This document shows positions 1 to 64,000 of a DNA stretch of 64,000 nucleotides, piece after piece. Position 1 is the first letter of the stretch, and each line of letters starts with the position of its first letter. Under the pieces are notes generated by a model. That model was given only the letters and a program-made list of their open reading frames with translations. It was not told the DNA's origin and did not search any database. Source of the DNA: an uncultured bacterium (GTDB lineage: Bacteria; Cyanobacteriota; Vampirovibrionia; Gastranaerophilales; Gastranaerophilaceae); NCBI GenBank assembly GCA_902774905.1, contig CACYKF010000001.1, positions 62,001 to 126,000 of the forward strand, in the 5' to 3' direction. A program made the translations under genes and the position numbers.

Positions 1-312
1 CGCACTTGAGGGTTCTTTTTCATAAGTTATATAATCACTTTCTTCCATAAAAGTATCTTCTTTTGGCTCAATTTCTTTACCCATTTCATTTGCACTCAAA
101 TCTTTTGATAATTTTGCTATCCTTGAATCTGTTTTACCTGTTTGAGTTTTACCGTAAACTTTTTGCTCTATTCTGTTTAATCTTGAGGTATCATTTTCGT
201 TTGAAAATGTAAATCCGTATAAAGATTTTTCAATTTTATCAATAGTCGAATTTGATGCAAATGCGCAGTTTGATATTAATATAAGAGTTAGAACAATGAC
301 AAATTTTTTCAT
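1..312 (-). CDS. Secreted protein fragment with RLNRIEQKVYG-type repeats (3' end outside window)
   Basis: An open frame of 104 codons runs off the left edge. It starts at ATG 312 with a good Shine-Dalgarno (GAGGAG). Residues 1-19 form a signal peptide (MKKFVIVLTLILISNCAFA), so the product is exported. The mature part carries short repeats (DKIEKSLYG, RLNRIEQKVYGKT, SRIAKLSKDL), each a charged helix ending in a YG/K turn, and then turns acidic. I recognise this repeat style from envelope proteins of Vampirovibrio-like bacteria but know no function. The stop codon lies outside the window, so the total length is unknown. Confidence 0.7.
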   Translation of the reverse strand, partial: MKKFVIVLTLILISNCAFASNSTIDKIEKSLYGFTFSNENDTSRLNRIEQKVYGKTQTGKTDSRIAKLSKDLSANEMGKEIEPKEDTFMEESDYITYEKEPSSA

Positions 313-389
313 AATAATTTCTCCTCTAAAGCAGAATAAAATCTTTAGAGAAGTAAATTAATTCTATGGTTATGGCATTTTTGAATTTC

Positions 390-424
390 AAAAAATAACA
401 CTTTTGTCCTATGACAAAAGTGTT
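390..424 (-). terminator. Rho-independent terminator after nifS
   Basis: A perfect 12-bp stem (397-408 with 413-424) has a 4-base loop. On the minus strand it is followed by a run of six T. It lies 10 bases beyond the nifS stop and separates the nifUS operon from the secreted-protein gene downstream. Confidence 0.85.
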
Positions 425-434
425 GAATTTTTAC

Positions 435-1634
435 TTATTTACTAATTTTTAATTCTTTTAATGCCTTTAGTTCAGCCTGATAAGGTGAAATTTTTGTTAT
501 ATCATCAATAACTTTTGGCAATTTTTCTATTACATAGTCGATTTCGTCTTCTGTCGTAAAACGGCTCAAACTCCATCTTATACTGCCATGAATAGCAGTA
601 AAAGGAACATTCATCGCTCTTAAGACATGGCTTGGTTCAAGTGAACCTGATGTGCAGGCAGAACCTGATGAAGCACAAATGCCCAAATCGGACAAGTGAA
701 GTAAAATAAGTTCGCCTTCAATGTATTCGAAACCGATATTTGTTGTGTTTGGTACCCGTTTTGCAAGACCGGTATTTACTCTTGCATTATAAATATTATG
801 TAATATTCCTTTTTCTAATTTGTCACGCAGTCTTGCAACCTCTGTCATTTCATAATTCAAATTATCGGATGCAAGTTCCGCAGCCTTACCCAAACCTACA
901 ATATACGGAACATTTTCCGTTCCTGCTCGTTTGCCTTTTTCCTGATGACCGCCGATAATTAATGGTGAAATCATTGTTTTAGAATTTACATACAAAGCAC
1001 CGATTCCTTTTGGAGCATGTAATTTGTGCCCTGAAATTCCGAGCATATCCACTCCGCAATCCGCTACATTTATCGGAACTTTGCCTGCTGCCTGAACCCC
1101 GTCAACAAAAAATTTTGTTTCAGAATTTTTTGATTTTATAATTTCTGAAATCTCTTTTATCGGATTCAAAACTCCTGTTTCATTATTTGCCCACATTACT
1201 GAAACAAGTGCGGTATCGTCATTTATAAGGTGCGATAATTCGTCGGTATTAAGTTCCCCGTTTGAATTTACTCCGATATAATCAACTTTGTAGCCTTGTT
1301 TTTCAAGATATTTATAGACATTCAAAACGCACGGATGTTCAATTTTAGTCGTTATAATGTGCTTTTTCTTGGTATTTGCCAGATAACCCCTGATGGCAGT
1401 ATTTGCACTTTCACTCCCGCAAGAAGTGAAAATAATTTCTTTTTCGTTTTCTGCGCCTAAGAAATCTTTCAGTTTTCCCCTTGCCTCACGAATGGCATGA
1501 GAGGATTTTTTGCTGAAATCGTACATACTTGAAGGATTTGCGTATTCTTCTTTAAAATACGGCATCATTTCTTCAAGCACTCTTTCATCAACCTTTGTCG
1601 TTGCGTTGTTGTCTAAATATATAAGTTTATCCAT
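435..1634 (-). CDS. nifS: Cysteine desulfurase, NifS/IscS family
   Basis: This PLP enzyme removes sulfur from cysteine and hands it to a scaffold for Fe-S cluster assembly. At 399 aa it has the family length. The PLP lysine is Lys204 in SGHKLHAPKG, the cofactor-binding segment is FFVDGVQAAGKV near 176-187, and the catalytic loop cysteine is Cys327 in SSGSACTSGSLEPSHVL. Its start codon overlaps the nifU stop (TAATG), so the two are translationally coupled. NifS rather than IscS is chosen because the partner is a full three-domain NifU. No nitrogenase genes are in view, so the pair probably serves general Fe-S biogenesis. Confidence 0.95.
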   Translation of the reverse strand: MDKLIYLDNNATTKVDERVLEEMMPYFKEEYANPSSMYDFSKKSSHAIREARGKLKDFLGAENEKEIIFTSCGSESANTAIRGYLANTKKKHIITTKIEHPCVLNVYKYLEKQGYKVDYIGVNSNGELNTDELSHLINDDTALVSVMWANNETGVLNPIKEISEIIKSKNSETKFFVDGVQAAGKVPINVADCGVDMLGISGHKLHAPKGIGALYVNSKTMISPLIIGGHQEKGKRAGTENVPYIVGLGKAAELASDNLNYEMTEVARLRDKLEKGILHNIYNARVNTGLAKRVPNTTNIGFEYIEGELILLHLSDLGICASSGSACTSGSLEPSHVLRAMNVPFTAIHGSIRWSLSRFTTEDEIDYVIEKLPKVIDDITKISPYQAELKALKELKISK

Positions 1635-2476
1635 TATTTTACCTCGATAACATTAATGTCTTCGCCAAGTGCATGTTTCAATGTTGTTTCAACAAAAGCC
1701 TTCAGGGTCATTGTTGAATTTTTGCATCCTGAACACATACCTTTAAGTTTGACATAAATATCTTTGTCTTTAATATCGACAAGTTCAATATCTCCGCCGT
1801 CTTTGTTAAGTTCCGGCGATATTTGGTTTTCAATTACAGAGTTTATTTTCAAAATCCACTGTGTTGGGGTTAATTTTTCTTCTTTAACTTCTGGTGTACT
1901 TCCGTTGTAATAGTTGTCAATAATTTTTTGAATTTCGCCTTTGCATCTCCCGCAGGCACCACCTGCTTTGGTGTAATTTGTAACTTCTTCAACGGTTTTG
2001 AGCCCGTTTGTTTTAATCGCATCAAGGATAACTTTATCGGTTACCTGAAAGCAAGTACAAACCATCTTTTCTTTTGTTTCGGTTTTGACATCGTCTAAAG
2101 AAATATAACCGTCTTTTTCGTAGTTTTTGAACGCATCTTCCAATGCTTCATAACCCATAACAGAACAGTGCATTTTTTCCGGCGGTAAACCGTCAAGTTG
2201 GTCTGCAATGTCTTTATTGGTAATCTTTTTAACTTCATCTATTGATTTACCGATAATCATTTCCGTCAAAATACTTGAACTTGCAACCGCACTTCCGCAT
2301 CCAAAGGTTTGGAATTTGGCGTCTGTAACTATATTATCTTTTATTTTTAAATATATTTTCAATTGGTCTCCGCAAACAAGTGAACCTGCAGTTCCGACTG
2401 CATCTGCATCTTCAATAGTTCCGACATTTCTCGGGTTGCGGTAATGATCCATAACTTTTTCGGAATAATCCCACAT
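1634..2476 (-). CDS. nifU: Fe-S cluster scaffold NifU, full three-domain form
   Basis: This is the scaffold on which Fe-S clusters are built with sulfur from NifS. The 280 residues show the complete NifU layout: an IscU-like domain with Cys35, Cys60 and Cys104; a central [2Fe-2S] BFD-like domain with Cys140, Cys142, Cys175 and Cys178; and a C-terminal NfU domain with the CSGC pair at 248-251. All expected ligands are present. An AAGGG-type Shine-Dalgarno precedes ATG 2476, and a TATAAT box lies about 40 bases upstream. The gene is first in the nifU-nifS operon. Confidence 0.95.
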   Translation of the reverse strand: MWDYSEKVMDHYRNPRNVGTIEDADAVGTAGSLVCGDQLKIYLKIKDNIVTDAKFQTFGCGSAVASSSILTEMIIGKSIDEVKKITNKDIADQLDGLPPEKMHCSVMGYEALEDAFKNYEKDGYISLDDVKTETKEKMVCTCFQVTDKVILDAIKTNGLKTVEEVTNYTKAGGACGRCKGEIQKIIDNYYNGSTPEVKEEKLTPTQWILKINSVIENQISPELNKDGGDIELVDIKDKDIYVKLKGMCSGCKNSTMTLKAFVETTLKHALGEDINVIEVK

Positions 2477-2623
2477 TGTATTGTCCCTTTCTTCACCTTA
2501 ATAACTGTCATTATTATAAAACAAAAATAATTCTAAAACCTTAGACTTAATTATTATTTAATAATTTTAATTACATAAAAAGCCGAGGGAAACTTTGTAT
2601 CCGACAAGTTTAAAATACTAATT

Positions 2624-3046
2624 TTATTTTTTATTGAGATTATCAATTTCTGCATTAAGTTCTTTTATCTGAACTTCAAGTTTTGTGCGTTCGTCAACAA
2701 CTGATGTAAATGCTTTTTCTAATGTTTTTATTTTTGCTTCTAAAACATCAACCTTTGATGCATTAGAATCCGACGATACCGCAGTTTTTTCCAACTCTCT
2801 TTTATATGCCTTAACTTTATCCTGCTGAACCCCCAAAAACAGAGAAATTACGCCTGCACCGGCAAACAATCCGGCACATAAAACAATAATTGTATATAGT
2901 GAAATCCCTAATTCCTTTGTTATGTCTGCCGTATATGTACTGCCCTTCAGAATACTTATATTTAAAGTCCCTGATGTGTTAATCAGTACAATGTATATCA
3001 CTGCGCAAATTATTACTATACTTAAGAAAAAGAATAATTTTTTCAT
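2624..3046 (-). CDS. LapA-domain-like inner-membrane protein with coiled coil
   Basis: This 140-aa protein has two membrane segments (about 4-24 and 48-74) followed by a charged coiled coil (about 78-140) rich in Lys and Glu. The layout (TM, short periplasmic loop with NISILKG, TM, cytoplasmic coiled coil) matches the LapA/DUF1049 family, whose proteobacterial members assist lipopolysaccharide assembly. The function here is inferred from architecture only. It follows rluD by two bases and probably shares its transcript. Confidence 0.65.
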   Translation of the reverse strand: MKKLFFFLSIVIICAVIYIVLINTSGTLNISILKGSTYTADITKELGISLYTIIVLCAGLFAGAGVISLFLGVQQDKVKAYKRELEKTAVSSDSNASKVDVLEAKIKTLEKAFTSVVDERTKLEVQIKELNAEIDNLNKK

Positions 3047-3048
3047 GT

Positions 3049-3966
3049 TTATGCTCTCCTGTTTCTGAAATATTTTAAAACCTTAGAAAGTTTTTCATCG
3101 GGTTCTATTTCTAATTCAATTATCTCTGATGAAAACGGTTTTGCAAATTTCAGATAAAACGACTGCAAAACCTGCTCTTGTGTTTTGACCTTTCCTTCTC
3201 CCGCACCGTATAGTGTGTCATTATATACAGGATGGTTTTTATAACTTGTGTGAACTCTGATTTGATGAGTTCTGCCTGTAACAAGTTCAAGTTCAACATA
3301 AGTTGCTTCGTTTCCGAAATGTTCCAATACCTTTAGTTTTGTAAGGCTCGGGCGGCCATCGGGGCGAACTGCCATTTTTTTCGGATTAACATTGTTTCTG
3401 CCTATGGGTTCGGATATTATATCGTTTTCATTTGGGTAAAACCCTTTTAATACTGCATGATATTTTTTAGTAAGATTATGTTCTTTAATTATATTTGCAA
3501 GATATTCGTGCGTTTTATTATTCTTTGCAACCATCAAAAGCCCTGATGTGTTGCGGTCTAAGCGATGAACAATTCCTCTTCGAAATTCTCCGTTGGTATC
3601 TGACAGATTATCCCCGTATTTATATAAAAGTGCATTAACCAAAGTATCCGTTGTTTCAATAAATGTCGGGTGGGTAAGCATCCCTGAAGGCTTATTTATT
3701 ACCGCCATATTTTCATCTTCCCAGACAACTTCCAAAGGTATATCCTGCGCTTCAAGTTCGATAATTTTTTCAGGCGTAAGGTTTTCAAACTCCACTCTGT
3801 CATCAATTTTTAATGTGTAAGACGGCTTTTTGTTCTCTCCGTTTATAGTGACTCTGCCGTCTTTGATTGCAGACTGAATTTTTGAACGCGAAATCCCGTC
3901 ATAAAGTTGGGATAAAAATATATCAAGCCTTGTATCTGCTGAATTTTCATCAATTATTAGTAACAT
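3049..3966 (-). CDS. rluD: RluD-family 23S rRNA pseudouridine synthase
   Basis: The enzyme converts uridine to pseudouridine in large-subunit rRNA. It is 305 aa, with an N-terminal S4 RNA-binding domain (about 12-70) and a catalytic domain containing RRGIVHRLDRNTSGLL. The catalytic Asp is Asp137. The C-terminal RTHQIRVH motif of the family is present. The subfamily (RluC or RluD) cannot be fixed from sequence alone. The start has no Shine-Dalgarno, but TATTAT sits exactly 6 bases upstream, which predicts a leaderless transcript. Confidence 0.88.
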   Translation of the reverse strand: MLLIIDENSADTRLDIFLSQLYDGISRSKIQSAIKDGRVTINGENKKPSYTLKIDDRVEFENLTPEKIIELEAQDIPLEVVWEDENMAVINKPSGMLTHPTFIETTDTLVNALLYKYGDNLSDTNGEFRRGIVHRLDRNTSGLLMVAKNNKTHEYLANIIKEHNLTKKYHAVLKGFYPNENDIISEPIGRNNVNPKKMAVRPDGRPSLTKLKVLEHFGNEATYVELELVTGRTHQIRVHTSYKNHPVYNDTLYGAGEGKVKTQEQVLQSFYLKFAKPFSSEIIELEIEPDEKLSKVLKYFRNRRA

Positions 3967-3978
3967 ATTAAAATAATA
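3964..3978 (-). promoter_or_regulatory. -10 box 6 nt before rluD start (leaderless promoter candidate)
   Basis: TATTAT occupies 3978-3973, followed by six bases and ATG at 3966. Transcription starting 7 bases after the box would begin at the A of the start codon. No purine-rich ribosome site is present. Confidence 0.55.
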
Positions 3979-4005
3979 TCATACTTGTTTCCAAAATTGC
4001 ACCAT

Positions 4006-4464
4006 TTATCTTTTGTAAATCAGCAACATTCCGATTAGGGCAATTACGCCGATAGTTATAAACACATCTGCAACATTGAATACTGGGAAATTGATAAAAT
4101 TCAGATGTATATAATCTCTGACATAACCAAGAACTATTCTCTCATGGCAATTTGCCATAATTCCTGCGGTCAAAAGTCCGATAAACGAAACGGAAATCAT
4201 GTGAATACTTTTGTTATGGTGAACATAACCCCATAACAAAGTCGTTGCTACGATAGCAATAATTATAAGAAATTCTCTTGCGTTTTCTAACAAACTGAAT
4301 GCCGCACCGCTGTTTTTCAGATATGTCAAACTAAAAACTGCATTTGAATAGTGGTGTCCGGAGGTTACATTATCTACAATCAGTTTTGATGAAAACAGTG
4401 CCAAAAATATCCAAAATATAAAACTGCCTATTAAAAAAAGGTATTTCCCGACTGATTCTTTCAT
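4006..4464 (-). CDS. lspA: Lipoprotein signal peptidase (LspA)
   Basis: This membrane aspartyl protease cleaves prolipoprotein signal peptides. It has 152 aa and four hydrophobic segments. Conserved features are NSGAAFSLL (Asn51) and the two catalytic aspartates, Asp117 in GYVRDYIHL and Asp133 in FNVADVFITIG. The usual GNxxDR motif is altered to ANCHER (residues 104-109), with Glu in place of Asp. Its ATG overlaps the stop of the upstream secreted-protein gene (TAATG). Confidence 0.9.
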   Translation of the reverse strand: MKESVGKYLFLIGSFIFWIFLALFSSKLIVDNVTSGHHYSNAVFSLTYLKNSGAAFSLLENAREFLIIIAIVATTLLWGYVHHNKSIHMISVSFIGLLTAGIMANCHERIVLGYVRDYIHLNFINFPVFNVADVFITIGVIALIGMLLIYKR

Positions 4465-5363
4465 TATTTTTTATCCTCTAATTTTGCAAAATTGTTTTTC
4501 GGTACAACATTAATTCTTTTCATAAGGCAAGCAATTCCTGCCATATATACCTTTGTACCGTTAATTTTGTTTGCAACCGCTTTTGATATAGCAAGTGAAG
4601 TAACGGCATATTCATTAATGTTATTCGTATTTGCTTTGATGAATCTTTCAAGAATATGTGTTTTGGGCATAGTTCTTAACGGCCCGTTTGGGATTTCTGA
4701 CGGATAAACAACAGGGTCATGCTCAATTGAACCGACTATTACAGTATTTTCATCAGCATCTGCAGTAACCGTTACGGTGTATGTTTCTCCGGAAGATACC
4801 TGCGCTGGGGCAACAAGTTCAATATTCATATACCTTGCATCTCCGTATAAAAGCGCAGATTCGTCAGAAAGCATTGTTTCTCCCGAAATCAGCCATTTAC
4901 CGTTTAGTTTTACAAGATGATATATGCTTGTGGATTTTGCATGAATTTCTCCCGTAACCGAAAGTGAATCATACTTGTCATATACCGTTCCTACAGCGTT
5001 TTCTTCCATGCTGACGGACGCATTATTCCCGTTAATTTCAATTGAAAGGATTTTTGAACCGTAAGTCAAATCTTTGCATTGTTCCCATGTTTCTTCAACG
5101 GATTTGAAATATAGTTCTTTGTTAAAACCGTCACTATTAATGTAATTATCAGAATAAAGTGTTTTTAGTCCCGTGAGGTCATGCTTGTTGGCAAATTGTT
5201 CATGGATTTTAAAAAGTTGTTTAATCTGTTTTGCTTCTGCTTTATATATTTTATTTTGTTCGCTTCTGTGGCTTCCCGTGGAAACAAGTGAAGCCTGCGC
5301 CTGAATATTTGAGCAGGTCATTGTAACCAAAGCCAAAATTATAAATAATAATATTTTCTTCAT
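4464..5363 (-). CDS. Secreted NTF2/SnoaL-like protein of unknown function
   Basis: The 299-aa product has a signal peptide (about 1-24, ending QAQA). A region at about 38-160 resembles the NTF2-like/DUF4440 fold (helical IKQLFKIHEQFANKHD, then strands with VTGEIHAKSTSIYHLVKLNG). A beta-rich second half (about 180-290) includes SSGETYTVTVTADADENTV. No catalytic motif is visible. It is the first gene of a coupled unit with lspA, which hints at an envelope role. The start lacks a Shine-Dalgarno and has TATAAT 7 bases upstream. Confidence 0.7.
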   Translation of the reverse strand: MKKILLFIILALVTMTCSNIQAQASLVSTGSHRSEQNKIYKAEAKQIKQLFKIHEQFANKHDLTGLKTLYSDNYINSDGFNKELYFKSVEETWEQCKDLTYGSKILSIEINGNNASVSMEENAVGTVYDKYDSLSVTGEIHAKSTSIYHLVKLNGKWLISGETMLSDESALLYGDARYMNIELVAPAQVSSGETYTVTVTADADENTVIVGSIEHDPVVYPSEIPNGPLRTMPKTHILERFIKANTNNINEYAVTSLAISKAVANKINGTKVYMAGIACLMKRINVVPKNNFAKLEDKK

Positions 5364-5376
5364 ACTTGTTATTATA
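5361..5376 (-). promoter_or_regulatory. TATAAT 7 nt before the start of the NTF2-like gene (near-leaderless)
   Basis: TATAAT lies at 5376-5371, followed by seven bases and ATG 5363. The transcript start would fall at or one base before the start codon. No ribosome-binding sequence is seen. Confidence 0.5.
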
Positions 5377-5479
5377 GCATGAATGTCATTTATATTAATA
5401 TTTCTTTATAAATGTTATTATTCGCAAAATATCGGGATTAAAAATTATATAAATATACATTTATTTTGAGGATGAAAAT

Positions 5480-5647
5480 ATGGAAGTTGCATTAAAAAAC
5501 GGGATTGATTTAAGATTGGGCGATTTGGTAGCAAATTTTAAACTTGAGAATGTCGAAAAAGTTGTTATGCAGATGTTTGAAGATGCTGCAAAATCAAACA
5601 GAATATATTATATAGGTGAAATGAACAAGAACGATGCAATGTTCTAA
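5480..5647 (+). CDS. Small protein of unknown function (55 aa)
   Basis: ATG 5480 opens a 55-codon frame ending TAA 5647, with a GAGG ribosome site 7 bases upstream. The peptide begins MEVALKNGIDLRLGDLV and ends GEMNKNDAMF. It is amphipathic, with no membrane segment and no Cys. It sits alone between a divergent gene and the activator gene, with a hairpin after it. I do not recognise a family. The ribosome site and clean frame argue for translation. Confidence 0.5.
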   Translation: MEVALKNGIDLRLGDLVANFKLENVEKVVMQMFEDAAKSNRIYYIGEMNKNDAMF

Positions 5648-5700
5648 ATAGTTACTGTTGTTGCAGAAAATATTTCATGCTATCATAATACTGTTATAAA

Positions 5701-5740
5701 GATTTTTTGCTTTTTATTGTTATTTTTAAAGCGAAAAATC
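5701..5740 (+). other. Hairpin between the small ORF and the dehydratase-activator gene
   Basis: GATTTTTTGCTTT (5701-5713) pairs with AAAGCGAAAAATC (5728-5740) with one mismatch and a 14-base loop. No clear T-run follows, so it could be a weak terminator of the small ORF or a leader structure of the next gene. Confidence 0.35.
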
Positions 5741-5782
5741 CGTGAATTATCATTTTAAATGACAACACAAGGAAAAGAGAAA

Positions 5783-6787
5783 ATGAGTTTAACAGTATAT
5801 TTAGGGATAGATGTAGGTTCTGTTACAACAAAGTTGGCTGTTATTGATGAAACAGGCAAATATGTTGACAGTGTAATGCTAAAAACTGCGGGAACACCTG
5901 TTGCTGCGGTTCAAAACGGCATGCGTCAGTTATATGAAAAGCGTATAACTGATTATGAAGTCATGGGTGTTGGTACGACAGGTTCGGGACGTGCTTTGGC
6001 AGGTTCTTTAGTCGGTGCCGATGTTGTAAAAAATGAAATTACCGCACATGCTGTTGCAGCAAGTGTTACTGTTCCGGGAGTTCAGACGATTTTGGAAATC
6101 GGCGGTCAGGACAGTAAAATCATTATAATACGTGACGGTATTGTAACTGATTTTGCTATGAATACCGTTTGTGCGGCGGGTACCGGTTCGTTTTTAGACC
6201 ATCAGGCGCAAAGACTTGGGGTTCCGATAGAAGAATTTGGCGCTACTGCACTAAAATCATCAAATCCTGCAAGAATAGCCGGCAGATGCGGAGTTTTTGC
6301 AGAAAGTGACCTGATTCATAAACAGCAACTGGGGTATCCGGTTGAAGATTTATTATATGGGCTTTGTCAGGCACTTGTAAGAAATTATTTGAGTAATTTG
6401 GCTTTGGGTAAAGAATTGTTACCTGTATTCTCTTTCCAAGGTGGGGTTGCGAGTAATACCGGCATGGTAAAAGCATTTGAAGAAGCACTTAATGCTAAAG
6501 TCGTTGTTCCTGAACACCATCAGACAATGGGGGCAATTGGTGCGGCTATGCTTGCTATGGAAGACCATCAGTACACTCAAAATCAAACCAAATTTAAGGG
6601 CTGGAATGTTGCGGATATGCACTTCTCATCTATTACTTGTACCTGCAACGGCTGTTCAAATAACTGCGAAGTTATTACGATTGTTGAAGGGGTTGACGAA
6701 GTTCAGCATGTTGATAAAATAAAAGATGTAAAAGGTAACATCATCGCACGCTGGGGCGGAACCTGCGGGCGTTGGGACATAGGATAG
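5783..6787 (+). CDS. 2-hydroxyacyl-CoA dehydratase activator (BadF/BadG/BcrA/BcrD ATPase, HgdC-like)
   Basis: ATPases of the ASKHA fold in this family inject an electron, with ATP hydrolysis, into a 2-hydroxyacyl-CoA dehydratase. Present are the phosphate loop YLGIDVGSVTTKLAVID, the second motif LEIGGQDSKIIII, and the two cluster cysteines in NTVCAAGTGSFLD and GRCGVFAESD, which bind a [4Fe-4S] cluster between subunits. An additional Cys-rich tail (CTCNGCSNNCE, then GGTCGRW) is unlike simple HgdC. An in-frame ATG at 5759 lacks a ribosome site; 5783 has a purine-rich one, giving 334 aa. No dehydratase subunits are adjacent. Confidence 0.85.
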   Translation: MSLTVYLGIDVGSVTTKLAVIDETGKYVDSVMLKTAGTPVAAVQNGMRQLYEKRITDYEVMGVGTTGSGRALAGSLVGADVVKNEITAHAVAASVTVPGVQTILEIGGQDSKIIIIRDGIVTDFAMNTVCAAGTGSFLDHQAQRLGVPIEEFGATALKSSNPARIAGRCGVFAESDLIHKQQLGYPVEDLLYGLCQALVRNYLSNLALGKELLPVFSFQGGVASNTGMVKAFEEALNAKVVVPEHHQTMGAIGAAMLAMEDHQYTQNQTKFKGWNVADMHFSSITCTCNGCSNNCEVITIVEGVDEVQHVDKIKDVKGNIIARWGGTCGRWDIG

Positions 6788-6793
6788 TTATTT

Positions 6794-7462
6794 ATGCAAA
6801 ACTTTGGGGGCTCAAGAACTTCTATTTTAGCGGAATTGCCAAACGGTAATGCCGAGCTCGGAGAGGCTTTTGCCCAAATAATAAACGGTATGGTTACTCA
6901 GTCCGGAATAACCAACCCCAAAGGTGAAGAATTTGATATTGTTTCAAAAAAATGGCGCGAACTTGCGGCAAAACCTGATAAAACATCTGAAGATTTGAAA
7001 AAACTTGACGAAACTTTTAAAGATAATGTCAATGAACTTGCGCAGTCTTATTTATTGTATATTGCAAGGCAAGTCGGTAATACAACTGGTAAACTGACTT
7101 ATGAAGATTATGAAAAATATTTGTTCAAATATCGTTTCGGACATTATGATATCGAAAATAAACCCGAATATATAAATAAAGTTAAAGTCATGATAAAAAT
7201 TGCATTTGACAAACTATCTGCGCATGGCGAACTTTCAGGCGGAGATGGTTTGATTGATAAGCAAGATATGGCTTGTTTTATTTATGCAATATCAACAAGA
7301 GCGCAAAGGGATGAGAACAATAAATTTGCAGGTTTTGCAATTGACGGAATAATAAAACCTTTAAATTATTCTGTTGATGAAAGTAATCTGTTTGAAAACG
7401 GGGATAATTTACTTTCAATGAAATTAAGAATAGCATATAAGGCATTAAATAATCAGTTATAG
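6794..7462 (+). CDS. Hypothetical protein with EF-hand-like segments
   Basis: This 222-aa soluble, mostly helical protein has no signal peptide. Two segments look like degenerate EF-hands: residues 96-111 (NTTGKLTYEDYEKYLF) and 138-163 (an expanded loop with GELSGGDGLIDKQDM followed by a helix). Calcium binding is possible but unproven, since the loops depart from the canonical spacing. It follows the activator gene by six bases, implying one transcript, but the ribosome site is weak. I do not recognise a named family. Confidence 0.6.
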   Translation: MQNFGGSRTSILAELPNGNAELGEAFAQIINGMVTQSGITNPKGEEFDIVSKKWRELAAKPDKTSEDLKKLDETFKDNVNELAQSYLLYIARQVGNTTGKLTYEDYEKYLFKYRFGHYDIENKPEYINKVKVMIKIAFDKLSAHGELSGGDGLIDKQDMACFIYAISTRAQRDENNKFAGFAIDGIIKPLNYSVDESNLFENGDNLLSMKLRIAYKALNNQL

Positions 7463-7473
7463 GAGTTAAGCGT

Positions 7474-8133
7474 ATGAAAAAGATTTTGGCATCATTATTT
7501 TTGATATTTGCATTTGCAGGTACATCATTTGGTTTTGAAGAAATTTTTGTGGAAGAAAAACCGCCGGTTGCGGAAACAGAAATGAATAATTCTCAAAAAA
7601 CTGTGGTTGAAATCGCTTTCGATTGGTTTGAAATCCAATCTGACGATAAGGCAAAAAGGATTAATGAATACAGGGAAATTATTTTTGGAGAAAATTCAAA
7701 AATAAATTTATCTAAAGAAGAATTTAAAAAAGAACTTTCAAAATACAAAAAAGATACTAATTTCAAACATCATTATATGCTCGCAAATAACGGAGTAACC
7801 GAAGATGAAGATGCAAAATATAACCCGTTTTATTACAAAAACGGTACTCTCGTAATTTATGCAATTATGTATAACAACGATATTCACCATGCTCTTTATT
7901 ATAATCCGTACGGAAAATTGTATTATGTTGATATAACTTCTGATAATTATCCTGATTATCCATATTATTCAATGCAGTACGACAGAAAAGGAAATCTGAA
8001 AAGTGCAATTTACTTTGTATCTCACGATATTCAATATATGTATAATACTCAAGGAGATTTTATCGGCGTTTGGTACAAAGATAAAATGTATAACGGTGAC
8101 GGCAAAGAAATTTCAACCCGTGAAGGCTGGTAA
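7474..8133 (+). CDS. Secreted protein of unknown function
   Basis: The 219-aa product starts with a signal peptide (about 1-20, ending FAGTSFG). The mature part is rich in Tyr, Asp and Asn and has a C-terminal half made of YD/MORN-like short strands (YYNPYGKLYYVDI, MQYDRKGNLKSAIYF, MYNTQGDFIGVWY). Such repeats usually form beta-rich surface structures. An AGGAG ribosome site precedes the start. It is last in the three-gene plus-strand block and converges on mutS2. Confidence 0.65.
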   Translation: MKKILASLFLIFAFAGTSFGFEEIFVEEKPPVAETEMNNSQKTVVEIAFDWFEIQSDDKAKRINEYREIIFGENSKINLSKEEFKKELSKYKKDTNFKHHYMLANNGVTEDEDAKYNPFYYKNGTLVIYAIMYNNDIHHALYYNPYGKLYYVDITSDNYPDYPYYSMQYDRKGNLKSAIYFVSHDIQYMYNTQGDFIGVWYKDKMYNGDGKEISTREGW

Positions 8134-8138
8134 ATTAA

Positions 8139-8247
8139 GTGAATAGTGAATAGTGAGTAGTGAATAGACCTTTACAGGGTTAATGGTTGTAAAATGTGCT
8201 TTAGCACCGATAACGACTATTCACTATTCACGATTCACCATTCACTT
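8139..8247. repeat. Large inverted repeat built from GTGAATA units
   Basis: The left arm (8139-8167) is a run of GTGAATAGTGAATAGTGAG-type units. The right arm (8217-8247) is the near-perfect reverse complement (CTATTCACTATTCACGATTC and on). A small inner hairpin GTGCTTTAGCAC lies between them, and a partial extra unit (CTATTCACAACTCAC) follows. It fills the convergent gap between the secreted protein and mutS2 and could act as a bidirectional terminator. A diverged copy of the unit appears near 18751-18811. Confidence 0.75.
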
Positions 8248-8282
8248 AAAAACACTATTCACAACTCACTTAAAAACACTGT

Positions 8283-10664
8283 TTACTTTATCTCAACTAC
8301 GCTGACACCGTCTCCGCCTTCTGAGTCTTCTCCGGGTCTGAATTTGGCAACATAAGGCGATGTTTTGAGAAAATCTCTTACGGCTTGTTTTAGTGCGCCT
8401 GTTCCGTGCCCATGGATTATGTAAACAGGAGAAAGATTTGCAAGACTTGCCTTATCAAGATAATTTTCAACTTCGTCTAAGGCTTCTTCAACTCTGTAAC
8501 CTCTAAGGTCAAGTTCCTGACTCATTGCATATTTGCGAAGTTCAAACTTTTTAAATGATGTTCCGGGTATTATATTTTTCTTTGTTTCTTTGTAATTTTC
8601 GTCAAGGACTGCGAGTTCATCTGTTTTGACTTTCATTGTCATATTGCCCATATCGACGGTTAATCTTTTATTCTTGTCAGGCAGAGTAATAACTTTGACT
8701 TTTTGATGAAGATTTTTGAGCATTACAACATCACCTACAACTACCTTATCCCAGTCAATTTCAATATATTGTTCTTTATCTGAGGCATTATCAACATCAT
8801 TTCTGAAATTTTGTTCAAGTTTTGCAAGACGGGAGTATGCTCTGCGTGCAATTTTTTCGGATTTTTCCTGCCGAAGTTCGTCTAAAATCCGCTTAATTTC
8901 TGCTCTTGCGCTCATAATTTCCGAATCAAATTTGATTTTGATGTTTTTTAGTGTCTTTTTCTTGTCCTTTTTTACCTGATTAAGATTTTCTTCGTATTCT
9001 TTCTTTATAGAAAGCGAATCCTCTTTTAATTCCTGTGCTTTTTCAAGATTTTGGGATAATTCCTGATGAGTTTTTTGTAACTTTTCAACAACTGCAATAG
9101 TCGGGTCTTTTTGAGTAAGAAGAGCAGTTTTTGCTTTATCTGTAATATCTTTATCAAGTCCAAGATTTGATGCGATAGAAATTGCGTTACTCAGTCCGGG
9201 AATACCGATAAGAAGTTTATAGGTCGGTTGCAGGGTTTCTGTATTAAATTCAACTGAAGCATTTTTAAAAAACGGATTTGAAAATTCAAGTGCCTTTAAT
9301 TCTCCGTAATGAGTGGTAATTACGCTTGTAACATTTTTCTGTGCCAATTTCTCCAAAATCCCTTGAGCCAGAACTGCCCCTTCGACAGGGTCTGTTCCTG
9401 CGCAGATTTCATCTAACAAAACAAATGACTCCGCATCACTTTCTTTCAGTATTTCGATAATATTTGTCATGTGTGATGAAAAGGTTGAAAGACTTTCTAA
9501 TATGCTTTGGTTATCTCCGATATCCGCAAAGACATTTTTAAACGGATAAAGTTTTGCATAAGTACAGGGAAGAAACATTCCCGCTTTTGCCATAAGTATA
9601 AAAAGCCCGATAGTTTTTAGTGTTACGGTTTTTCCGCCTGTATTTGAACCTGTGATTATCAGAGAATTATAATTACATTTACCTCCGATTTCAAAATTAT
9701 TTGAAACAACATCTTCCCCTTTTGAAATTAAAAGCAAAGGATGTTTCATATTTTCAAAATAAATATAACCCTGCTCATTTGTAATTTCAGGTTCGACGGC
9801 TTGTAATTTTACAGCATATCTTGCTTTTGCAAAGTGAAAATCAATTTCTGCCATAATCCTTTCGCATTGTGAAAGTTCTTTTAAACGACCTTTGACTAAA
9901 TCAGTCAGAGAAACAAGAATTTTTATACACTCCTGTCTTATTTTTGCTTTAACTTCTCTTATTTTGTTGTTTAACGGGACAATTTGGGCAGGTTCAATAT
10001 AAAATGTTTTTGCACTTGCCGATACATCATGCACAATACCGGGAATTTTGGTTTTATTTGATGCCATCACCTGAAAAACTATTCGATCATCTCTTTGTGT
10101 ATAAATATTTTCCTGTAAATATTTTGAAAAATTCGGGTTATTTAAAAGCGAATTAACTGTATCTCTGATATTTTGTTCGGTATCTCTTAATGAAGAATAC
10201 AGTCCTTTGAGTTCAGGGGTTGCGTTTTGTCTTATTTTTAAATTTTCATCAAAAGTTTCAAAAATTTTGTCTTCGGTTTCTTTATCGGATATTAAATTTT
10301 GAACCTTTTCTTTTAATAAAAAATTATCTTCACTGTTTTCATTGATAAACTTTTTTAGTAACCTTGATGATTTCATGGTTTTTGCAAGGTCAATGAGTTC
10401 TTGTTCTTCAAGATACGAAAGTGAAGCATTATTTTCGATTTTACTTACATCTGCAATAAATTCTGTCGGAGTTTCTTTTGCAAGATCAAGAATTTTTTTT
10501 GCCTCTCTTGTGAGTTCAATTTGTTCTCTGATTTTATCAAAATCATTGTAAACAGGCATTGTTAGACAAAGATTTTCGCTTTGCCAAAACTTTGAAAATT
10601 TGGCAAGTTCTGTTTTAATCTTGTCAAATTCCAATGATTCGTATGTTTTAGAAATGATACTCAT
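8283..10664 (-). CDS. mutS2: MutS2 family ATPase/endonuclease
   Basis: MutS2 is a MutS homologue without the mismatch-recognition domain. It acts on branched DNA or rescues collided ribosomes. The 793-aa product has the core and clamp helices, Walker A GSNTGGKT (about 339-346), Walker B SFVLLDEICAGTDP, a long coiled coil, and a C-terminal Smr domain with LDLRGYRVEEAL and HGHGTGALK. A longer frame starts at 10682. I chose ATG 10664 because a TACAAT box lies exactly 6 bases before it and family alignment starts there. Confidence 0.92.
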   Translation of the reverse strand: MSIISKTYESLEFDKIKTELAKFSKFWQSENLCLTMPVYNDFDKIREQIELTREAKKILDLAKETPTEFIADVSKIENNASLSYLEEQELIDLAKTMKSSRLLKKFINENSEDNFLLKEKVQNLISDKETEDKIFETFDENLKIRQNATPELKGLYSSLRDTEQNIRDTVNSLLNNPNFSKYLQENIYTQRDDRIVFQVMASNKTKIPGIVHDVSASAKTFYIEPAQIVPLNNKIREVKAKIRQECIKILVSLTDLVKGRLKELSQCERIMAEIDFHFAKARYAVKLQAVEPEITNEQGYIYFENMKHPLLLISKGEDVVSNNFEIGGKCNYNSLIITGSNTGGKTVTLKTIGLFILMAKAGMFLPCTYAKLYPFKNVFADIGDNQSILESLSTFSSHMTNIIEILKESDAESFVLLDEICAGTDPVEGAVLAQGILEKLAQKNVTSVITTHYGELKALEFSNPFFKNASVEFNTETLQPTYKLLIGIPGLSNAISIASNLGLDKDITDKAKTALLTQKDPTIAVVEKLQKTHQELSQNLEKAQELKEDSLSIKKEYEENLNQVKKDKKKTLKNIKIKFDSEIMSARAEIKRILDELRQEKSEKIARRAYSRLAKLEQNFRNDVDNASDKEQYIEIDWDKVVVGDVVMLKNLHQKVKVITLPDKNKRLTVDMGNMTMKVKTDELAVLDENYKETKKNIIPGTSFKKFELRKYAMSQELDLRGYRVEEALDEVENYLDKASLANLSPVYIIHGHGTGALKQAVRDFLKTSPYVAKFRPGEDSEGGDGVSVVEIK

Positions 10665-10676
10665 AAAAAAATTGTA
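10662..10676 (-). promoter_or_regulatory. -10 box 6 nt before mutS2 start (leaderless candidate)
   Basis: TACAAT at 10676-10671 is followed by six T and ATG 10664. There is no Shine-Dalgarno. The spacing places the transcript start on the A of ATG and helps choose this start over the upstream in-frame ATG. Confidence 0.55.
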
Positions 10677-10757
10677 TAACAAAAACGGCTTAATTTGATT
10701 TCAGATTATCTTTTTGTTAAAATTAATCTGTTATTAAAAATTAGGGAGAACTTAACT

Positions 10758-11567
10758 ATGGATTTAATGAAAGGTAAAAAAGGTTTAATTTTTGGTGTAA
10801 GTAACACTCACGGTATCGCTTACGGTATAGCAAAAGAAATTTATGAAGCAGGTGGCGAAATCGCTTTTACTTATGCAAATGAAGCAATGGAAAAGCGTGT
10901 AAGACCTATTGCCGAAAGTTTTGGCGCAAAAATTATTATGGAATGTGATGTTACTAAAGAAGAAGATGTTAAAAAAGTTTTTGACGAATGTGAAAAAGTT
11001 TACGGCAAATTGGATTTTGTTGTTCACGCGGTTGCATTTGCAAATAAAGAAGATTTAACAGGCAGATTTATTGATACAACAAAGGCAGGCTGGGATTTGG
11101 CACTCGGTATAAGTGCTTATTCTCTTGTGACTGTTTGTAAATATGCAGAAAATGTCATGAACGAAGGCGGTTCAATATTTGCAATGACATATTTGGGTTC
11201 AATATTGTCAGTGCCGGGCTATAATGTAATGGGTGTTGCAAAAGCGGCATTAGAATCTTCTATGAGATTTTTATCTGTTGATTTAGGTAAAAAAGGTGTG
11301 AGAGTCAACTGCTTGTCTGCAGGCCCTGTTAAAACCCTTGCAGCAATGGGTATCGGCGGATTTTCAAAAATGCTTAAAGCCGCAGTAGCAAGAGCGCCTT
11401 TAGGAAGAAATGTTGCGTTGGAAGATGTTGGTAAAGCAGGTTTATTCCTTGCTTCAGATTTATCTTCAGGCATGACAGGTGAAGTTATCTATGCGGATTG
11501 CGGTTGCCACAGTGCTTACGCTTCAGCAGAAGAAATGGATATTCTTTCAAATAATCTGGAATTATAA
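10758..11567 (+). CDS. fabI: Enoyl-ACP reductase FabI
   Basis: FabI performs the last reduction of each fatty-acid elongation round using NAD(P)H. The 269 aa contain the FabI-type nucleotide loop GVSNTHGIAYGIAKEI, the catalytic Tyr/Lys in YNVMGVAKAALESSMRFL and the downstream RVNCLSAGPVKTLAA. An in-frame extension to 10695 exists, but ATG 10758 has a clear AGGGAGAA ribosome site and matches the family start. It is divergent from mutS2, and a promoter must lie in the 90-base gap. Confidence 0.93.
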   Translation: MDLMKGKKGLIFGVSNTHGIAYGIAKEIYEAGGEIAFTYANEAMEKRVRPIAESFGAKIIMECDVTKEEDVKKVFDECEKVYGKLDFVVHAVAFANKEDLTGRFIDTTKAGWDLALGISAYSLVTVCKYAENVMNEGGSIFAMTYLGSILSVPGYNVMGVAKAALESSMRFLSVDLGKKGVRVNCLSAGPVKTLAAMGIGGFSKMLKAAVARAPLGRNVALEDVGKAGLFLASDLSSGMTGEVIYADCGCHSAYASAEEMDILSNNLEL

Positions 11568-11592
11568 TTACTGATTAAAAATTAATTGATAT

Positions 11593-11643
11593 AGCGGGAA
11601 TTTTAAGATTCTGAAATAAATTCAGAATGACAAAATTCCCGCT
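11593..11643. repeat. Palindromic repeat (AGATTCTGAAATNAATTCAGAATGAC family) with extended arms
   Basis: The outer arms AGCGGGAATTTT (11593-11604) and AAAATTCCCGCT (11632-11643) enclose the family core (11605-11631), itself a hairpin. It lies between fabI and uvrC and may terminate fabI transcription. Other copies are at 38374-38432 and 44452-44538. Confidence 0.8.
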
Positions 11644-11659
11644 TGTTTTAAAAATATGA

Positions 11660-11674
11660 TATAATACCCTTATG
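11660..11674 (+). promoter_or_regulatory. TATAAT 6 nt before uvrC start (leaderless candidate)
   Basis: A perfect TATAAT at 11660-11665 is followed by ACCCTT and ATG 11672. There is no ribosome-binding sequence. Confidence 0.6.
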
Positions 11675-13336
11675 AACGAAAAATTGAAAGAAAGTTTAAA
11701 AATGCTGCCCGAACTTCCGGGGTGTTATATTTATTACAATTCGGATAACGAAATTATTTATGTCGGGAAAGCAAAAATTTTGAAACGCAGAGTGAAATCA
11801 TACTTTAACCGTAAACACGATAGCGTAAAGGTTAATGTTTTGGTTTCTCAAATTGATCATCTTGAATACATTATTACAAATTCCGAAGTCGAAGCGCTGA
11901 TTTTGGAAAGTCATTTAATTAAAAAACACAAGCCAAAATATAATATTTTGTTAAAAGATGATAAAAAATATCCGTATTTTCTCATAACTGATGAGGATTT
12001 TCCGCGCATACAAATTGTCCGTAAGAGAAATATGAATAAATTAAAAGGCAGATATTACGGGCCTTACACAAATATTGGCGCAATGCATTCTACACTTGAT
12101 TTTTTAAAGAAAATTTTCCCTCTCAAACAATGCAAAACTCCCCGTTTCAAATCAAGACCTTGTCTGTATTATTCGATAGGTAAATGTCTTGCGCCTTGTC
12201 AGGGGCTTGTTTCAAGTGAAGAATACAAAGCGGTTGTTCATCAGGCAGAGTTATTTTTATCCGGCAAACAGTCTGAACTTATGGCGCAACTAATGGCACA
12301 AATTCAAAAATACTCGGATTCTTTGCAGTTTGAAAAGGCGGCAAGGCTTCGTGACAGTTATTTCGATTTGCAAAAAACTCTCGAAAAGCAAAAAGTTGTT
12401 TATGAAAATACGAGATTGAATGAGGATGTAATTTCTCTTGCGCATGAGGACGGAATTTTGGTCATAGTAATAATGATGATAAGAGAAGGCAGGCTTATTG
12501 ATAAAAAAGATTTTACTTTTGATGTTGAATCAGAAGATAAAATTGAGTATTTTGAAACATTTTTCAAAGAATATTACAACACATTGTCTTTGGAATTCCC
12601 TGACAGAATTGTATCTGATGTACTTGAACAGGTCGGGAATAAGTCTTTGTATGAACAGTGGCTAAAAATAATATCTAATAAAAATGTAAGAATAAGTTAC
12701 GGTAAATCTGCGCAAGGTAAAGAACTCCAAAAACTTGCCGATAAAAATGCACAAGTTATATTAAATAATGCAAAACTTTCTAAAATGTCAAAAATCAATG
12801 AAGACTTCAATCAAATCGGTGCATTTTTGAAAGAAAAATTGAAACTGAATAATTTTCCGTACAGAATGGAATGTTATGATATTTCACACATTCAGGGGAC
12901 AAATACCGTAGCATCAATGGTAACATTTATAAACGGATTAAGTAAAAAATCCGAATACAGAAAGTTTAAAATTAAATCTACTGAAGGAAAGCCGGATGAC
13001 TTTTTATCAATGAAAGAAGTTTTGACAAGACGACTTTCCCGTTTGGGCGAAAAAGGCTGGGATAAACCCGATTTAATTATAATTGACGGTGGTAAAGGGC
13101 AACTTTCAAGTGTTATGAAGGTTGTAAAAGATATGGGCGTAACCGGAATTGATTTTGTCAGTCTTGCAAAAAGACAAGAGGAAGTATTTTTACCACGAAA
13201 ATCAAAATCTATACTTTTGCCTCGAGAGTCAAGCGCTTTGTTTTTAATTCAAAGAATCAGAGATGAAGCGCACAGGTTTGCAATAACTTATCACCGAAAA
13301 CTCAGGGGTAAAAACAGTTTGAAAGATAAGTCTTAG
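11672..13336 (+). CDS. uvrC: Excinuclease ABC subunit C, lacking the C-terminal HhH domain
   Basis: UvrC makes both incisions in nucleotide excision repair. Visible are the GIY-YIG nuclease domain (about 15-95, GCYIYYNSD then IIYVGKAKILKRRVKSYF), a UvrB-binding UVR segment (about 205-240), and the RNase H-like 5' nuclease domain with YDISHIQGTNTVASMV, IIIDGGKGQLSSV and HRFAITYHRKLR. The frame stops about 10 residues after HRKLR, where family members continue with about 50 residues of paired helix-hairpin-helix. The length is 554 aa, against about 600 usually. The tail overlaps the convergent gene by 4 bases. Confidence 0.93.
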   Translation: MNEKLKESLKMLPELPGCYIYYNSDNEIIYVGKAKILKRRVKSYFNRKHDSVKVNVLVSQIDHLEYIITNSEVEALILESHLIKKHKPKYNILLKDDKKYPYFLITDEDFPRIQIVRKRNMNKLKGRYYGPYTNIGAMHSTLDFLKKIFPLKQCKTPRFKSRPCLYYSIGKCLAPCQGLVSSEEYKAVVHQAELFLSGKQSELMAQLMAQIQKYSDSLQFEKAARLRDSYFDLQKTLEKQKVVYENTRLNEDVISLAHEDGILVIVIMMIREGRLIDKKDFTFDVESEDKIEYFETFFKEYYNTLSLEFPDRIVSDVLEQVGNKSLYEQWLKIISNKNVRISYGKSAQGKELQKLADKNAQVILNNAKLSKMSKINEDFNQIGAFLKEKLKLNNFPYRMECYDISHIQGTNTVASMVTFINGLSKKSEYRKFKIKSTEGKPDDFLSMKEVLTRRLSRLGEKGWDKPDLIIIDGGKGQLSSVMKVVKDMGVTGIDFVSLAKRQEEVFLPRKSKSILLPRESSALFLIQRIRDEAHRFAITYHRKLRGKNSLKDKS

Positions 13337-13839
13337 GAAAGTCTGCGTCTGTTTGCCCGCAGGAAGTCTTTTACTTCGTTTTTAATTTGTTTTTTTCTTT
13401 CCATACGCTGTGCTTCCTGTATTCTTCCCACTGCGGCTCTTGCCTCATAAACTCTTTTAATTTTCCCGTTTGCATCAACTTCAATAGCGTAATCATCAGA
13501 TTCTTCGTGGTCGCCCAATGATGTTAAGTTGTCTCGGAAATTTTTATATATTTCATTTAACTCTGAAACTACTGCGTAATTTCCAATCCATTTGTGAACA
13601 TATTTTTCATCAGGACCAAGTCCGCCATCTACTCGTGTTCCATCTCTAAGGCTGTATGTTGCTTCCGAAATACCAATACGAATACTTATGTGCGGATATC
13701 GCACTGTTTCATCCATTGCAAGTTTGATATTGTTGTACTTTGACATGTTCAAATTTACTGCGGATGAACTGTGTGCATCTGATTGAGAATCAAGGATGAA
13801 TGATTGAAGTTTGTTTGCCATTTCGTTTAATGTTGTCAT
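13333..13839 (-). CDS. Conserved-looking hypothetical protein
   Basis: The 168-aa soluble protein has no signal peptide or membrane segment. It ends in a strongly basic helix (RMERKKQIKNEVKDFLRANR). The middle contains YPHISIRIGISEATYSLRDG, which looks like a short beta sheet, and an acidic EESDDYAIEVDANGKIKRVYEARAA stretch. I do not recognise the family. It lies 14 bases after the UPF0210 gene on the same strand and could be the last gene of that operon. Confidence 0.6.
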   Translation of the reverse strand: MTTLNEMANKLQSFILDSQSDAHSSSAVNLNMSKYNNIKLAMDETVRYPHISIRIGISEATYSLRDGTRVDGGLGPDEKYVHKWIGNYAVVSELNEIYKNFRDNLTSLGDHEESDDYAIEVDANGKIKRVYEARAAVGRIQEAQRMERKKQIKNEVKDFLRANRRRLS

Positions 13840-13853
13840 AAGTTTATACCTGT

Positions 13854-15215
13854 TTAATTATTCAAACTGTGTATCGGAGCAGGAATCCTTCCCCCTCTTT
13901 TAACAAAATTATCTGAAGTTAAATCACTTACATTCATAATCGGGGCATCCCCGAGAAGTCCGCCAAAATGAACACTTTGCCCTGCTTTTTTGCCAATAGC
14001 GGGAATGATTCTTACTGCTGTTGTTTTTTTGTTAATCATTCCTATTGCCATTTCATCCGCAATCATTCCGGCAATAGTATTTTCCGGTGTGTTTCCCGGA
14101 ATTGCTATCATATCTAATCCGACAGAGCAAACCGAAGTCATTGCTTCGAGTTTTTGAATATTTATATATTCTTTTTGTGCTGCTTCAATCATCCCCGCAT
14201 CTTCAGAAACAGGAATAAAAGCACCTGACAGACCTCCGACATGAGAACTTGCCATTATACCGCCTTTTTTTACCGCATCATTTAGCATTGCAAGTGCGGC
14301 GGTTGTTCCGTGTGCGCCTGCATGTTCAAGTCCCATTGCCTGAAAAATTCCTGCTACGCTGTCACCAACCGCAGGTGTCGGAGCAAGTGATAAGTCTATA
14401 ACACCAAACGGAATATCTAATCTTTTTGATAATTTTCTGCCGATAAGTTCCCCTGTTGAAGTTATTTTATAAGCAGTCTGCTTAATTTTGTTCGCAAGTT
14501 CGCTCATATCCGCTTTATTATCCATAGCAAGAATTGCCGCTCTGACAGCCCCCGGGCCTGAAACACCGACATTTAAAGCGGCTTCACTCTCTCCTATGCC
14601 GCAAAATGCCCCTGCCATAAACGGATTATCTCCGGGAACATTGCAAAATACCACAAGTTTTGCCGCCCCAATGCAGTCGTTATCTTTTGTCAATATAGCC
14701 GATTCTTTGATAATTTTTGCCATTTTTAATACGGCATCCATATTTATACCGGCTTTTGAAGATGCAACATTGACGGATGAACATACTCTTTGGGTTTGTG
14801 CAAGAGCCTGAGGAATACTTTCTATCAAAAGTTCATCCCCCTTTGTCATCCCCTTTTCAACAAGTGCGCTGAATCCTCCGACAAAATTTACCCCTACTTC
14901 TTTTGCTGCCATATCAAGTACTTTTGCTATTTTGACATAGTCAGGATTTTTACAGGATTCTCCTATTATTGATATTGGTGTAACAGAAATCCTTTTGTTG
15001 ATTATTGGGATAGAATATTCGTCTGCAAGTTCATCGGCATAAGATACCAAATTTTTTGCATATTTTTTTATTTTTGTATAAATATTGTCACAAAGTCTGT
15101 CAATATCTTCTGATATACAATCCCTCAAACTCAGTGCCAAAGTGACCGTTCTGATATCAAGATTGTATAACTTAATCATATTAATTGTTTCTAATATATT
15201 ATTTTCTTCAATCAT
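13854..15215 (-). CDS. UPF0210 / DUF711 (PFL) family protein
   Basis: The 453-aa product matches the UPF0210 family, related in fold to anaerobic glycyl-radical (PFL-like) proteins but without a known reaction. Characteristic stretches are [30 protein letters not shown] and [20 protein letters not shown] near the middle. In many bacteria the gene follows a small ACT-domain gene; here it instead follows, by one base, the MotB/OmpA-like gene. The start is presumably coupled to that upstream gene. Confidence 0.85.
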
Positions 15216-15216
15216 T

Positions 15217-15909
15217 TTATTTTTTTAATCCAAAGAATGTTGCTATGCTCCAGTCGGAAACCTTTAATTTTATTTCTACACGACGGCTTTTTGCCATATC
15301 TTCTTTCCCCTGATCATCAAGAATTAAGTCATTAAAACTTCTGCCTTCTACTGTTATCATGTGCCGAAATCCTTCGTTGTATTCCGGTTTATATTTTCCC
15401 TCAAGCATATATGCCGCAACGGAATTTGCCCTTTTTGTACTCAAATCCATGTTATATACAAACTGGTCATTTATGTTCGTAAGACCTGCAAATGCTTGTG
15501 AATCCGTGTGACCTACAATAATGATACTGTCGATGTTATCAACAAGTTTTTTGCTTGAAAAAATGGTGTTTACATAGATGGGGGTTAATTTGTCAAGAAA
15601 TTGCTTGCCCTCAGGTTTCAAAACATAACTGTTGACTTCAAAAAGTGCAGATGACGGAATTTTTAAGTCTCCTGTCATTCGGTCAACTTTTGCATCAATG
15701 TGTTGCTTTTGAAGTTCGCTTTCAATTTTTTTAGCAACCTCCATTTTTACACGCTGCTGCTGAACCGATTTTTGGTTAAAACCTGTCATAGCAAGTACAA
15801 ACAATGTAATGAAGATGATAGCCAAGCCTAACATAAGGTCTGACATTGTTACCCAAAAAATGTTTCCGTTATCTTCTTCTGCTCCACGCTTTCTTTGCAT
15901 CATTGCCAT
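15217..15909 (-). CDS. MotB/ZorB-like stator subunit with OmpA domain
   Basis: The 230-aa protein has a short cytoplasmic N-terminus and one membrane helix (about 18-42, [20 protein letters not shown]). The helix carries Asp24, positioned like the proton-carrying Asp of MotB/ZorB plugs. A linker and an OmpA-like peptidoglycan-binding domain (about 85-217) follow, with GHTDS at 133-137 and SRRVEIKL at 208-215. It probably anchors a five-to-two ion-driven motor to the wall. The partner ZorA/MotA-like gene lies 13 bases upstream. No flagellar genes are in the window. The AGGAG ribosome site is clear. Confidence 0.8.
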
Positions 15910-15922
15910 TTATCAAGTTCTC

Positions 15923-16828
15923 CTAAAACAGCCCGTCAACTTCATCGCCGCCTTTTGCTCCTTTTGCGACTTCTTTCATTTGTTTATTAAGTTGGTTTAA
16001 TCCAAAAATCATATTTTCCAAGTAAGGTACAAGGTTTGCCGCCATTGTTTCGTTGAATGCATTTTTAAACTGTTTTGGCATTGTGCCGATAATATTTGCT
16101 GCGGAATTATTCTGGATTTTTGATTCTCTTAATATTTCATATAGGAATTTTTCAGATGAAATACTTGCAAATAATTCCCCTATCATATTTTGTATTTTTG
16201 CTAAAGGTTTTCTGCAAAGTTGTTGAAACAATGATTTTTCAACGAGCAAGTATATAAGCGAAGATGATACCGCAACAACTGATACAAATGCTGCGGCCTG
16301 CATCCCCTGCATAAACGCTGCAACAGAATTGATTGTTTTTTCAGGCGATGAAAAGTCAATCATACCAAATGCAATAGCAATTTTCATAAATGTAAACAAC
16401 GGACCGAAACCTGTAAGGATTGTCGGAATTGTTTGTACCATTTTGTAATTGAATTTTGATGTAACAAGTGTTTCTTCATTAAAGAAATATAACGGATCAA
16501 ATGTAGTCTGAACATTTTGCACTGTAGAAGATACATCCTGATACTGGTAATCGTCTCCTTCTTTTAATGCAACGGATTCAGAAAATACAAGTGTATTCTT
16601 AAATTCTATCCACAAAACAGACACATAAGGATTTGACAACATCCAGCCATCAAGTTCTTTGAATCTGAAATTCAAATCGTTTTTCTTAAATGTAGATATA
16701 AATTTAATAATTGTTTTTAAGTTTCTGTTTACCTTTATGTATTGAATACAGCAATATAAAATTGAAAATAAAAAAGTAAACAATACGATTAAGACAGGTA
16801 TATCAGTAAAAATCTCTTTAAAATCCAT
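15923..16828 (-). CDS. MotA/TolQ/ExbB-family proton channel, ZorA-like
   Basis: The 301-aa protein has three membrane helices (about 10-30, 131-156, 176-197). A 100-residue cytoplasmic segment lies between the first two, and VQTIPTILTGFGPLFTFMKI sits at the start of the second, the pattern of ZorA and other MotA/TolQ/ExbB channels. The C-terminal 100 residues are helical and soluble. ZorA of Zorya defence systems normally has a much longer coiled-coil tail. Together with the OmpA-domain gene it makes a complete stator. A GGAGG ribosome site is present. Whether the role is defence or cell envelope is undetermined. Confidence 0.75.
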   Translation of the reverse strand: MDFKEIFTDIPVLIVLFTFLFSILYCCIQYIKVNRNLKTIIKFISTFKKNDLNFRFKELDGWMLSNPYVSVLWIEFKNTLVFSESVALKEGDDYQYQDVSSTVQNVQTTFDPLYFFNEETLVTSKFNYKMVQTIPTILTGFGPLFTFMKIAIAFGMIDFSSPEKTINSVAAFMQGMQAAAFVSVVAVSSSLIYLLVEKSLFQQLCRKPLAKIQNMIGELFASISSEKFLYEILRESKIQNNSAANIIGTMPKQFKNAFNETMAANLVPYLENMIFGLNQLNKQMKEVAKGAKGGDEVDGLF

Positions 16829-16884
16829 ACTTCCTCCAATGATTTTAAAATTATAATACCATATTTTTCAATATCTATCAAATA

Positions 16885-17550
16885 TTAATCAGACAAGAAT
16901 TTAAATAATTCGTGTATATATTTTCCGATTAGAATTCCGACAAAACTTAGTACTATATCGTATAATATTTTCAGTCCGCTTTGAGCATTAACCCATGTTT
17001 GAATAAATACTGCTCCGTCACCTTTAATTATTGCAACAAGTGCCATATACATTACCCCACCCAAGTGTATGGCAAGCACCCCGGTTATAGAAGCAAGAAA
17101 CATAAACAGAAATGAATACTTTTTTCTTAAAAAACTTCCGGCAATAAAAACTCCGATAATGAAAGACAAAATGTAGCCAAATCCGTATTCACCGACATAG
17201 GTTATTCCTCCGCCGAGAGCAAAAACCGGGAATGCAAACAGTCCTATAACTATATACAAACTTGTGCATGTTATTGCCAATTTCCTGCCCAAAACAGAAC
17301 AAGCAAACATTATAGCAGGAATTTGCGGGATAATTGAAAAACAGTAGATATAATCTTCCGGTGAAAATGTTTTCCCGAACGAAAAGCCCTGAGGTATAAT
17401 ATAGTGTTTAATGTCAATATTTATAAAGGTTGCACAAATGATAAGTAATGTGCATAAAATAACCAACACAAAATTGTTTATCGGTATTTTTATATTGCTG
17501 TGCTTACCCTCAAGCCTTTTCATTTTTGGAATAAGGACTTCTTCAGACAT
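16885..17550 (-). CDS. bioY: Biotin transporter BioY
   Basis: BioY is the substrate-binding S component of an energy-coupling-factor biotin importer, or works alone. The 221 aa contain six hydrophobic helices and the family signatures LFAFPVFALGGGITYVGEYGFGYI (shortened here to FAFPVFALGGG) and IHLGGVMYM. No EcfA or EcfT genes are nearby. Its start overlaps the end of rimI by 8 bases, so the two form one transcript. Confidence 0.88.
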   Translation of the reverse strand: MSEEVLIPKMKRLEGKHSNIKIPINNFVLVILCTLLIICATFINIDIKHYIIPQGFSFGKTFSPEDYIYCFSIIPQIPAIMFACSVLGRKLAITCTSLYIVIGLFAFPVFALGGGITYVGEYGFGYILSFIIGVFIAGSFLRKKYSFLFMFLASITGVLAIHLGGVMYMALVAIIKGDGAVFIQTWVNAQSGLKILYDIVLSFVGILIGKYIHELFKFLSD

Positions 17551-18079
17551 TTATTAAAATTTTCTCCTCAAGTTTTTTACTTTTTTCAATGAACGGAATT
17601 TTAAATTCTTCATAAAAAATGTTTTTTGTCCACATTATCATGGCATCTTCGTTGTTGTCCTGATAATATTTTTTTCTTAATCCGAATGAAGTAAAACCGT
17701 ATTTTTCGTATAATTTTATTGCGGCTTTGTTGCTCACTCTGACTTCAAGTGTCAGATATTTAATCATTTCTTTATAGCAATCATCAAGGATATGTTTTAA
17801 AAGCGCTTCGCCATAGCCTTTGCGCCTATAATCTTTATCTACCGCAATATTTGTAATGTGTGCTTCTTCTAAAATATGCCATGTACCTGCATAAGCAACG
17901 AGTCTGCCTTCTTCATCAAAAAGCGAATAATACCACGCAAGGTCGTTATTAAGTTCCTGCATAAAAGAATCTCTTGACCAGTGATGAGCGCCATAGGCTT
18001 TTTTTTCAATGTCTATAACCCCGTCAATATCCTCTTTTGCCATGCGTTTTATAGTTACTTTTTCCGCACTGTTATTCAT
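17543..18079 (-). CDS. rimI: Ribosomal-protein-alanine N-acetyltransferase (RimI-like GNAT)
   Basis: This GNAT enzyme is predicted to acetylate the N-terminus of ribosomal protein S18 or others. The 178 aa show the acetyl-CoA loop RRKGYGEALLKHIL preceded by ITNIAVDKDY, the LEVRVSNKAAIKLYEKYGF motif and KKYYQDNNEDAMIMWT near the end. These are all standard for RimI. The C-terminus extends about 25 residues past the usual end. The start has no Shine-Dalgarno, with TACAAT exactly 6 bases upstream and TTGAAA about 16 bases before that. Confidence 0.88.
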   Translation of the reverse strand: MNNSAEKVTIKRMAKEDIDGVIDIEKKAYGAHHWSRDSFMQELNNDLAWYYSLFDEEGRLVAYAGTWHILEEAHITNIAVDKDYRRKGYGEALLKHILDDCYKEMIKYLTLEVRVSNKAAIKLYEKYGFTSFGLRKKYYQDNNEDAMIMWTKNIFYEEFKIPFIEKSKKLEEKILINV

Positions 18080-18091
18080 AGTTTGATTGTA
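18077..18091 (-). promoter_or_regulatory. Promoter with -10 box 6 nt before rimI start (leaderless candidate)
   Basis: TACAAT at 18091-18086 is followed by CAAACT and ATG 18079. A TTGAAA -35 candidate lies 16 bases upstream of the -10 box. There is no ribosome site. Confidence 0.6.
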
Positions 18092-18160
18092 CCATAGTTT
18101 GTAGAATTTTCAAATTTTTGTTTAATTAATAATATGCATAATAAATCATCTTAATAAAAA

Positions 18161-18190
18161 TTTACAAATAATTTAAAACTATTTTATAAT
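18161..18190 (+). promoter_or_regulatory. Candidate distal promoter of the infA-ribosomal operon
   Basis: TTTACA (18161-18166) and TATAAT (18185-18190) are separated by 18 bases, about 190 bases before infA. The 302-base gap between rimI and infA holds no gene that I can support. Confidence 0.5.
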
Positions 18191-18293
18191 ATGGTTATTG
18201 CTGATTTCTTTAGCAGAGTAGTTGTGTGCTGTTTTTATAAAAACAATCGTATAAAATATGTCTAAAACATGCAAAAATACTTAATTAATCTGC

Positions 18294-18321
18294 TTGCATT
18301 GAATTTTTTAGCAGGTAAAAT
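18294..18321 (+). promoter_or_regulatory. Candidate proximal promoter of infA
   Basis: TTGCAT (18294-18299) and TAAAAT (18316-18321) are separated by 16 bases. A small palindrome CACAATTATTGTG follows at about 18332-18344, between the start site and infA, and could be an operator. Confidence 0.4.
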
Positions 18322-18381
18322 TGTTATACTCACAATTATTGTGATTAATTGTGTGTTTGACAGCCGAAAAATGAGGTATAT

Positions 18382-18597
18382 ATGGCAAAAGATGTAATAG
18401 AATTTGTCGGTACGATTATTGAATCCATGCCGAACGCAATGTTCAAAGTAAAACTTGAAAATGACCACGAAATTCTTGCTCATATTTCAGGAAAGATAAG
18501 AAAAAATTTTATAAGAATATTGCCGGGCGACAAAGTAAGAGTAGAAATGACTCCTTACGATTTAACAAAAGGCCGCATAACATTCAGATTAAAATAG
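18382..18597 (+). CDS. infA: Translation initiation factor IF-1
   Basis: IF-1 occupies the ribosomal A site during initiation. The 71-aa OB-fold protein matches the family throughout: [20 protein letters not shown], then [20 protein letters not shown] and [25 protein letters not shown] ribosome site is present. It is the first gene of the ribosomal protein operon. Confidence 0.97.
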
Positions 18598-18632
18598 ACT
18601 CTCACGAAATATCAATATAAAGGAAAAGAAAA

Positions 18633-18746
18633 ATGAAAGTAAGATCATCAGTAAAGAAAATTTGCGACAAATGCAAATGTATCAAAAGAAAAGGCAGAAT
18701 TGCCGTAATTTGCGAAAACCCTAAGCACAAGCAAAGACAGGGTTAA
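18633..18746 (+). CDS. rpmJ: Ribosomal protein bL36
   Basis: This 37-aa protein has the zinc-binding pattern Cys11, Cys14, Cys27, His32, so it is the zinc (C+) form. [20 protein letters not shown] and the ending HKQRQG are typical. An AAGGAAAAG ribosome site precedes it. It lies 35 bases after infA. Confidence 0.95.
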
Positions 18747-19136
18747 AAATGTGAGTCGTGAGCCGAGACTATAATATAAATATTCTATTTATTCACGGTT
18801 CACAATGCACAAGCAAAGCGGGAACCGCGCGTACCGGCGGTTGGTGAGGAAGTATTTAAGCCTCATATCAAAAAAAATCTAACAACAGGTGTGAAATCAC
18901 CTCCTCTTATCCCGATATCATTTGAGTAGTGGGAAAGGGTAGAAAATCAAAACGAAGAATGAGTTTTAGATTTTCGGGTGAGGTTTCAAATTAAAAAAGA
19001 AACTTCCCCTCGCCCACAGCATCATTAGGGTGGGCCCACAGCATCATTAGGGTGGGAGAGGGTAGAAAATCAAAACGAAGAATGAGTTTTAGATTTTCGG
19101 GTGAGGGAACACAAAGCCAAAGAAAAGGAGAAAAAC
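18747..19136. repeat. Repeat-filled 390-base spacer inside the ribosomal operon
   Basis: There is no gene here. It contains an inverted repeat of GTGAGTCGTGAG type against TTCACGGTTCAC (about 18751-18811). A 53-base segment is present twice with one mismatch (18931-18983 and 19054-19106), and between its copies lies a perfect tandem pair of 22 bases (19013-19034, 19035-19056). CCCCTCGCCCA...GGGAGAGGG arms form a GC-rich palindromic element related to those at 23087-23131 and 62593-62630. The ribosome site of rpsM lies just after the second copy. Confidence 0.85.
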
Positions 19137-19502
19137 ATGGCAAGATTAGTAGGGGTGGATTTACCTCGTAACAAAAGAATGGAAGTAGCCTTAACATACA
19201 TTTACGGTATCGGGCCTACTCGTGCTAAAAATATTTTAGCAAAGACAGGTATTTCACCTGATTTAAGAACAGACAATTTAACAGAAGAAGATATTAAAGT
19301 ATTGCGTGAAGAACTTTCAAATTATCACATTGAGGGTGATTTAAGACGCGATGTTGCAATGAATATCAAGCGTTTGCAGGAAATCGGTTCATACAGAGGA
19401 CTTCGTCACAAGCGCAAACTTCCTTGCAGAGGTCAGAGAACAAAAACCAATGCAAGAACTCAGCGTGGTAAAAAAGGTGCTGCAATCGCAGGTAAAAAGT
19501 AA
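19137..19502 (+). CDS. rpsM: Ribosomal protein uS13
   Basis: The 121-aa small-subunit protein contacts the large subunit and P-site tRNA. It is identified by [54 protein letters not shown] and the basic tail. The frame extends upstream to 19101 into the repeat. ATG 19137, 6 bases after AAAGGAG, is the true start. Confidence 0.97.
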
Positions 19503-19531
19503 TAAGTAAATTAATATAAAGGAAAGTAAAA

Positions 19532-19918
19532 ATGGCAAGACCAAGAACAACAAAGAAAAAGGAAAAGAAGAATGTATTACAGGGAGTTGTGCATATTCAG
19601 TCAACTTTCAATAATACAATCGTAACTTCTACTGACACTCAGGGTAATGCTATTGCTTGGGCAACAGCCGGAGCATCAGGCTTCAAAGGTGCCAGAAAGG
19701 GTACACCGTTTGCAGCACAATCTGCTGCTGAAATGGTAGCAAAAAAATCAATCGACCAAGGTATGAAAAAAGTTGAAGTTCATATCAAAGGGCCGGGTTC
19801 AGGCAGAGAAACAGCAATCAGAGCAATTCAGGCTGCAGGTTTAGAAATTACATTAATTAAAGATGTTACTCCTATACCTCACAACGGTTGCCGTCCGCCT
19901 AAAAAACGCAGAGTATAA
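19532..19918 (+). CDS. rpsK: Ribosomal protein uS11
   Basis: The 128-aa protein of the 30S platform is recognised by [57 protein letters not shown] and the C-terminal [13 protein letters not shown]. An AAGGAAAG ribosome site is present. The spacing to rpsM is 29 bases. Confidence 0.97.
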
Positions 19919-20122
19919 TTTGCGTGAGCCGGTGTCAATCCGCATTAGCGGAGCGAGCCGTGTACTAAACATAATATAACCGCCGCTGTTAGCGAAACGA
20001 GTATGAAGCGAACGAAGCAATTTAGATTGCACAGGTGGGTTAAGTAATTTAATAGCGGGGGCTTGAGGATTTAGTCCATCCCCAAACCATAGATGCCCCG
20101 TACAAGAAAAAAGGAGAAAATA
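19919..20122. repeat. Non-coding repeat-like spacer between rpsK and rpsD
   Basis: This is 204 bases without a supportable gene. It contains short GCGGAGCGAG / AGCGAAACGAG / GAAGCGAACGAAGC motifs typical of degenerated palindromic repeats. It ends in the AAGGAG ribosome site of rpsD. Confidence 0.6.
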
Positions 20123-20725
20123 ATGGCAAGATATACAGGACCAAATGAAAAATTATTCCGTAACTACGGTGTAAAAGATTTATCTAACAGAAAGTTGACA
20201 TCTTCTATGCGTCAAACTGCTTCTGGTCAGCATGGTGCAACAAGAAAGAAACTTTCTGAATATGCTCTTCACTTGAAAGAAAAACAAAAAATCAGATTAA
20301 CTTATTTAGTAAGTGAAAAACAGTTTGCAAGATACTATAGCGAAGCAACAAGAAGAAAAGGCGTTACAGGTACTATTCTTTTACAATTATTAGAATCAAG
20401 ACTTGATAACATTTTGTTCAGAGCAGGTTTTGGTATCACCCGTAAACAAACAAGACAAATTGTTAATCACGGACATGTTCTCGTAAACGGTAAGAAAGTT
20501 GACATTCCTTCTTATTTGGTAAAAGCAGGTGATGTTATTACCGTTAAATCAAGAAGTTCAAAATTTGTTCAGAGTGTAATGGATTCAATTGATTTGGCTT
20601 GCGCTCCAGCGTGGATGACAATTGACAAATCAGAATTCAAAATCACTTTTGACAGAATTCCTGAAAGAGAAGAGTTAGATCCTGAACTTAAGGAACAACT
20701 CGTAATCGAATACTACTCTAAATAA
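20123..20725 (+). CDS. rpsD: Ribosomal protein uS4
   Basis: This primary 16S rRNA-binding assembly protein has 200 aa. It shows MARYTGPNEKLFRNYGV, the S4 domain LESRLDNILFRAGFGITRKQ, RQIVNHGHVLVNGKKVDIPS and a conserved tail. The N-terminus has no CxxC zinc ribbon, so it is the zinc-free form. The frame runs up to 20093, but ATG 20123 has the AAGGAG site. Many cyanobacteria carry rpsD elsewhere; here it sits between rpsK and rpoA. Confidence 0.97.
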   Translation: MARYTGPNEKLFRNYGVKDLSNRKLTSSMRQTASGQHGATRKKLSEYALHLKEKQKIRLTYLVSEKQFARYYSEATRRKGVTGTILLQLLESRLDNILFRAGFGITRKQTRQIVNHGHVLVNGKKVDIPSYLVKAGDVITVKSRSSKFVQSVMDSIDLACAPAWMTIDKSEFKITFDRIPEREELDPELKEQLVIEYYSK

Positions 20726-20789
20726 TAAATAGCAAAGGTAAGTAAAAACTTACAAACACGTAGTAGATAATAATTAGGAGATTAAAATA

Positions 20790-21764
20790 ATGGAATTAAA
20801 TATTAAATGTGTTGATACAGCAACAAATTCAGACGGTTCACAATACGGTAAATTTGTAATTGACCCGTTGGAAAGAGGATTCGGTACTACTATCGGTAAC
20901 GCATTAAGACGCGTGTTGTTATCAAGTCTTGAAGGTGCGGCTGTTACAAGTACAAGAATCGAAAACATTACTCATGAATACACTGCAATTCCGGGTGTGT
21001 TAGAAGATGTAATCGATGTAATCCTGAACCTTAAAGGATTGGTTGTAAAAACAGATTCCAAAGAGCCTCAGCGTCTTGAAATCGATGTTGACAAGCCGGG
21101 ACCTGTATTGGCAAGTGATATACAGTTGCCTGCCGGAGTTAAGGTTGTTAACCCTGACTGGTTAATTTGTACGGTTGCCGATGGCGGTTCATTCCATGCT
21201 GTTGTTAATGTTGAATCAGGCAAAGGCTATGTTGCTCATGATGTCCCGAGAGATGTTAAAGGTGATTCAATTGATGTATTACCTATTGATGCAACATTTA
21301 TGCCGATTAAAAGAGTTAGTTATAATGTAGAAAGCACTCGTGTTGGTGATTCTTTAGACTATGACAAATTAACTCTTGAAATTTGGTCTAACGGTTCTGT
21401 TGATGTTCAGAATGCGTTAAGCCAGGCAGCAAATCTTCTTATTGAACACTTTATGCAGATTTCATCAAAAATTTCAGGTCAGCCTGTTGCTACTTCGGCT
21501 CCTGTTATAGAAGAAATTGCAGAAGTTGTTGAAGAAGAACCAAAAATGACTATTGAAGAATTGGAACTTTCCGTAAGAGCATATAACTGCTTAAAAAGAG
21601 CAAGCATCAATTCTATGTCAGAACTTTTGAAAAAATCAGAACATGATTTATTAAATATTAAAAACTTCGGTAAAAAATCTTCAGATGAAGTAATCGAAAG
21701 ATTGCATCACTTCGGCTTGGATTTGGCACCAAATCCTGTTGAAGAAGAAGATTTAATTGGATAA
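20790..21764 (+). CDS. rpoA: RNA polymerase alpha subunit
   Basis: The 324-aa alpha subunit has the N-terminal assembly domain (about 1-230; GKFVIDPLERGFGTTIGNAL, RRVLLSSLEGAAVTS) and the C-terminal DNA/activator-binding domain (about 255-315; IEELELSVRAYNCLKRASIN, LLNIKNFGKKSSDEVIERL). An acidic linker rich in Glu and Val joins them. A TTAGGAG ribosome site is present. Confidence 0.97.
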   Translation: MELNIKCVDTATNSDGSQYGKFVIDPLERGFGTTIGNALRRVLLSSLEGAAVTSTRIENITHEYTAIPGVLEDVIDVILNLKGLVVKTDSKEPQRLEIDVDKPGPVLASDIQLPAGVKVVNPDWLICTVADGGSFHAVVNVESGKGYVAHDVPRDVKGDSIDVLPIDATFMPIKRVSYNVESTRVGDSLDYDKLTLEIWSNGSVDVQNALSQAANLLIEHFMQISSKISGQPVATSAPVIEEIAEVVEEEPKMTIEELELSVRAYNCLKRASINSMSELLKKSEHDLLNIKNFGKKSSDEVIERLHHFGLDLAPNPVEEEDLIG

Positions 21765-21810
21765 GGTAGGTTGGGCATACTTGCACAACAAGATATAAGG
21801 AAAGAAAACA

Positions 21811-22260
21811 ATGAGACACCAAACTAAAAAACATACGCTTGGAAAAGCGCAGGATCAAAGAAAGGCTTTGCTCCGTTCTTTAGCAACCGAACTTTTTGTT
21901 CATGGTGAAATCACAACTACATTGGCTCGTGCAAAAGCATTGAAACCATACGCAGAAAAGATTATCACTCTTGCTAAAAAAGGCGATTTGAATTCAATTC
22001 GTAACGCTGCAAAGTACATTTATAACAAAGAAACAGGTGACTTCATGGCTTATGATGTAAAGAAAAAAGCCTATGTTGAAGTTCCTGCTGACGGTAAATT
22101 CACCGATGAAGTCAAAAAGACTCCTCAAACTGTTTTGAGAAAATTGTTTGTTGTAATCGGTAAAAAATACGCTGAACAAAAAGGCGGATATACAAGAATT
22201 TACCATCTTCCTCCACGCAGAGGTGATGCTTCTGAAATGGCACTGATTCAATTGGTGTAA
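21811..22260 (+). CDS. rplQ: Ribosomal protein bL17 with an internal insertion
   Basis: The 149-aa product is identified by MRHQTKKHTLGKAQDQRKAL, LVTELF-like LATELFVHGEITTTLARAK and the ending GGYTRIYHLPPRRGDASEMA. Typical bL17 is 116-130 aa. The excess is an insertion of about 30 residues (roughly 72-108; KETGDFMAYDVKKKAYVEVP and on) just before QTVLRKLFVVIGKKY. An AAGGAAAG ribosome site is present. Confidence 0.96.
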   Translation: MRHQTKKHTLGKAQDQRKALLRSLATELFVHGEITTTLARAKALKPYAEKIITLAKKGDLNSIRNAAKYIYNKETGDFMAYDVKKKAYVEVPADGKFTDEVKKTPQTVLRKLFVVIGKKYAEQKGGYTRIYHLPPRRGDASEMALIQLV

Positions 22261-22267
22261 TGACAGA

Positions 22268-23053
22268 ATGCGATACGCTTTAAAAGTTCAGTATATTGGC
22301 AAAAATTATGCAGGAAGCCAAATTCAGTTAGGTGGTAAATGTAAGGGAAACCCTCAAGGTGCAGAAATAGAGCCAACGATACAGGGTGAACTCGAAAGAG
22401 CGATTAGTACATTGATATTCGGAGATACCGAAAATATAAACCGACAGTTTAAAACAGTCTTTTCCGGAAGAACTGACAAAGGTGTTAATTCACTCGGGCA
22501 GATTGTTCATTTTGATACTGACAAAGATTTAGTTGCTTCAAACTTTGTATATCACTTGAACGAAATTTTGCCTGATGATATATCTGTCAGTGATTTAAAA
22601 GTTGTTGATGAAAGGTTTCATGCTCAAAAAAGCGCAAAAAGGCGTTATTACAGATTTGAATTTATAAACCGAAGATGTAAAAACGCATTTGATGGCGATT
22701 TGATGAGAGTGAAATATCAGACGGATTTGGACAGGATGCAAAAATCTTTAAATTATCTGTTAGGGGAACATGATTTTACAAGTTTTAAAAGTTCCGGGAC
22801 GCTAAACCCAAGCAGAGTCTGTTTTATAGAAAAAGCGCATGTCGAAAGGCAAGGCGATAGAGTGATTATTGATATTGTAGGGAATCGTTTTTTATACAAT
22901 ATGGTAAGAACAATTGTCGGTACCCTTTTAGAAATAGAAGGACATAATCTAAAACCTGAGCATATGCTTGAAGTTTTAGAGGCAAAAGACCGTCGTAAGG
23001 CGGGACAAACGGTCAGTCCGTATGGATTGACTTTAATGGAAGTAACTTATTAA
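22268..23053 (+). CDS. truA: tRNA pseudouridine(38-40) synthase TruA
   Basis: TruA modifies the anticodon stem-loop of tRNAs. It is 261 aa. The catalytic Asp lies in FSGRTDKGVNSLGQIVHFDT; GEHDFTSFKSSGTLNPSR and GNRFLYNMVRTIVGTLLEI complete the family pattern. A 25-residue extension between the first strand and IQGELERAI (with GKCKGNPQGAEIEP) is unusual. It starts 7 bases after rplQ without a strong ribosome site, so coupling is likely. Confidence 0.94.
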   Translation: MRYALKVQYIGKNYAGSQIQLGGKCKGNPQGAEIEPTIQGELERAISTLIFGDTENINRQFKTVFSGRTDKGVNSLGQIVHFDTDKDLVASNFVYHLNEILPDDISVSDLKVVDERFHAQKSAKRRYYRFEFINRRCKNAFDGDLMRVKYQTDLDRMQKSLNYLLGEHDFTSFKSSGTLNPSRVCFIEKAHVERQGDRVIIDIVGNRFLYNMVRTIVGTLLEIEGHNLKPEHMLEVLEAKDRRKAGQTVSPYGLTLMEVTY

Positions 23054-23086
23054 TGTGAGTTGGCTTTCAACTTAAAAAGGTAACTT

Positions 23087-23131
23087 TCCCCTCTACCAAT
23101 GGGAGAGGGTGCCCGTAGGGCGGGTGAGGGT
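23087..23131 (-). repeat. GC-rich palindromic repeat upstream of rplM
   Basis: On the minus strand it reads CCCTCACCC...CCCTCTCCCA...AGAGGGGAAA, the same frame of motifs as at 62593-62630 (inside ymdB) and 19004-19107. It lies between truA and rplM and ends 35 bases before the rplM start. Confidence 0.75.
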
Positions 23132-23165
23132 TGTTATGTCAACAAGAAAATGGAGAAAATGCAAT

Positions 23166-23603
23166 ATGAAAACATATAGTGCTAAACCTCTTGAAGTAGA
23201 AAGAAAATGGTATGTAATTGATGCTGAAGGCGAAATTTTAGGTCGTCTTGCAGTTCGTGTTGCAGACATTTTGAGAGGTAAAAATAAACCTGAATACACT
23301 CCAAATGTTGATACAGGCGATTTTGTTATCGTTATTAACGCTGATAAGGTTGTAGTTTCAGGTAAAAAAGAAACTGATAAAATCTATTTACACCACACAG
23401 GTTATCCGGGTGGTTTAAAGACTGCTTCTTTTAAAGAAGTTATGGAAAAAGACCCGAGAATTGCTATTGAACATGCTGTAAGAGGTATGTTACAACACAA
23501 TACTTTGGGGGCTGAACAGTTTAACAAATTAAAGGTATATGTTGGTTCTGAACATCCGCATGCTGCTCAAAAACCAATCGTACTTGATAAGGAGGCTAAA
23601 TAA
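23166..23603 (+). CDS. rplM: Ribosomal protein uL13
   Basis: The 145-aa protein contains [39 protein letters not shown] and [21 protein letters not shown] longer frame starting at 23109 would translate the palindromic repeat. ATG 23166, about 10 bases after GGAG, gives the normal length. It overlaps rpsI by one base (TAATG). Confidence 0.97.
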
Positions 23604-24004
23604 TGGCAGATAATAAAGATATTATAATGGCTACAGGCAGAAGAAAGACCTCCATTGCAGTTGTTAAATTAGTTAAAGGTTCAGGCAGAATCTTTGTTAA
23701 CGGTAAAACATTAAAAGGTTATATCGGCAACAGACCTGCTATTGAAATGTTAGTTTACAGACCGCTTGTTTTGACTGAAACTCAGGACAGATATGATGTA
23801 AGAGTTAAGGCAGTAGGCGGTGGTGTTGTTGCACAATGCGGTGCTATCAAGCACGGTATTTCAAGAGCATTGGTCAAAGCTAATGAAGAATACAGAAATG
23901 TTCTTAAGGCAGAAGGTTTATTAACAAGAGACCCTCGTGTTAAAGAACGTAAGAAATACGGCAGAAAAAGAGCGCGTAAGAGATTCCAATTCTCTAAACG
24001 TTAA
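23603..24004 (+). CDS. rpsI: Ribosomal protein uS9
   Basis: The 133-aa protein has [39 protein letters not shown] and the C-terminal tail [16 protein letters not shown], whose last residues contact P-site tRNA. It is coupled to rplM by overlapping stop and start. It is the last gene of the operon, followed by a strong terminator. Confidence 0.97.
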
Positions 24005-24031
24005 TCTTTATCTATATATCAGGAATATAAC

Positions 24032-24068
24032 AAGCGAACCGACCATTTGGTCGGTTCGCTTCTTTTTC
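24032..24068 (+). terminator. Terminator of the ribosomal operon
   Basis: A perfect 13-bp GC-rich stem (24032-24044 with 24049-24061) has an ATTT loop and is followed by CTTTTT. Confidence 0.92.
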
Positions 24069-24080
24069 GTATAAATTTTC

Positions 24081-24338
24081 TTATATTGTCCAAGGAATAG
24101 GTTGACCATCTTTGCCTGTGAATTTTGCACAGACGATTAGGATTAAGTCTACAAGAGCCCAAATACTTGTAATAAAAAGCCCAAGACCAAAAATCCAACC
24201 TGTAAATAAAGTTATTAAGAGCATTGCCCAAGCCGAGCCCTTTTTACCTGTCCAAAAACGATGAGCACCGAATATTCCTAAAAACAGGCAAAATAAAAAT
24301 GTTGCTAACCAATCGGTATTAAATTTTTTTTCTTCCAT
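24081..24338 (-). CDS. TM2 domain membrane protein
   Basis: The 85-aa product has two hydrophobic helices separated by a short turn. The TM2 pattern is clear: LGIFGAHRFWTGKKGSAWAM, then GLGLFITSIWALVDLILIVC. An in-frame TTG at 24350 overlaps the GGAGGT ribosome site, so ATG 24338 is the start. Function is unknown; TM2 proteins are small inner-membrane proteins in many bacteria. Confidence 0.85.
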   Translation of the reverse strand: MEEKKFNTDWLATFLFCLFLGIFGAHRFWTGKKGSAWAMLLITLFTGWIFGLGLFITSIWALVDLILIVCAKFTGKDGQPIPWTI

Positions 24339-24440
24339 ATTTACCTCCAATTTATATTATAAATTTATATTATTTCCTGATTTTTGTCAATTTGAAGTAT
24401 CAATAAACTTGTGGTATTATTCTTTTAAGGGAGTAATATT

Positions 24441-25511
24441 TTGAGCATAATTGCAGATGATAATGATTTTTTGAATACTAAACCTCAGGAAAAGAAAAAT
24501 CCTGTTGTTAAAACTGATGCAAATGACAATGACAGAGCATTTGAAAACAGTATTCGCCCTAAAGATTTTAATTCTTATATTGGTCAAAGCAATTTGCTCA
24601 AGCACTTAAAAATTACTATTGAAGCATCAAAAAAACGAGAAAAACCATTAGACCACATTTTGTTTTACGGACCTCCGGGGTTAGGCAAAACTACTCTTGC
24701 AGGGGTTATAGGGAACGAGATGGGTGTCCCTGTTAAAATTACTTCTGCGCCTGCGCTTGAAAGACCGCGTGATATTATCGGAATCTTGATGTCTTTAGAG
24801 GAAAATCAGATTTTATTTATAGATGAAATTCATCGTTTGAATAAGGTTGCGGAGGAAATTTTGTATCCTGCTATGGAAGATTTTTTTCTTGATATGACAA
24901 CAGGTAAAGCGCAGACAGTAAAGACTTTGCGTATTCCTTTGCCAAAATTTACCCTAATCGGAGCGACAACAAAAGCGGGCGAACTCTCAGGCCCGTTGCG
25001 TGACAGATTCGGGATAGTACACAGACTTGAATTTTATACTTCTGAAGAACTCTCTCAGGTTATAACAAGAACGGCAAAACTTCTTGATATAGAAATTGAT
25101 GAAAAATCTGCTTATGCTATTGCAAAGCGTTCAAGAGGTACTCCTCGTATTGCAAACAGGCTCATAAAGCGCGTAAGTGATTATGCAATAGTAAAAAATG
25201 ACGGTAAAATAACCGAGGAAATCGCAAATAAATCTCTTGATATTCTTGAAATTGACGAATTTGGTTTGGATAATACCGATAGAAATTTACTAAAACTGAT
25301 AATAGAAAAATATGACGGCGGTCCTGTCGGGATTGAAACAATTAGTGCCGCAATCGGAGAAGATTCACGGACATTGGAAGATGTCTGCGAACCGTACCTT
25401 TTGCAGCGCGGACTTTTGCAAAGAACCCCAAGAGGAAGAAAAGTAACTCCTGAAACATACAGGCATTTGGGCTATAAAACAGTAAATTCTAATCAACAGA
25501 GTTTATTTTAA
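24441..25511 (+). CDS. ruvB: Holliday junction branch migration ATPase RuvB
   Basis: RuvB is the hexameric motor of the RuvABC resolvasome. It is 356 aa, with Walker A GPPGLGKTTLAGVIGNEM, Walker B ILFIDEIHRLN, sensor ATTKAGELSGPLRDRFGI and the winged-helix end RTPRGRKVTPETYRHLG. The start codon is TTG at 24441, with AAGGGAG upstream. ruvA and ruvC are not in the window. Confidence 0.96.
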   Translation: MSIIADDNDFLNTKPQEKKNPVVKTDANDNDRAFENSIRPKDFNSYIGQSNLLKHLKITIEASKKREKPLDHILFYGPPGLGKTTLAGVIGNEMGVPVKITSAPALERPRDIIGILMSLEENQILFIDEIHRLNKVAEEILYPAMEDFFLDMTTGKAQTVKTLRIPLPKFTLIGATTKAGELSGPLRDRFGIVHRLEFYTSEELSQVITRTAKLLDIEIDEKSAYAIAKRSRGTPRIANRLIKRVSDYAIVKNDGKITEEIANKSLDILEIDEFGLDNTDRNLLKLIIEKYDGGPVGIETISAAIGEDSRTLEDVCEPYLLQRGLLQRTPRGRKVTPETYRHLGYKTVNSNQQSLF

Positions 25512-25537
25512 ACCTTGTATTTTAAATGTATTTTTTT

Positions 25538-25552
25538 TATAATTCGTGTATG
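25538..25552 (+). promoter_or_regulatory. Promoter with TATAAT 6 nt before kdsA start (leaderless candidate)
   Basis: TTGTAT (25515-25520), a 17-base spacer, TATAAT (25538-25543), six bases, then ATG 25550. This is a complete promoter that would start transcription on the start codon. No ribosome site exists. Confidence 0.65.
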
Positions 25553-26377
25553 AGTATAGAGAAAATTAAATTAAGGGATTTTGAAATTGGCGGGGATAAA
25601 TTGACTATCCTTGCAGGTCCATGTGCTATCGAAAGTCAGGAAATATTAGATGAAACAGCGCAGGGGTTAAAAGAAATTACAAAAGATTTGGATATAAATT
25701 TTGTATTCAAATCATCTTTTGACAAGGCAAACCGTTCATCTTTGGCTTCATTCAGAGGGCCGGGGATGGAAAAAGGTCTTAAAATGCTTCAGCAGGTAAA
25801 AGAAAAATACGATTTACCAATTGTAACTGATATTCATGAGCCTTCTCAGGCAATAGAAGTTGCAAAAGTTGCAGATATTATACAGATACCTGCCTTTTTA
25901 TGCCGCCAAACTGATTTGCTTGTTTCTGCCGGTAAGACTAATAAGATTATTAATATCAAAAAAGGTCAGTTCCTTGCTCCCGAGCAAATGAAATCCTTGA
26001 TTAAAAAAGTTGAAGATGCCGGGAATAAAAATATCATGGTAACCGACAGAGGTACGACTTTTGGTTATAACAATTTGGTTGTGGATTTCAGAGGGATTCC
26101 TATTATGAAGGAATTTGGATATCCTGTCGTTTTTGATGCTACTCATAGCGTTCAACTTCCCGGAGCCAACGGCACAAGTTCCGGTGGTGACAGACGATTT
26201 GTTCCGACTTTGGCAAAATCTGCTATGGCATCAGGGGCGGATGTTTTGTTTTTTGAAATTCATCCTGAACCTGATAAAGCACTTTGTGACGGGGCTAATA
26301 TGGTTGCACTTAAAGATGCAAAAGAGTTATTTGATATTTGCAATAAGATATTCAAACTCGTAAGGGGTCTTGATTAA
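25550..26377 (+). CDS. kdsA: 3-deoxy-8-phosphooctulonate (KDO-8-P) synthase
   Basis: KdsA condenses phosphoenolpyruvate and arabinose-5-phosphate in the pathway to the KDO sugar of lipopolysaccharide, so the organism should have an outer membrane. Visible are LAGPCAIESQEI, FKSSFDKANRSS, GPGMEKGLKML, TDIHEPSQA, the PAFLCRQTDL loop and FDATHSVQLPGANG. An upstream in-frame ATG at 25526 lies inside the promoter. ATG 25550 gives 275 aa, the usual length. The MBL-fold gene follows directly. Confidence 0.95.
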   Translation: MSIEKIKLRDFEIGGDKLTILAGPCAIESQEILDETAQGLKEITKDLDINFVFKSSFDKANRSSLASFRGPGMEKGLKMLQQVKEKYDLPIVTDIHEPSQAIEVAKVADIIQIPAFLCRQTDLLVSAGKTNKIINIKKGQFLAPEQMKSLIKKVEDAGNKNIMVTDRGTTFGYNNLVVDFRGIPIMKEFGYPVVFDATHSVQLPGANGTSSGGDRRFVPTLAKSAMASGADVLFFEIHPEPDKALCDGANMVALKDAKELFDICNKIFKLVRGLD

Positions 26378-27004
26378 ATGGTTGAAATGATTACATTTGT
26401 TCAGGGACCTATTGATGCCAATAATTATCTTTTAATCGATGAAAACTCAAAGGATGCACTCTTGATTGACTGTTCAAGCCCTGATGATGATTATATCAAT
26501 GAAATAAAAAAACTTGGCGTAAATCTAAAAAAGATTTTGCTCACTCACGGACATTTTGACCATATTTTAGGTTGTAACAGATTTGCTGATGAATTTGGGT
26601 GTGACATTTATGTTTCGGCAGATGATTTGGAACAAATTGCGTATGCCCCGCAAATGACTATGGTTTTAGGCGGAGTAAAGATTCCGGAAGTGACAAGTGT
26701 TCATAACGAAGTCAAAGATGGTGACAAATTTAAAATAGGTGATGTGGAACTCACTGCTATTTCAACTCCCGGACACACAAAAGGCGGAATGTGTTATTAT
26801 ACAAATGACGGCAGACTTTTTAGCGGGGATACCATGTTTAAAAGAAGTGTCGGCAGAACTGATTTTATGGGCGGAAGCCTTGAACAGATAAAACACAGCG
26901 TTATAGAAAAACTTTTCAAACTGCCTGATGATACAATAGTATATTGCGGTCACGGACCTGAAACAACCATAGGGTATGAAAAGAAATATAATGAAATAAT
27001 ATAA
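26378..27004 (+). CDS. MBL-fold metallohydrolase (glyoxalase II-like)
   Basis: This 208-aa metallo-beta-lactamase-fold hydrolase carries the metal motif THGHFDHILG, a later His in STPGHTKGGMC, the bridging Asp in LFSGDTMFKRSVGRTD and the last His in YCGHGPETTIG. The substrate cannot be read from sequence; family members hydrolyse thioesters such as S-lactoylglutathione. It starts on the base after the kdsA stop. Confidence 0.85.
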   Translation: MVEMITFVQGPIDANNYLLIDENSKDALLIDCSSPDDDYINEIKKLGVNLKKILLTHGHFDHILGCNRFADEFGCDIYVSADDLEQIAYAPQMTMVLGGVKIPEVTSVHNEVKDGDKFKIGDVELTAISTPGHTKGGMCYYTNDGRLFSGDTMFKRSVGRTDFMGGSLEQIKHSVIEKLFKLPDDTIVYCGHGPETTIGYEKKYNEII

Positions 27005-27162
27005 AAAATGAACTCTCACACGAATTTCTAACTTTCGCATAATGCTCAAGTTGAAATTCCGCCCTCAGCACAAGGCATACAGACTCACAAAACTCACTTC
27101 GTATCGTTTGTTCGCTTTGTACCTCACAGATAGAGGGAATAATAAAAGAAAAGGAAAAAATT

Positions 27163-28200
27163 ATGAAAGAACAATTGGAAAAAATTTACTCGGATGCTTC
27201 GGCAGATATAGAAAAAGCCGTTAATACAAAAGATTTGGAAGATATCAAAAATAAATATTTGAGCCGTAAAGGTGAGTTTAACGAAATTAAAAAAGGTTTG
27301 AAAGATTTGTCTATTGAAGATAAAAAAATTGTGGGCGCACTTGCAAACGAAATTACCCAAAAACTTGAAGGTGCAATCGCTGATAAATTCAAATTGTTCT
27401 ATGAAAAAGAATTGAACGAAAAATTGCAAAAAGAAAGACTTGATGTGACTATGCCGGGACAATTTATTCCAAAAGGTCATACTCACTTATTAACTTCTAC
27501 AACGGAAGAAATTTGTTCAATATTCAGAAGTCTTGGCTTTAGCGTTGTAGAAGATGAGTTTGCTCCGGAAGTTGAAACAGAATATTATAATTTTGATATG
27601 TTAAATGTTCCAAAAGACCATCCTGCCCGTGATGTTCAGGATACTTTCTTTACAAATGTTGCACCAAATGTTGTTTTGAGAAGTCAGACTTCAGGCGCGC
27701 AAATTCACGCTATGGAAGCCAAAAAACCACCGATTAGAATTATTGCACCGGGACGTGTTTATCGTAACGAAAATATTAATTCAAGAAAAAATAACTTTTT
27801 TCACCAAATTGAAGGACTTTATGTTGATAAAGGGATTACTTTCGGGGATTTGAAAGGTGTTTTAAATGAATTTATAAGAATATATTTTGGCGAGAGTCGT
27901 CCTACCAGATTTCGTAACAGTTTCTTCCCGTTTACTGAGCCGTCAGCAGAGGTTGATGTTCAGTGTATAATGTGCCAAGGTAAGGGCTGCAGAACTTGTT
28001 CAGGTACAGGTTGGTTAGAAATTTTAGGCGCAGGTATGGTTGACCCGAATGTATTAAGAGGGGTCGATATTGACCCTGATGTTTATTCAGGTTTTGCGTT
28101 CGGTGTCGGAGTCGAAAGACTTGCGATGCTAAAATATGCAGTTGATGATATTCGTTTGTTCTTTAACAATGATGTAAGATTTACTGCACAATTCAAGTAG
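27163..28200 (+). CDS. pheS: Phenylalanyl-tRNA synthetase alpha subunit
   Basis: The class II synthetase alpha chain has 345 aa. An N-terminal tRNA-binding coiled coil (about 1-85) precedes the catalytic core with motif 2 APGRVYRNENINSRKNNFFH, HQIEGLYVDKGITFGDLKG and motif 3 GFAFGVGVERLAMLKYAVDD. The Cys-rich CIMCQGKGCRTC segment suits the zinc-containing bacterial type. pheT is not adjacent. The 158-base gap upstream has no Phe-codon leader. An AAGGAAAAA ribosome site is present. Confidence 0.95.
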   Translation: MKEQLEKIYSDASADIEKAVNTKDLEDIKNKYLSRKGEFNEIKKGLKDLSIEDKKIVGALANEITQKLEGAIADKFKLFYEKELNEKLQKERLDVTMPGQFIPKGHTHLLTSTTEEICSIFRSLGFSVVEDEFAPEVETEYYNFDMLNVPKDHPARDVQDTFFTNVAPNVVLRSQTSGAQIHAMEAKKPPIRIIAPGRVYRNENINSRKNNFFHQIEGLYVDKGITFGDLKGVLNEFIRIYFGESRPTRFRNSFFPFTEPSAEVDVQCIMCQGKGCRTCSGTGWLEILGAGMVDPNVLRGVDIDPDVYSGFAFGVGVERLAMLKYAVDDIRLFFNNDVRFTAQFK

Positions 28201-28277
28201 ACACAATTTCTCCCGTGGAGAGAAAAAATTTCTTAATCTGCAAAGCGAATTTGGAAATTCAAGAGAGGGTATTGTAA

Positions 28278-29645
28278 ATGTCAATTATAATAATGATTTT
28301 ATTGCTAAGTTTTTTGATTCTTGTTCATGAGGCAGGACATTTTATGGCTGCCAGAATGTTGGGAATTAAGGTTGATAAATTTGGGTTTGGTCTGCCGATA
28401 GGCCCGACTTTATGGAGTAAAAAAGTCGGAGATGTAGAAGTTTTGGTTCATGCTTGTTTGCTGGGTGGATATGTTGCATTTCCTGATGACGATAAAGAAT
28501 CAAATTTGCCAGCCGATTCAAAAGACAGGTTTGTAAATCGTCCTGTTTGGCAAAGAATGATTGTTATAAGTGCAGGTGTTATTGCAAATGTAATTACGGC
28601 AATTTTGCTTGTTATGTTTACTGCTGCAATTTGGGGTAAACTGCCGTCGGGAAATTATCAGGTATTTATAAATTCAATTACGGCTGAAAAAACAGAATCC
28701 GTATGGCAAAGCGGTTTGCAAAAAAATGACAGAATTATAAAAATTAATGGTTCTGATATTCATTCAACTTATGCAATTTCTCTTTATTCAAAAAATAGTG
28801 CAAGATTTGACGGGCGTGTGAATGAAAAATTTGCGACAGAAAATCTTGCCAAATTGCAAAAACTTAATCCTTCTTTAGATGCTGAAAAAATAATTAAAAA
28901 AGGTCAAATAGTAAAAATCGGTTCTGATGAAGTTATTGAACCGAAAATTGTTATAAAAGACGAAGAATTAAAAGGCTATGCTCCTTATAAAAATGATGAA
29001 ATTCAGTTATCAAAAGAGCAGATAAAATTAAGAAATTCTATTAAAAACGGAACTTATGTATCTGACGGAACTTATACCCTCAAAGATTTGTCTTATGCCT
29101 TATCTGACGGTTTAAAGCCTGTTGAAATAACTGTTTTGAGAAACGGTAAAGTTGTTGAGTTGAATCCGATTTATCCTAATAAAGACGGAATAATAGGCAT
29201 TTCTATGGCTGCGAAGCAGGATTTGACGGTTACAAAAACTTCCGCAAAAATATTTACGGAAAGTTGTAAATACATTTGGGAACAAACATATATGCTTGTT
29301 TACGGTTTGTGGCAGTTATTTAGCGGTAAAATCCCCGCTAAAGATTTGCACGGTATTGTTGTTATCGCAAAAATCGGCGGTGATGTAATAAAAAACAGCG
29401 GAATGTTTTCAGGATTATTATTGACTGCAATGATTTCAATGGATTTGGCATTAATAAACTTCTTGCCCATTCCGGCGTTAGATGGCGGGCATTTTATGTT
29501 TTTACTTATTGAAAAACTACGAGGAAAACCGCTAAATCAGGAAAATATCGAAAAAATAAGCAATATATTTTTCTTACTCCTTATTTTACTTATGATTCTG
29601 ATAATTTTTAATGATGTCTATGCGCTTTTAAAACACAAGTTTTAA
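28278..29645 (+). CDS. rseP: RseP-family intramembrane zinc metalloprotease
   Basis: This site-2 protease cuts membrane-anchored regulators or signal peptides within the membrane. The 455-aa product has HEAGH at residues 17-21 in the first helix, a PDZ-like region (about 130-300) and the second active-site motif NFLPIPALDGGHFMF near the end. The PDZ region is longer than in the E. coli protein, with an inserted Lys-rich helical stretch. A GAGAGGG ribosome site is present. It overlaps the convergent gene by 4 bases. Confidence 0.9.
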   Translation: MSIIIMILLLSFLILVHEAGHFMAARMLGIKVDKFGFGLPIGPTLWSKKVGDVEVLVHACLLGGYVAFPDDDKESNLPADSKDRFVNRPVWQRMIVISAGVIANVITAILLVMFTAAIWGKLPSGNYQVFINSITAEKTESVWQSGLQKNDRIIKINGSDIHSTYAISLYSKNSARFDGRVNEKFATENLAKLQKLNPSLDAEKIIKKGQIVKIGSDEVIEPKIVIKDEELKGYAPYKNDEIQLSKEQIKLRNSIKNGTYVSDGTYTLKDLSYALSDGLKPVEITVLRNGKVVELNPIYPNKDGIIGISMAAKQDLTVTKTSAKIFTESCKYIWEQTYMLVYGLWQLFSGKIPAKDLHGIVVIAKIGGDVIKNSGMFSGLLLTAMISMDLALINFLPIPALDGGHFMFLLIEKLRGKPLNQENIEKISNIFFLLLILLMILIIFNDVYALLKHKF

Positions 29646-30892
29646 TTATCTCTTAACCCGGGGTCTGAGTATGAACCTGTTACGAGTTTGTTAAAGCCGT
29701 ACTGAAGTTTTGGCAAAACTATAGCAAGCAATGCACTGCTTATTGCGACATTTGATAAGATGTTTATTCCTTTTACAAATTTTGCTTTTTTAATAAATTT
29801 TGTGATGTCAGAAGATTCTTTTGCAGATTTGATAAAGTTTTCAAATTCCTTTTTAAAGTTTGCCAAATCTTTTACATCAACATATTTTCTCGGGTCTCTT
29901 ATGCCGTTTTCAAGATATGAAACTTTGTCCTGCATACTTGCAAATTTTGAAAACAGGCTTTGCGGTTTTGTGTCAATAAATTCAAAAATATCTTTTGCAT
30001 TGTTTGATTTAGGGAGTTCAATTTTATCTTCTTTTATTGCTTGTATAAGTTCTTTATTATCCATAATAAGCGGGTCAAGATTGACATTAAGCCCAAATGC
30101 TTTATTTGCACATTTGTCAAGGAATTTTGCTATATAAATAGGAGTAACAAAATTTAGTATCATTGAACCTATCATTCTGAAAGCATTTACGAATGCTTCG
30201 TCTTTGTTTCTTGAGGTCGAAACTCTGCCGACAGTCAATCCGCCATCTGTTATTGCCATTTTGTCAACGGTTTTCATATTTGCTATTGCCCCAACAAAAT
30301 TGCCGGTAAAACTTACATTTTTACCTGACTTAAACGCGGTAATAGATTGACGAAATGTGATATTTTGAGTGCCATAATTGTTTTGTTGCTTTCTGTTTTC
30401 TTTAATTCTTTTAGTTAGTGCAAAATTAAGTTTTGGCAGTACAAAACCCATTAGTGCTGTCGGAATAATAATAGCAGATGCAAATTTTCCTGCAATAAGT
30501 TTTTCAAAAATTTTGCGGTTGTTTTTTATTTTTTCAAGTTCTTCAACTTCTTTTGACGCGATATTTTTGAATTTTTTAATATTATATTCTATTCCCTGAA
30601 ATTCGTTTTCTTTGAATAGTTTGATGTCAGTATTGGGATTAAATCCTTTTGATTTGATAAATTGGTTATAAACTTTTTCTACAAAAGGGATTCCGCCTAA
30701 CCACAATGCTGAAGTTGCGTATTCATCTATAAATTTTTCTCTTGTTGCGTCATTTGCCTTCGTTTTTGATTCTTTCAGATTTTCCTTGCGTGTAATATAT
30801 ATTTTTGACGGTACTTCTATTCCGCAATCTCTTAATATTAAAGGGTAAACGCTTCTGTTATTTCCTATTGCCGATATAATATTTGTAATCAT
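29642..30892 (-). CDS. Hypothetical membrane protein, histidine-free, downstream of a His-leader attenuator candidate
   Basis: This 416-aa Lys/Asn/Ile-rich protein has three likely membrane helices (about 135-157, 237-256, 378-397) and a short motif VSFTGNFVGAI. I know no function. It contains no histidine at all. A GAGG ribosome site precedes ATG 30892. Upstream on the same strand lie a terminator hairpin, a 16-codon peptide with five His codons, and a strong promoter, so expression may respond to histidyl-tRNA supply. Confidence 0.65.
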   Translation of the reverse strand: MITNIISAIGNNRSVYPLILRDCGIEVPSKIYITRKENLKESKTKANDATREKFIDEYATSALWLGGIPFVEKVYNQFIKSKGFNPNTDIKLFKENEFQGIEYNIKKFKNIASKEVEELEKIKNNRKIFEKLIAGKFASAIIIPTALMGFVLPKLNFALTKRIKENRKQQNNYGTQNITFRQSITAFKSGKNVSFTGNFVGAIANMKTVDKMAITDGGLTVGRVSTSRNKDEAFVNAFRMIGSMILNFVTPIYIAKFLDKCANKAFGLNVNLDPLIMDNKELIQAIKEDKIELPKSNNAKDIFEFIDTKPQSLFSKFASMQDKVSYLENGIRDPRKYVDVKDLANFKKEFENFIKSAKESSDITKFIKKAKFVKGINILSNVAISSALLAIVLPKLQYGFNKLVTGSYSDPGLRDN

Positions 30893-30948
30893 TTATTTTT
30901 CCTCAATTCTGTGTCTTTACGCAATTTCCTCTACCTTTTTGCGAGGGT

Positions 30949-30991
30949 AAAAAATAACCTCTTTAGGCTTGATTTTCCCGAAGAGGTTATT
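30949..30991 (-). terminator. Attenuator-type terminator before the histidine-free membrane protein
   Basis: An 11-bp stem (30953-30963 with 30981-30991) has a 17-base loop and is followed on the minus strand by six T. It lies between the His-rich peptide and the 416-aa gene. Its 5' arm contains CCTCT, complementary to AGAGG at 31040-31036 overlapping the peptide's stop codon, so an alternative pairing is possible. Confidence 0.75.
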
Positions 30992-31038
30992 AACAGAATT
31001 GATTATATTTTACAAGCACATCACAACTCTTACAGCCT

Positions 31039-31089
31039 CTACGGGTTGATATGATGAGTATGATGATGTTTTTGTAAATAATTTTTCAT
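31039..31089 (-). CDS. Histidine-rich leader peptide (16 aa)
   Basis: ATG 31089 to TAG 31039 encodes MKNYLQKHHHTHHINP, with five His in six residues. It resembles the hisL leader peptide of enteric his operons (a KHHHHHHHP core). A GGAAAG ribosome site lies about 10 bases upstream, and a near-consensus promoter lies 22 bases before the start. A terminator follows about 50 bases after the stop. A role as a ribosome-stalling leader is inferred; a metal-binding microprotein is the alternative. Confidence 0.7.
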   Translation of the reverse strand: MKNYLQKHHHTHHINP

Positions 31090-31110
31090 AAATTTTATCT
31101 TTCCTTTTTT

Positions 31111-31138
31111 ATTATACATAAATAAATTCTTATGTAAA
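31111..31138 (-). promoter_or_regulatory. Promoter of the His-rich leader
   Basis: TTTACA (31138-31133), a 16-base spacer and TATAAT (31116-31111). The expected start is near 31104, giving a leader of about 15 bases before the peptide's ATG. Confidence 0.7.
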
Positions 31139-31148
31139 GTTTAAGGTC

Positions 31149-31769
31149 TTATTTTTTAAGAAGAATGTTTTGGTGGTCTGCTTTGTATTGGCTGATTTTA
31201 TTTGCAATTGCATCAGCAACAAAACCTAACGCAACAACACCAATAATTCCTGCTGCAACACCTGCGCCGTATTTAACAGAAGGTTTTTTAGCAAAATCAA
31301 CTGCCGGCTGGACTGCTTTTTTAATATTTGCCATATTAACTTTTTTAGCATTTGTTTTTACAAAATCAACAACTGATTTTCCCGCTTTTTTTATGTTAGT
31401 TAAATTAACTTTTTTAGCAGTGTTTTTTATAAATTCAGCGGATGCTTTTACCTGAGCCATCATTTTTGTAGGAATGGCTTTTACAAAGTTTTTAACTGCC
31501 TGCATTGTAGGAACTTTGTTTTTAAGATTTTTTGCAGACGTTTTTATTGCTTTAAAATTTGGTTTTTGGATTTTAGGAATATCCATTTTTATAGTTTTTG
31601 CTTTACCGTATAATTTTTTAGCACCCTTAAATGCGTATTCCCCGCCATAAATTGCTCCGGCTCCGACGGCACCTGCACCGGCTGCGTATTTGCCGATATT
31701 TGATTCTTTGTATTCGTTACCTCTTTCGGTGTAAGAAGTTTTTAATGCCGGTTGAACTGATAATGTCAT
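31149..31769 (-). CDS. Basic Lys/Ala-rich repeat protein with C-terminal membrane helix
   Basis: This 206-aa protein is very rich in Lys and Ala. Two imperfect repeats of about 25 residues are visible (IKNTAKKVNLTNIKKAGKSV and VKTNAKKVNMANIKKAVQPA), each an amphipathic helix. A Gly-Ala stretch near 28-45 and a hydrophobic helix near 169-190 could contact a membrane. I do not recognise a family. An AAAGGTAAC ribosome site is present. Confidence 0.6.
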   Translation of the reverse strand: MTLSVQPALKTSYTERGNEYKESNIGKYAAGAGAVGAGAIYGGEYAFKGAKKLYGKAKTIKMDIPKIQKPNFKAIKTSAKNLKNKVPTMQAVKNFVKAIPTKMMAQVKASAEFIKNTAKKVNLTNIKKAGKSVVDFVKTNAKKVNMANIKKAVQPAVDFAKKPSVKYGAGVAAGIIGVVALGFVADAIANKISQYKADHQNILLKK

Positions 31770-31843
31770 GTTTGTTACCTTTCTCTTACTGTAATGATTA
31801 CAATAAAAGTCGTAAAAATTTTTTTTGCTACTAAAGCCGGAAT

Positions 31844-32125
31844 TTATAAAGTTTTTTTAAGTAAACCAATTTTTTCTTCATCAGAAGTCGCAAAAAGAAT
31901 GGTTTTTTCTTTTGAAGTTTCCCCTTTTACTATCTGTATTGAAGTTTTTGGAATTTTAAATTTTTTCGATAAAAATTCAATTAAGCCTTTATTGGCTTTA
32001 CCGTCTATTGGTTGAGCGGTAATTTTTATTTTTGTTTCGTTATCGGTTTTTATAATTTCGTTTGTTTTTGAATTAGGGGATATTTTAATAGTTGCCAACA
32101 GTCCGTTTTTAGTATCTTTAATCAT
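31844..32125 (-). CDS. DUF167 / YggU family protein
   Basis: The 93-aa protein matches the small YggU family: IKISPNSKTNEI, then KIKITAQPIDGKANKGLIEF and IQIVKGETSKEKTI. Function is unknown throughout the family. The start shows no ribosome site. A TATTAA element lies 6 bases upstream, a weaker version of the leaderless pattern seen elsewhere. Confidence 0.88.
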   Translation of the reverse strand: MIKDTKNGLLATIKISPNSKTNEIIKTDNETKIKITAQPIDGKANKGLIEFLSKKFKIPKTSIQIVKGETSKEKTILFATSDEEKIGLLKKTL

Positions 32126-32161
32126 ACAAGTTTAATAGAACATAATTGTTTTTTTGTCAAT

Positions 32162-32194
32162 AAAAAAGGACATTGTTTCCAATGTCCTTTTTTT
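32162..32194. terminator. Bidirectional terminator after the anchored flavodoxin-like gene
   Basis: An 8-bp GC-containing stem (32168-32175 with 32180-32187) is extended by A/T runs on both sides, giving six or more T in either direction. Confidence 0.85.
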
Positions 32195-32208
32195 ATCTCT
32201 ATTTCAGA

Positions 32209-32838
32209 TTATCTTAAATCGCCTCTTTCAAATTCCATTTCGTCAAACCACAAACCAATTTCATATTCAAGTTGTTTTTTATCTCTTGCGTATGTAACAA
32301 AGTTTGGTTTTTGTTTGCCGTCATGCAATCTATAATACAAATAATCTAAAGTTTCTCTTATATCTTTGTCTGTTTGTTCGTATCTGACTACTGATGCAAC
32401 AGGTTTGTTAACGATACGAGGGGCATTATCGTCAATGAATTTTTGCAAAACAGGACAAGTTTTATTTCTAAGTACCGGAGTTGCAAAAATCACAAGTTTG
32501 TATTTTCTTAAATCAATAATTTTGTTATCTAAAACGACTTTGCTTATATCCGCATTTTCAGTATCAACCCTTTTTACAAATTCCTCTTTATTTGTCGGAT
32601 ACGCAACTGCAGGTTTTAGTTCAATTACTTCTGCTTTAATCTTTTTAGAAATAATATCAACTATATCTTTAACTCCATCATTATTGTATGAGCAGTATAT
32701 AACCCCGATTTTTTCTTTTGCAAGATTCTTTACTCCGGGTTTTACAGTTTGGTGTGAATATACCAAAAAACCAATAATAAATAGAAAAATAAATAAAATA
32801 CCAATAGTGATAAATAATACTAATTTCTTTTTGCTCAT
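32209..32838 (-). CDS. Membrane-anchored flavodoxin-like protein
   Basis: The 209-aa protein has an N-terminal anchor helix (about 5-27) followed by a flavodoxin-like fold. It includes IGVIYCSYNNDGVKDIVDII, a phosphate-loop-like region, IELKPAVAYPTNKEEF as in Flavodoxin_4 proteins, and LVIFATPVLRNKTCPVLQKF. The FMN loop is less canonical than usual (SYNNDG in place of S/T-rich), so cofactor binding is uncertain. It lies 10 bases after the flavoprotein gene; an AAGGAG ribosome site is present. They probably form a redox pair. Confidence 0.7.
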   Translation of the reverse strand: MSKKKLVLFITIGILFIFLFIIGFLVYSHQTVKPGVKNLAKEKIGVIYCSYNNDGVKDIVDIISKKIKAEVIELKPAVAYPTNKEEFVKRVDTENADISKVVLDNKIIDLRKYKLVIFATPVLRNKTCPVLQKFIDDNAPRIVNKPVASVVRYEQTDKDIRETLDYLYYRLHDGKQKPNFVTYARDKKQLEYEIGLWFDEMEFERGDLR

Positions 32839-32848
32839 ATTTTCTCCT

Positions 32849-33478
32849 TTATTTTATGAAATTTGTGTGTATTTTTTCAATTTTTTCCGGTTCAAATCCT
32901 GCTTTTTTACCTTCTTCTATACAATGGAGCATCCATGCCATATTAAGTCCCAATACCTGCATAATCTGAACACCTTCTTCATCCTGCATAACTTCATGCG
33001 GGGAATTCATTCTACCATGAACCATTGTCCAATAATTTGACGGAACAACAGGCATGTTGTTAATTGTCAAATGCTTTATTATAGGGTCAAGAGCGGCAGT
33101 TGTTCCCGCTCGTCTTGCAGATACTACTGCTGCTGCAGGTTTATATTTTAGAGCGTATCCTCCTGCATAAAAGAGTCTGTCCATAAATGATAACAATCTT
33201 CCTGCAGGATGAGCGTAATATACAGGGGATCCGAATATAAATCCGTCAGCATTTATACACTTGTCTATACATTCATTTACAATGTCATCAAGTACGCATT
33301 TTCCGTTGCCTGTTTTTCTGCAATACTGACAACCGGTACAGTCTGCAATAGGGCTATTGCCTATTTGTACCATTTCTGTTTCAATATCTTTTGCATTTAA
33401 TACTTTCTCGACTTCTGATAAAGCAGTATATGTGCATCCTTTATGGTTACTGCTTCCGTTAAATAAAAGTACTTTCAT
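32849..33478 (-). CDS. NADPH-dependent FMN reductase / iron-sulfur flavoprotein family
   Basis: This 209-aa flavodoxin-fold oxidoreductase has an FMN loop LFNGSSNHKGCTYTALSEV, a compact Cys cluster CTGCQYCRKTGNGKC (about 47-61) as in iron-sulfur flavoproteins, then GFIFGSPVYYAHPAGRLLSF. A longer frame begins at 33568, but ATG 33478 has GAGGG upstream and starts exactly at the first strand (MKVLLFNG). It is first of two flavodoxin-like genes. Confidence 0.85.
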   Translation of the reverse strand: MKVLLFNGSSNHKGCTYTALSEVEKVLNAKDIETEMVQIGNSPIADCTGCQYCRKTGNGKCVLDDIVNECIDKCINADGFIFGSPVYYAHPAGRLLSFMDRLFYAGGYALKYKPAAAVVSARRAGTTAALDPIIKHLTINNMPVVPSNYWTMVHGRMNSPHEVMQDEEGVQIMQVLGLNMAWMLHCIEEGKKAGFEPEKIEKIHTNFIK

Positions 33479-33603
33479 TTTAGCCCTCAATAATCTCTTT
33501 TTACCTGATAATTTTACACTATTTTTTAATTTAAGTAAATATTTTACATTATAAATTCCTATATTCATGGTAAAATCTTTATATTAAAAAGGAATTACGA
33601 TAA

Positions 33604-34890
33604 ATGGGCAGATTGATTGGAATTTTAGGTATTTTAGTTATTTTTGGAATTGCTTTTTTGATGTCAAATAACAGAAAGGCGATAAATTATAAGACTATCG
33701 GAGTTGGTTTTATATTGCAAATTGTATTTGCGATATTTATTTTCAAAGTTCCATTAGGTCAAAAAATATTTATGACTTTGGGAAATTTTATTACTAAAAT
33801 TCTTGATTTTGCAAGTGATGGCGGTTCGTTTGTTTTCGGCCCGTTAATGGAAAAAGTTAAACTTGCGCTTGTTTGGGGAAGTGATGCAAATATTTTTGCA
33901 CTGCAACTTGTCGCATCTTTGATATTTATGATGATTCTTGTAAACATTTTCTATTATTACGGAATTATACAAAGAATTATTCCTGTTTTGGGTAAGGCCA
34001 TGAATAAGTTGATGAGCGTAAGCGGAGCAGAAGCATTATCAAATGTTGCAAGTGCTTTTGTAGGTCAAATTTCTGCTCAAATTATGATAAGACCATATCT
34101 TGAAAAACTTACACGCTCGGAACTTCTTGCTTCAATGGCAGGTTCTATGGCTTGCATTTCAGGAGCAACAATGCCGATTTATATAGGCATGGGAATTCCT
34201 GCTACTTATGCTTTGGCTTCATCAATGATGGCAGTCCCGGGGGCTTTTGTTATATCTAAAATTATTTATCCGGAAACAAAGCCGCAGGAAACAAGCGAGA
34301 ACTTTTCTATTCAGTATAACAAACGCCAAAAACCATATATCAATGTTTTTGATGCAATTTCAAGCGGGGCATCGGAAGGTATGAAGGTTGCTCTTAATGT
34401 AATTGCAATGATTCTTGCACTTGTTGCGCTTGTTGCTATGATAGATTGGTTTTTAGGAATATTTGGCGGTTTTTGCGTTAAATTATTTCATCTGCATAAA
34501 GGTGTTTTAGGGTTTTATGCGTTAAGCCATCTGTCATTAAAATATATTTTGGGTAAACTTTTTGCGATATTTGCATTTATAATAGGTGTACCTTTAAAAG
34601 AATCAACTGCGGTCGGCGGTGTTATGGGTACAAAACTTGTATTAAATGAAATGGTTGCATTTTTTGATTTAGTTCATATAAAAGGTTTGTCAGACAAGGC
34701 CTTTTTAATTGCAAGTTTTGCACTGTGTAATTTTTCAAACTTTGGCTCTGTTGCTATTCAGTTGGGTGGTATAGGAGAACTTGCGCCTAACCAGAGAAAA
34801 AATTTGGCAAGACTTGGTGTCAGAGCATTGATTTGTGGTACTTTAACGGGATATATGTCTGCGGCTATTGTTGGAATATTATTTAATTAG
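33604..34890 (+). CDS. Concentrative nucleoside transporter, NupC/CNT family
   Basis: The 428-aa membrane protein takes up nucleosides with a cation gradient. Family landmarks are VGFILQIVFAIFIFKVPLGQ, FVFGPLMEK, SGAEALSNVASAFVGQISAQ, GATMPIYIGMGIPATYALAS and a conserved C-terminal NFGSVAIQLGGIGELAP. An AAAGGAATT ribosome site is present. ribF follows 19 bases later but has its own promoter. Confidence 0.93.
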   Translation: MGRLIGILGILVIFGIAFLMSNNRKAINYKTIGVGFILQIVFAIFIFKVPLGQKIFMTLGNFITKILDFASDGGSFVFGPLMEKVKLALVWGSDANIFALQLVASLIFMMILVNIFYYYGIIQRIIPVLGKAMNKLMSVSGAEALSNVASAFVGQISAQIMIRPYLEKLTRSELLASMAGSMACISGATMPIYIGMGIPATYALASSMMAVPGAFVISKIIYPETKPQETSENFSIQYNKRQKPYINVFDAISSGASEGMKVALNVIAMILALVALVAMIDWFLGIFGGFCVKLFHLHKGVLGFYALSHLSLKYILGKLFAIFAFIIGVPLKESTAVGGVMGTKLVLNEMVAFFDLVHIKGLSDKAFLIASFALCNFSNFGSVAIQLGGIGELAPNQRKNLARLGVRALICGTLTGYMSAAIVGILFN

Positions 34891-34897
34891 TTCGTGA

Positions 34898-34912
34898 TAC
34901 AATTTTGATATG
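34898..34912 (+). promoter_or_regulatory. -10 box 6 nt before ribF start (leaderless candidate)
   Basis: TACAAT (34898-34903), TTTGAT, then ATG 34910. No ribosome site is present in the 19-base gap after the nucleoside transporter stop. Confidence 0.55.
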
Positions 34913-35809
34913 CAGATTATAAAAGAAATTACTTATATACCGAATTTGTCGCTTGCTTTGGGTTTTTTTGACGGAGTTCATATTGCGCATCAAAAACTTA
35001 TAGAAAATGCTGTTAATTATGCAAAAAAAAATAATATAAAATCTGCCGTAATTACTCTTAAACAGCAACCGTATTGTTATTTAAATCATATTGCACCAAA
35101 GTACATTTCTTCAAGGGCGTATAGTTTCAATCTTATTGAACATTTGGGGGTGGATTATCTTTTTGAACTCGATTTTGATGTGGTTTCAGGCATGTCATCT
35201 TTTGAATATCTAAAAAATGTTTTAGTCAAAAACTTTTCTCCTGTTGGTATCTTTACGGGGTTTAATCATCATTTTGGGCATAACAGAGCAGGCAATTGTG
35301 AATTTTTGGAAAAATATCAGTCAGAATTTAACTATCATTTTGAGGCTTTGCCTTCTCAAACACTGAACGGTAATTTAATCAGCAGTTCTGCAATAAGAAA
35401 ATTTCTTGAATCAGGACAGATTGAAGATGCGAATTTAATGCTTGGCAGAGAGTTTTGTGTTGATGGAACAGTTGTTGAGGGAAATAAAATAGGCAGGACA
35501 ATCAGTTATCCTACTGCGAATATAAATTATCCGGATAATATCGTTGAGATTCCAAATGGTGTTTACGGAGTGAATGTTGAGTTATCTGACGGCAGGGTTT
35601 TAAAAGGGATTGCAAATTTCGGGACAAAACCGACTGTTAATGCTGCTATGCAAAAAACACTTGAAACGCACATTCTCGATGGTTTTGACGAAGATATATA
35701 CGGGCAAAAAATAAAGATTAATTTTTTGAAGTTTATTCGCAGGGAGCAAAAATTCAAAAATATTGAGAAACTAAAAGAGCAAATAAAATCAGATATAAAT
35801 TCTTTGTAA
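34910..35809 (+). CDS. ribF: Bifunctional riboflavin kinase / FAD synthetase
   Basis: RibF makes FMN and FAD from riboflavin. The 299-aa protein has the nucleotidyltransferase domain (LALGFFDGVHIAHQKLI; GFNHHFGHNRAGN; SSAIRKFLESG) and the kinase domain (GTVVEGNKIGRTISYPTANI; NFGTKPTVN; ETHILDGFDEDIYGQ). The PTAN motif is intact. Confidence 0.94.
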   Translation: MQIIKEITYIPNLSLALGFFDGVHIAHQKLIENAVNYAKKNNIKSAVITLKQQPYCYLNHIAPKYISSRAYSFNLIEHLGVDYLFELDFDVVSGMSSFEYLKNVLVKNFSPVGIFTGFNHHFGHNRAGNCEFLEKYQSEFNYHFEALPSQTLNGNLISSSAIRKFLESGQIEDANLMLGREFCVDGTVVEGNKIGRTISYPTANINYPDNIVEIPNGVYGVNVELSDGRVLKGIANFGTKPTVNAAMQKTLETHILDGFDEDIYGQKIKINFLKFIRREQKFKNIEKLKEQIKSDINSL

Positions 35810-35842
35810 AATATCCTCTGTTTGGAGGATATTTGATTTTTT
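35809..35842 (+). terminator. Terminator after ribF
   Basis: A 10-bp stem (35809-35818 with 35825-35834), 6-base loop, then GATTTTTTATT. It begins at the ribF stop codon. Confidence 0.85.
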
Positions 35843-35909
35843 ATTAAAGTTTTTTTGTATTATATCCGTAATTATTCATAGAAGGTTCATGACTTTATAA
35901 GGAAATATT

Positions 35910-37148
35910 ATGAGTAAAGAAGAGAAAAAACAGTCAGGGGTTTCAATATTCGGACAATCAGATTATCTTATGGGTTCAGACCCTATAGAAGAAATGTTTG
36001 CCCTGAATTTAGGCGATTTTTTAACGGAAAGTTTAATATCAGAGGATTTGGCAAAGAAAATCAGTGTTAAGTCCAATAAAAAAGAGCGGCTTGTAAATCA
36101 GTTGAAAGAACTTATAGATTTGTATTCTTCAAAGAATACCTTGTGCGTGCTTGATTTTGATAATAAAGAAGAAGTTGCCATTTATACATCTATTGCAAAA
36201 TCTATTGTTCAGATGCTTGAAGTTGTAAGTTGCAGAATTTTCTTTGAGAAAGAGGGTAAATATTGTTTAATTGGCAATAGTGAAAAAGATGATGCAGATT
36301 TCAGATTTGATTCTGTTGAACTTATACATAATGAAACAATAGAGAAAGACGGATATTTATGTATTCCGATTAGAAATTCAATTACTCCAATCGGTGCGAT
36401 TGAAATTAAGACAAGTAATAAACTTGAGGATGATTTTCTCGAAGTTGTTTTAAGTATTGCTAATTTATTAGGAACAACAATCACTCTGCAAAAAGTAATA
36501 GAAGAAACGCATAAAGAAATTGATAGCGAAGAATCTTCAGAATTTGATTTGAAAAAATTAAGAGGAGATTTAACAGCGTTAATTGGTGATTTGTGTGATT
36601 ATCAGCAGAATTTTGTTGAAAGTCTTGCAACAGCGGTTGACAGAAAGGGTCAATATACTGTTTCGCATTCAAGAAACAGTGCTAAACTTGCAAGAAATAT
36701 TTGTTCAAAACTCGGCTTGAATGAAAAAACAACCGATTTGATTTACTATGCCGGATTGTTGCAAAATATCGGTAAAATAACTCTGCCTGAAAAACTTTTT
36801 GCAACTAATGGCAAGTTATCATCAGAAGAATTAAATAAAATTAAAAATCATACTAATATCGGTGTAAATCTGCTTATGAATATTAATTTCTTGTCAGAGG
36901 TAGTTCCGTATATTACATATCAGACAGAAAGAGTTGACGGTTCGGGTTCTCCTGAAGGGCTAAAAGGTCAGTCAATTCCTTTGGGTTCAAGAATTATTGC
37001 GGTGTCAGATGCATATTGCGCAATGACATCAGACAGACCTTACCGTAAGGCTATGGATAGTGAAAAAGCACTTTCCATAATGAAAGACGAAGCAGGCAAA
37101 AAATGGGATGCTGATGTAATTAATGCATTGGCACAAGTTGTAAAATAG
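35910..37148 (+). CDS. GAF plus degenerate HD-GYP domain protein
   Basis: The 412-aa protein has a GAF-like domain (about 75-195) and an HD-GYP-type domain (about 235-412), which in active enzymes degrades cyclic di-GMP. Key residues are lost. The HD pair is Gln285-Asn286 (LLQNIGK), and the HHH before ER is Y-Q-T (337-339). GYP reads GSP. His253, His314 and Asp367 remain. A catalytically dead sensor or binding protein is therefore likely. An AAGGAAA ribosome site is present. Confidence 0.85.
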   Translation: MSKEEKKQSGVSIFGQSDYLMGSDPIEEMFALNLGDFLTESLISEDLAKKISVKSNKKERLVNQLKELIDLYSSKNTLCVLDFDNKEEVAIYTSIAKSIVQMLEVVSCRIFFEKEGKYCLIGNSEKDDADFRFDSVELIHNETIEKDGYLCIPIRNSITPIGAIEIKTSNKLEDDFLEVVLSIANLLGTTITLQKVIEETHKEIDSEESSEFDLKKLRGDLTALIGDLCDYQQNFVESLATAVDRKGQYTVSHSRNSAKLARNICSKLGLNEKTTDLIYYAGLLQNIGKITLPEKLFATNGKLSSEELNKIKNHTNIGVNLLMNINFLSEVVPYITYQTERVDGSGSPEGLKGQSIPLGSRIIAVSDAYCAMTSDRPYRKAMDSEKALSIMKDEAGKKWDADVINALAQVVK

Positions 37149-37185
37149 CGATATAAAATTTATATTAAGACGCCAAAAAGCGTGG

Positions 37186-37191
37186 TATAAT
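37186..37191 (+). promoter_or_regulatory. -10 box upstream of the aminotransferase gene
   Basis: TATAAT lies 40 bases before ATG 37232. A convincing -35 element is not seen at standard spacing (TTAAGA is 15 bases away). Confidence 0.4.
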
Positions 37192-37231
37192 AGTTTTATC
37201 AAAAGGTGTAGATTATAAAGGAGATAAAACT

Positions 37232-38356
37232 ATGATACCTATTATGGATTCAAAACGCCAGTATGCGCAAATCGGCGCTGAAGCAGAAAAAGCCGTATGT
37301 GAAGTTATGAGAAGCGGATGCTATATCTTGGGACCAAATGTTAAAGCATTAGAAAGTGAACTTGCTTCATATATCGGTTGCAAATATACAGTTGCGTTAA
37401 ATTCCGGTACTGATGCTTTACATATCGCATTAAGAGCATTAAATATCGGTGCGGGAGATGAAGTTATTACAACTGCATTCACATTTGTTGCAACTGCAGA
37501 AGCAATCGGCATGGTTGGTGCCAAACCGGTATTTGTTGATATTAACCCTGATACATTTAATATTGACCCAAAAGAAATTGAAAAAGCAATTACTCCAAAA
37601 ACAAAGGCTATTATACCTGTTCATTTATATGGTCAGCCTTGCGATATGGATGCTATTATGGATATTGCACACAGACACAATTTGAGAGTTGTTGAAGATT
37701 GCTGTCAGGCTATCGGTGCTTTATACAAAGGCAAGATGGTTGGTACATTCGGCGATATCGGGTGTTATAGTTTCTATCCGACTAAAAACCTTGGTACAAT
37801 GGGTGATGGCGGTCTTTGTACAGTAAACTCGGAAGAATTGAGAGATCACTTAATTGCATTGAGAAATCATGGTTCAATGGTTCGTTATCACAATGATGAA
37901 CTTGGTATCAATTCAAGACTTGATGAAATTCAGGCTGCAATATTAAGAGTAAAAGCAAAATATATTGATGAATGGAACTCAAAAAGACGTGAGCATGCCG
38001 CTTATTACAATGATTTATTCTCAAAATGTGCCGATATTCAGACTCCGAAAGAACTTGATGATACTTATTGTGTTTATCACCAATATACTGTTAAAATACC
38101 TAACAGAGATGAAGTTCACAAAATGCTCGGCGAAGCAGGAATCGGTGCAATGCTTTATTATCCTATACCGTTGCATTTCCAAAAAGTTAATGCATGGCTT
38201 GGAATGGGTAAGGGTTCGTTGCCGATTACCGAAAAAAATACCGAACTTGTTATTTCACTTCCGATGTTCCCTGAACTGACGAAAGAAGAACAAGATACAG
38301 TCGCAAGCACTTTGATTTCTTGTATTGAAAAATCAAAATCAACAGTAGGTGTATAA
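37232..38356 (+). CDS. DegT/DnrJ/EryC1-family sugar aminotransferase
   Basis: This PLP enzyme aminates nucleotide-linked keto-sugars for surface glycans. The 374 aa contain NSGTDALHIALRALNIGAGD, DEVITTAFTFVATAEAIGMV, VVEDCCQAIGALYKGKMVG, the PLP-lysine motif SFYPTKNLGTMGDGG and GINSRLDEIQAAILRVK. The exact sugar cannot be determined and no other sugar genes flank it. An AAAGGAGAT ribosome site is present. Confidence 0.92.
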   Translation: MIPIMDSKRQYAQIGAEAEKAVCEVMRSGCYILGPNVKALESELASYIGCKYTVALNSGTDALHIALRALNIGAGDEVITTAFTFVATAEAIGMVGAKPVFVDINPDTFNIDPKEIEKAITPKTKAIIPVHLYGQPCDMDAIMDIAHRHNLRVVEDCCQAIGALYKGKMVGTFGDIGCYSFYPTKNLGTMGDGGLCTVNSEELRDHLIALRNHGSMVRYHNDELGINSRLDEIQAAILRVKAKYIDEWNSKRREHAAYYNDLFSKCADIQTPKELDDTYCVYHQYTVKIPNRDEVHKMLGEAGIGAMLYYPIPLHFQKVNAWLGMGKGSLPITEKNTELVISLPMFPELTKEEQDTVASTLISCIEKSKSTVGV

Positions 38357-38373
38357 ATAAAAAATTTGCAAAC

Positions 38374-38432
38374 AAAAATCCGTAATTTTAAGATTCTGAA
38401 ATGAATTCAGAATGACAAAATTACGGATTTTT
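38374..38432. repeat. Palindromic repeat with extended arms, probable terminator of the aminotransferase gene
   Basis: The outer arms AAAAATCCGTAATTTT (38374-38389) and AAAATTACGGATTTTT (38417-38432) are perfectly complementary. They enclose the same 27-base core as at 11605-11631 with one base difference. The T-rich ends make it a bidirectional terminator between convergent genes. Confidence 0.85.
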
Positions 38433-38437
38433 ATTTA

Positions 38438-38731
38438 TTAAATCATAGTTCTGTTATATCCGTCTAATCCTTGTAAAAAGTTCATAATTTGCTTTTCAGT
38501 TTGCGGGGTAATATTATTTTTAGTGTTTATATCAGCGGCTTTCGGAGTTTGATGCCCGATATTATCTGTTTTGGTATCTTCAAAAGCGATACGATTATTT
38601 GCATACATATCCGCTTTAAGTGTCTGACCTCCGTCAACCCCGATGTCATACCCCGGTAAGTTGCCGTATAAAAGTTCTGCACTCTGCCCGATTTTTGCGC
38701 CTAATTGTATTCCGTTTATTGATTCTGTCAT
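38438..38731 (-). CDS. Small hypothetical protein
   Basis: The 97-aa protein has no signal peptide or membrane helix and is rich in Asn, Gly and Thr. It includes LLYGNLPGYDIGVDGGQTLK and ends NFLQGLDGYNRTMI. A GGAG ribosome site is present. It lies 13 bases after the next upstream gene, presumably co-transcribed. I do not recognise a family. Confidence 0.6.
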   Translation of the reverse strand: MTESINGIQLGAKIGQSAELLYGNLPGYDIGVDGGQTLKADMYANNRIAFEDTKTDNIGHQTPKAADINTKNNITPQTEKQIMNFLQGLDGYNRTMI

Positions 38732-38744
38732 TTTTTACTCCGAA

Positions 38745-39074
38745 TTATCCCATTGTGTAAAGTGAAAAACATCCGCCTGCGGGGTTCCCGTCTGAATTAT
38801 ACGGTCGTAAGTTCCCGATGCTTGAATGAGGGTAATATGTTCGTCCTTTCACATTTATCGCGTTATTTGGGTCTGCCATAATTTGAGCGTAGCCCTCTGA
38901 TACATTCATATCAAAACCGACTCCGCCAAATACGGCTTCATGTATATTTTTCATTATTGCACCAAATGTTGCCCCGACTGTACCCTGCTCAGGATTAAGG
39001 TTGGTCTGAATATAACCTCCGCCATCTGCTGCGCTCGTTCGGTTTACTGCTTCAACTGCTCTGCTCTGTACCAT
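38745..39074 (-). CDS. Small hypothetical protein
   Basis: The 109-aa protein is rich in Gly and Asn. GGGYIQTNLNPEQGTVGATF is followed by a short helix and a Tyr/Ser-rich end (YYPHSSIGNLRPYNSDG). No signal or membrane segment is visible. An AAGGAT ribosome site is present. It is paired with the following 97-aa gene; I do not know the function. Confidence 0.6.
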   Translation of the reverse strand: MVQSRAVEAVNRTSAADGGGYIQTNLNPEQGTVGATFGAIMKNIHEAVFGGVGFDMNVSEGYAQIMADPNNAINVKGRTYYPHSSIGNLRPYNSDGNPAGGCFSLYTMG

Positions 39075-39174
39075 AATATAAATCCTTATAATCTCTTCTC
39101 TTATATCTATAAAGTATATATTTTGTAAATAATTGCCTTTTTAAATAAAATATTCTTAACATTTTGTTACACAT

Positions 39175-39329
39175 AAGAGTTTGTGAAAAACTTCGTTTTT
39201 CTACAAACTCTTGGGAACGGTTTCGAAACAGGCTGTATGTTATCCCTCATACAACCTGTTTCTCACACACCGTCGGTCGGATATTGAAAAATCTCAAAAA
39301 TTTGTCAATTTTTGGATTTTTTAATATCC
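39175..39329. other. Three consecutive long hairpins upstream of minCDE
   Basis: In a gene-free gap (39075-39415) three hairpins follow each other: 39175-39212 (10-bp outer and 6-bp inner stem), 39225-39262 (8-bp plus 5-bp stem) and 39279-39329 (7-bp outer stem GGATATT/AATATCC with a long A/T inner stem). Only the last has T-runs, and those are inside the stem. This could be a structured RNA leader, degenerate repeats, or stacked terminators. Confidence 0.55.
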
Positions 39330-39415
39330 TTCATTACAAAACTATAAATTTTCTTGAAGATTAATGTTTTTTAGGTTAATTTTTTATTGTAACCGATTTG
39401 TTTAGAAAGGAAGAT

Positions 39416-40261
39416 ATGGAAACGGGGTATATTGATAACGGCTTTATTGTGGATTTAACCCATGCCGTAAAAATTTCCGAAATTATTTATGAACTGTCAA
39501 GAACTCTTGATATGCCGGAAGCAAAAGAAAAGCATATATGTTTAAAACTCGGTGCAATTGATTTAACTGCCGAAGAATTAACAAGTATAAAAACGCTTAT
39601 AGAACTTATGGAATCTCAACTTGCTTGCATCAGTACGAGTTCTGCAAAAACGCTTGAATCTGCAACAAGTATTGATATTAAAGTTTCAGAGTTTACAAAT
39701 GAAATCAGTGCGCCGTCTTTTAATCAGGATAAAGAGGATGCACCTCAAAAAGAGGTTGAGGAGGCATTAGATAATATTTTTGGCGAAGAAAAATCAAAAG
39801 ACGAAAATGCAATTAAAGAAATTCATCGTGATGACGAGTTTGAAGAACCAGAGCCAAACGAAGATGAAGAAGAACATATAAAAGAATTGAGAGCAGAACC
39901 TGAAAAACTGCCAACATTATACATTCGCAGAACAATTCGTTCAGGACAGAGCATATCTTCTGACGGTAATATTGTTATTATCGGCGATGTAAACCCGGGG
40001 GCGGAAATTATTGCAAAAGGAGATGTTACTGTTTGGGGAATTTTGGCAGGTATAGTTCATGCAGGTTCTGACGGAAACAGTTTTGCACGAATCAGGGCAC
40101 TGAAACTTAATCCTGTTCAAATCAGAATCGGAGAGGTCTTTGCACGCAGACCTGATACGGTTAATTTGCCGTTTATTCAAAAGACGAGTGAATATACGCC
40201 GGAAGAAGCATTCACTCACAAAGGAAGTATAATAATAAAAAAAATACATAATGAAAACTAA
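39416..40261 (+). CDS. minC: Septum site-determining protein MinC
   Basis: MinC blocks FtsZ assembly away from mid-cell. The C-terminal beta-helix domain is clear (about 170-260: YIRRTIRSGQSISSDGNIVI, IGDVNPGAEIIAKGDVTVWG, GILAGIVHAGSDGN). The N-terminal domain (about 1-90) is joined by a long acidic linker (EEALDNIFGEEKSKDEN and on). The TTG-initiated frame from 39398 would include the ribosome site (AAAGGAAG), so ATG 39416 is the start (281 aa). It is the first gene of minCDE. Confidence 0.9.
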   Translation: METGYIDNGFIVDLTHAVKISEIIYELSRTLDMPEAKEKHICLKLGAIDLTAEELTSIKTLIELMESQLACISTSSAKTLESATSIDIKVSEFTNEISAPSFNQDKEDAPQKEVEEALDNIFGEEKSKDENAIKEIHRDDEFEEPEPNEDEEEHIKELRAEPEKLPTLYIRRTIRSGQSISSDGNIVIIGDVNPGAEIIAKGDVTVWGILAGIVHAGSDGNSFARIRALKLNPVQIRIGEVFARRPDTVNLPFIQKTSEYTPEEAFTHKGSIIIKKIHNEN

Positions 40262-40271
40262 GGAGATATAA

Positions 40272-41093
40272 ATGACCGGAAGAGTAATAGTAATAACCTC
40301 AGGTAAAGGGGGAGTCGGAAAGACTACTACTAACGCTAATATCGGTACTGCTCTTGCAAGAGCCGGTAAAAAAGTTGTTATGGTCGATACCGATTTGGGT
40401 TTAAGAAATTTGGACCTTTTATTAGGTTTGGAAAACAGAATTGTTTATACAATTGTTGATGTTGTTGAAGAAAGATGCAAATTAAAACAGGCTCTTGTTA
40501 AGGATAAGAAAAATCCTAACCTTTGTCTTTTGGCTGCAGCGCAGACAAGAGATAAATCTGCCGTAACAGAAGAACAGTTAAAAGATATTTGTGATCAGTT
40601 AAAAGAACAATTTGATTTTGTTCTTGTTGACTGTCCTGCAGGTATTGAGCAAGGTTTTCAAAATGCAGTTGCAGGTGCCTCGGAAGCCATTGTTGTTACA
40701 ACCCCTGAAATGTCTGCTGTTCGTGATGCTGACAGAATTATCGGACTTTTGGAGGCAAAAGAAGAAATTAAATCTTATAAACTTTTAATTAATCGTTACA
40801 GACCAAATATGGCTGCTTCAAAAGATATGATGAGTAAAGATGATGTTGTTGAAATTCTTTCTGCCGAACTTATCGGAATTATTCCCGAAGACACGGGTAT
40901 TATTACTTCTACAAACAAAGGCGAACCGATTGTAAATGATGATGATTCTCTTGCAGGCAGAGCATATCGTAATGTTGCACAAAGAATTATTGGCGAAGAT
41001 GTTCCGATTATTGATTTTGAAGAGGAAGCAAAACTTTCCAACAAGATTAAAAAGTTCTTCTCAAAATTCCTGAATAAAGGAAAGGAGAACTAA
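40272..41093 (+). CDS. minD: Septum site-determining ATPase MinD
   Basis: MinD is a ParA-type ATPase that recruits MinC to the membrane. The deviant Walker A TSGKGGVGKTTTNANIG lies at the start, with MVDTDLGLRNLDLLLGLENR and VLVDCPAGIEQGFQNAVAGA. The C-terminal basic amphipathic end (KLSNKIKKFFSKFLNKG) is the membrane-targeting sequence. It is 273 aa, with an AAGGAG ribosome site 10 bases after minC. Confidence 0.96.
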   Translation: MTGRVIVITSGKGGVGKTTTNANIGTALARAGKKVVMVDTDLGLRNLDLLLGLENRIVYTIVDVVEERCKLKQALVKDKKNPNLCLLAAAQTRDKSAVTEEQLKDICDQLKEQFDFVLVDCPAGIEQGFQNAVAGASEAIVVTTPEMSAVRDADRIIGLLEAKEEIKSYKLLINRYRPNMAASKDMMSKDDVVEILSAELIGIIPEDTGIITSTNKGEPIVNDDDSLAGRAYRNVAQRIIGEDVPIIDFEEEAKLSNKIKKFFSKFLNKGKEN

Positions 41094-41094
41094 T

Positions 41095-41715
41095 ATGAGT
41101 GATAATATTTTTGCAGAAATTTATAATAGAATATTGAGTTTGTTTGGTCAAAATGTTAAAGATGAATCAAAAAATACTGCAGTAAACAGATTAAGACTTG
41201 TTTTGATGCAGGACAGAACAAACTTAACACCTGAAATTATGAACAGAATGAGAACCGAACTAATTGCAGTTCTTTCAAAATATGTTGAACTCGATAAAGA
41301 AGCGTTAGACTTAAATATTGGGCAAGAAGGCGAACAGATGGCTTTGATGCTTTCAATTCCCGTAATTAGAGCGAAAGACGAAGCAGAAATTGAACAGGCT
41401 TTAAAAGAGGAAGAGGAAAACAAAAAAGCAGAGGCAGAAAAATCAGAGGTAGAAGAAGAAACTAATGCTGAAACTTCTGATGACGATAAAGAAGAAGCAC
41501 AGGACAATTCAGAAGAAAATCAAGACTCCGAAAATTCTGAAGGTGCAGAAGAAGATGGTAAAACTCAGGAAGACGAAGATATATCTGATAATCAGGAAAA
41601 CGCAAATTCTGAGGAAGAACCGACATCAAAACCTGCAGAAACGGAAATTGAGTCCGAGAAAAAGCCTATTCCAAAAATTGAAAAGAATAAAAAAGAGGAA
41701 ACTTCGGAAAAATAA
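41095..41715 (+). CDS. minE: MinE with a long acidic C-terminal tail
   Basis: MinE stimulates MinD and sets the oscillation. Residues 1-90 are MinE-like: an N-terminal membrane helix, AVNRLRLVLMQDRTNLTPEI as the MinD-binding strand, and the dimer domain up to about 92. Residues 95-206 are an unusual extension made almost only of Glu, Asp, Lys, Ser, Asn and Gln. Normal MinE is 80-100 aa. The tail is probably disordered. It starts one base after minD, with an AAAGGAG site. Confidence 0.88.
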   Translation: MSDNIFAEIYNRILSLFGQNVKDESKNTAVNRLRLVLMQDRTNLTPEIMNRMRTELIAVLSKYVELDKEALDLNIGQEGEQMALMLSIPVIRAKDEAEIEQALKEEEENKKAEAEKSEVEEETNAETSDDDKEEAQDNSEENQDSENSEGAEEDGKTQEDEDISDNQENANSEEEPTSKPAETEIESEKKPIPKIEKNKKEETSEK

Positions 41716-41718
41716 ATC

Positions 41719-41750
41719 TAAAAAGGCGGTTTTAAAAACCGTCTTTTTTA
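41719..41750 (+). terminator. Terminator of minCDE
   Basis: AAGGCGGTTTT pairs with AAAACCGTCTT (one G-U) and is followed by TTTTT. It lies just after the minE stop. Confidence 0.8.
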
Positions 41751-41786
41751 TACGCAAAAAATATTTTTACATGTTTTTAATCAGGC

Positions 41787-42572
41787 ATGATAAGAACTAT
41801 CGCAGGTACGGCACGAATTTCTACAAAGATTATTAAAGACGGCTCTGTTGCCGGTCGCGACTGCTTTTGTGAAAAATTAGAACAAAAATTTTATAATCGT
41901 ATCGAAAAATATAAACATTCGCAATTTGATTATATAGGCAAAAGTTTGCACTCAATTTTGCCTACTAAACTCATTCAGGTTGAAAAAATACCACCTAAAG
42001 AAAGTATTTATAATGGGGCGGTGATTCTTGCTCAAGAGATTGAAAGAACTATTCCTGCCGATATTGTAGGCTATATTGTTTCCTTAAAACCCGGGGCAAA
42101 GAAAAATCATTTTGGTGGTGTCAGTATTGAAGTTTTGATGCATGAAATTCGTCATCTGTTCCATTATTTTACTAATCCAAAAATACCTAATCGAATTTAC
42201 AGGGTTTCAAAATTGAGAGAAGGGGAAAATAATTTTGAGCAATTTTTTGTAAATAATTTTCAGTCTCCTGTGCGTCCGTCAATCAGCAAGATTGAAACTG
42301 AGAAATTACTAAAAAAAGAAAAAATGTATAAAGTAGATATATTGCAGTTTTTACGCTACAAACTAATTGAAGAAATCGGAGCATACAATTCGGGTGAGAA
42401 ATTTTCTGCGCAGTATCGTACAAAAAAATCCCATAAGATTGAATATGACTCTCAAAGTCAGATACAAACATTGTTTTTGAGAGAAAAACTTGTGATGATT
42501 ACTGATATGCTAAAAAACACGCTAAAAGCCGAGCGTGAGAGTTTGAAAACACGCTGCAAGGTCAACAATTAG
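41787..42572 (+). CDS. Putative zinc-dependent peptidase (HExxH), family unknown
   Basis: The 261-aa protein contains SIEVLMHEIRHLFHYF, an HExxH zincin motif in a helix near residues 117-121. A downstream Glu in REGENNFEQFF or EEIGAYNSGE could be the third ligand. There is no signal peptide, so it is presumably cytoplasmic or a toxin-like effector. I do not recognise a named family. It has no evident ribosome site. A second HExxH protein lies at 45430-46383. Confidence 0.6.
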   Translation: MIRTIAGTARISTKIIKDGSVAGRDCFCEKLEQKFYNRIEKYKHSQFDYIGKSLHSILPTKLIQVEKIPPKESIYNGAVILAQEIERTIPADIVGYIVSLKPGAKKNHFGGVSIEVLMHEIRHLFHYFTNPKIPNRIYRVSKLREGENNFEQFFVNNFQSPVRPSISKIETEKLLKKEKMYKVDILQFLRYKLIEEIGAYNSGEKFSAQYRTKKSHKIEYDSQSQIQTLFLREKLVMITDMLKNTLKAERESLKTRCKVNN

Positions 42573-42640
42573 ACTAAAGACCTATATCCATCAGTGCAAT
42601 GAGAGAGTATGATAGACTTAATCGGAGAGAGAGATTTATA

Positions 42641-42931
42641 ATGGTTAATTCAATTTATTGTTTGGATGAAGATAAACTCCTAACCGAAAGAGAATTAGAG
42701 GTACTTGTTTGTCTTTATAAAGGTTTAACAAACCCCGAAATAGCAGATAAATTATGCATTACGGTATCGACCGTAAAAGCGCACATGTCAAAGATTTTGC
42801 ATAAAATAGGGGCAAAAAGCAGGGTTGATGTTCTGTTAATGCTGACCGGTTTACTGATTATCCCTAAAAAAGATGTAAAAAATCAGATAAAGTCTTTCAA
42901 TAACAGTCAAGCCTTCCCTATGGTAAAGTGA
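42641..42931 (+). CDS. LuxR/GerE-type HTH DNA-binding protein
   Basis: The 96-aa product is essentially one LuxR-type helix-turn-helix (about 12-75): LLTERELEVLVCLYKGLTNP, EIADKLCITVSTVKAHMSKI. No receiver domain is attached, so it is either a stand-alone regulator or acts with a separate sensor. The frame opens at 42599, but ATG 42641 follows the purine-rich GGAGAGAGAG. Confidence 0.88.
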   Translation: MVNSIYCLDEDKLLTERELEVLVCLYKGLTNPEIADKLCITVSTVKAHMSKILHKIGAKSRVDVLLMLTGLLIIPKKDVKNQIKSFNNSQAFPMVK

Positions 42932-43102
42932 TAAGTAACATGGCAGGGCATGACTAATTTGTAATAATATTTTTGATGCAATTTTTTATTCAAGAGTTAT
43001 AGCCATTTTACCCCTCAGGGTATTGATTGTAAATTTTATTATCGGAGTTAATAAAATTATAGAAATTTAATGCTAAAATGTTTCTATAAATGGAGGTTAA
43101 TG

Positions 43103-44149
43103 ATGAAAAAGATTTTTAATTTATTATTTTTAGCATTACTGATATTGTTGATTAATACCGGAGTTGCATCTGCGGAATTGGCAAAGAATTTCTATGCATA
43201 TCAGGTAAAAGATGTCAATATCAGACAACTTTCTGTTGAAATTCAAAATGCCATAGATTCGTACAAAGGTAGTGACAGGTTTCAACCGTTAGAAAATGTA
43301 AGCAATGCTTATATTTATTCTGACGATAACAGTACATATTTTGTCAGACTATATCCGGCGAATAAAGACACAAATGTCTTTGTTGTCTCAAACGAAAAAT
43401 ATAATGTTGAAAATAATGAGATGACTGAACTTTTAACTTATTACGGTTATAAATATGACAAAGTTGAAGATAGAGCCGCAATGAAAGAATATAAATTTGA
43501 TTTCTTTACATTGGCAAGAAAACAGGAATTAGGTAATTTTTATATTTCACCTGATTTGGTAAAACCTTTAAAAACAGGTATGGCAAAATTAAATAACCAT
43601 ATGGCAAAGGATAACAAAAAGACATCAGTATTCCCATATACACCGGATAATGAGCCGATTAATTTGACACTTTTGGATTCAACAAATTATTATGATGACA
43701 ATGCAAGAGTTTCAGTTGTGCAAAATGAATATCGTTTGAAAGAGAAAGAAAATAAATATGTTCATGCTCACGAATATCTTGTAACCAATAAAAACAATTC
43801 AACTGCAAAAGTTACTGCAACAAGTGAAAGACTTGCAGGATTGAAAGATGTTACAACAGAATCATTTGTTGATTTGGACAGACTTGATTTGCTTGATACA
43901 GTTGCAACATTCCCGCCGGTGCTTGTTCTTACGGCAGGAACTTCAGCATTATGTAGTGTTCCAAACTGGATAAGATTAGCAAAAATTACAAAAGAATCAA
44001 AAAGATATACCAACGCTTTGCCTGAGAATTATGAACTCAAACCGCAGGGACAAATGAGAGTTTTGGTTTTGAAGTATAAAGAAAATCCGAAACCAATCAC
44101 TTTCAATTTCAAATTTGCCGATGGCAGAACTTATGATGTAACATTCTAA
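43103..44149 (+). CDS. Secreted or membrane-anchored protein of unknown function
   Basis: The 348-aa product begins with a strongly hydrophobic signal (about 1-25, ending GVASA). The body is beta-rich with many Tyr, Asn and Lys residues, without Cys except one, and has a hydrophobic stretch VATFPPVLVLTAGTSALC (about 260-290) that may be a membrane segment or buried core. Start ATG 43103 follows GGAGG; an upstream frame to 43070 is ignored. I do not recognise the family. Confidence 0.65.
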   Translation: MKKIFNLLFLALLILLINTGVASAELAKNFYAYQVKDVNIRQLSVEIQNAIDSYKGSDRFQPLENVSNAYIYSDDNSTYFVRLYPANKDTNVFVVSNEKYNVENNEMTELLTYYGYKYDKVEDRAAMKEYKFDFFTLARKQELGNFYISPDLVKPLKTGMAKLNNHMAKDNKKTSVFPYTPDNEPINLTLLDSTNYYDDNARVSVVQNEYRLKEKENKYVHAHEYLVTNKNNSTAKVTATSERLAGLKDVTTESFVDLDRLDLLDTVATFPPVLVLTAGTSALCSVPNWIRLAKITKESKRYTNALPENYELKPQGQMRVLVLKYKENPKPITFNFKFADGRTYDVTF

Positions 44150-44172
44150 GGATATTTGTATAAATAATAAAT

Positions 44173-44205
44173 AAAAAAGGTGCGATATTTTTCGCACCTT
44201 TTTTG
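44173..44205 (+). terminator. Terminator after the secreted protein gene
   Basis: A perfect 13-bp stem (44173-44185 with 44192-44204) contains GGTGCGA/TCGCACC and ends in T6. Confidence 0.9.
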
Positions 44206-44451
44206 TGTATTTCAATGAGTTAAGACATGTTTACTTAAACAACCAAATTAAGGATAGTGAACAGGGATTATGTAATTATTTGCACCAATAATTTGAAATT
44301 GAATTAAAACGGACTGCTCTTTTTTGCTTATCTTTTGTATATGTTTGATTTTTGTTGAATTGGGATATTTTATTAGTCCGTTTATATTCAAACAAAGTCC
44401 GTTAAAGTTCGTATTGGATTTATGATAATCAATCGACTTCCGAGTACGTTT

Positions 44452-44538
44452 TGTCATTCTGAATTTATTTCAGAATCTACTTAAAGTGGCATTACAAGGC
44501 GATTGTTGGTTAGATTCTGAAACGAGTTCAGGATGACA
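44452..44538. repeat. Two inverted copies of the AGATTCTGAAAT..ATTCAGAATGACA repeat
   Basis: Copy A (44452-44478) reads in minus orientation and copy B (44512-44538) in plus orientation with four differences; 33 bases separate them. The 417-base interval 44205-44621 holds no gene that I can support, apart from a doubtful 69-codon frame beginning inside copy A. Confidence 0.8.
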
Positions 44539-44621
44539 TTTATTGTTTTCCTCCCGTCTCAAATTGGACATATGTAAAATAGCAGTCAGTTTGAGTGTTT
44601 TGAACAGAGAATTTGACTATT

Positions 44622-44786
44622 TTAAGAAAAACTGTATTGAGTTGTAATTTCCCCATTAGGCAATTCAAAAATTATCTTACCATTAATGCAATAGACATTT
44701 GGGATACCTTTTTTACGGTTGTTTTCCTGAGCTTTTTTTACTGCTCTATTACCAAGTTTTAATAATTTTTCAGATAATTTTGTCAT
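44622..44786 (-). CDS. Small basic protein, partner of the zeta-like kinase (54 aa)
   Basis: The frame starts at ATG 44786, overlapping the kinase stop (TAATG), and ends TAA at 44622. The product begins MTKLSEKLLKLGNRAVKKAQ, continues ENNRKKGIPNVYCINGKIIF and ends with a short strand. One basic helix plus a beta hairpin suggests binding to the kinase or DNA. Translational coupling with the kinase makes an antitoxin role plausible but unproven. Confidence 0.65.
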   Translation of the reverse strand: MTKLSEKLLKLGNRAVKKAQENNRKKGIPNVYCINGKIIFELPNGEITTQYSFS

Positions 44787-45355
44787 TACTCAAAATCCTT
44801 TATAAACTCATTATACAAGTTTTCGTTAAAAACTTCAATCTCATTATTAGCAAATTGTGCAACCAAGATATATTCAGAAGTCCCATTGTAAAACAAATTC
44901 CATTCGTTAACCAAATCTTTGTATATATTCCAAAAATTTTCTTTACTACGATAAAATCTGCGTATAATATCCTCTTTAGGAATGTTGTGACCACCGTTTA
45001 ATACTCTGACTTTTATACGATTTTCGCAAAAATCAGGATTATCTAAATAAGAATAAATTAAACAAACTCTATATCCTAAATCTTTGGCTTTTTGAATTGT
45101 TTTAATATGATTTTTCCCTGCCAAAGTTGTTTCTATAGCGAAAGATTTCCCACTATTTAATAAACTATCCAATTTTTCAAGTGCAATTTTACCCGCTTGG
45201 ATTTTTACACTTTCAATATGCTCGGGACAAATTTCTTTTGCAACTTCGTCAGCATTCAGAAATTCTAAATTTTCAGAAGGCAAAAGTTCACTTGCTAAAG
45301 TGCTTTTACCACTACCGTTTGCCCCTGCTATTATGTATAAAATCTTATCTTGCAT
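44786..45355 (-). CDS. Zeta-toxin-like P-loop kinase
   Basis: The 189-aa P-loop protein has Walker A IIAGANGSGKSTLASELL (about 8-25), FLNADEVAKEICPEH after strand 2, AIETTLAGKNHIKTIQKAKD and RVLNGGHNIPKEDIIRRFYR (lid arginines). These are the hallmarks of the zeta-toxin/predicted ABC-type ATPase group, which phosphorylates UDP-sugars or other small molecules. It is coupled to a 54-aa gene. The start has TAAAAT 6 bases upstream and no ribosome site. Confidence 0.8.
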   Translation of the reverse strand: MQDKILYIIAGANGSGKSTLASELLPSENLEFLNADEVAKEICPEHIESVKIQAGKIALEKLDSLLNSGKSFAIETTLAGKNHIKTIQKAKDLGYRVCLIYSYLDNPDFCENRIKVRVLNGGHNIPKEDIIRRFYRSKENFWNIYKDLVNEWNLFYNGTSEYILVAQFANNEIEVFNENLYNEFIKDFE

Positions 45356-45367
45356 AAATTTATTTTA
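45353..45367 (-). promoter_or_regulatory. -10 box 6 nt before the zeta-like gene (leaderless candidate)
   Basis: TAAAAT (45367-45362), AAATTT, then ATG 45355, with no ribosome site. Confidence 0.5.
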
Positions 45368-45429
45368 TCACAAATTAAAATTTGTAATAAAAAAGGCAAT
45401 TTTTGGAGCTAATAATACTTTATATAAAT

Positions 45430-46383
45430 ATGGTAGAAAGAATTAGCAGTTCAAATTTAATTGCCCAACAAAGGTACTTTAATAATAGTCAAAACGGCAC
45501 TATTAATAATTGTGTTCAAGTCAATCAGTTACCTAAAACTGATACAATTGAACTGTCTGTAAAGCAGAAAATACAAAATCAGGTTTCAAATTTATCAACA
45601 TTACAAAAAATTGGTATAGCATCCGTTGCTCTTTTAGGTGTTGTTTTTGCTGCATTAATTCGTAACGGGAACTATATCAGTCGATCACAAAAAATATTTC
45701 AAAATGCATTTTTAAAGGATTTTTCAAGAGAAGAAACAATAAACCTATTAAACAAGTTTAAAGAAATATCAAAAATAAAAGATAACAAACAATATATTAC
45801 GGAATTATTTAATTTAGGACAGAAAGAATATGGTCTTGAAAAATTAAATATAAAATTAAAATTTGAAGAATTGCCAAAAGGGAAAATAGGATGTATGAAT
45901 CCACTTTTAGAGTTAACCGTTGATAAAAAAGCTAAACGCAGAAATCTCATAAATATAATATTTCATGAATTAAAACATGCAAAACAAAATGAAATGATGT
46001 ATTCAATAGATCCAGGTAGATTTATACGAACAATTTTATCAAGAAAATCTATACAAGATTCTATAAAGAAAACCTCATTATACCAACAGCTTATAAAGCA
46101 AGATATTCCGAATGGCTTATCATTTGAAAAATATGAGCAATTAGTTTTTAGAACTATCCTTAATAAATATTTTCCAAAAACTTTTTTTGAAAAATTAGGT
46201 TATGGGCAGACAAACGTAAAATCTATAAATAAACAATATGTTGAAAAGCTTTTTAAGGCTAATGAACAGTATAACGATAGTAATTGGATAAAATACTATT
46301 TTAATTTTTTAGAAAAAGATGCACGTAAAGCGGGTGAAGGTATTAGCGAAATAAATAGATATTTCCCAAATCACCTTAAGTAG
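45430..46383 (+). CDS. Putative HExxH metallopeptidase with an N-terminal membrane helix
   Basis: The 317-aa product has a Gln/Asn-rich N-terminus, a membrane helix (about 55-75, LQKIGIASVALLGVVFAALI shown in part) and a zincin helix IIFHELKHAKQNEMM (about 176-190). Downstream GEGISEINRYFP may supply a third ligand. No ribosome site is clear for either the TTG at 45403 or ATG 45430. I prefer the ATG. Family unknown; comparable in idea to the 41787-42572 protein but without obvious overall similarity. Confidence 0.6.
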   Translation: MVERISSSNLIAQQRYFNNSQNGTINNCVQVNQLPKTDTIELSVKQKIQNQVSNLSTLQKIGIASVALLGVVFAALIRNGNYISRSQKIFQNAFLKDFSREETINLLNKFKEISKIKDNKQYITELFNLGQKEYGLEKLNIKLKFEELPKGKIGCMNPLLELTVDKKAKRRNLINIIFHELKHAKQNEMMYSIDPGRFIRTILSRKSIQDSIKKTSLYQQLIKQDIPNGLSFEKYEQLVFRTILNKYFPKTFFEKLGYGQTNVKSINKQYVEKLFKANEQYNDSNWIKYYFNFLEKDARKAGEGISEINRYFPNHLK

Positions 46384-46701
46384 AGTTGTAGCAAGTCAAT
46401 ATAGGATTGGTTGCCTAAAGTCAACCCTATTTTTTAGTGCAATTAATTGTACTAAAAGTGCAAATTTGCGGACATTTTTGTCACTAAAATTGGACATTTC
46501 GGACATTTATACTCAACCTACTTCCTACCCTCTTAAATCGGTAAAAGCTGGATTGCTTCGGGCTATTGCCCTCGCAGTGACAGAAAATTTTATATAAAAA
46601 GTCTGTTTGAGAAGAAAGAACAGCAAAATTGATAATTATTTTGGTGCAAAAATTGCACCCTACCAACTTTCATTTTTTATTTTTAATTTCTCAAAATTAT
46701 A
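46384..46701. repeat. Repeat-containing non-coding stretch
   Basis: There is no supportable gene. It includes one copy of the GCTGGATTGCTTCGGGCTAT repeat with its complementary half GCCCTCGCAGTGACA (46541-46582), matching a second copy at 48455-48498. The rest is A/T-rich. Confidence 0.7.
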
Positions 46702-47628
46702 TTATATACGCTTATTATTGGAGGGCTTTTTTAAGTATGTTAAATACGCAGTGTACCAGAACTTAGGCCGTAATAGATTGAATGGTCGGTTCTTAAAAAA
46801 TTTCAGAAATGTAATTATCTTATTAATTGTAACCCATTTAAATTTTTCTCTTTCATCTATGGCCCAAGGGGTATATTCAATTGCTTCAAAGTATTTTTCT
46901 TTGAAGAATGTAACTGCTCCGAATATCCATGGCTTTTGGTTCCCAATGTAGTGAATAATTTTAGGTTTTCGTGTAAAAGATGATCTGCTCATGAACCCTG
47001 AGACCTGAACATTCCATTCGTCATCTAAAATAGCAATATTGTTTCCCAAAACAAAATTTATGATATCTTGATCGCCGGTTTTAATTTGCTCAGTATGTTT
47101 TATCGCATATTGTTCGTATTTATCTTCAATATTATTTTTGCGTATATTATTTAAATTAAAAAGTAATACCCCTGCATTTACATATTTTGTATTCTCCCAT
47201 TGTTTTTTATGTTTAACTCGAACGTCTAAGACCCCGCCTGCAGATTTTGTTTCTATATTTGTATTAAATAACTCTGACAATGAGCTACACACTATTGTGT
47301 CACAATCGAGGTATATTATTTTACTGATTTGTGGCAACATTTTTGCCAACTTTAATCTGTAGTAAGTTGATATGTTAACATATGAATGTGTTTGAATATC
47401 TTTGTATATTTTAAAATCTTCTTTATTTACTTTGACAAATTCGATATGGCATGGTTTTATTGATTCAAGACTTTTTAGCTTTATTTTATTATCATTGGAA
47501 AGATCTCCGTCCAGTATATAAAAAAATAATTCATCTTTGTCGTAAGCATTTATTAATACTGATGCAATAGTTGCAGCAGCATATTTTGAGTAATTATCGT
47601 CCGGTGAAATACAAATATTAATTACCAT
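46702..47628 (-). CDS. Glycosyltransferase family 8 protein
   Basis: This 308-aa retaining glycosyltransferase resembles LgtC/RfaJ. It has INICISPDDNYSKYAAATIA at the start, the metal-binding DxD in IIYLDCDTIVC (about 98-108), YVNAGVLLFNLNNIR, GDQDIINFVL and HYIGNQKPW near the C-terminus. It likely adds hexose to a surface glycan. An in-frame start at 47652 exists; ATG 47628 has GAGGG and is preferred. It is divergent from the XRE regulator. Confidence 0.9.
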   Translation of the reverse strand: MVINICISPDDNYSKYAAATIASVLINAYDKDELFFYILDGDLSNDNKIKLKSLESIKPCHIEFVKVNKEDFKIYKDIQTHSYVNISTYYRLKLAKMLPQISKIIYLDCDTIVCSSLSELFNTNIETKSAGGVLDVRVKHKKQWENTKYVNAGVLLFNLNNIRKNNIEDKYEQYAIKHTEQIKTGDQDIINFVLGNNIAILDDEWNVQVSGFMSRSSFTRKPKIIHYIGNQKPWIFGAVTFFKEKYFEAIEYTPWAIDEREKFKWVTINKIITFLKFFKNRPFNLLRPKFWYTAYLTYLKKPSNNKRI

Positions 47629-47666
47629 AATTCCCTCAGATCTTTTATCCACAAATACTTTTTTGT

Positions 47667-47719
47667 AAAAAGTATTACATGTAATACCATAGCATAAAAT
47701 TCAAAAAAGTATTACATGT
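47667..47719. promoter_or_regulatory. Palindromic operator candidate between the GT8 gene and the XRE regulator
   Basis: GTATTACATGTAATAC (47672-47687) is a perfect 16-bp palindrome. AAAAAGTATTACATGT occurs twice, at 47667-47682 and 47704-47719, 37 bases apart. The position in a divergent promoter region and the adjacent XRE gene suggest autoregulation. Confidence 0.6.
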
Positions 47720-47807
47720 TTCCAGTATTTGTATTAAGAATTATTAATAAGGTTATTTAGTTATTATTTCCAATGTATTTTTTTATAAATAAAAGGAAAT
47801 AATAACT

Positions 47808-48143
47808 ATGTTTTTATATGATGATAAAGAATTCGTAGGGAAAAAAATTAAGCAATTGCGTACAAACGTTGGGCTTTCTCAGGCGGAATTGTCTGAGAAA
47901 ATAGGTATGACAGAGAAGAATTTGAGTAATATTGAAAGAGGTTTACAGTACCCTGCATTGAATAGTTTTCTAAAACTCTTGGATATTTTGAATGTTTCTG
48001 TAAGTGAATTTGGGGTAAATATTATAAATAATAGTATTACTCATGAGAAAGAACAAATTTTAAAAGAAATATTTTTGGCCAGTAACACAGAATTAGATGC
48101 TTATTCCCAAATAATAAAAATTATAAAAAATATTAACAAATAA
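47808..48143 (+). CDS. XRE-family HTH regulator
   Basis: This 111-aa protein has a Cro/CI-type helix-turn-helix at about 10-65 (IKQLRTNVGLSQAELSEKIG, MTEKNLSNIERGLQYPALNS). A helical C-terminus of 45 residues probably serves dimerisation. An AAGGAAATAATAACT ribosome site is present. It likely controls itself and perhaps the divergent glycosyltransferase through the GTATTACATGTAATAC sites. Confidence 0.88.
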   Translation: MFLYDDKEFVGKKIKQLRTNVGLSQAELSEKIGMTEKNLSNIERGLQYPALNSFLKLLDILNVSVSEFGVNIINNSITHEKEQILKEIFLASNTELDAYSQIIKIIKNINK

Positions 48144-48639
48144 TAAATTTTTGAGTTTATATAATACGACTTTTTGTCTGATTAATACAAACAGTAAGCA
48201 AGGTCGGGTAAACTTTATACCTGTCAACCTGCATTTATTTTATTATTGTCAAAATGGACAAAAAAATACACAAAATCTGCTCCCGCATCTGCTCTCAGAC
48301 CGTTCGAATATAAAAGAACAGTTTGTAGGGTAGACTTCAGTTTGTAGGGTAGACTTCAGTCTACCATTATTATTTGAAAGTAACCGACCGGTGAGAGTAA
48401 ATAATGAGTAAATATGAGTAAATCGGTTTTTGGGGTAAAGTTGTACTTCCGACCGTAAAAAGCTGGATTGCTTCGGGCTTTTCGCCCTCGCAATGACATG
48501 GTACTTACAACCCAAAACGGACATAAAACTCCAAAAATCCTTCCGAGCAAATGTTCTGTTAAAAGGTACTGCCGCAGGCAAACGATTAAATATCGTTTGC
48601 CGAGAGGGTTGTGCTTGACACAACATCCGAGTGCAGGCA
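48144..48639. repeat. Non-coding repeat cluster
   Basis: This stretch holds several repeats and no supportable gene. A tandem pair of 19 bases (48320-48338, 48339-48357) ends in the palindrome GGTAGACTTCAGTCTACC. A second copy of the GCTGGATTGCTTCGGGC repeat lies at 48455-48498, and a 10-bp hairpin GGCAAACGAT/ATCGTTTGCC near 48576-48601. Apparent reading frames here are repeat translations. Confidence 0.75.
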
Positions 48640-48669
48640 CAAAAAACACCATCAAAGTGGTGTCTTTTT
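48640..48669 (-). terminator. Terminator of tRNA-Phe
   Basis: ACACCA...TGGTGT (48646-48651 with 48658-48663) is flanked by A/T runs. On the minus strand it ends in T6, a few bases beyond the encoded CCA of the tRNA. Confidence 0.8.
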
Positions 48670-48674
48670 AAAAA

Positions 48675-48750
48675 TGGTGCCGCAACTCGGAATTGAACCA
48701 AGGACACAGGGATTTTCAGTCCCTTGCTCTACCAACTGAGCTATTGCGGC
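48675..48750 (-). tRNA. tRNA-Phe (GAA)
   Basis: A complete 76-base cloverleaf. Acceptor GCCGCAA pairs with TTGCGGC, the D-arm is GCTCAGTTGGTAGAGC, the anticodon stem GGGAC/... carries loop TGAAAAT with anticodon GAA, the T-arm contains GGTTCAATTCC, and CCA is encoded. It lies downstream of infC on the same strand. Confidence 0.97.
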
Positions 48751-48916
48751 ATATTCGTATTCTTTTGTTTGGGATCCCGAATCTCCTTACGGCTTTACCT
48801 ACGGATACAGGGTCACAAGCCTCACTTCGTTTGGCTGTTCCCTTTGTAAAGTTCGGGACAATGTGGTTCTAAGTCTTGCTCCGCTTGCCAAGAACCACTA
48901 TTGGCTATTGCGGCAT
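48740..48916. repeat. 164-base palindrome-rich insert flanked by a 13-base repeat of the tRNA-Phe 5' end
   Basis: GCTATTGCGGCAT occurs at 48740-48752 (tRNA 5' end and one flanking base) and again at 48904-48916. Between them lie two hairpin-forming segments, CCCGAA...TTCGGG (about 48776-48860) and GTGGTTCT...AGAACCAC (about 48871-48898). The pattern resembles a small non-autonomous element with a target-site duplication. Confidence 0.55.
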
Positions 48917-48996
48917 TTGTAAATCTATTCGGTTATCAACTCCACTATGGAGTACATTTACTATTCTATATGCTCAAACCCTTTTGTCAAGAAAAC

Positions 48997-49545
48997 CTAT
49001 GAAGATGTCTGACCAACCAGAAAGAATGTGACATTTCTTCCTTCTAACTGAGGTTTTTTCTCCAAAGTTACAGGCATGTCAGAATGTTCAAGCATGTCGG
49101 TTATAAATTTTTGAGCCAGGTCAAATGCCAAATTTGAGTGCTGCATTTCACGACCGCGAAGCATTACAACACCTTTAACCTTGTTGCCCTGAGAAATGAA
49201 TTTTCTTGCCGCTTTTAGACGAACTTCATAGTCATGAGTATCAATTTTATATCTCATTTTGACTTCTTTAATTTCAACAACATGTTGTTTTTTCTTTGCT
49301 TCTTTTGCTTTTTTAGCAAGTTCATATTTATATTTACCGTAGTCTAAAATCTTTGCGACCGGCGGTTCCTGATTAGGACTAATCAATACCAAATCCAAAT
49401 CGGCATCCTGTGCCATTTGTAATGCTTTTGAGGTTGGAACTACTCCGTGATTTTCTCCGTTTTCGTCTATTAATCGCACCTCTCTTGCTCTGATAAATTC
49501 GTTTAAAATTGTTCTGTCCTTTGATTTGGTATTTATTGTAGCGAT
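48997..49545 (-). CDS. infC: Translation initiation factor IF-3 with a non-AUG start
   Basis: IF-3 monitors start-codon selection and keeps ribosomal subunits apart. The N-domain (IRAREVRLIDENGENHGVVP), linker (KYKYELAKKAKEAKKKQ) and C-domain (VKMRYKIDTHDYEVRLKAAR; GREMQHSNLAFDLAQKF) are intact. No ATG or TTG precedes the conserved FIRAREVRL, and the first GTG (49479) would delete it. The frame opens after TAA 49563. AGGAG lies 8 bases before an ATC at 49545, giving 182 aa and the same N-terminal spacing as E. coli IF-3, which starts at AUU. Start by ATC is inferred. Confidence 0.9.
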   Translation of the reverse strand: MATINTKSKDRTILNEFIRAREVRLIDENGENHGVVPTSKALQMAQDADLDLVLISPNQEPPVAKILDYGKYKYELAKKAKEAKKKQHVVEIKEVKMRYKIDTHDYEVRLKAARKFISQGNKVKGVVMLRGREMQHSNLAFDLAQKFITDMLEHSDMPVTLEKKPQLEGRNVTFFLVGQTSS

Positions 49546-49784
49546 TGTCCTATCTCCTATTTATCTGATAACGACACTTATAATACCACAAATATTGCTT
49601 AAATGTGAAATATTAACTTTTGTAAACCATGTAAATTCCACAATATTTGGCTTTTGTAAAAAAAAATTAAAATTTTAAATAAATTTCTAAAGTTTTTTTT
49701 TAATATTCCGATAAATATATTGTTAATCAAATAGACACAAGCCAAGATTTACATTGTGAAAAATTAAATAAGGAGTATGAACGC

Positions 49785-49916
49785 ATGGACAAGCAAACTA
49801 AGGTCATGGACACGGTGGAGATGAATTTTACCCCAGAGGCATCATTGGAAAAGCCTATCAAAGATTTATTTGACGAGTGTCTGAGTTTTATTTCAGTGGC
49901 AAGTTTTGAAATTTAA
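49785..49916 (+). CDS. Small acidic protein of unknown function (43 aa)
   Basis: ATG 49785 follows AGGAG by 9 bases; the frame ends at TAA 49916. The peptide starts MDKQTKVMDTVEMNFTPEAS and ends LSFISVASFEI, with one Cys. A strong terminator 27 bases later closes the unit, and the A/T-rich 200-base region upstream can hold its promoter. A monocistronic sORF with ribosome site and terminator is likely real. An overlapping 15-codon frame begins at 49777. Confidence 0.55.
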   Translation: MDKQTKVMDTVEMNFTPEASLEKPIKDLFDECLSFISVASFEI

Positions 49917-49943
49917 ACTCAATAACCTTATTCACAATTCAAA

Positions 49944-49974
49944 AAGAAAGGCTCTCATAAAGCCTTTCTTTTTT
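49944..49974 (+). terminator. Terminator after the 43-aa ORF
   Basis: AAGAAAGGCT (49944-49953) pairs with AGCCTTTCTT (49961-49970) across a 7-base loop and is followed by TTTT. Confidence 0.9.
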
Positions 49975-50050
49975 ATTGTTACAATTAGCCTGCGTGTATA
50001 TATACATATTTTGAAAATTGTTATAAAATGTCTGATATAAGAGGTAAAAC

Positions 50051-52195
50051 ATGAAAAAAACATCATTGATGCTTTGCGCAATATTATCGTTATATCTTGC
50101 AGGTGGAGTTGCTTTTGCGGATTTTAAAGAGCATTTTGATTTGGGGCAGAGTTATTTGTCGCAGTATCAATATTCAGGAGCAATAAGCGAATTTAAAAGT
50201 GCTTTGCGTATAAACTATCTTGATAAATCGGCAAGAATCGGTCTTGTAAATTCGTATCTTGCAAGAGGGACAGATTATGCTAACAAAAGCAAAGATTGGG
50301 CAAAAGCGGCAGATGATTACAGAAGCGCATTGTTTTATCTCAAATATTATCCTGAAGACAAAGATGCAAGAAATTCCGCTCAGGCAATTGATCAGATTAT
50401 CAGTAATTTAGACAGATGTTTAACTGAAATCGGTTATGACAGAAGCCCGCAAAACAGATTTGATACAGCAAAGAAACTTCGTGCGCAGGGCAATTTCTCT
50501 GCCGCTGCTTATGAATTTAATCATGCCTTAGGTTCCCGGGAACTTCAACAGGCAAGTTTTGAGCAAATCGGAGATATAATGTCAATTTTGGGCAATAAAA
50601 AAAGAGCGACTGAATATTACAAAAAAGCCGTTGCAGTTGGTCCTGCCGATTTGAATTTACGGCTGACTTATGCAAAAGTACTTGATGACAATGATAATAA
50701 AGACGAAGCATTGAAAGAATATTCCTATGTTTTGTCAAAGGCAAAGCAAAGTGATAAAGATATTCTCTATATGTTAGAACGAATCTTTGTGAGAAAACTC
50801 AATGAAGAACCGACTAATGCCAATTTTAATGCTAATATGGGTGCGGTTTTGCAAAAAGAAAACAGGCTTGATGAGGCGCTTTCTTATTACAAAAAAGCAG
50901 AAACTTATGATCCTTCCAATATAAATACAAGAATTAATGTCGGAACTTTGTATCAGCAAAAAGAAGATTACAGAACGGCTATCAAGGCTTATGAATCTGT
51001 TTTGATTTTGTATCCTGATAATGTAATGGCAAATTTATACAGGGCACAATGTTATGAAAAACTTGGGGATGACCGAATTGCGCAGGAGGGTTACAAAAAA
51101 GTTCTTGCGGTTGATCCGGAAAACGAAATTATTAAAAAGCAGATGCTTGATAATGTGAAAAAATCATCTACACCGTTGGAATTTCTTGAGTATGTCAAGG
51201 TTAATATTCCTAAAAAATCTCAGTCTGATGTTGTTTATGATTATGCTATCGAACTTCATAAAGCAAATCAAATTGATGATGCGATTTATATGTATAACGA
51301 GGCATTGGCGTTGGTTGACGGGAAACCGAGCAGTGAAATTTTTGTAAATATCGCACTTGCTCAAGCACAGAACGGGAAGTTTGACGATGCATTAAATACT
51401 CTAACTACTGCACAGGCTAAATTCCCGAACGATAAAACTATAAAAACTAATATAAATAATATTAGTGCTATGCGTGCGGATAATCTTATGGATAATGCGG
51501 CTGCACTTTATAATAACAAGAAATATGAGGATGCGATAAGAATTTATTTATCGGTTGAACCGCCTACTGTCAATACAATGCTTGGTGCGGCTACATCTTA
51601 TCAGCAACTTGGTGATAAGGATAACGCAATAGTTTATTATAAAAAAGCACTTGAACTGAAACCTGTTGATTCTGATATTGCTTATTATATAGCAGTTTTG
51701 TACGGAGAAAAAGAGGATTATGCGAATGCAAAAAATTATCTTGGTAAAGCATTGGCATTTAATAAAAATAATCAGCAGGCACTTGAATATTTGAAATCAA
51801 TCGAAGATGTTGATATGGCAAATCTTTTGAACAGTGCAATCGAAAAATATGAAGCAGAAAAATATGATGAAGCCTTGCCTGATTTTAATAAATTATTATC
51901 GAAAAATGCAAATAATGATTATGCACTCTATTACAGGGGTATGATTTATGATTCTCAGGGCAAACACAATGAAGCAATAGCGGATTTGAAAAAAGCGTAT
52001 GAACTGAATAAAGATTTTGTTATATGCAATTATATGATTGGTTCAAATTATGACGCTCTGAAAAAATACAAAGAAGCGATAGAATACTACGAAATTTATG
52101 CTACTTCAGATGCCCCGGATGATGATTACAAAAAATATGCAAAAGCAAGAGCGGAAGAATTGAAAGAAAATGCCGGCACTACCGCAAAAAAATAG
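50051..52195 (+). CDS. Exported TPR-repeat protein
   Basis: The 714-aa product has a signal peptide (about 1-23, ending GGVAFA) and at least a dozen tetratricopeptide repeats filling the rest. Examples are NMGAVLQKENRLDEALSYYK, VGTLYQQKEDYRTAIKAYES, AATSYQQLGDKDNAIVYYKK and GSNYDALKKYKEAIEYYEIY. TPR solenoids are scaffolds for protein complexes; in the periplasm they often serve envelope assembly. A GAGGT ribosome site is present. The 3' end overlaps dus by 26 bases. Confidence 0.85.
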   Translation: MKKTSLMLCAILSLYLAGGVAFADFKEHFDLGQSYLSQYQYSGAISEFKSALRINYLDKSARIGLVNSYLARGTDYANKSKDWAKAADDYRSALFYLKYYPEDKDARNSAQAIDQIISNLDRCLTEIGYDRSPQNRFDTAKKLRAQGNFSAAAYEFNHALGSRELQQASFEQIGDIMSILGNKKRATEYYKKAVAVGPADLNLRLTYAKVLDDNDNKDEALKEYSYVLSKAKQSDKDILYMLERIFVRKLNEEPTNANFNANMGAVLQKENRLDEALSYYKKAETYDPSNINTRINVGTLYQQKEDYRTAIKAYESVLILYPDNVMANLYRAQCYEKLGDDRIAQEGYKKVLAVDPENEIIKKQMLDNVKKSSTPLEFLEYVKVNIPKKSQSDVVYDYAIELHKANQIDDAIYMYNEALALVDGKPSSEIFVNIALAQAQNGKFDDALNTLTTAQAKFPNDKTIKTNINNISAMRADNLMDNAAALYNNKKYEDAIRIYLSVEPPTVNTMLGAATSYQQLGDKDNAIVYYKKALELKPVDSDIAYYIAVLYGEKEDYANAKNYLGKALAFNKNNQQALEYLKSIEDVDMANLLNSAIEKYEAEKYDEALPDFNKLLSKNANNDYALYYRGMIYDSQGKHNEAIADLKKAYELNKDFVICNYMIGSNYDALKKYKEAIEYYEIYATSDAPDDDYKKYAKARAEELKENAGTTAKK

Positions 52196-53150
52196 AATTT
52201 TGGATGTATTAAAGTCAAAAGTTTCTCTTGCCCCAATGGCAGGGGTGACTGATTATGTCCTGCGAAGTATGATTCGTCAGTATTGCAAAAACTGTCTTAT
52301 TACCACAGAGATGATAAGTTCCGAGTTTCTTGCGCAAAACCGTAATCAGACCGATATATTGATGCTTGATAATTCCCATCATCCTATAGCCTACCAAATT
52401 TGCGGTCATAAACCGTATATGATGAAAGATTCGGCAAAAAGACTTTCTGAGGTTGCCGATATAATTGATATAAATATGGGTTGTCCTGTCAGGAAAGTAG
52501 TATGCGGGCATGACGGTTCGGCTCTTATGAGAGAACCTGAACTTGCCTATGATATAGTTCAGGCTGTAAAAGATGGTACGGATTTGCCTGTCAGTGTAAA
52601 ATTTCGCCTCGGGTTCACGGCTTCGGAAATGAACTATGTTGAATTTGGGCAAAAAATGCAGGAAGCCGGAGCAGAATTTATAACCATCCATGCGCGTACC
52701 CGTTCGCAAATGTATTCTGGTAAAGCTGATTGGGCAAAAATTAAAGATTTAAAAAATAATGTAGATGTGCCTGTTTTTGCAAACGGAGATATAAATAGTG
52801 TTGAAAATGCGATTGAATGTATAGAACAAAGCGGTGCTGACGGTGTAGCAATAGGCAGGGGAGTTTTGGGCGATCCGACATTAATTTCACGAATTGACCA
52901 CTATTTTAATACAGGTAAAATTTTACCTGCACCGAGTCTTAAAGAAAAATTAGAGATAATGAAAAATCATCTTGCTCAGGAAGTCGAGATAAAAGGCGAA
53001 AGGGTTGCAGTAAAATTTTTCAGAAAATTCTATCCATATTACATTTCAGGAGTTCAAAATGCCTCTAAATACAGAGGAATTCTTGTTAAAGAGGATAATT
53101 ATAAAACTTTGCAGGAATATTTTGAACAGATAGAGCGAGAACTTGTATAG
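52170..53150 (+). CDS. dusB: tRNA-dihydrouridine synthase (DusB-like)
   Basis: This flavoenzyme reduces uridine in tRNA D-loops. The 326-aa protein has VSLAPMAGVTDYVLRSMIRQ, IDINMGCPVRKVV (with the catalytic Cys displaced to VVCGHDGSALMR), HARTRSQMYSGKADW and FANGDINSVENAIE, GADGVAIGRGVLGDP. The ATG at 52170 overlaps the TPR gene; TTG 52200 is the alternative start. Confidence 0.92.
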   Translation: MPALPQKNRILDVLKSKVSLAPMAGVTDYVLRSMIRQYCKNCLITTEMISSEFLAQNRNQTDILMLDNSHHPIAYQICGHKPYMMKDSAKRLSEVADIIDINMGCPVRKVVCGHDGSALMREPELAYDIVQAVKDGTDLPVSVKFRLGFTASEMNYVEFGQKMQEAGAEFITIHARTRSQMYSGKADWAKIKDLKNNVDVPVFANGDINSVENAIECIEQSGADGVAIGRGVLGDPTLISRIDHYFNTGKILPAPSLKEKLEIMKNHLAQEVEIKGERVAVKFFRKFYPYYISGVQNASKYRGILVKEDNYKTLQEYFEQIERELV

Positions 53151-53191
53151 AAACTTGATATATTATAAAAAATTGTTATAATTATGTTGTT

Positions 53192-53854
53192 ATGAAAAAG
53201 TATTTATTATTGTTTTTTATGGTATTTGCATTTGCCGCAGCTGGTATTTGTGCGCAAGAGGATGTGCAAACTCCAAAAAATGCACAACCTCAACAGCAAA
53301 ACAAAGATGATTTGCCTGAAGTTAAGGTTGATTTAAGAGAACAGGCATCTGTTGAAATTCCGGCAGGGATTGTTGTACCTGTTATAAATATGCAGGAAAT
53401 TTCAACGCAGGACTGTCCTGTCGGTTACAAGGTCAAGTTTGTCGGCACAAATGATTTGTATATCGGAGATATAAAAGTTATTCCGGAAGATACGACATTT
53501 TATGGTTATATTGAGAAAATAAATGATCCGATTGTTGGAACAAATGCTTCAATGAAAGTAAAAATAACAAAGTTTGTTTTTCCTGACGGGTATGAACAGA
53601 ATATTAAGGCATATATTTACACTACTAATAATAATTTAATCGGCGGAGAACTTACACCTCCTGCAGAATGGGTAAAAATGCCTCATTATCAGGATACTTA
53701 TCAGGGAATATCATGGATTCACAGAGGTGCAACCCTTCAGATGCGCCCCGGAGGTAAACGCTCGATGGGCGAGCATACAAAATTGCCTGTCGGAGAAAGA
53801 CACTTGATAATTTTTGTTGCTCCGTCTGAGTTATCCCACACTATCGGTGAATAA
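53192..53854 (+). CDS. Secreted beta-rich protein, VirB10/TrbI-like barrel character (paralogue 1)
   Basis: The 220-aa product has a signal peptide (about 1-21). The mature part has the pattern VEIPAGIVVPVINMQEIST, GYKVKFVGTNDLYIGDIKVI, PEDTTFYGYIEKI, like proteins that present VPAGT/PAGS strands (VirB10/TrbI and related). The next gene has the same order of motifs. TATAAT lies 9 bases upstream, so the leader would be only about 3 bases. Both precede the tonB-exbBD operon. Confidence 0.65.
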   Translation: MKKYLLLFFMVFAFAAAGICAQEDVQTPKNAQPQQQNKDDLPEVKVDLREQASVEIPAGIVVPVINMQEISTQDCPVGYKVKFVGTNDLYIGDIKVIPEDTTFYGYIEKINDPIVGTNASMKVKITKFVFPDGYEQNIKAYIYTTNNNLIGGELTPPAEWVKMPHYQDTYQGISWIHRGATLQMRPGGKRSMGEHTKLPVGERHLIIFVAPSELSHTIGE

Positions 53855-53933
53855 AAATGCTTAATCAATTGACAAAATGCTTATGTGGGTTAAAATATTT
53901 ATTATACAGGAATATTCTTGAAAGGGATATATT

Positions 53934-54620
53934 ATGAAAAGATTACTTCTTGCACTTGTTTGTATAACTTTGATATGTCAGGGCGCTTTTGCGAATGAAA
54001 ATTTTAATGCAAATAATCAGACAGCAACATACAGTCTTGATACTGCGACACTTAAAAATTCAATAGTTACTGTTCCGGCAGGACAGACTTTCAGAGGAGT
54101 ATTCTTATCCCCTGTCAGTTCGGAAACAGCAACAACAGGGCAGGAAGTCAGTATGGCATTGACAAATGACTTTTATTATAAAGAAAAGAAAGTTGCACCT
54201 GCTGGTTCAACAGTTACAGGTACGGTAATAGAGGTTTCAAGAGCAAAACATGGCTCAATAAACGGAAAACTTGTTTTGAGATTTTCTCATATTATAACTC
54301 CGTCAGGGCTTGATATTCCTGTTTCCGCAGTAGTAAGGACTCCGGATAAGACGGGGGTAATTTTTGGCGGAAGTGATTTGATGATTAGTGCAGGCGGAAG
54401 AACTGTTCCGGAATCTTCAAGCGCAAGATCAATATATGTACCCTCTTATACTGGTGTAAGTGCGGGTACGGCTGCGGCAATGAATACTGCTGTCGAAACA
54501 AACGGCGGAGGTTTGTTAAAATCAATTTGGGACAAAGGGATAGATGTTGATATTTCGGCAAATACTACTGTCGAACTGATTTTAACTCAGCCTATAACTG
54601 TTACTCCGACTGATAATTAA
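53934..54620 (+). CDS. Secreted beta-rich protein, VirB10/TrbI-like barrel character (paralogue 2)
   Basis: The 228-aa product has a signal peptide (about 1-20, ending QGAFA). It continues VTVPAGQTFRGVFLSPVSSE, EVSMALTNDFYYKEKKVAPA, GSTVTGTVIEVSRAKHGSIN, an order of strands seen in VirB10/TrbI barrels and in the preceding gene. The Gly/Ser-rich C-terminal part resembles a surface-exposed loop. Periplasmic or outer-membrane localisation is inferred. A GAAAGGG ribosome site is present. Confidence 0.65.
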   Translation: MKRLLLALVCITLICQGAFANENFNANNQTATYSLDTATLKNSIVTVPAGQTFRGVFLSPVSSETATTGQEVSMALTNDFYYKEKKVAPAGSTVTGTVIEVSRAKHGSINGKLVLRFSHIITPSGLDIPVSAVVRTPDKTGVIFGGSDLMISAGGRTVPESSSARSIYVPSYTGVSAGTAAAMNTAVETNGGGLLKSIWDKGIDVDISANTTVELILTQPITVTPTDN

Positions 54621-54636
54621 AATGAGTTAGTCGGGT

Positions 54637-54670
54637 GATAATTTTATTTGATATTTAAAATAAAATTATC
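54637..54670 (+). other. Hairpin upstream of tonB
   Basis: GATAATTTTATTT (54637-54649) pairs perfectly with AAATAAAATTATC (54658-54670) across 8 bases. No T-run follows, so it may stabilise or regulate the downstream mRNA rather than terminate. Confidence 0.4.
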
Positions 54671-54700
54671 AGTGAAAATTAAATTTTATCAGGGATAAAA

Positions 54701-55945
54701 ATGTCTTTACTTGGGAAATACAAAATAAATGAAGAAAGAAAGTTTGACAGAACTCGCAGAGCGGGTGATGACAGTTTTGTTATGCCTGCCGTTACGAGAA
54801 AAGAAGATGACGGTTCTGTTTCCCTAAAAAAAGGTTTATTGATTTCTGCTATATTACACCCTTCGGTTGTTGGTGCTATATGGCTGACATTACTTATTTG
54901 TGCATTATTAGGTATTAATTTGTCAATTTTTGATAAGCCAAAACCAAAACAAAATACGGATATTGAATTTGTGTTAGTTGATAAAGAAGATACTCCAAGA
55001 GATTTGAATACGAAAAACAGAGCGGATAAAAATTCCCGTTCGGGCGGAATTAATAATCCAAAACTTCCTGTTTCAATGCCTGCATCTCAGTCAAGACCAT
55101 CTGCAAAACCTGCAGGCGGAGGTGCGCCAAAGACTCCGGCTCCAAAGCCGCAAAATAAATCTTTAATGGACAGAGTAAAGCAAAGTATTGCTAAACCCCA
55201 ACATCAGGCTTCACATACAACAACTCAAAAGAATGTTACCCCGTCGCCGACTCCGACACCGGCAGTTCCAAAACCGGAACTTGCAAAACCTCAGCCGCCG
55301 ACTGCAAGACCTTCTTTGAAGCCTCCGATGACTCCGAAAACTGTTCAAAAACCGACAAATTCCCCGTTTAAAGTTCCTGTTCCGTCAGGTGGAACAAGTG
55401 CAGGGCAGTATGCAACAGGGCCGATAAGCGGCAGCGGTTCATCTGATAAAGGCGGTTCAAGAGGTTCTGGTAATTATTCTCCGAGTCCGTCACTTGCGCC
55501 TATCGGAAACGGTTCAAGTTCTTCAACTTCGAGAGGAACAGGTTCAGGTTCAGGAACAGGCAGAGGTACGGGAACAAATGGCGGTCATGGCTCAGGCGGT
55601 GGCAATCCCGGGGGCGGCGGTGGTCGTCCGGGCATTGATGCCATTAAAGAACCTGATTTCGGACCTTATATGAGAGAATTGCAACGCAGAATTAAAATGA
55701 ACTGGGATCCGCCAAAGGGTAACGAAAGTAAGCGTGTAGTTCTGTTATTCAAGATTGCTAAAGACGGAAGACTTTTATCTTGCAGTGTGTTTAAGTCTTC
55801 GGGTTTGCAAAATGCAGATGCGGCTGCTTTGAATGCTGTTAAACTTGCAGCACCTTTCAGACCGCTTCCTCCTGAATTTAAAGGTTCAAGCATAGATATT
55901 CAGTTTACATTTGATTACAATGTATTCGGAGCAACAAAATATTAG
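54701..55945 (+). CDS. tonB: TonB-like energy transducer
   Basis: The 414-aa protein has a cytoplasmic N-terminus (about 1-45), one membrane helix (about 47-75), a long Pro-rich region (about 120-230), a Gly/Ser-rich region (about 230-310) and a TonB_C domain at the end (MRELQRRIKMNWDPPKGNES, VVLLFKIAKDGRLLSCSVFK, AALNAVKLAAPFRPLPPEF). The long cytoplasmic N-terminus and Gly-rich spacer are unlike E. coli TonB. It is first in the tonB-exbB-exbD-exbD operon that transmits proton energy to outer-membrane receptors. Confidence 0.88.
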   Translation: MSLLGKYKINEERKFDRTRRAGDDSFVMPAVTRKEDDGSVSLKKGLLISAILHPSVVGAIWLTLLICALLGINLSIFDKPKPKQNTDIEFVLVDKEDTPRDLNTKNRADKNSRSGGINNPKLPVSMPASQSRPSAKPAGGGAPKTPAPKPQNKSLMDRVKQSIAKPQHQASHTTTQKNVTPSPTPTPAVPKPELAKPQPPTARPSLKPPMTPKTVQKPTNSPFKVPVPSGGTSAGQYATGPISGSGSSDKGGSRGSGNYSPSPSLAPIGNGSSSSTSRGTGSGSGTGRGTGTNGGHGSGGGNPGGGGGRPGIDAIKEPDFGPYMRELQRRIKMNWDPPKGNESKRVVLLFKIAKDGRLLSCSVFKSSGLQNADAAALNAVKLAAPFRPLPPEFKGSSIDIQFTFDYNVFGATKY

Positions 55946-55971
55946 AGTAATACAAAAATGAGGATAAAATT

Positions 55972-56631
55972 ATGGAATTATTAATCGAATCAATTAAAAT
56001 GGACTGGCCGGTATTGTTACCGATTTTAATCTGTTCAATACTTGTGCTTGGTGTTGTAATTAACAAATGGTCTTATTTCAAGAAAAATAAAAGAGATATC
56101 GCTGTTTATATGCGTGAACTCAACAGAGAACTTGAAACAAACGATTTGAGAGCGGCTCAGGATACTGCTATCAGATGCGGTGGAGTTGTAGGTGAAGTTA
56201 TTGAAGAAGCGGTAAGAATTTTCAACGAACAGAAAAAAGGTTTTTCAAGAGCGTTTGATATTTCTGCGACACTTGCAACAAGAAAATTGGAATCTAATTT
56301 GACTATTTTAGGTACTATTGGTGGTGTTGCCCCGTTTTTAGGTTTGTTTGGTACGGTTGTTCGTATTCTTTTAACATTTAAAGATATGGCTGCGGCAGGA
56401 CATGCTGCTCAGGCTGCTGATGTTATGTATGGTATCGGTTCAGCGTTGATTGCTACTGCTTTCGGTTTGGGTGTTGCTATTGTTGCGGTTATTTTCTTTA
56501 ACCTATTTCAATCGGTTGTTAAACATTTTGAAAATGACTTCAATTTGATTAAATTATTGTTCCTGAATTATGTAGATTCTGAAGGGCAATCTCAAACTCA
56601 ATACACATCGTCACCAAAGGTTAATTTGTAA
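55972..56631 (+). CDS. exbB: ExbB/TolQ-family proton channel subunit
   Basis: The 219-aa protein has three membrane helices (about 13-32, 112-136, 158-182) and the family core ESNLTILGTIGGVAPFLGLF, GTVVRILLTFKDMAA, IGSALIATAFGLGVAIVAVI. It makes the pentameric proton channel with ExbD in the dimer pore. The spacing to tonB is 26 bases. Confidence 0.92.
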   Translation: MELLIESIKMDWPVLLPILICSILVLGVVINKWSYFKKNKRDIAVYMRELNRELETNDLRAAQDTAIRCGGVVGEVIEEAVRIFNEQKKGFSRAFDISATLATRKLESNLTILGTIGGVAPFLGLFGTVVRILLTFKDMAAAGHAAQAADVMYGIGSALIATAFGLGVAIVAVIFFNLFQSVVKHFENDFNLIKLLFLNYVDSEGQSQTQYTSSPKVNL

Positions 56632-56645
56632 TAGGCAGGATTAAA

Positions 56646-57134
56646 ATGGCATTTGGCAGTGAAAGACAAGGTAAAATATTTTCTGAAATCAATATAACGC
56701 CGTTGACGGATATTTTCTTGGTATTATTGATTATCATGATGGTTGTTGCGCCCGTATTACAATCTAACGATACTCCTGTTGAAGTTCCGGAAATAAATAA
56801 CGGTGTAAATATTGAAGAATCAAAGGTTGCGGTATCTGTTACGGCTGACGGTTTAATTTATGTCAACGGTGCGCCGACTGAGGCTTCAAAATTGACTGAT
56901 GCCCTGTTAGCGGTCAAAAATCCTGATGATGAAAAGCAGGAAGTTGTTGTAAAAGCAGATAAAAATGTCGCAAGTTCTAAAGTTCTTGATATTATGGATG
57001 CTGCTCAAAATGCCGAATATAAGAAACTTATTGTTGCCGGTGAACCGCTCAATAAAAAAGAACAAAAAATATTACAAGATAATGCGCAACAACAAGAAAA
57101 TAATTCGGTTAATATTCCAACGGAGGAAGAATAA
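56646..57134 (+). CDS. exbD: ExbD/TolR-family subunit 1
   Basis: The 162-aa protein has one N-terminal membrane helix with the channel Asp in INITPLTDIFLVLLIIMMVV, followed by a periplasmic domain (VEVPEINNGVNIEESKVAVS onward) and an Asn/Gln-rich tail. It overlaps the second exbD by one base (TAATG). Confidence 0.92.
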   Translation: MAFGSERQGKIFSEINITPLTDIFLVLLIIMMVVAPVLQSNDTPVEVPEINNGVNIEESKVAVSVTADGLIYVNGAPTEASKLTDALLAVKNPDDEKQEVVVKADKNVASSKVLDIMDAAQNAEYKKLIVAGEPLNKKEQKILQDNAQQQENNSVNIPTEEE

Positions 57135-57517
57135 TGGCAAGAAAGACTTTTAATGAAATTAATATCACTCCGTTGACAGATATATTTTTGGTACTTTTAA
57201 TTATCATGATGGTAGTTGCACCGTTATTAGACCAACAGGGTATAAGCCTTACTGTCCCTGAAAATGTTGAGGAACAACAAATTGATAAAGACCCTCAGAT
57301 TTTAACGGTTTATGTATCAAGTGCAGGAAAATATTTTATAAATAATGAAGAAATTGCAACAGATATGTTGGGCTCTACATTGGCAAACGAAATAAAAAAT
57401 TACCCTGATGGTTTGCTTATAAAAACAGATGAGAATGCAAAACACGGTGCTGTTGTTACATTGATGGATAAAGCCCGTTATGCAGGGGTAAAAGCAATTT
57501 CTGTTGACAGAAGTTAG
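57134..57517 (+). CDS. exbD: ExbD/TolR-family subunit 2
   Basis: The 127-aa protein repeats the helix EINITPLTDIFLVLLIIMMV almost exactly as in the previous gene but has a different periplasmic domain (ISLTVPENVEEQQIDKDPQI). Tandem exbD genes suggest a heterodimeric plug or two alternative motors. A terminator follows. Confidence 0.92.
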   Translation: MARKTFNEINITPLTDIFLVLLIIMMVVAPLLDQQGISLTVPENVEEQQIDKDPQILTVYVSSAGKYFINNEEIATDMLGSTLANEIKNYPDGLLIKTDENAKHGAVVTLMDKARYAGVKAISVDRS

Positions 57518-57529
57518 TATAAATCTAAA

Positions 57530-57566
57530 AAGGCTCAGTATTAAAACTAAGCCCTGTATTTTTTTT
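57530..57566 (+). terminator. Terminator of the tonB-exbBD operon
   Basis: GGCTCAGT (57532-57539) pairs with ACTAAGCC (57546-57553) with one mismatch; CTGTATTTTTTTT follows. It overlaps the 3' end of the convergent small gene. Confidence 0.7.
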
Positions 57567-57747
57567 GTTTGTTTCTTAAATCTTTTGAATATTCTCTGAC
57601 TGTTATAAAGCCTGCCATCACTTGAGATTCTTTTTTAATTTCGTTTCTTATGTCTGTAAAGAGGTTTTCTGCTTTTATACAGCCTGAATCGTATACTTCA
57701 AATTTGATTTCTTCTTCATATCTTATGAAATTTTGATTTGCAACCAT
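57547..57747 (-). CDS. Small hypothetical protein (66 aa)
   Basis: The frame starts at ATG 57747 with an AAGGG ribosome site and encodes a charged protein (MVANQNFIRYEEEIKFEVYD, then a helix with FTDIRNEIKKESQVM and a basic end). It has one Cys and no membrane segment. It converges on exbD. I do not know the function. Moderately likely to be real. Confidence 0.5.
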   Translation of the reverse strand: MVANQNFIRYEEEIKFEVYDSGCIKAENLFTDIRNEIKKESQVMAGFITVREYSKDLRNKQKKYRA

Positions 57748-57969
57748 TTTTTTTCCCTTTTTTGTATATTTTATAATACGGTATTTTTTAATAAAAACTT
57801 TAATTATTTCCCCTTATATATATAAAGTATTTTTCTTTGAAAAAATTGCCATGTAAATAATTTTAATATTCATAAAATATATTATTATATGTTTTATGAG
57901 TGACTGTGCATGTTTTTTAATTTTTTTTGGGTTATTATAATAAGAGAAATTTACTGAAAGGATGTATAA

Positions 57970-59067
57970 ATGTTAAGAACAGGGATAGTCGGATTGCCAA
58001 ATGTTGGTAAATCAACTTTATTTAACGCTTTGACAAGTACAAGAAATGCGCAAAGTGCAAACTACCCGTTTTGCACAATAGAACCAAATATCGGAGTTGT
58101 TGAAGTTCCTGATGAACGATTGCCGATTCTTGCTAAATTGTGCAAAACCGAAAATATTATACCGACTGCAATAGAGTTTGTTGATATTGCAGGTTTGGTT
58201 AAAGGTGCAAGTAAAGGTGAAGGTTTGGGCAATCAATTTTTACAAAATATAAGAGAAGTTGATGCGATTATTCAGGTTGTAAGATGTTTTGATGATGTAA
58301 ATACAATTCACGTTGAAGGGAAAGTCGATCCTATTAGTGATATCGAAACAATAAATACAGAACTTGCCCTTGCAGATATGGCTTCTGTCGAGCGCCGTGC
58401 GCAAAGAATTTCAAAAGCCGCAAAAGGCAATGATAAAGATGCGGTTTTGGAAAATAAAGTTCTTGATAAACTTATGGAACTTTTACAGGACTGCACTTTT
58501 ATAAATATTAAAGAACACTTTGATGAAGATGAAATTCCGTTTGTAAAAATGCTTAATTTGATGTCGGTTAAGCCGGTTATTTATTGCGCAAATGTATCAG
58601 AATTTGATCTTAAAGACGGAAATGATTATACAAAAAAAGTTCAGGAGTACGCAAACAATCATGGAGCAGAAATGGTTATCATCTCTGCGAAAATTGAAGA
58701 AGAACTTGCCGAACTCGGATCTGACGAAGCAAAAGAATACTTACATGATTTGGGTATAGAAGATAGCGGTATAAACAGAATGATAAAATCTGTTTATAGT
58801 CTTTTGAAATTGAGAACATTTATAACCGCAGGAGAAAAAGAAGTCAGGGCATGGACAATTCCTGCAGGAACAAAAGCCCCTCAGGCAGCTGGTGTTATTC
58901 ATACAGATTTTGAAAAAGGATTTATCAGAGCAGAAATTACTCCGTGTAAAGATTTTATTGAGCTTGGCTCATATAACGCCTGCAAAGAAAAAGGTGTAAC
59001 TCGTCTTGAAGGCAAAGAATATGTTATGCAAGATGGGGATTTGGCACATTTTAGATTCGCATTATAA
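57970..59067 (+). CDS. ychF: YchF/OLA1-family GTPase/ATPase
   Basis: This Obg-related P-loop NTPase binds ribosomes and prefers ATP in characterised members. The 365-aa protein has G1 [15 protein letters not shown], the switch [19 protein letters not shown]3 [20 protein letters not shown], and a C-terminal TGS-like domain (FFTAGEKE-type [33 protein letters not shown]). The ribosome site is GAAAGGATG. Confidence 0.96.
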
Positions 59068-59149
59068 TTGTTTATAATATAAACTATTTGGCTTTACAAT
59101 TGTTTGGCAAAGTAGTAGAATGAATATATAATTTACGGAGTGTTAATAT

Positions 59150-60598
59150 ATGAACAAATTAAAAGAGAAGGCATTTACTTTATCAGAAATTATTATAACT
59201 CTTGGAATAATTGGAATTGTTGCTGCATTAACGATTCCTACATTAATTCAAAATTCCAATTCAAAAAAGTTTTTGACTCAATTTAAAAAATCAATATCAA
59301 CATTAAATCAAGCGGCAATCGGAGCGCAGGCTCAATATGATTTGGATTATTCTTTACTGACACAAATTAATGACGATGCGACATGCAAAAGTGATACTCT
59401 TGCGGCAGGTAAATACAGTCTTTGCGGACTGTTTAATAATACGCTTGCCGGTCATACATATATCGGGAAATACGGGAATGTAAAAGGGGCAAATGCATCA
59501 ACACCTTACAGTGCCAATGTTACAAGTTTTTCAATAGAAAACTTTTTATTCTTTTCATTTGCTGACGGTGCGATAGTTGCATTTAATCCGAACGCAAAAG
59601 GTTGCGGAATCGGTGTTGGTCAAACCTTAACAACTGAAAAACTGACAAACAGTTTATCTAATTGTATCGGGTTTATAGATGTGAACGGACCTACGCCTCC
59701 GAATAAAGAAGTTCAATGTGCAGAGGTAACAACAACGATATCTGCCAATACTACTTGTAAAGTAACCAACGGCAGTATGGGGGATATTTTTCCTGTCGTA
59801 TTTCATGACGGCGCAGTAGAACCTGCAACGAATGCATCACTAGCGGCATTTTTAGGTGGTAATGGAAAAGAAAATCTGTCTTTGGAAGAAGAAAGTACCG
59901 TGGCCCCTCCTAAAAAAATAACATTCAAGGGTAATGACTATGAATATTATGACGGGGCAAATGCATATATTAGAAAAGATTCAAATGGTAATTATATTTC
60001 GGCCAATGGTGATGTTTATTCAAAAAATTCAAATGGAATTTATTCGGGGCCTGACGGATATTTATATGATGAAAATTTGAATGTAATAGGCAGAAATTAT
60101 AACGGATATTCGTTCAGTTATAAAGGTGATGTTTTGGTTCGTGATGTTGGGAATGGTGTTTATAAAGGCCAAGGTGGTATGACTTATACTCCAAATTCAA
60201 ATGGGGGGTATAATCGTAGTGATGGCGCAGTGTTAGATTCCAATTTTAACATTCTTGGTCAAAATAAAAATGGAAATTGGTATGATTATAAAAACGGATT
60301 CTTTGTAAAAGAAAATGCTGACGGAAGTTATTCAGGCAGTGACGGAAAAGTTTATACGAAAGACTCTGAGGGTCGTTATGTGAATAATAATACATATTAT
60401 GACAAGGATATGAATATAGTTGGTGAAATTTATAAAGGTAATTGGTTCGATTATAGAAGCGGGTTATTTGTTCGTGAAGTTGGAGATGGAACTTATAAAG
60501 GTCATAGTATGACATATAAAATGAATGATGATGGATATTATGAGCGAAGTGATGGCAATGTATATGATGATGAATTTATATTTATAGGTCATAAATAA
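59150..60598 (+). CDS. Type IV pilin-like protein fused to a tandem-repeat domain
   Basis: The 482-aa protein has a prepilin N-terminus: KEKA-FTLSEIIITLGIIG, with Glu5 for methylation but Ala rather than Gly at the cleavage site. It is followed by a pilin-like head with four Cys (about 80-200). Residues about 258-482 are four imperfect repeats of about 55 aa rich in Tyr, Asn, Gly and Asp (units around YEYYDGANAYIRKDSNGNY, WYDYKNGFFVKENADGSY, WFDYRSGLFVREVGDGTY). Such repeats may bind calcium or glycans and make this an adhesin pilin. Confidence 0.8.
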   Translation: MNKLKEKAFTLSEIIITLGIIGIVAALTIPTLIQNSNSKKFLTQFKKSISTLNQAAIGAQAQYDLDYSLLTQINDDATCKSDTLAAGKYSLCGLFNNTLAGHTYIGKYGNVKGANASTPYSANVTSFSIENFLFFSFADGAIVAFNPNAKGCGIGVGQTLTTEKLTNSLSNCIGFIDVNGPTPPNKEVQCAEVTTTISANTTCKVTNGSMGDIFPVVFHDGAVEPATNASLAAFLGGNGKENLSLEEESTVAPPKKITFKGNDYEYYDGANAYIRKDSNGNYISANGDVYSKNSNGIYSGPDGYLYDENLNVIGRNYNGYSFSYKGDVLVRDVGNGVYKGQGGMTYTPNSNGGYNRSDGAVLDSNFNILGQNKNGNWYDYKNGFFVKENADGSYSGSDGKVYTKDSEGRYVNNNTYYDKDMNIVGEIYKGNWFDYRSGLFVREVGDGTYKGHSMTYKMNDDGYYERSDGNVYDDEFIFIGHK

Positions 60599-60611
60599 TT
60601 TAATGTATAGC

Positions 60612-60643
60612 AAAAAAAGGACGAAATAATCGTCCTTTTTTTT
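60612..60643 (+). terminator. Terminator after the pilin-like gene
   Basis: AAGGACGA (60617-60624) pairs with TCGTCCTT (60630-60637) and is flanked by A and T runs. Confidence 0.9.
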
Positions 60644-60839
60644 ATTGATTTTGTATTATAAATACTATACAAAAAATAAAAAATGTGATATGATTTTATC
60701 AGATGTAGTAATAAATTTTTTTAGGAAATATATGCAATAATTTTATTTAATTAAAAACTGAATAAACTCGGGCATAGGCTATATGTATGCCTGATTGCAT
60801 GTATTATAAAAAAATAGAAAAGGAAAAGGTATTAACTTT

Positions 60840-62369
60840 ATGGAAGCAAAAACCTTGCTATTGGTTATTGCAGCTATTGCGGTAATAGTCTTAGTTGTAA
60901 TGCTAATCATTCAGAAAAACAAAGTTAGTGCTGCTTTGGAGTCCGTTCAGAAGGACAGAAATGCACTTGATGAAAGAGAAAAAATTCTTCAGAAGGAAGC
61001 AAAAATTAAAGCACTTGAAGAATTACAAAATGACAGAGATGCTCTGAACGAAGAGGAAAGAGAAAGACGACAAGAACTTTCAAGACAAGAACAAAAGTTA
61101 GCAAAAAGGGAAGATGTTCTTGAAGAAAAAATTCAGGAATACACTGACAAAGAGGCTGAAGTTCAAAGAAAAAAAGATGAACTTTTAGAAAAAGAAGATT
61201 ATTTAGCAGAACTTGTGCAAAAGCAAACGGAAGAACTTGAAAGAATTTCAGGTATGTCTTGTGAAGAGGCTAAAAATACGCTTCTGGAACAATTAAAAAA
61301 TGATTTAGCGCAAGAACAAATGCAACTTATAAGAGAAAATGAAGCAAAGATTAAAGAAATATCATTAGAAAAAGCGCAGGAAATACTTTCTACCACTATG
61401 CAAAGATGTATGATTGAGCAGGTTGTAGAGACCACTGTTTCCGTTGTTGCTTTGCCTAATGACGAAATGAAAGGGCGTATAATCGGTCGTGAAGGTCGTA
61501 ACATAAGAGCGTTAGAAACTTTAACAGGCGTTGATTTGATTATTGATGATACTCCTGAAGCTGTTGTATTATCAAGTTTTGACCCTGTAAGACGAGAAAT
61601 AGCAAAACTTGCGTTGGAAAAACTTATTGTTGACGGGCGTATTCACCCGGTCAGAATTGAAGAAATGGTGGCTAAGGCGCAGGAAGAAATTGATAAAAAG
61701 ATTTGGAACGAAGGTGAAAATGCCGCACTTGAAATGGGTGTTATGGGTTTAAATAAAGAACTTATCAAGACATTAGGGCGTTTGTATTACAGAACAAGTT
61801 ATGGTCAGAATGTTTTGAAACACTCACTTGAAGTAGGACATATTGCAGGAATGTTGGCTGCTGAACTCGGTGCAAATGAAAAAATCGCAAAACGCGCAGG
61901 GCTGTTGCATGATATTGGTAAAGCGGTTGATCAAACTCAGGAAGGTACTCATATTCAACTTGGTGTAGAAATCGCAAACAGATACGGTGAAAAGCCCGAA
62001 GTCGTTCATGCAATAGAAGCGCATCATGATGATGTTGTTGCAAATACAATAGAAGCGGTTTTAGTAAAAGTAGCCGATGCGATTTCGGCAGGCAGACCCG
62101 GAGCAAGACGTGATACTTTGGAAATTTATATCAAGCGTCTGCAAAAAATTGAAGAAATCGTAAACAGTTACGAAGGCATCAAGCAATCATTTGCGGTTCA
62201 AGCCGGTCGTGAGGTTCGTATAATTGTTGAAGCAGAAAAATTTGACGATTTAGCCTCGGGTAAACTCGCAAGAGATGTTGCAAAACGAATTGAAGACGAA
62301 CTTGATTACCCCGGACAAATCCGCGTAACTGTTGTAAGAGAATTTAGAGCAACAGAAATAGCAAAATAA
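60840..62369 (+). CDS. rny: Ribonuclease Y
   Basis: RNase Y starts mRNA decay in many non-enteric bacteria. The 509-aa protein has an N-terminal membrane anchor (about 5-24), a long charged coiled coil (about 30-190), a KH domain ([20 protein letters not shown]) and an HD domain with [14 protein letters not shown] and VEAHHDD-type [12 protein letters not shown]. All catalytic residues are present. ymdB follows, an arrangement known in Firmicutes. Confidence 0.96.
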
Positions 62370-62378
62370 ATGTCCATA

Positions 62379-62404
62379 CCCTCGCCCCTTGAGGGAGAGG
62401 GTAG
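62379..62404. repeat. Partial GC-rich palindromic repeat after rny
   Basis: CCCTCGCCCCTTGAGGGAGA followed by GGGTAG is a short member of the family seen at 23087-23131 and inside ymdB. Just before ymdB, TTCAGCATGACAAAAAT (from 62484) resembles the tail of the other palindromic family. Confidence 0.65.
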
Positions 62405-62489
62405 TATTCCTTAATGTGTAAAAACAAATTAAGAAATTCGGGAGCGGGGTATAACCCGTAAGATAGGAGATGCCAAAAACAAGTTCAGC

Positions 62490-63356
62490 ATGACAAAAAT
62501 GGATAATAACGTAATCAAAATCATATTTTTCGGAGATATTGTCGGCAAGCCGGGGCGCAGTGCCGTAAGGGATTTTTTGGCTAATAACAAAACCCTCACC
62601 CCTACCCCCTCTCCCAAAGGGCGAGGGGAGTGCCATTATGATTTTGTTATTGCTAATATTGAAAATGCATCTCATGGTTTCGGTTTGACCGAAAAGAATT
62701 ACAACGAGTTTATTGAGTATGGTATAGATGCAATGACCTGCGGAAATCATATTTGGGATAAAAAGGATATTTATTCATACATTGACAATGCTGATAGGCT
62801 TATTCGTCCGATTAATTATCCGCATGGGGTTAAAGGTGTCGGAAGTCGTATTTTTGAAAAGAACGGTATAAAAATAGGTGTCATAAATTCTATCGGCAGA
62901 GTATTCATGAACACTGTAGATTCTCAGTGGAAAATTGTTAAAGAAGAAATAGCCAAAATTAAAGAGATAACTCCGATAGTAGTTATGGATTTTCATGCAG
63001 AAGCGACCGCAGAAAAAATTTGTTTTGCAAAATATTGTTCAGAGTTTGGCATGAGTGCATTTTGGGGAACGCATACGCATGTTCAGACGGCTGATGAAAG
63101 TATAATAAACGGTATGGCATACATAACAGATGCCGGTTTTTGCGGAGCAAGTGACGGGGTTATCGGAATGGAATACCAAACATCTCTGTCACGATTTTTG
63201 ACAGGTATTCCGGAAAGATATGAAGTTGCACAAGGTAAAACAACTCAGGTTAACGCCCTTGAGGTTGATATTGATGTTAACAGCGGTTGTGCTTTGGCGG
63301 TAAAAAGAGTTTTTTGTAGTAATAGTAAAGTAGAGGAAAGTGGAGATGAAAACTGA
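62490..63356 (+). CDS. ymdB: YmdB-family metallophosphoesterase with repeat-derived insertion
   Basis: This 2',3'-cyclic nucleotide phosphodiesterase (TIGR00282 type) has 288 aa. It shows IIFFGDIVGKPGRSAV, FVIANIENASHGFGL, MTCGNHIWDKKDIY, VVMDFHAEATAEK and FWGTHTHVQTADE, which together supply the two-metal ligands. Residues 35-47 (TLTPTPSPKGRGE) are encoded by a GC-rich repeat at 62593-62630, where relatives have a plain loop. The start codon at 62490 lies in a repeat remnant; ATG 62499 is possible. Confidence 0.92.
   Translation: MTKMDNNVIKIIFFGDIVGKPGRSAVRDFLANNKTLTPTPSPKGRGECHYDFVIANIENASHGFGLTEKNYNEFIEYGIDAMTCGNHIWDKKDIYSYIDNADRLIRPINYPHGVKGVGSRIFEKNGIKIGVINSIGRVFMNTVDSQWKIVKEEIAKIKEITPIVVMDFHAEATAEKICFAKYCSEFGMSAFWGTHTHVQTADESIINGMAYITDAGFCGASDGVIGMEYQTSLSRFLTGIPERYEVAQGKTTQVNALEVDIDVNSGCALAVKRVFCSNSKVEESGDEN
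62593..62630 (+). repeat. GC-rich palindromic repeat inside the ymdB coding region
   Basis: CCCTCACCCCTACCCCCTCT followed by CCCAAAGGGCGAGGGGAG. It is far richer in GC than the surrounding gene and belongs to the same family as 23087-23131. It keeps the reading frame open. Confidence 0.85.
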
Positions 63357-64000
63357 TTTACACATTCACACATATTTCTCTGATGGTGTTTTTACACCGG
63401 AGAAAATTGTGGACACCGCCATTGATGTCGGACTTGGTGCAATTGCAATAACAGACCACGACAATGTTTTGGCTTATGATGTTGCAAATAAGTATATCAA
63501 AGATAATGATTTGAGTGATAAAATTCAGGTCTTGCGCGGTATAGAAGTAAATACTTTGTATAATGATTATGAAGTCCATATTTTAGGATACTTTATGGAT
63601 GTGAATAATTCCGATTTTCAAAGTATGATTAAATCTCAACAACAGGCAAGGGTTAAGCAGACAAAAGAAATTTTGGGTTTGCTTGCTAAAAAAGAAGGAA
63701 TCAGAATAAAGTTTGAAGACATTAAAAAACTTGTAGCCCCAAACGGTAGTATAGGCAGACCTCATATTGCAAGAGCGATTACTTCAGCAGGCGGAACCAC
63801 TAATGTTATGGATGCTTATGCAAAATATATTCACATAAATTCTCCTGTATATGTTCAGAGAAAAACAGTTTCTCCTCATGATGCGGTTGAAATTATTTAT
63901 GATGCGGGAGGTATTCCTGTAATTGCACATCCGCATGATTTGGAAAATATGGCAGAAGGATTAATTAAAGATCTTATGAATTACGGTTTGAGAGGTATTG
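63346..64000 (+). CDS. PHP-domain phosphoesterase (TrpH/YciV-like), 3' end outside window
   Basis: The 218 visible codons begin MKTDLHIHTYFSDGVFTPEK. The HxH metal motif is at residues 5-7, then AITDHDNVLAY, RGIEVNTLYNDYEVHILGY, GRPHIARAI and IAHPHDLENM, the order of ligands in PHP phosphoesterases that act on nucleoside 3',5'-bisphosphates or RNA ends. ATG 63346 has AGAGGAAAG upstream and overlaps the ymdB stop by 11 bases. A role beside rny and ymdB in RNA turnover is plausible. Confidence 0.9.
   Translation, partial: MKTDLHIHTYFSDGVFTPEKIVDTAIDVGLGAIAITDHDNVLAYDVANKYIKDNDLSDKIQVLRGIEVNTLYNDYEVHILGYFMDVNNSDFQSMIKSQQQARVKQTKEILGLLAKKEGIRIKFEDIKKLVAPNGSIGRPHIARAITSAGGTTNVMDAYAKYIHINSPVYVQRKTVSPHDAVEIIYDAGGIPVIAHPHDLENMAEGLIKDLMNYGLRGI

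Follow-up and report, generated by a model that had tools for sequence, protein, structure and literature searches.

A predicted ribosome-mediated histidine attenuator precedes a family of nearly histidine-free membrane proteins in uncultured Melainabacteria

Mycobacterial polycysteine leader attenuators control their downstream genes through a run of Cys codons in a mini-ORF. The locus reported here resembles the enteric hisL leader (Rfam RF00514, His_leader), with which it shares a peptide carrying a run of His codons, the protector, antiterminator and terminator hairpins, and the stalling logic. RF00514 was the top Rfam match of the leader and the match spanned the whole model, but it scored 24.7 bits where the family threshold is 49, and the family was not listed for any of 19 further His-leader loci at E values up to 1. 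Histidine-leader attenuators, together with HisR and T-box control of his genes, have been described in Firmicutes and Actinobacteria, where a histidine transporter is also under such control and where the HisR regulon of two histidine-auxotrophic Actinobacteria is reduced to the transporter and hisR (PMC9413887). In addition, amino-acid biosynthetic pathways, whose proteins are needed in starvation, avoid the amino acid concerned, which is known as low cognate bias (PMC4209129).

In this study, the window is the whole 64,000-nucleotide stretch of DNA that was analysed. An earlier note on it had listed a promoter, a ribosome site, a 16-codon ORF with five His codons, an 11-bp hairpin followed by T6, and a 416-aa ORF lacking histidine, and every one of these elements was found again. 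They are given below together with the segments of the predicted switch.

31111-31138, minus strand: promoter-like site TTTACA-16-TATAAT (TTTACA 31138-31133, TATAAT 31116-31111), 11 of 12 consensus matches
31099-31105, minus strand: SD-like AGGAAAG of the leader ORF, by direct reading of the sequence
31039-31089, minus strand: leader ORF MKNYLQKHHHTHHINP, 16 codons plus stop, five His (CAU) codons, conserved across loci
31061-31078, minus strand: segment 1, the LQK-His codons, pairing with segment 3 in the protector stem (94.9% of cells paired vs 33-50% when slid)
31032-31045, minus strand: segment 2, antiterminator 5′ arm CCCGTAGAGGCTGT (end of the leader ORF, stop codon and next bases), pairing with segment 5
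31024-31030, minus strand: segment 2′, AGAGUUG, able to pair with segment 4
31009-31023, minus strand: segment 3, UGAUGUGCUUGUAAA, protector 3′ arm, which may also touch the terminator loop
30993-31002, minus strand: segment 4, UCAAUUCUGU, partner of segment 2′ or segment 7
30977-30990, minus strand: segment 5, antiterminator 3′ arm ATAACCTCTTCGGG, overlapping the terminator 5′ arm
30949-30991, minus strand: intrinsic terminator, 11-bp stem (30991-30981 with 30963-30953) followed by T6
30901-30912, minus strand: segment 7, ACAGAAUUGAGG, including the SD of the target gene (GAGG 30904-30901), pairing with segment 4
29642-30892, minus strand: target gene, 416 aa, histidine-free predicted membrane protein of no known family

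The leader ORF runs from an ATG at 31089-31087 to a TAG at 31041-31039 (minus strand); a further ATG in the same frame, at 31119, falls within the −10 region and probably does not serve as a start. The loci of the genus show a comparable promoter-like site ahead of the leader. The folding stability of the leader was 4 standard deviations beyond that of shuffled sequences, none of 200 shuffles being as stable. Among ORFs of no more than 40 codons on both strands of the 64-kb window, just one other contained four or more clustered His codons, a TTG-start frame near 60114. A palindromic repeat like ACCCTCTCCCAAAGGTAGAGG is interspersed in the window (30928-30948, 23090-23110 and 62606-62626), with three copies at no more than 3 mismatches and none in shuffled sequences. 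It was also seen as longer inserts at two other loci, in the gap between terminator and SD (L008) and upstream of the paralogue (L042).

The earlier note had proposed that AGAGG (31040-31036, minus strand), which lies over the leader stop codon, can pair with CCTCT in the 5′ arm of the terminator; AGAGG is present as described, within a longer predicted antiterminator formed by 31045-31032 and 30990-30977. Two helices were found beyond that first description, a protector stem of 31078-31061 (the LQK-His codons) with 31023-31009, and a helix of 31002-30993 with 30912-30903 that reaches into the target-gene SD. In the alignment of 36 leaders from which pairing statistics were taken, 96.2% of the cells of the antiterminator (2:5) were paired, vs 39-52% when slid; both sides had changed at three pairs, and none of 500 shuffles was equally good. 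The terminator (5:6) was paired in 97.5% of cells, with compensatory change at three pairs, and the protector (1:3) was largely invariant.

As the His run begins in segment 1 and the ORF ends in segment 2, the position of the ribosome should set the fold. This was examined by folding 35 leaders with the ribosome footprint removed, the footprint being assumed to extend 12 nt past the codon. When the A site held the first His codon, segment 5 paired upstream, in the antiterminator, in 33 of the 35; when the ribosome had reached the stop codon, segment 5 lay in the terminator stem in all 35; and with no ribosome the terminator was preferred in 33. A fold that follows the ribosome in this manner is the logic of classical attenuation. 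The locus combines a mini-ORF whose cluster of codons for one amino acid is kept at homologous loci with a terminator and an antiterminator that have a common arm, the leader codons being placed so as to switch them. It was also observed that the terminator loop contains CAAGCG, the complement of CGCUUG in segment 3. The two change in concert in L018-L020, L023 and L032, and a loop contact or pseudoknot between them is possible in the genus leaders.

Of 46 genomes from the genus, 38 have an orthologue of the 416-aa protein. In 36 of 37 upstream regions read, a mini-ORF starts with ATG and contains three to five His codons (for example LQKHHHNHHINLKRL, LQKHHNHHINLKGL and LQKHHKNHHIDLKRL), and the 37th locus (G035) has six consecutive His codons with no usual start codon in frame. 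The number of His codons is four or five in 35 of these 36 leaders, despite gain and loss of codons within the run, and the stop position shifts, being CCG-UAG in the relatives of the window and further along in other loci. A covariance model built from the leader (R1) was run on the genomes of the genus and the family. In the genus it returned a single strong site, ahead of the orthologue, in each of 37 genomes; the one remaining orthologue (G011) is interrupted by a contig end, and the eight genomes lacking an orthologue gave no strong site. Within the family, 111 of 239 genomes had a site, and all of them carry the gene, including one (G221) in which it is cut at a contig end. Weak R1 matches in G007, G001 and G087 (E about 0.01-0.06) were discarded after their sequence was read, no His ORF being present. 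Neither a clear orthologue nor the leader is present in the genus members G007, G009, G013, G016, G025, G036, G037 and G039.

Beyond the genus, a His-rich mini-ORF stood upstream of the orthologue at all 40 loci fetched from 22 other genera, some of them too divergent to be reached by R1 (e.g., MFTPSVKRHHHNHHHCH, MKTKNQNRFHHHHHHLG and MITNIVTKLHHHHHA). The comparison of homologous loci that the earlier note called for has upheld its reading: members of the genus retain both competing stems, antiterminator and terminator, as well as the run of His codons, and this run persists in 22 further genera. Sequence comparison led to named relatives that are metagenome bins from rumen and gut, carrying the label Cyanobacteria or Candidatus Melainabacteria.

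The earlier note had also asked whether homologues of the 416-aa protein lack histidine, and they do so almost completely: the genus proteins contain 2 His among 15,385 residues, and those of the other genera 19 among 17,298. This content (0.1%) compares with 1.47% in the nearest paralogues of the same genus, which are clear full-length homologues (hhalign probability 100%), and the avoidance is therefore specific to the subtype that lies under the His leader. It must be noted that the absence of histidine from the single protein, taken alone, is weak evidence: the chance of zero His in 416 residues is 0.0016 at the window average of 1.54%, and three further ORFs of the window also have none. 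The nearest paralogue has a different leader, which ends in KANAPIVKLMNLxWGL-stop and has CGA-CGA near its start (L042, L246-L262, L235-L243). Most of the genus members read share its peptide, which can still be recognised in other families of the order, and since it is the peptide itself that is conserved, this leader may act as a nascent-peptide sensor.

The genome of the window, 99.8% complete, lacks hisD and hisB and retains hisS, from which the organism is predicted to be a histidine auxotroph. Across the 239 family genomes, 139 carry the target gene and 64 carry hisD, with only three having both (G050, G056 and G206), 136 the gene only, 61 hisD only and 39 neither (Fisher p 3e-26, with shared ancestry ignored); hisB gave the same pattern. 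As these bacteria have lost many pathways, trpA was used as a control, and within the genomes lacking it the association persisted (3 both, 135 gene only, 34 hisD only, 38 neither; p 8e-16, shared ancestry again ignored). Contrasts within genera offset only partly this blindness of the Fisher tests to phylogeny. In genus g21 the gene is carried by six genomes and hisD by six, without overlap; in genus g6 the numbers are eight and six, with one genome in both sets; and in genus g41 they are one and ten, again without overlap. The 39 genomes with neither and the three with both indicate that the gene is neither necessary nor exclusive. One of the latter, G206, has a compact cluster resembling a his operon (L190, G206:C10:24000-38000), and its relatives are histidine auxotrophs. 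Its hisD outscores most of the family by about 100 bits, and the cluster is consistent with horizontal acquisition or reacquisition. A His leader ahead of this operon was sought, and no His mini-ORF was present in the 14 kb examined.

The locus is therefore probably a ribosome-mediated histidine attenuator controlling a membrane protein that helps auxotrophs to obtain histidine. Its two parts differ in strength: the regulatory reading, drawn from sequence comparison, is very probable, and the role in histidine acquisition is a reasoned guess for which the case is about evenly balanced, so that the joint statement is placed between them. When charged tRNA-His is ample, the ribosome would pass the His codons, reach the stop codon and cover segment 2; segments 5 and 6 would then form the terminator, leaving the gene off. 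If charged tRNA-His ran short, the ribosome would stall at the His codons and mask segment 1, which would free segment 3 and let segment 2, aided by the 2′:4 pairing, pair with segment 5. That pairing would block the terminator, and read-through would allow the membrane protein to be made. Being nearly free of histidine, the protein could be produced during the shortage itself. Since the gene is kept almost only where histidine synthesis has been lost, it would most likely aid histidine uptake or scavenging.

A second membrane-protein family in these genomes has leaders of the same design. In the genome of the window, the gene of a Cys-free protein of 509 aa is preceded by MRYVNLNNLICCCCKFCLRTYL (L265, G000:C38) and a second copy by MKYSFVENLICCCCKSCC (L295, G000:C37), both of them Cys-run peptides ahead of Cys-free or Cys-poor membrane proteins. 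The 21 close homologues across the family comprise 13 with Cys-run leaders, two of which (G114 and G104) owe their assignment to the first scan or to inspection of the upstream DNA and not to the final classifier, and eight with Ser-run leaders that use TCN codons (e.g., MKKLYALTTSSSSSSSSNKFPTGLILKLCV). Terminator-like hairpins follow most of these leaders. The proteins avoid the corresponding residue. Cys content is 0.13% in Cys-leader proteins vs 0.57% in Ser-leader proteins (p 1e-4) and Ser content is 4.9% in Ser-leader proteins vs 7.1% in Cys-leader proteins (p 5e-6), while His content, taken as a control, does not differ (p 0.92); residues were pooled, so that these p values are approximate. 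Direct profile comparison of the 416-aa target with this family gave 29%, which rose to 91-97% with a merged profile, and the models of the two show a similar order of long helices; homology between them is probable, not proven. Tentatively, and as a plausible picture that falls short of being probable, these proteins may form a Melainabacteria-specific set of membrane proteins of new fold, each member acquiring one amino acid that the cell cannot make (His, Cys, Ser, perhaps more) under its own attenuator and purged of that residue, with loss of a pathway matched by retention of the module.

As regards the 416-aa protein, the earlier note had held that the target is not a known his gene, and this agrees with the lack of any match in Pfam. 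Sixty homologues searched against Pfam and NCBIfam, and a profile against PDB sequences, gave no match to a transporter (HisXYZ, YuiF and others). The AlphaFold2 model is confident (mean pLDDT 88) and all-helical, with four long helices, and the sequence has two clear hydrophobic segments and perhaps two more. With two to four likely membrane helices and no transporter family match, uptake is a guess from regulation and distribution. The best Foldseek match had an E value of 0.57, and the best structural match, the ABC-type IrtB (Z 6.0, rmsd 6.4), is within the chance range for helical models; naming a fold was accordingly rejected, the matches among the families in the searched set being too weak (Z at most 6.0). 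An internal repeat in the protein (hhalign 66%) is suggestive only. The orthologue appears to be a single-gene unit in a variable neighbourhood, and a conserved neighbourhood was discarded as a clue to function, given the few recurring neighbours among 19 loci. Those that recur are a relA/spoT gene close to the His-leader gene at seven loci (L195, L192, L202, L196, L205, L200 and L208), a DUF167 gene, often between the two, at six, and a Na/Ala symporter and a UDG-family gene at five.

The alternative that survives best accepts the attenuator and denies that the protein takes part in uptake, seeing in it a general envelope or stress protein induced by starvation for a single amino acid, for instance in surface attachment, contact-dependent feeding or dormancy. 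It would account for the few membrane helices, the lack of a transporter family or clear fold match and the nearness of relA/spoT in 7 of the 19 loci, and it is a serious competitor. We consider it rather doubtful, however, as the single leader specificity of each subtype (His, Cys or Ser) and the link to loss of histidine biosynthesis better fit an amino-acid-specific task.

It is also conceivable, and in our judgment unlikely, that control is mainly translational, segment 4 holding segment 7 and the SD in a helix except when the leader ribosome stalls, with the T-run hairpin secondary. In helix 4:7, segment 4 (CAAUUCU) pairs with AGAAUUGAGG, which includes the target SD, its alternative partner being segment 2′. 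The ends of the helix vary in a matched fashion (CUGU:ACAG, CUAU:AUAG, CUUA:UAAG), and it is stronger than in shuffles at 33 of the 36 loci in the genus and at 21 of the 40 from other genera. Several of these other genera show no clear T-run, and control there may act on translation. In the genus, on the contrary, T5-T6 follows the stem at nearly all loci and terminator and antiterminator covary, and computed SD accessibility does not differ significantly between the stalled and stop states (p 0.20). Helix 4:7 suggests a translational layer added to the attenuator; as the change in accessibility is not significant, we infer this layer and do not count it as a result.

His and Cys runs are typical metal ligands, and the conserved feature might be a metal site in a His-rich peptide that binds or senses metal, with the codons themselves irrelevant. 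This is very improbable: related loci have Ser runs at the same position, the target proteins avoid the cognate residue, the gene follows histidine auxotrophy, and the His codons overlap a stem of the predicted switch. Finally, CAT repeats form easily in an AT-rich genome, and the idea of a meaningless His-rich mini-ORF next to a hairpin is refuted by conservation over 23 genera, compensatory changes and a single site per genome.

The leader codons name an amino acid, and an attenuator of this kind would thus reveal what an anonymous protein family responds to. For uncultured gut bacteria that rely on others for their amino acids, it offers direct, testable leads on function (His, Cys, Ser) for membrane proteins outside the family libraries searched. 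The proteins also offer a clean evolutionary case of cognate-residue avoidance, the Cys-leader subtype being Cys-poor and the Ser-leader subtype Ser-poor with His unchanged as a control, and the His, Cys and Ser leaders ahead of similar proteins point to an amino-acid-starvation system in Melainabacteria. No description of leader peptides or attenuators in these bacteria was found in the literature searched, which covered few subscription journals. The mechanism is of a known kind; as far as that literature shows, neither the targets nor a design covering several amino acids has been described for this lineage.

In comparison with the enteric his leader, the window sequence falls below the RF00514 threshold, its target is a single membrane-protein gene instead of the his operon, and its hosts mostly lack histidine biosynthesis. 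The target is not a histidine biosynthesis gene (it has no Pfam match, and the genome has no hisD or hisB), which places it outside the his regulon. The systems of Firmicutes and Actinobacteria are likewise His-leader attenuators beyond Proteobacteria, but their targets are known his genes or HisXYZ/YuiF transporters (PMC9413887), whereas the target of the present attenuator belongs to an uncharacterised family, in another phylum. Unlike the mycobacterial polycysteine leaders, the Cys leaders of these bacteria precede Cys-poor membrane proteins of no known family. And while the low cognate bias described before concerns biosynthetic pathways (PMC4209129), in this lineage it is found in a membrane protein of auxotrophs and goes down to zero residues.
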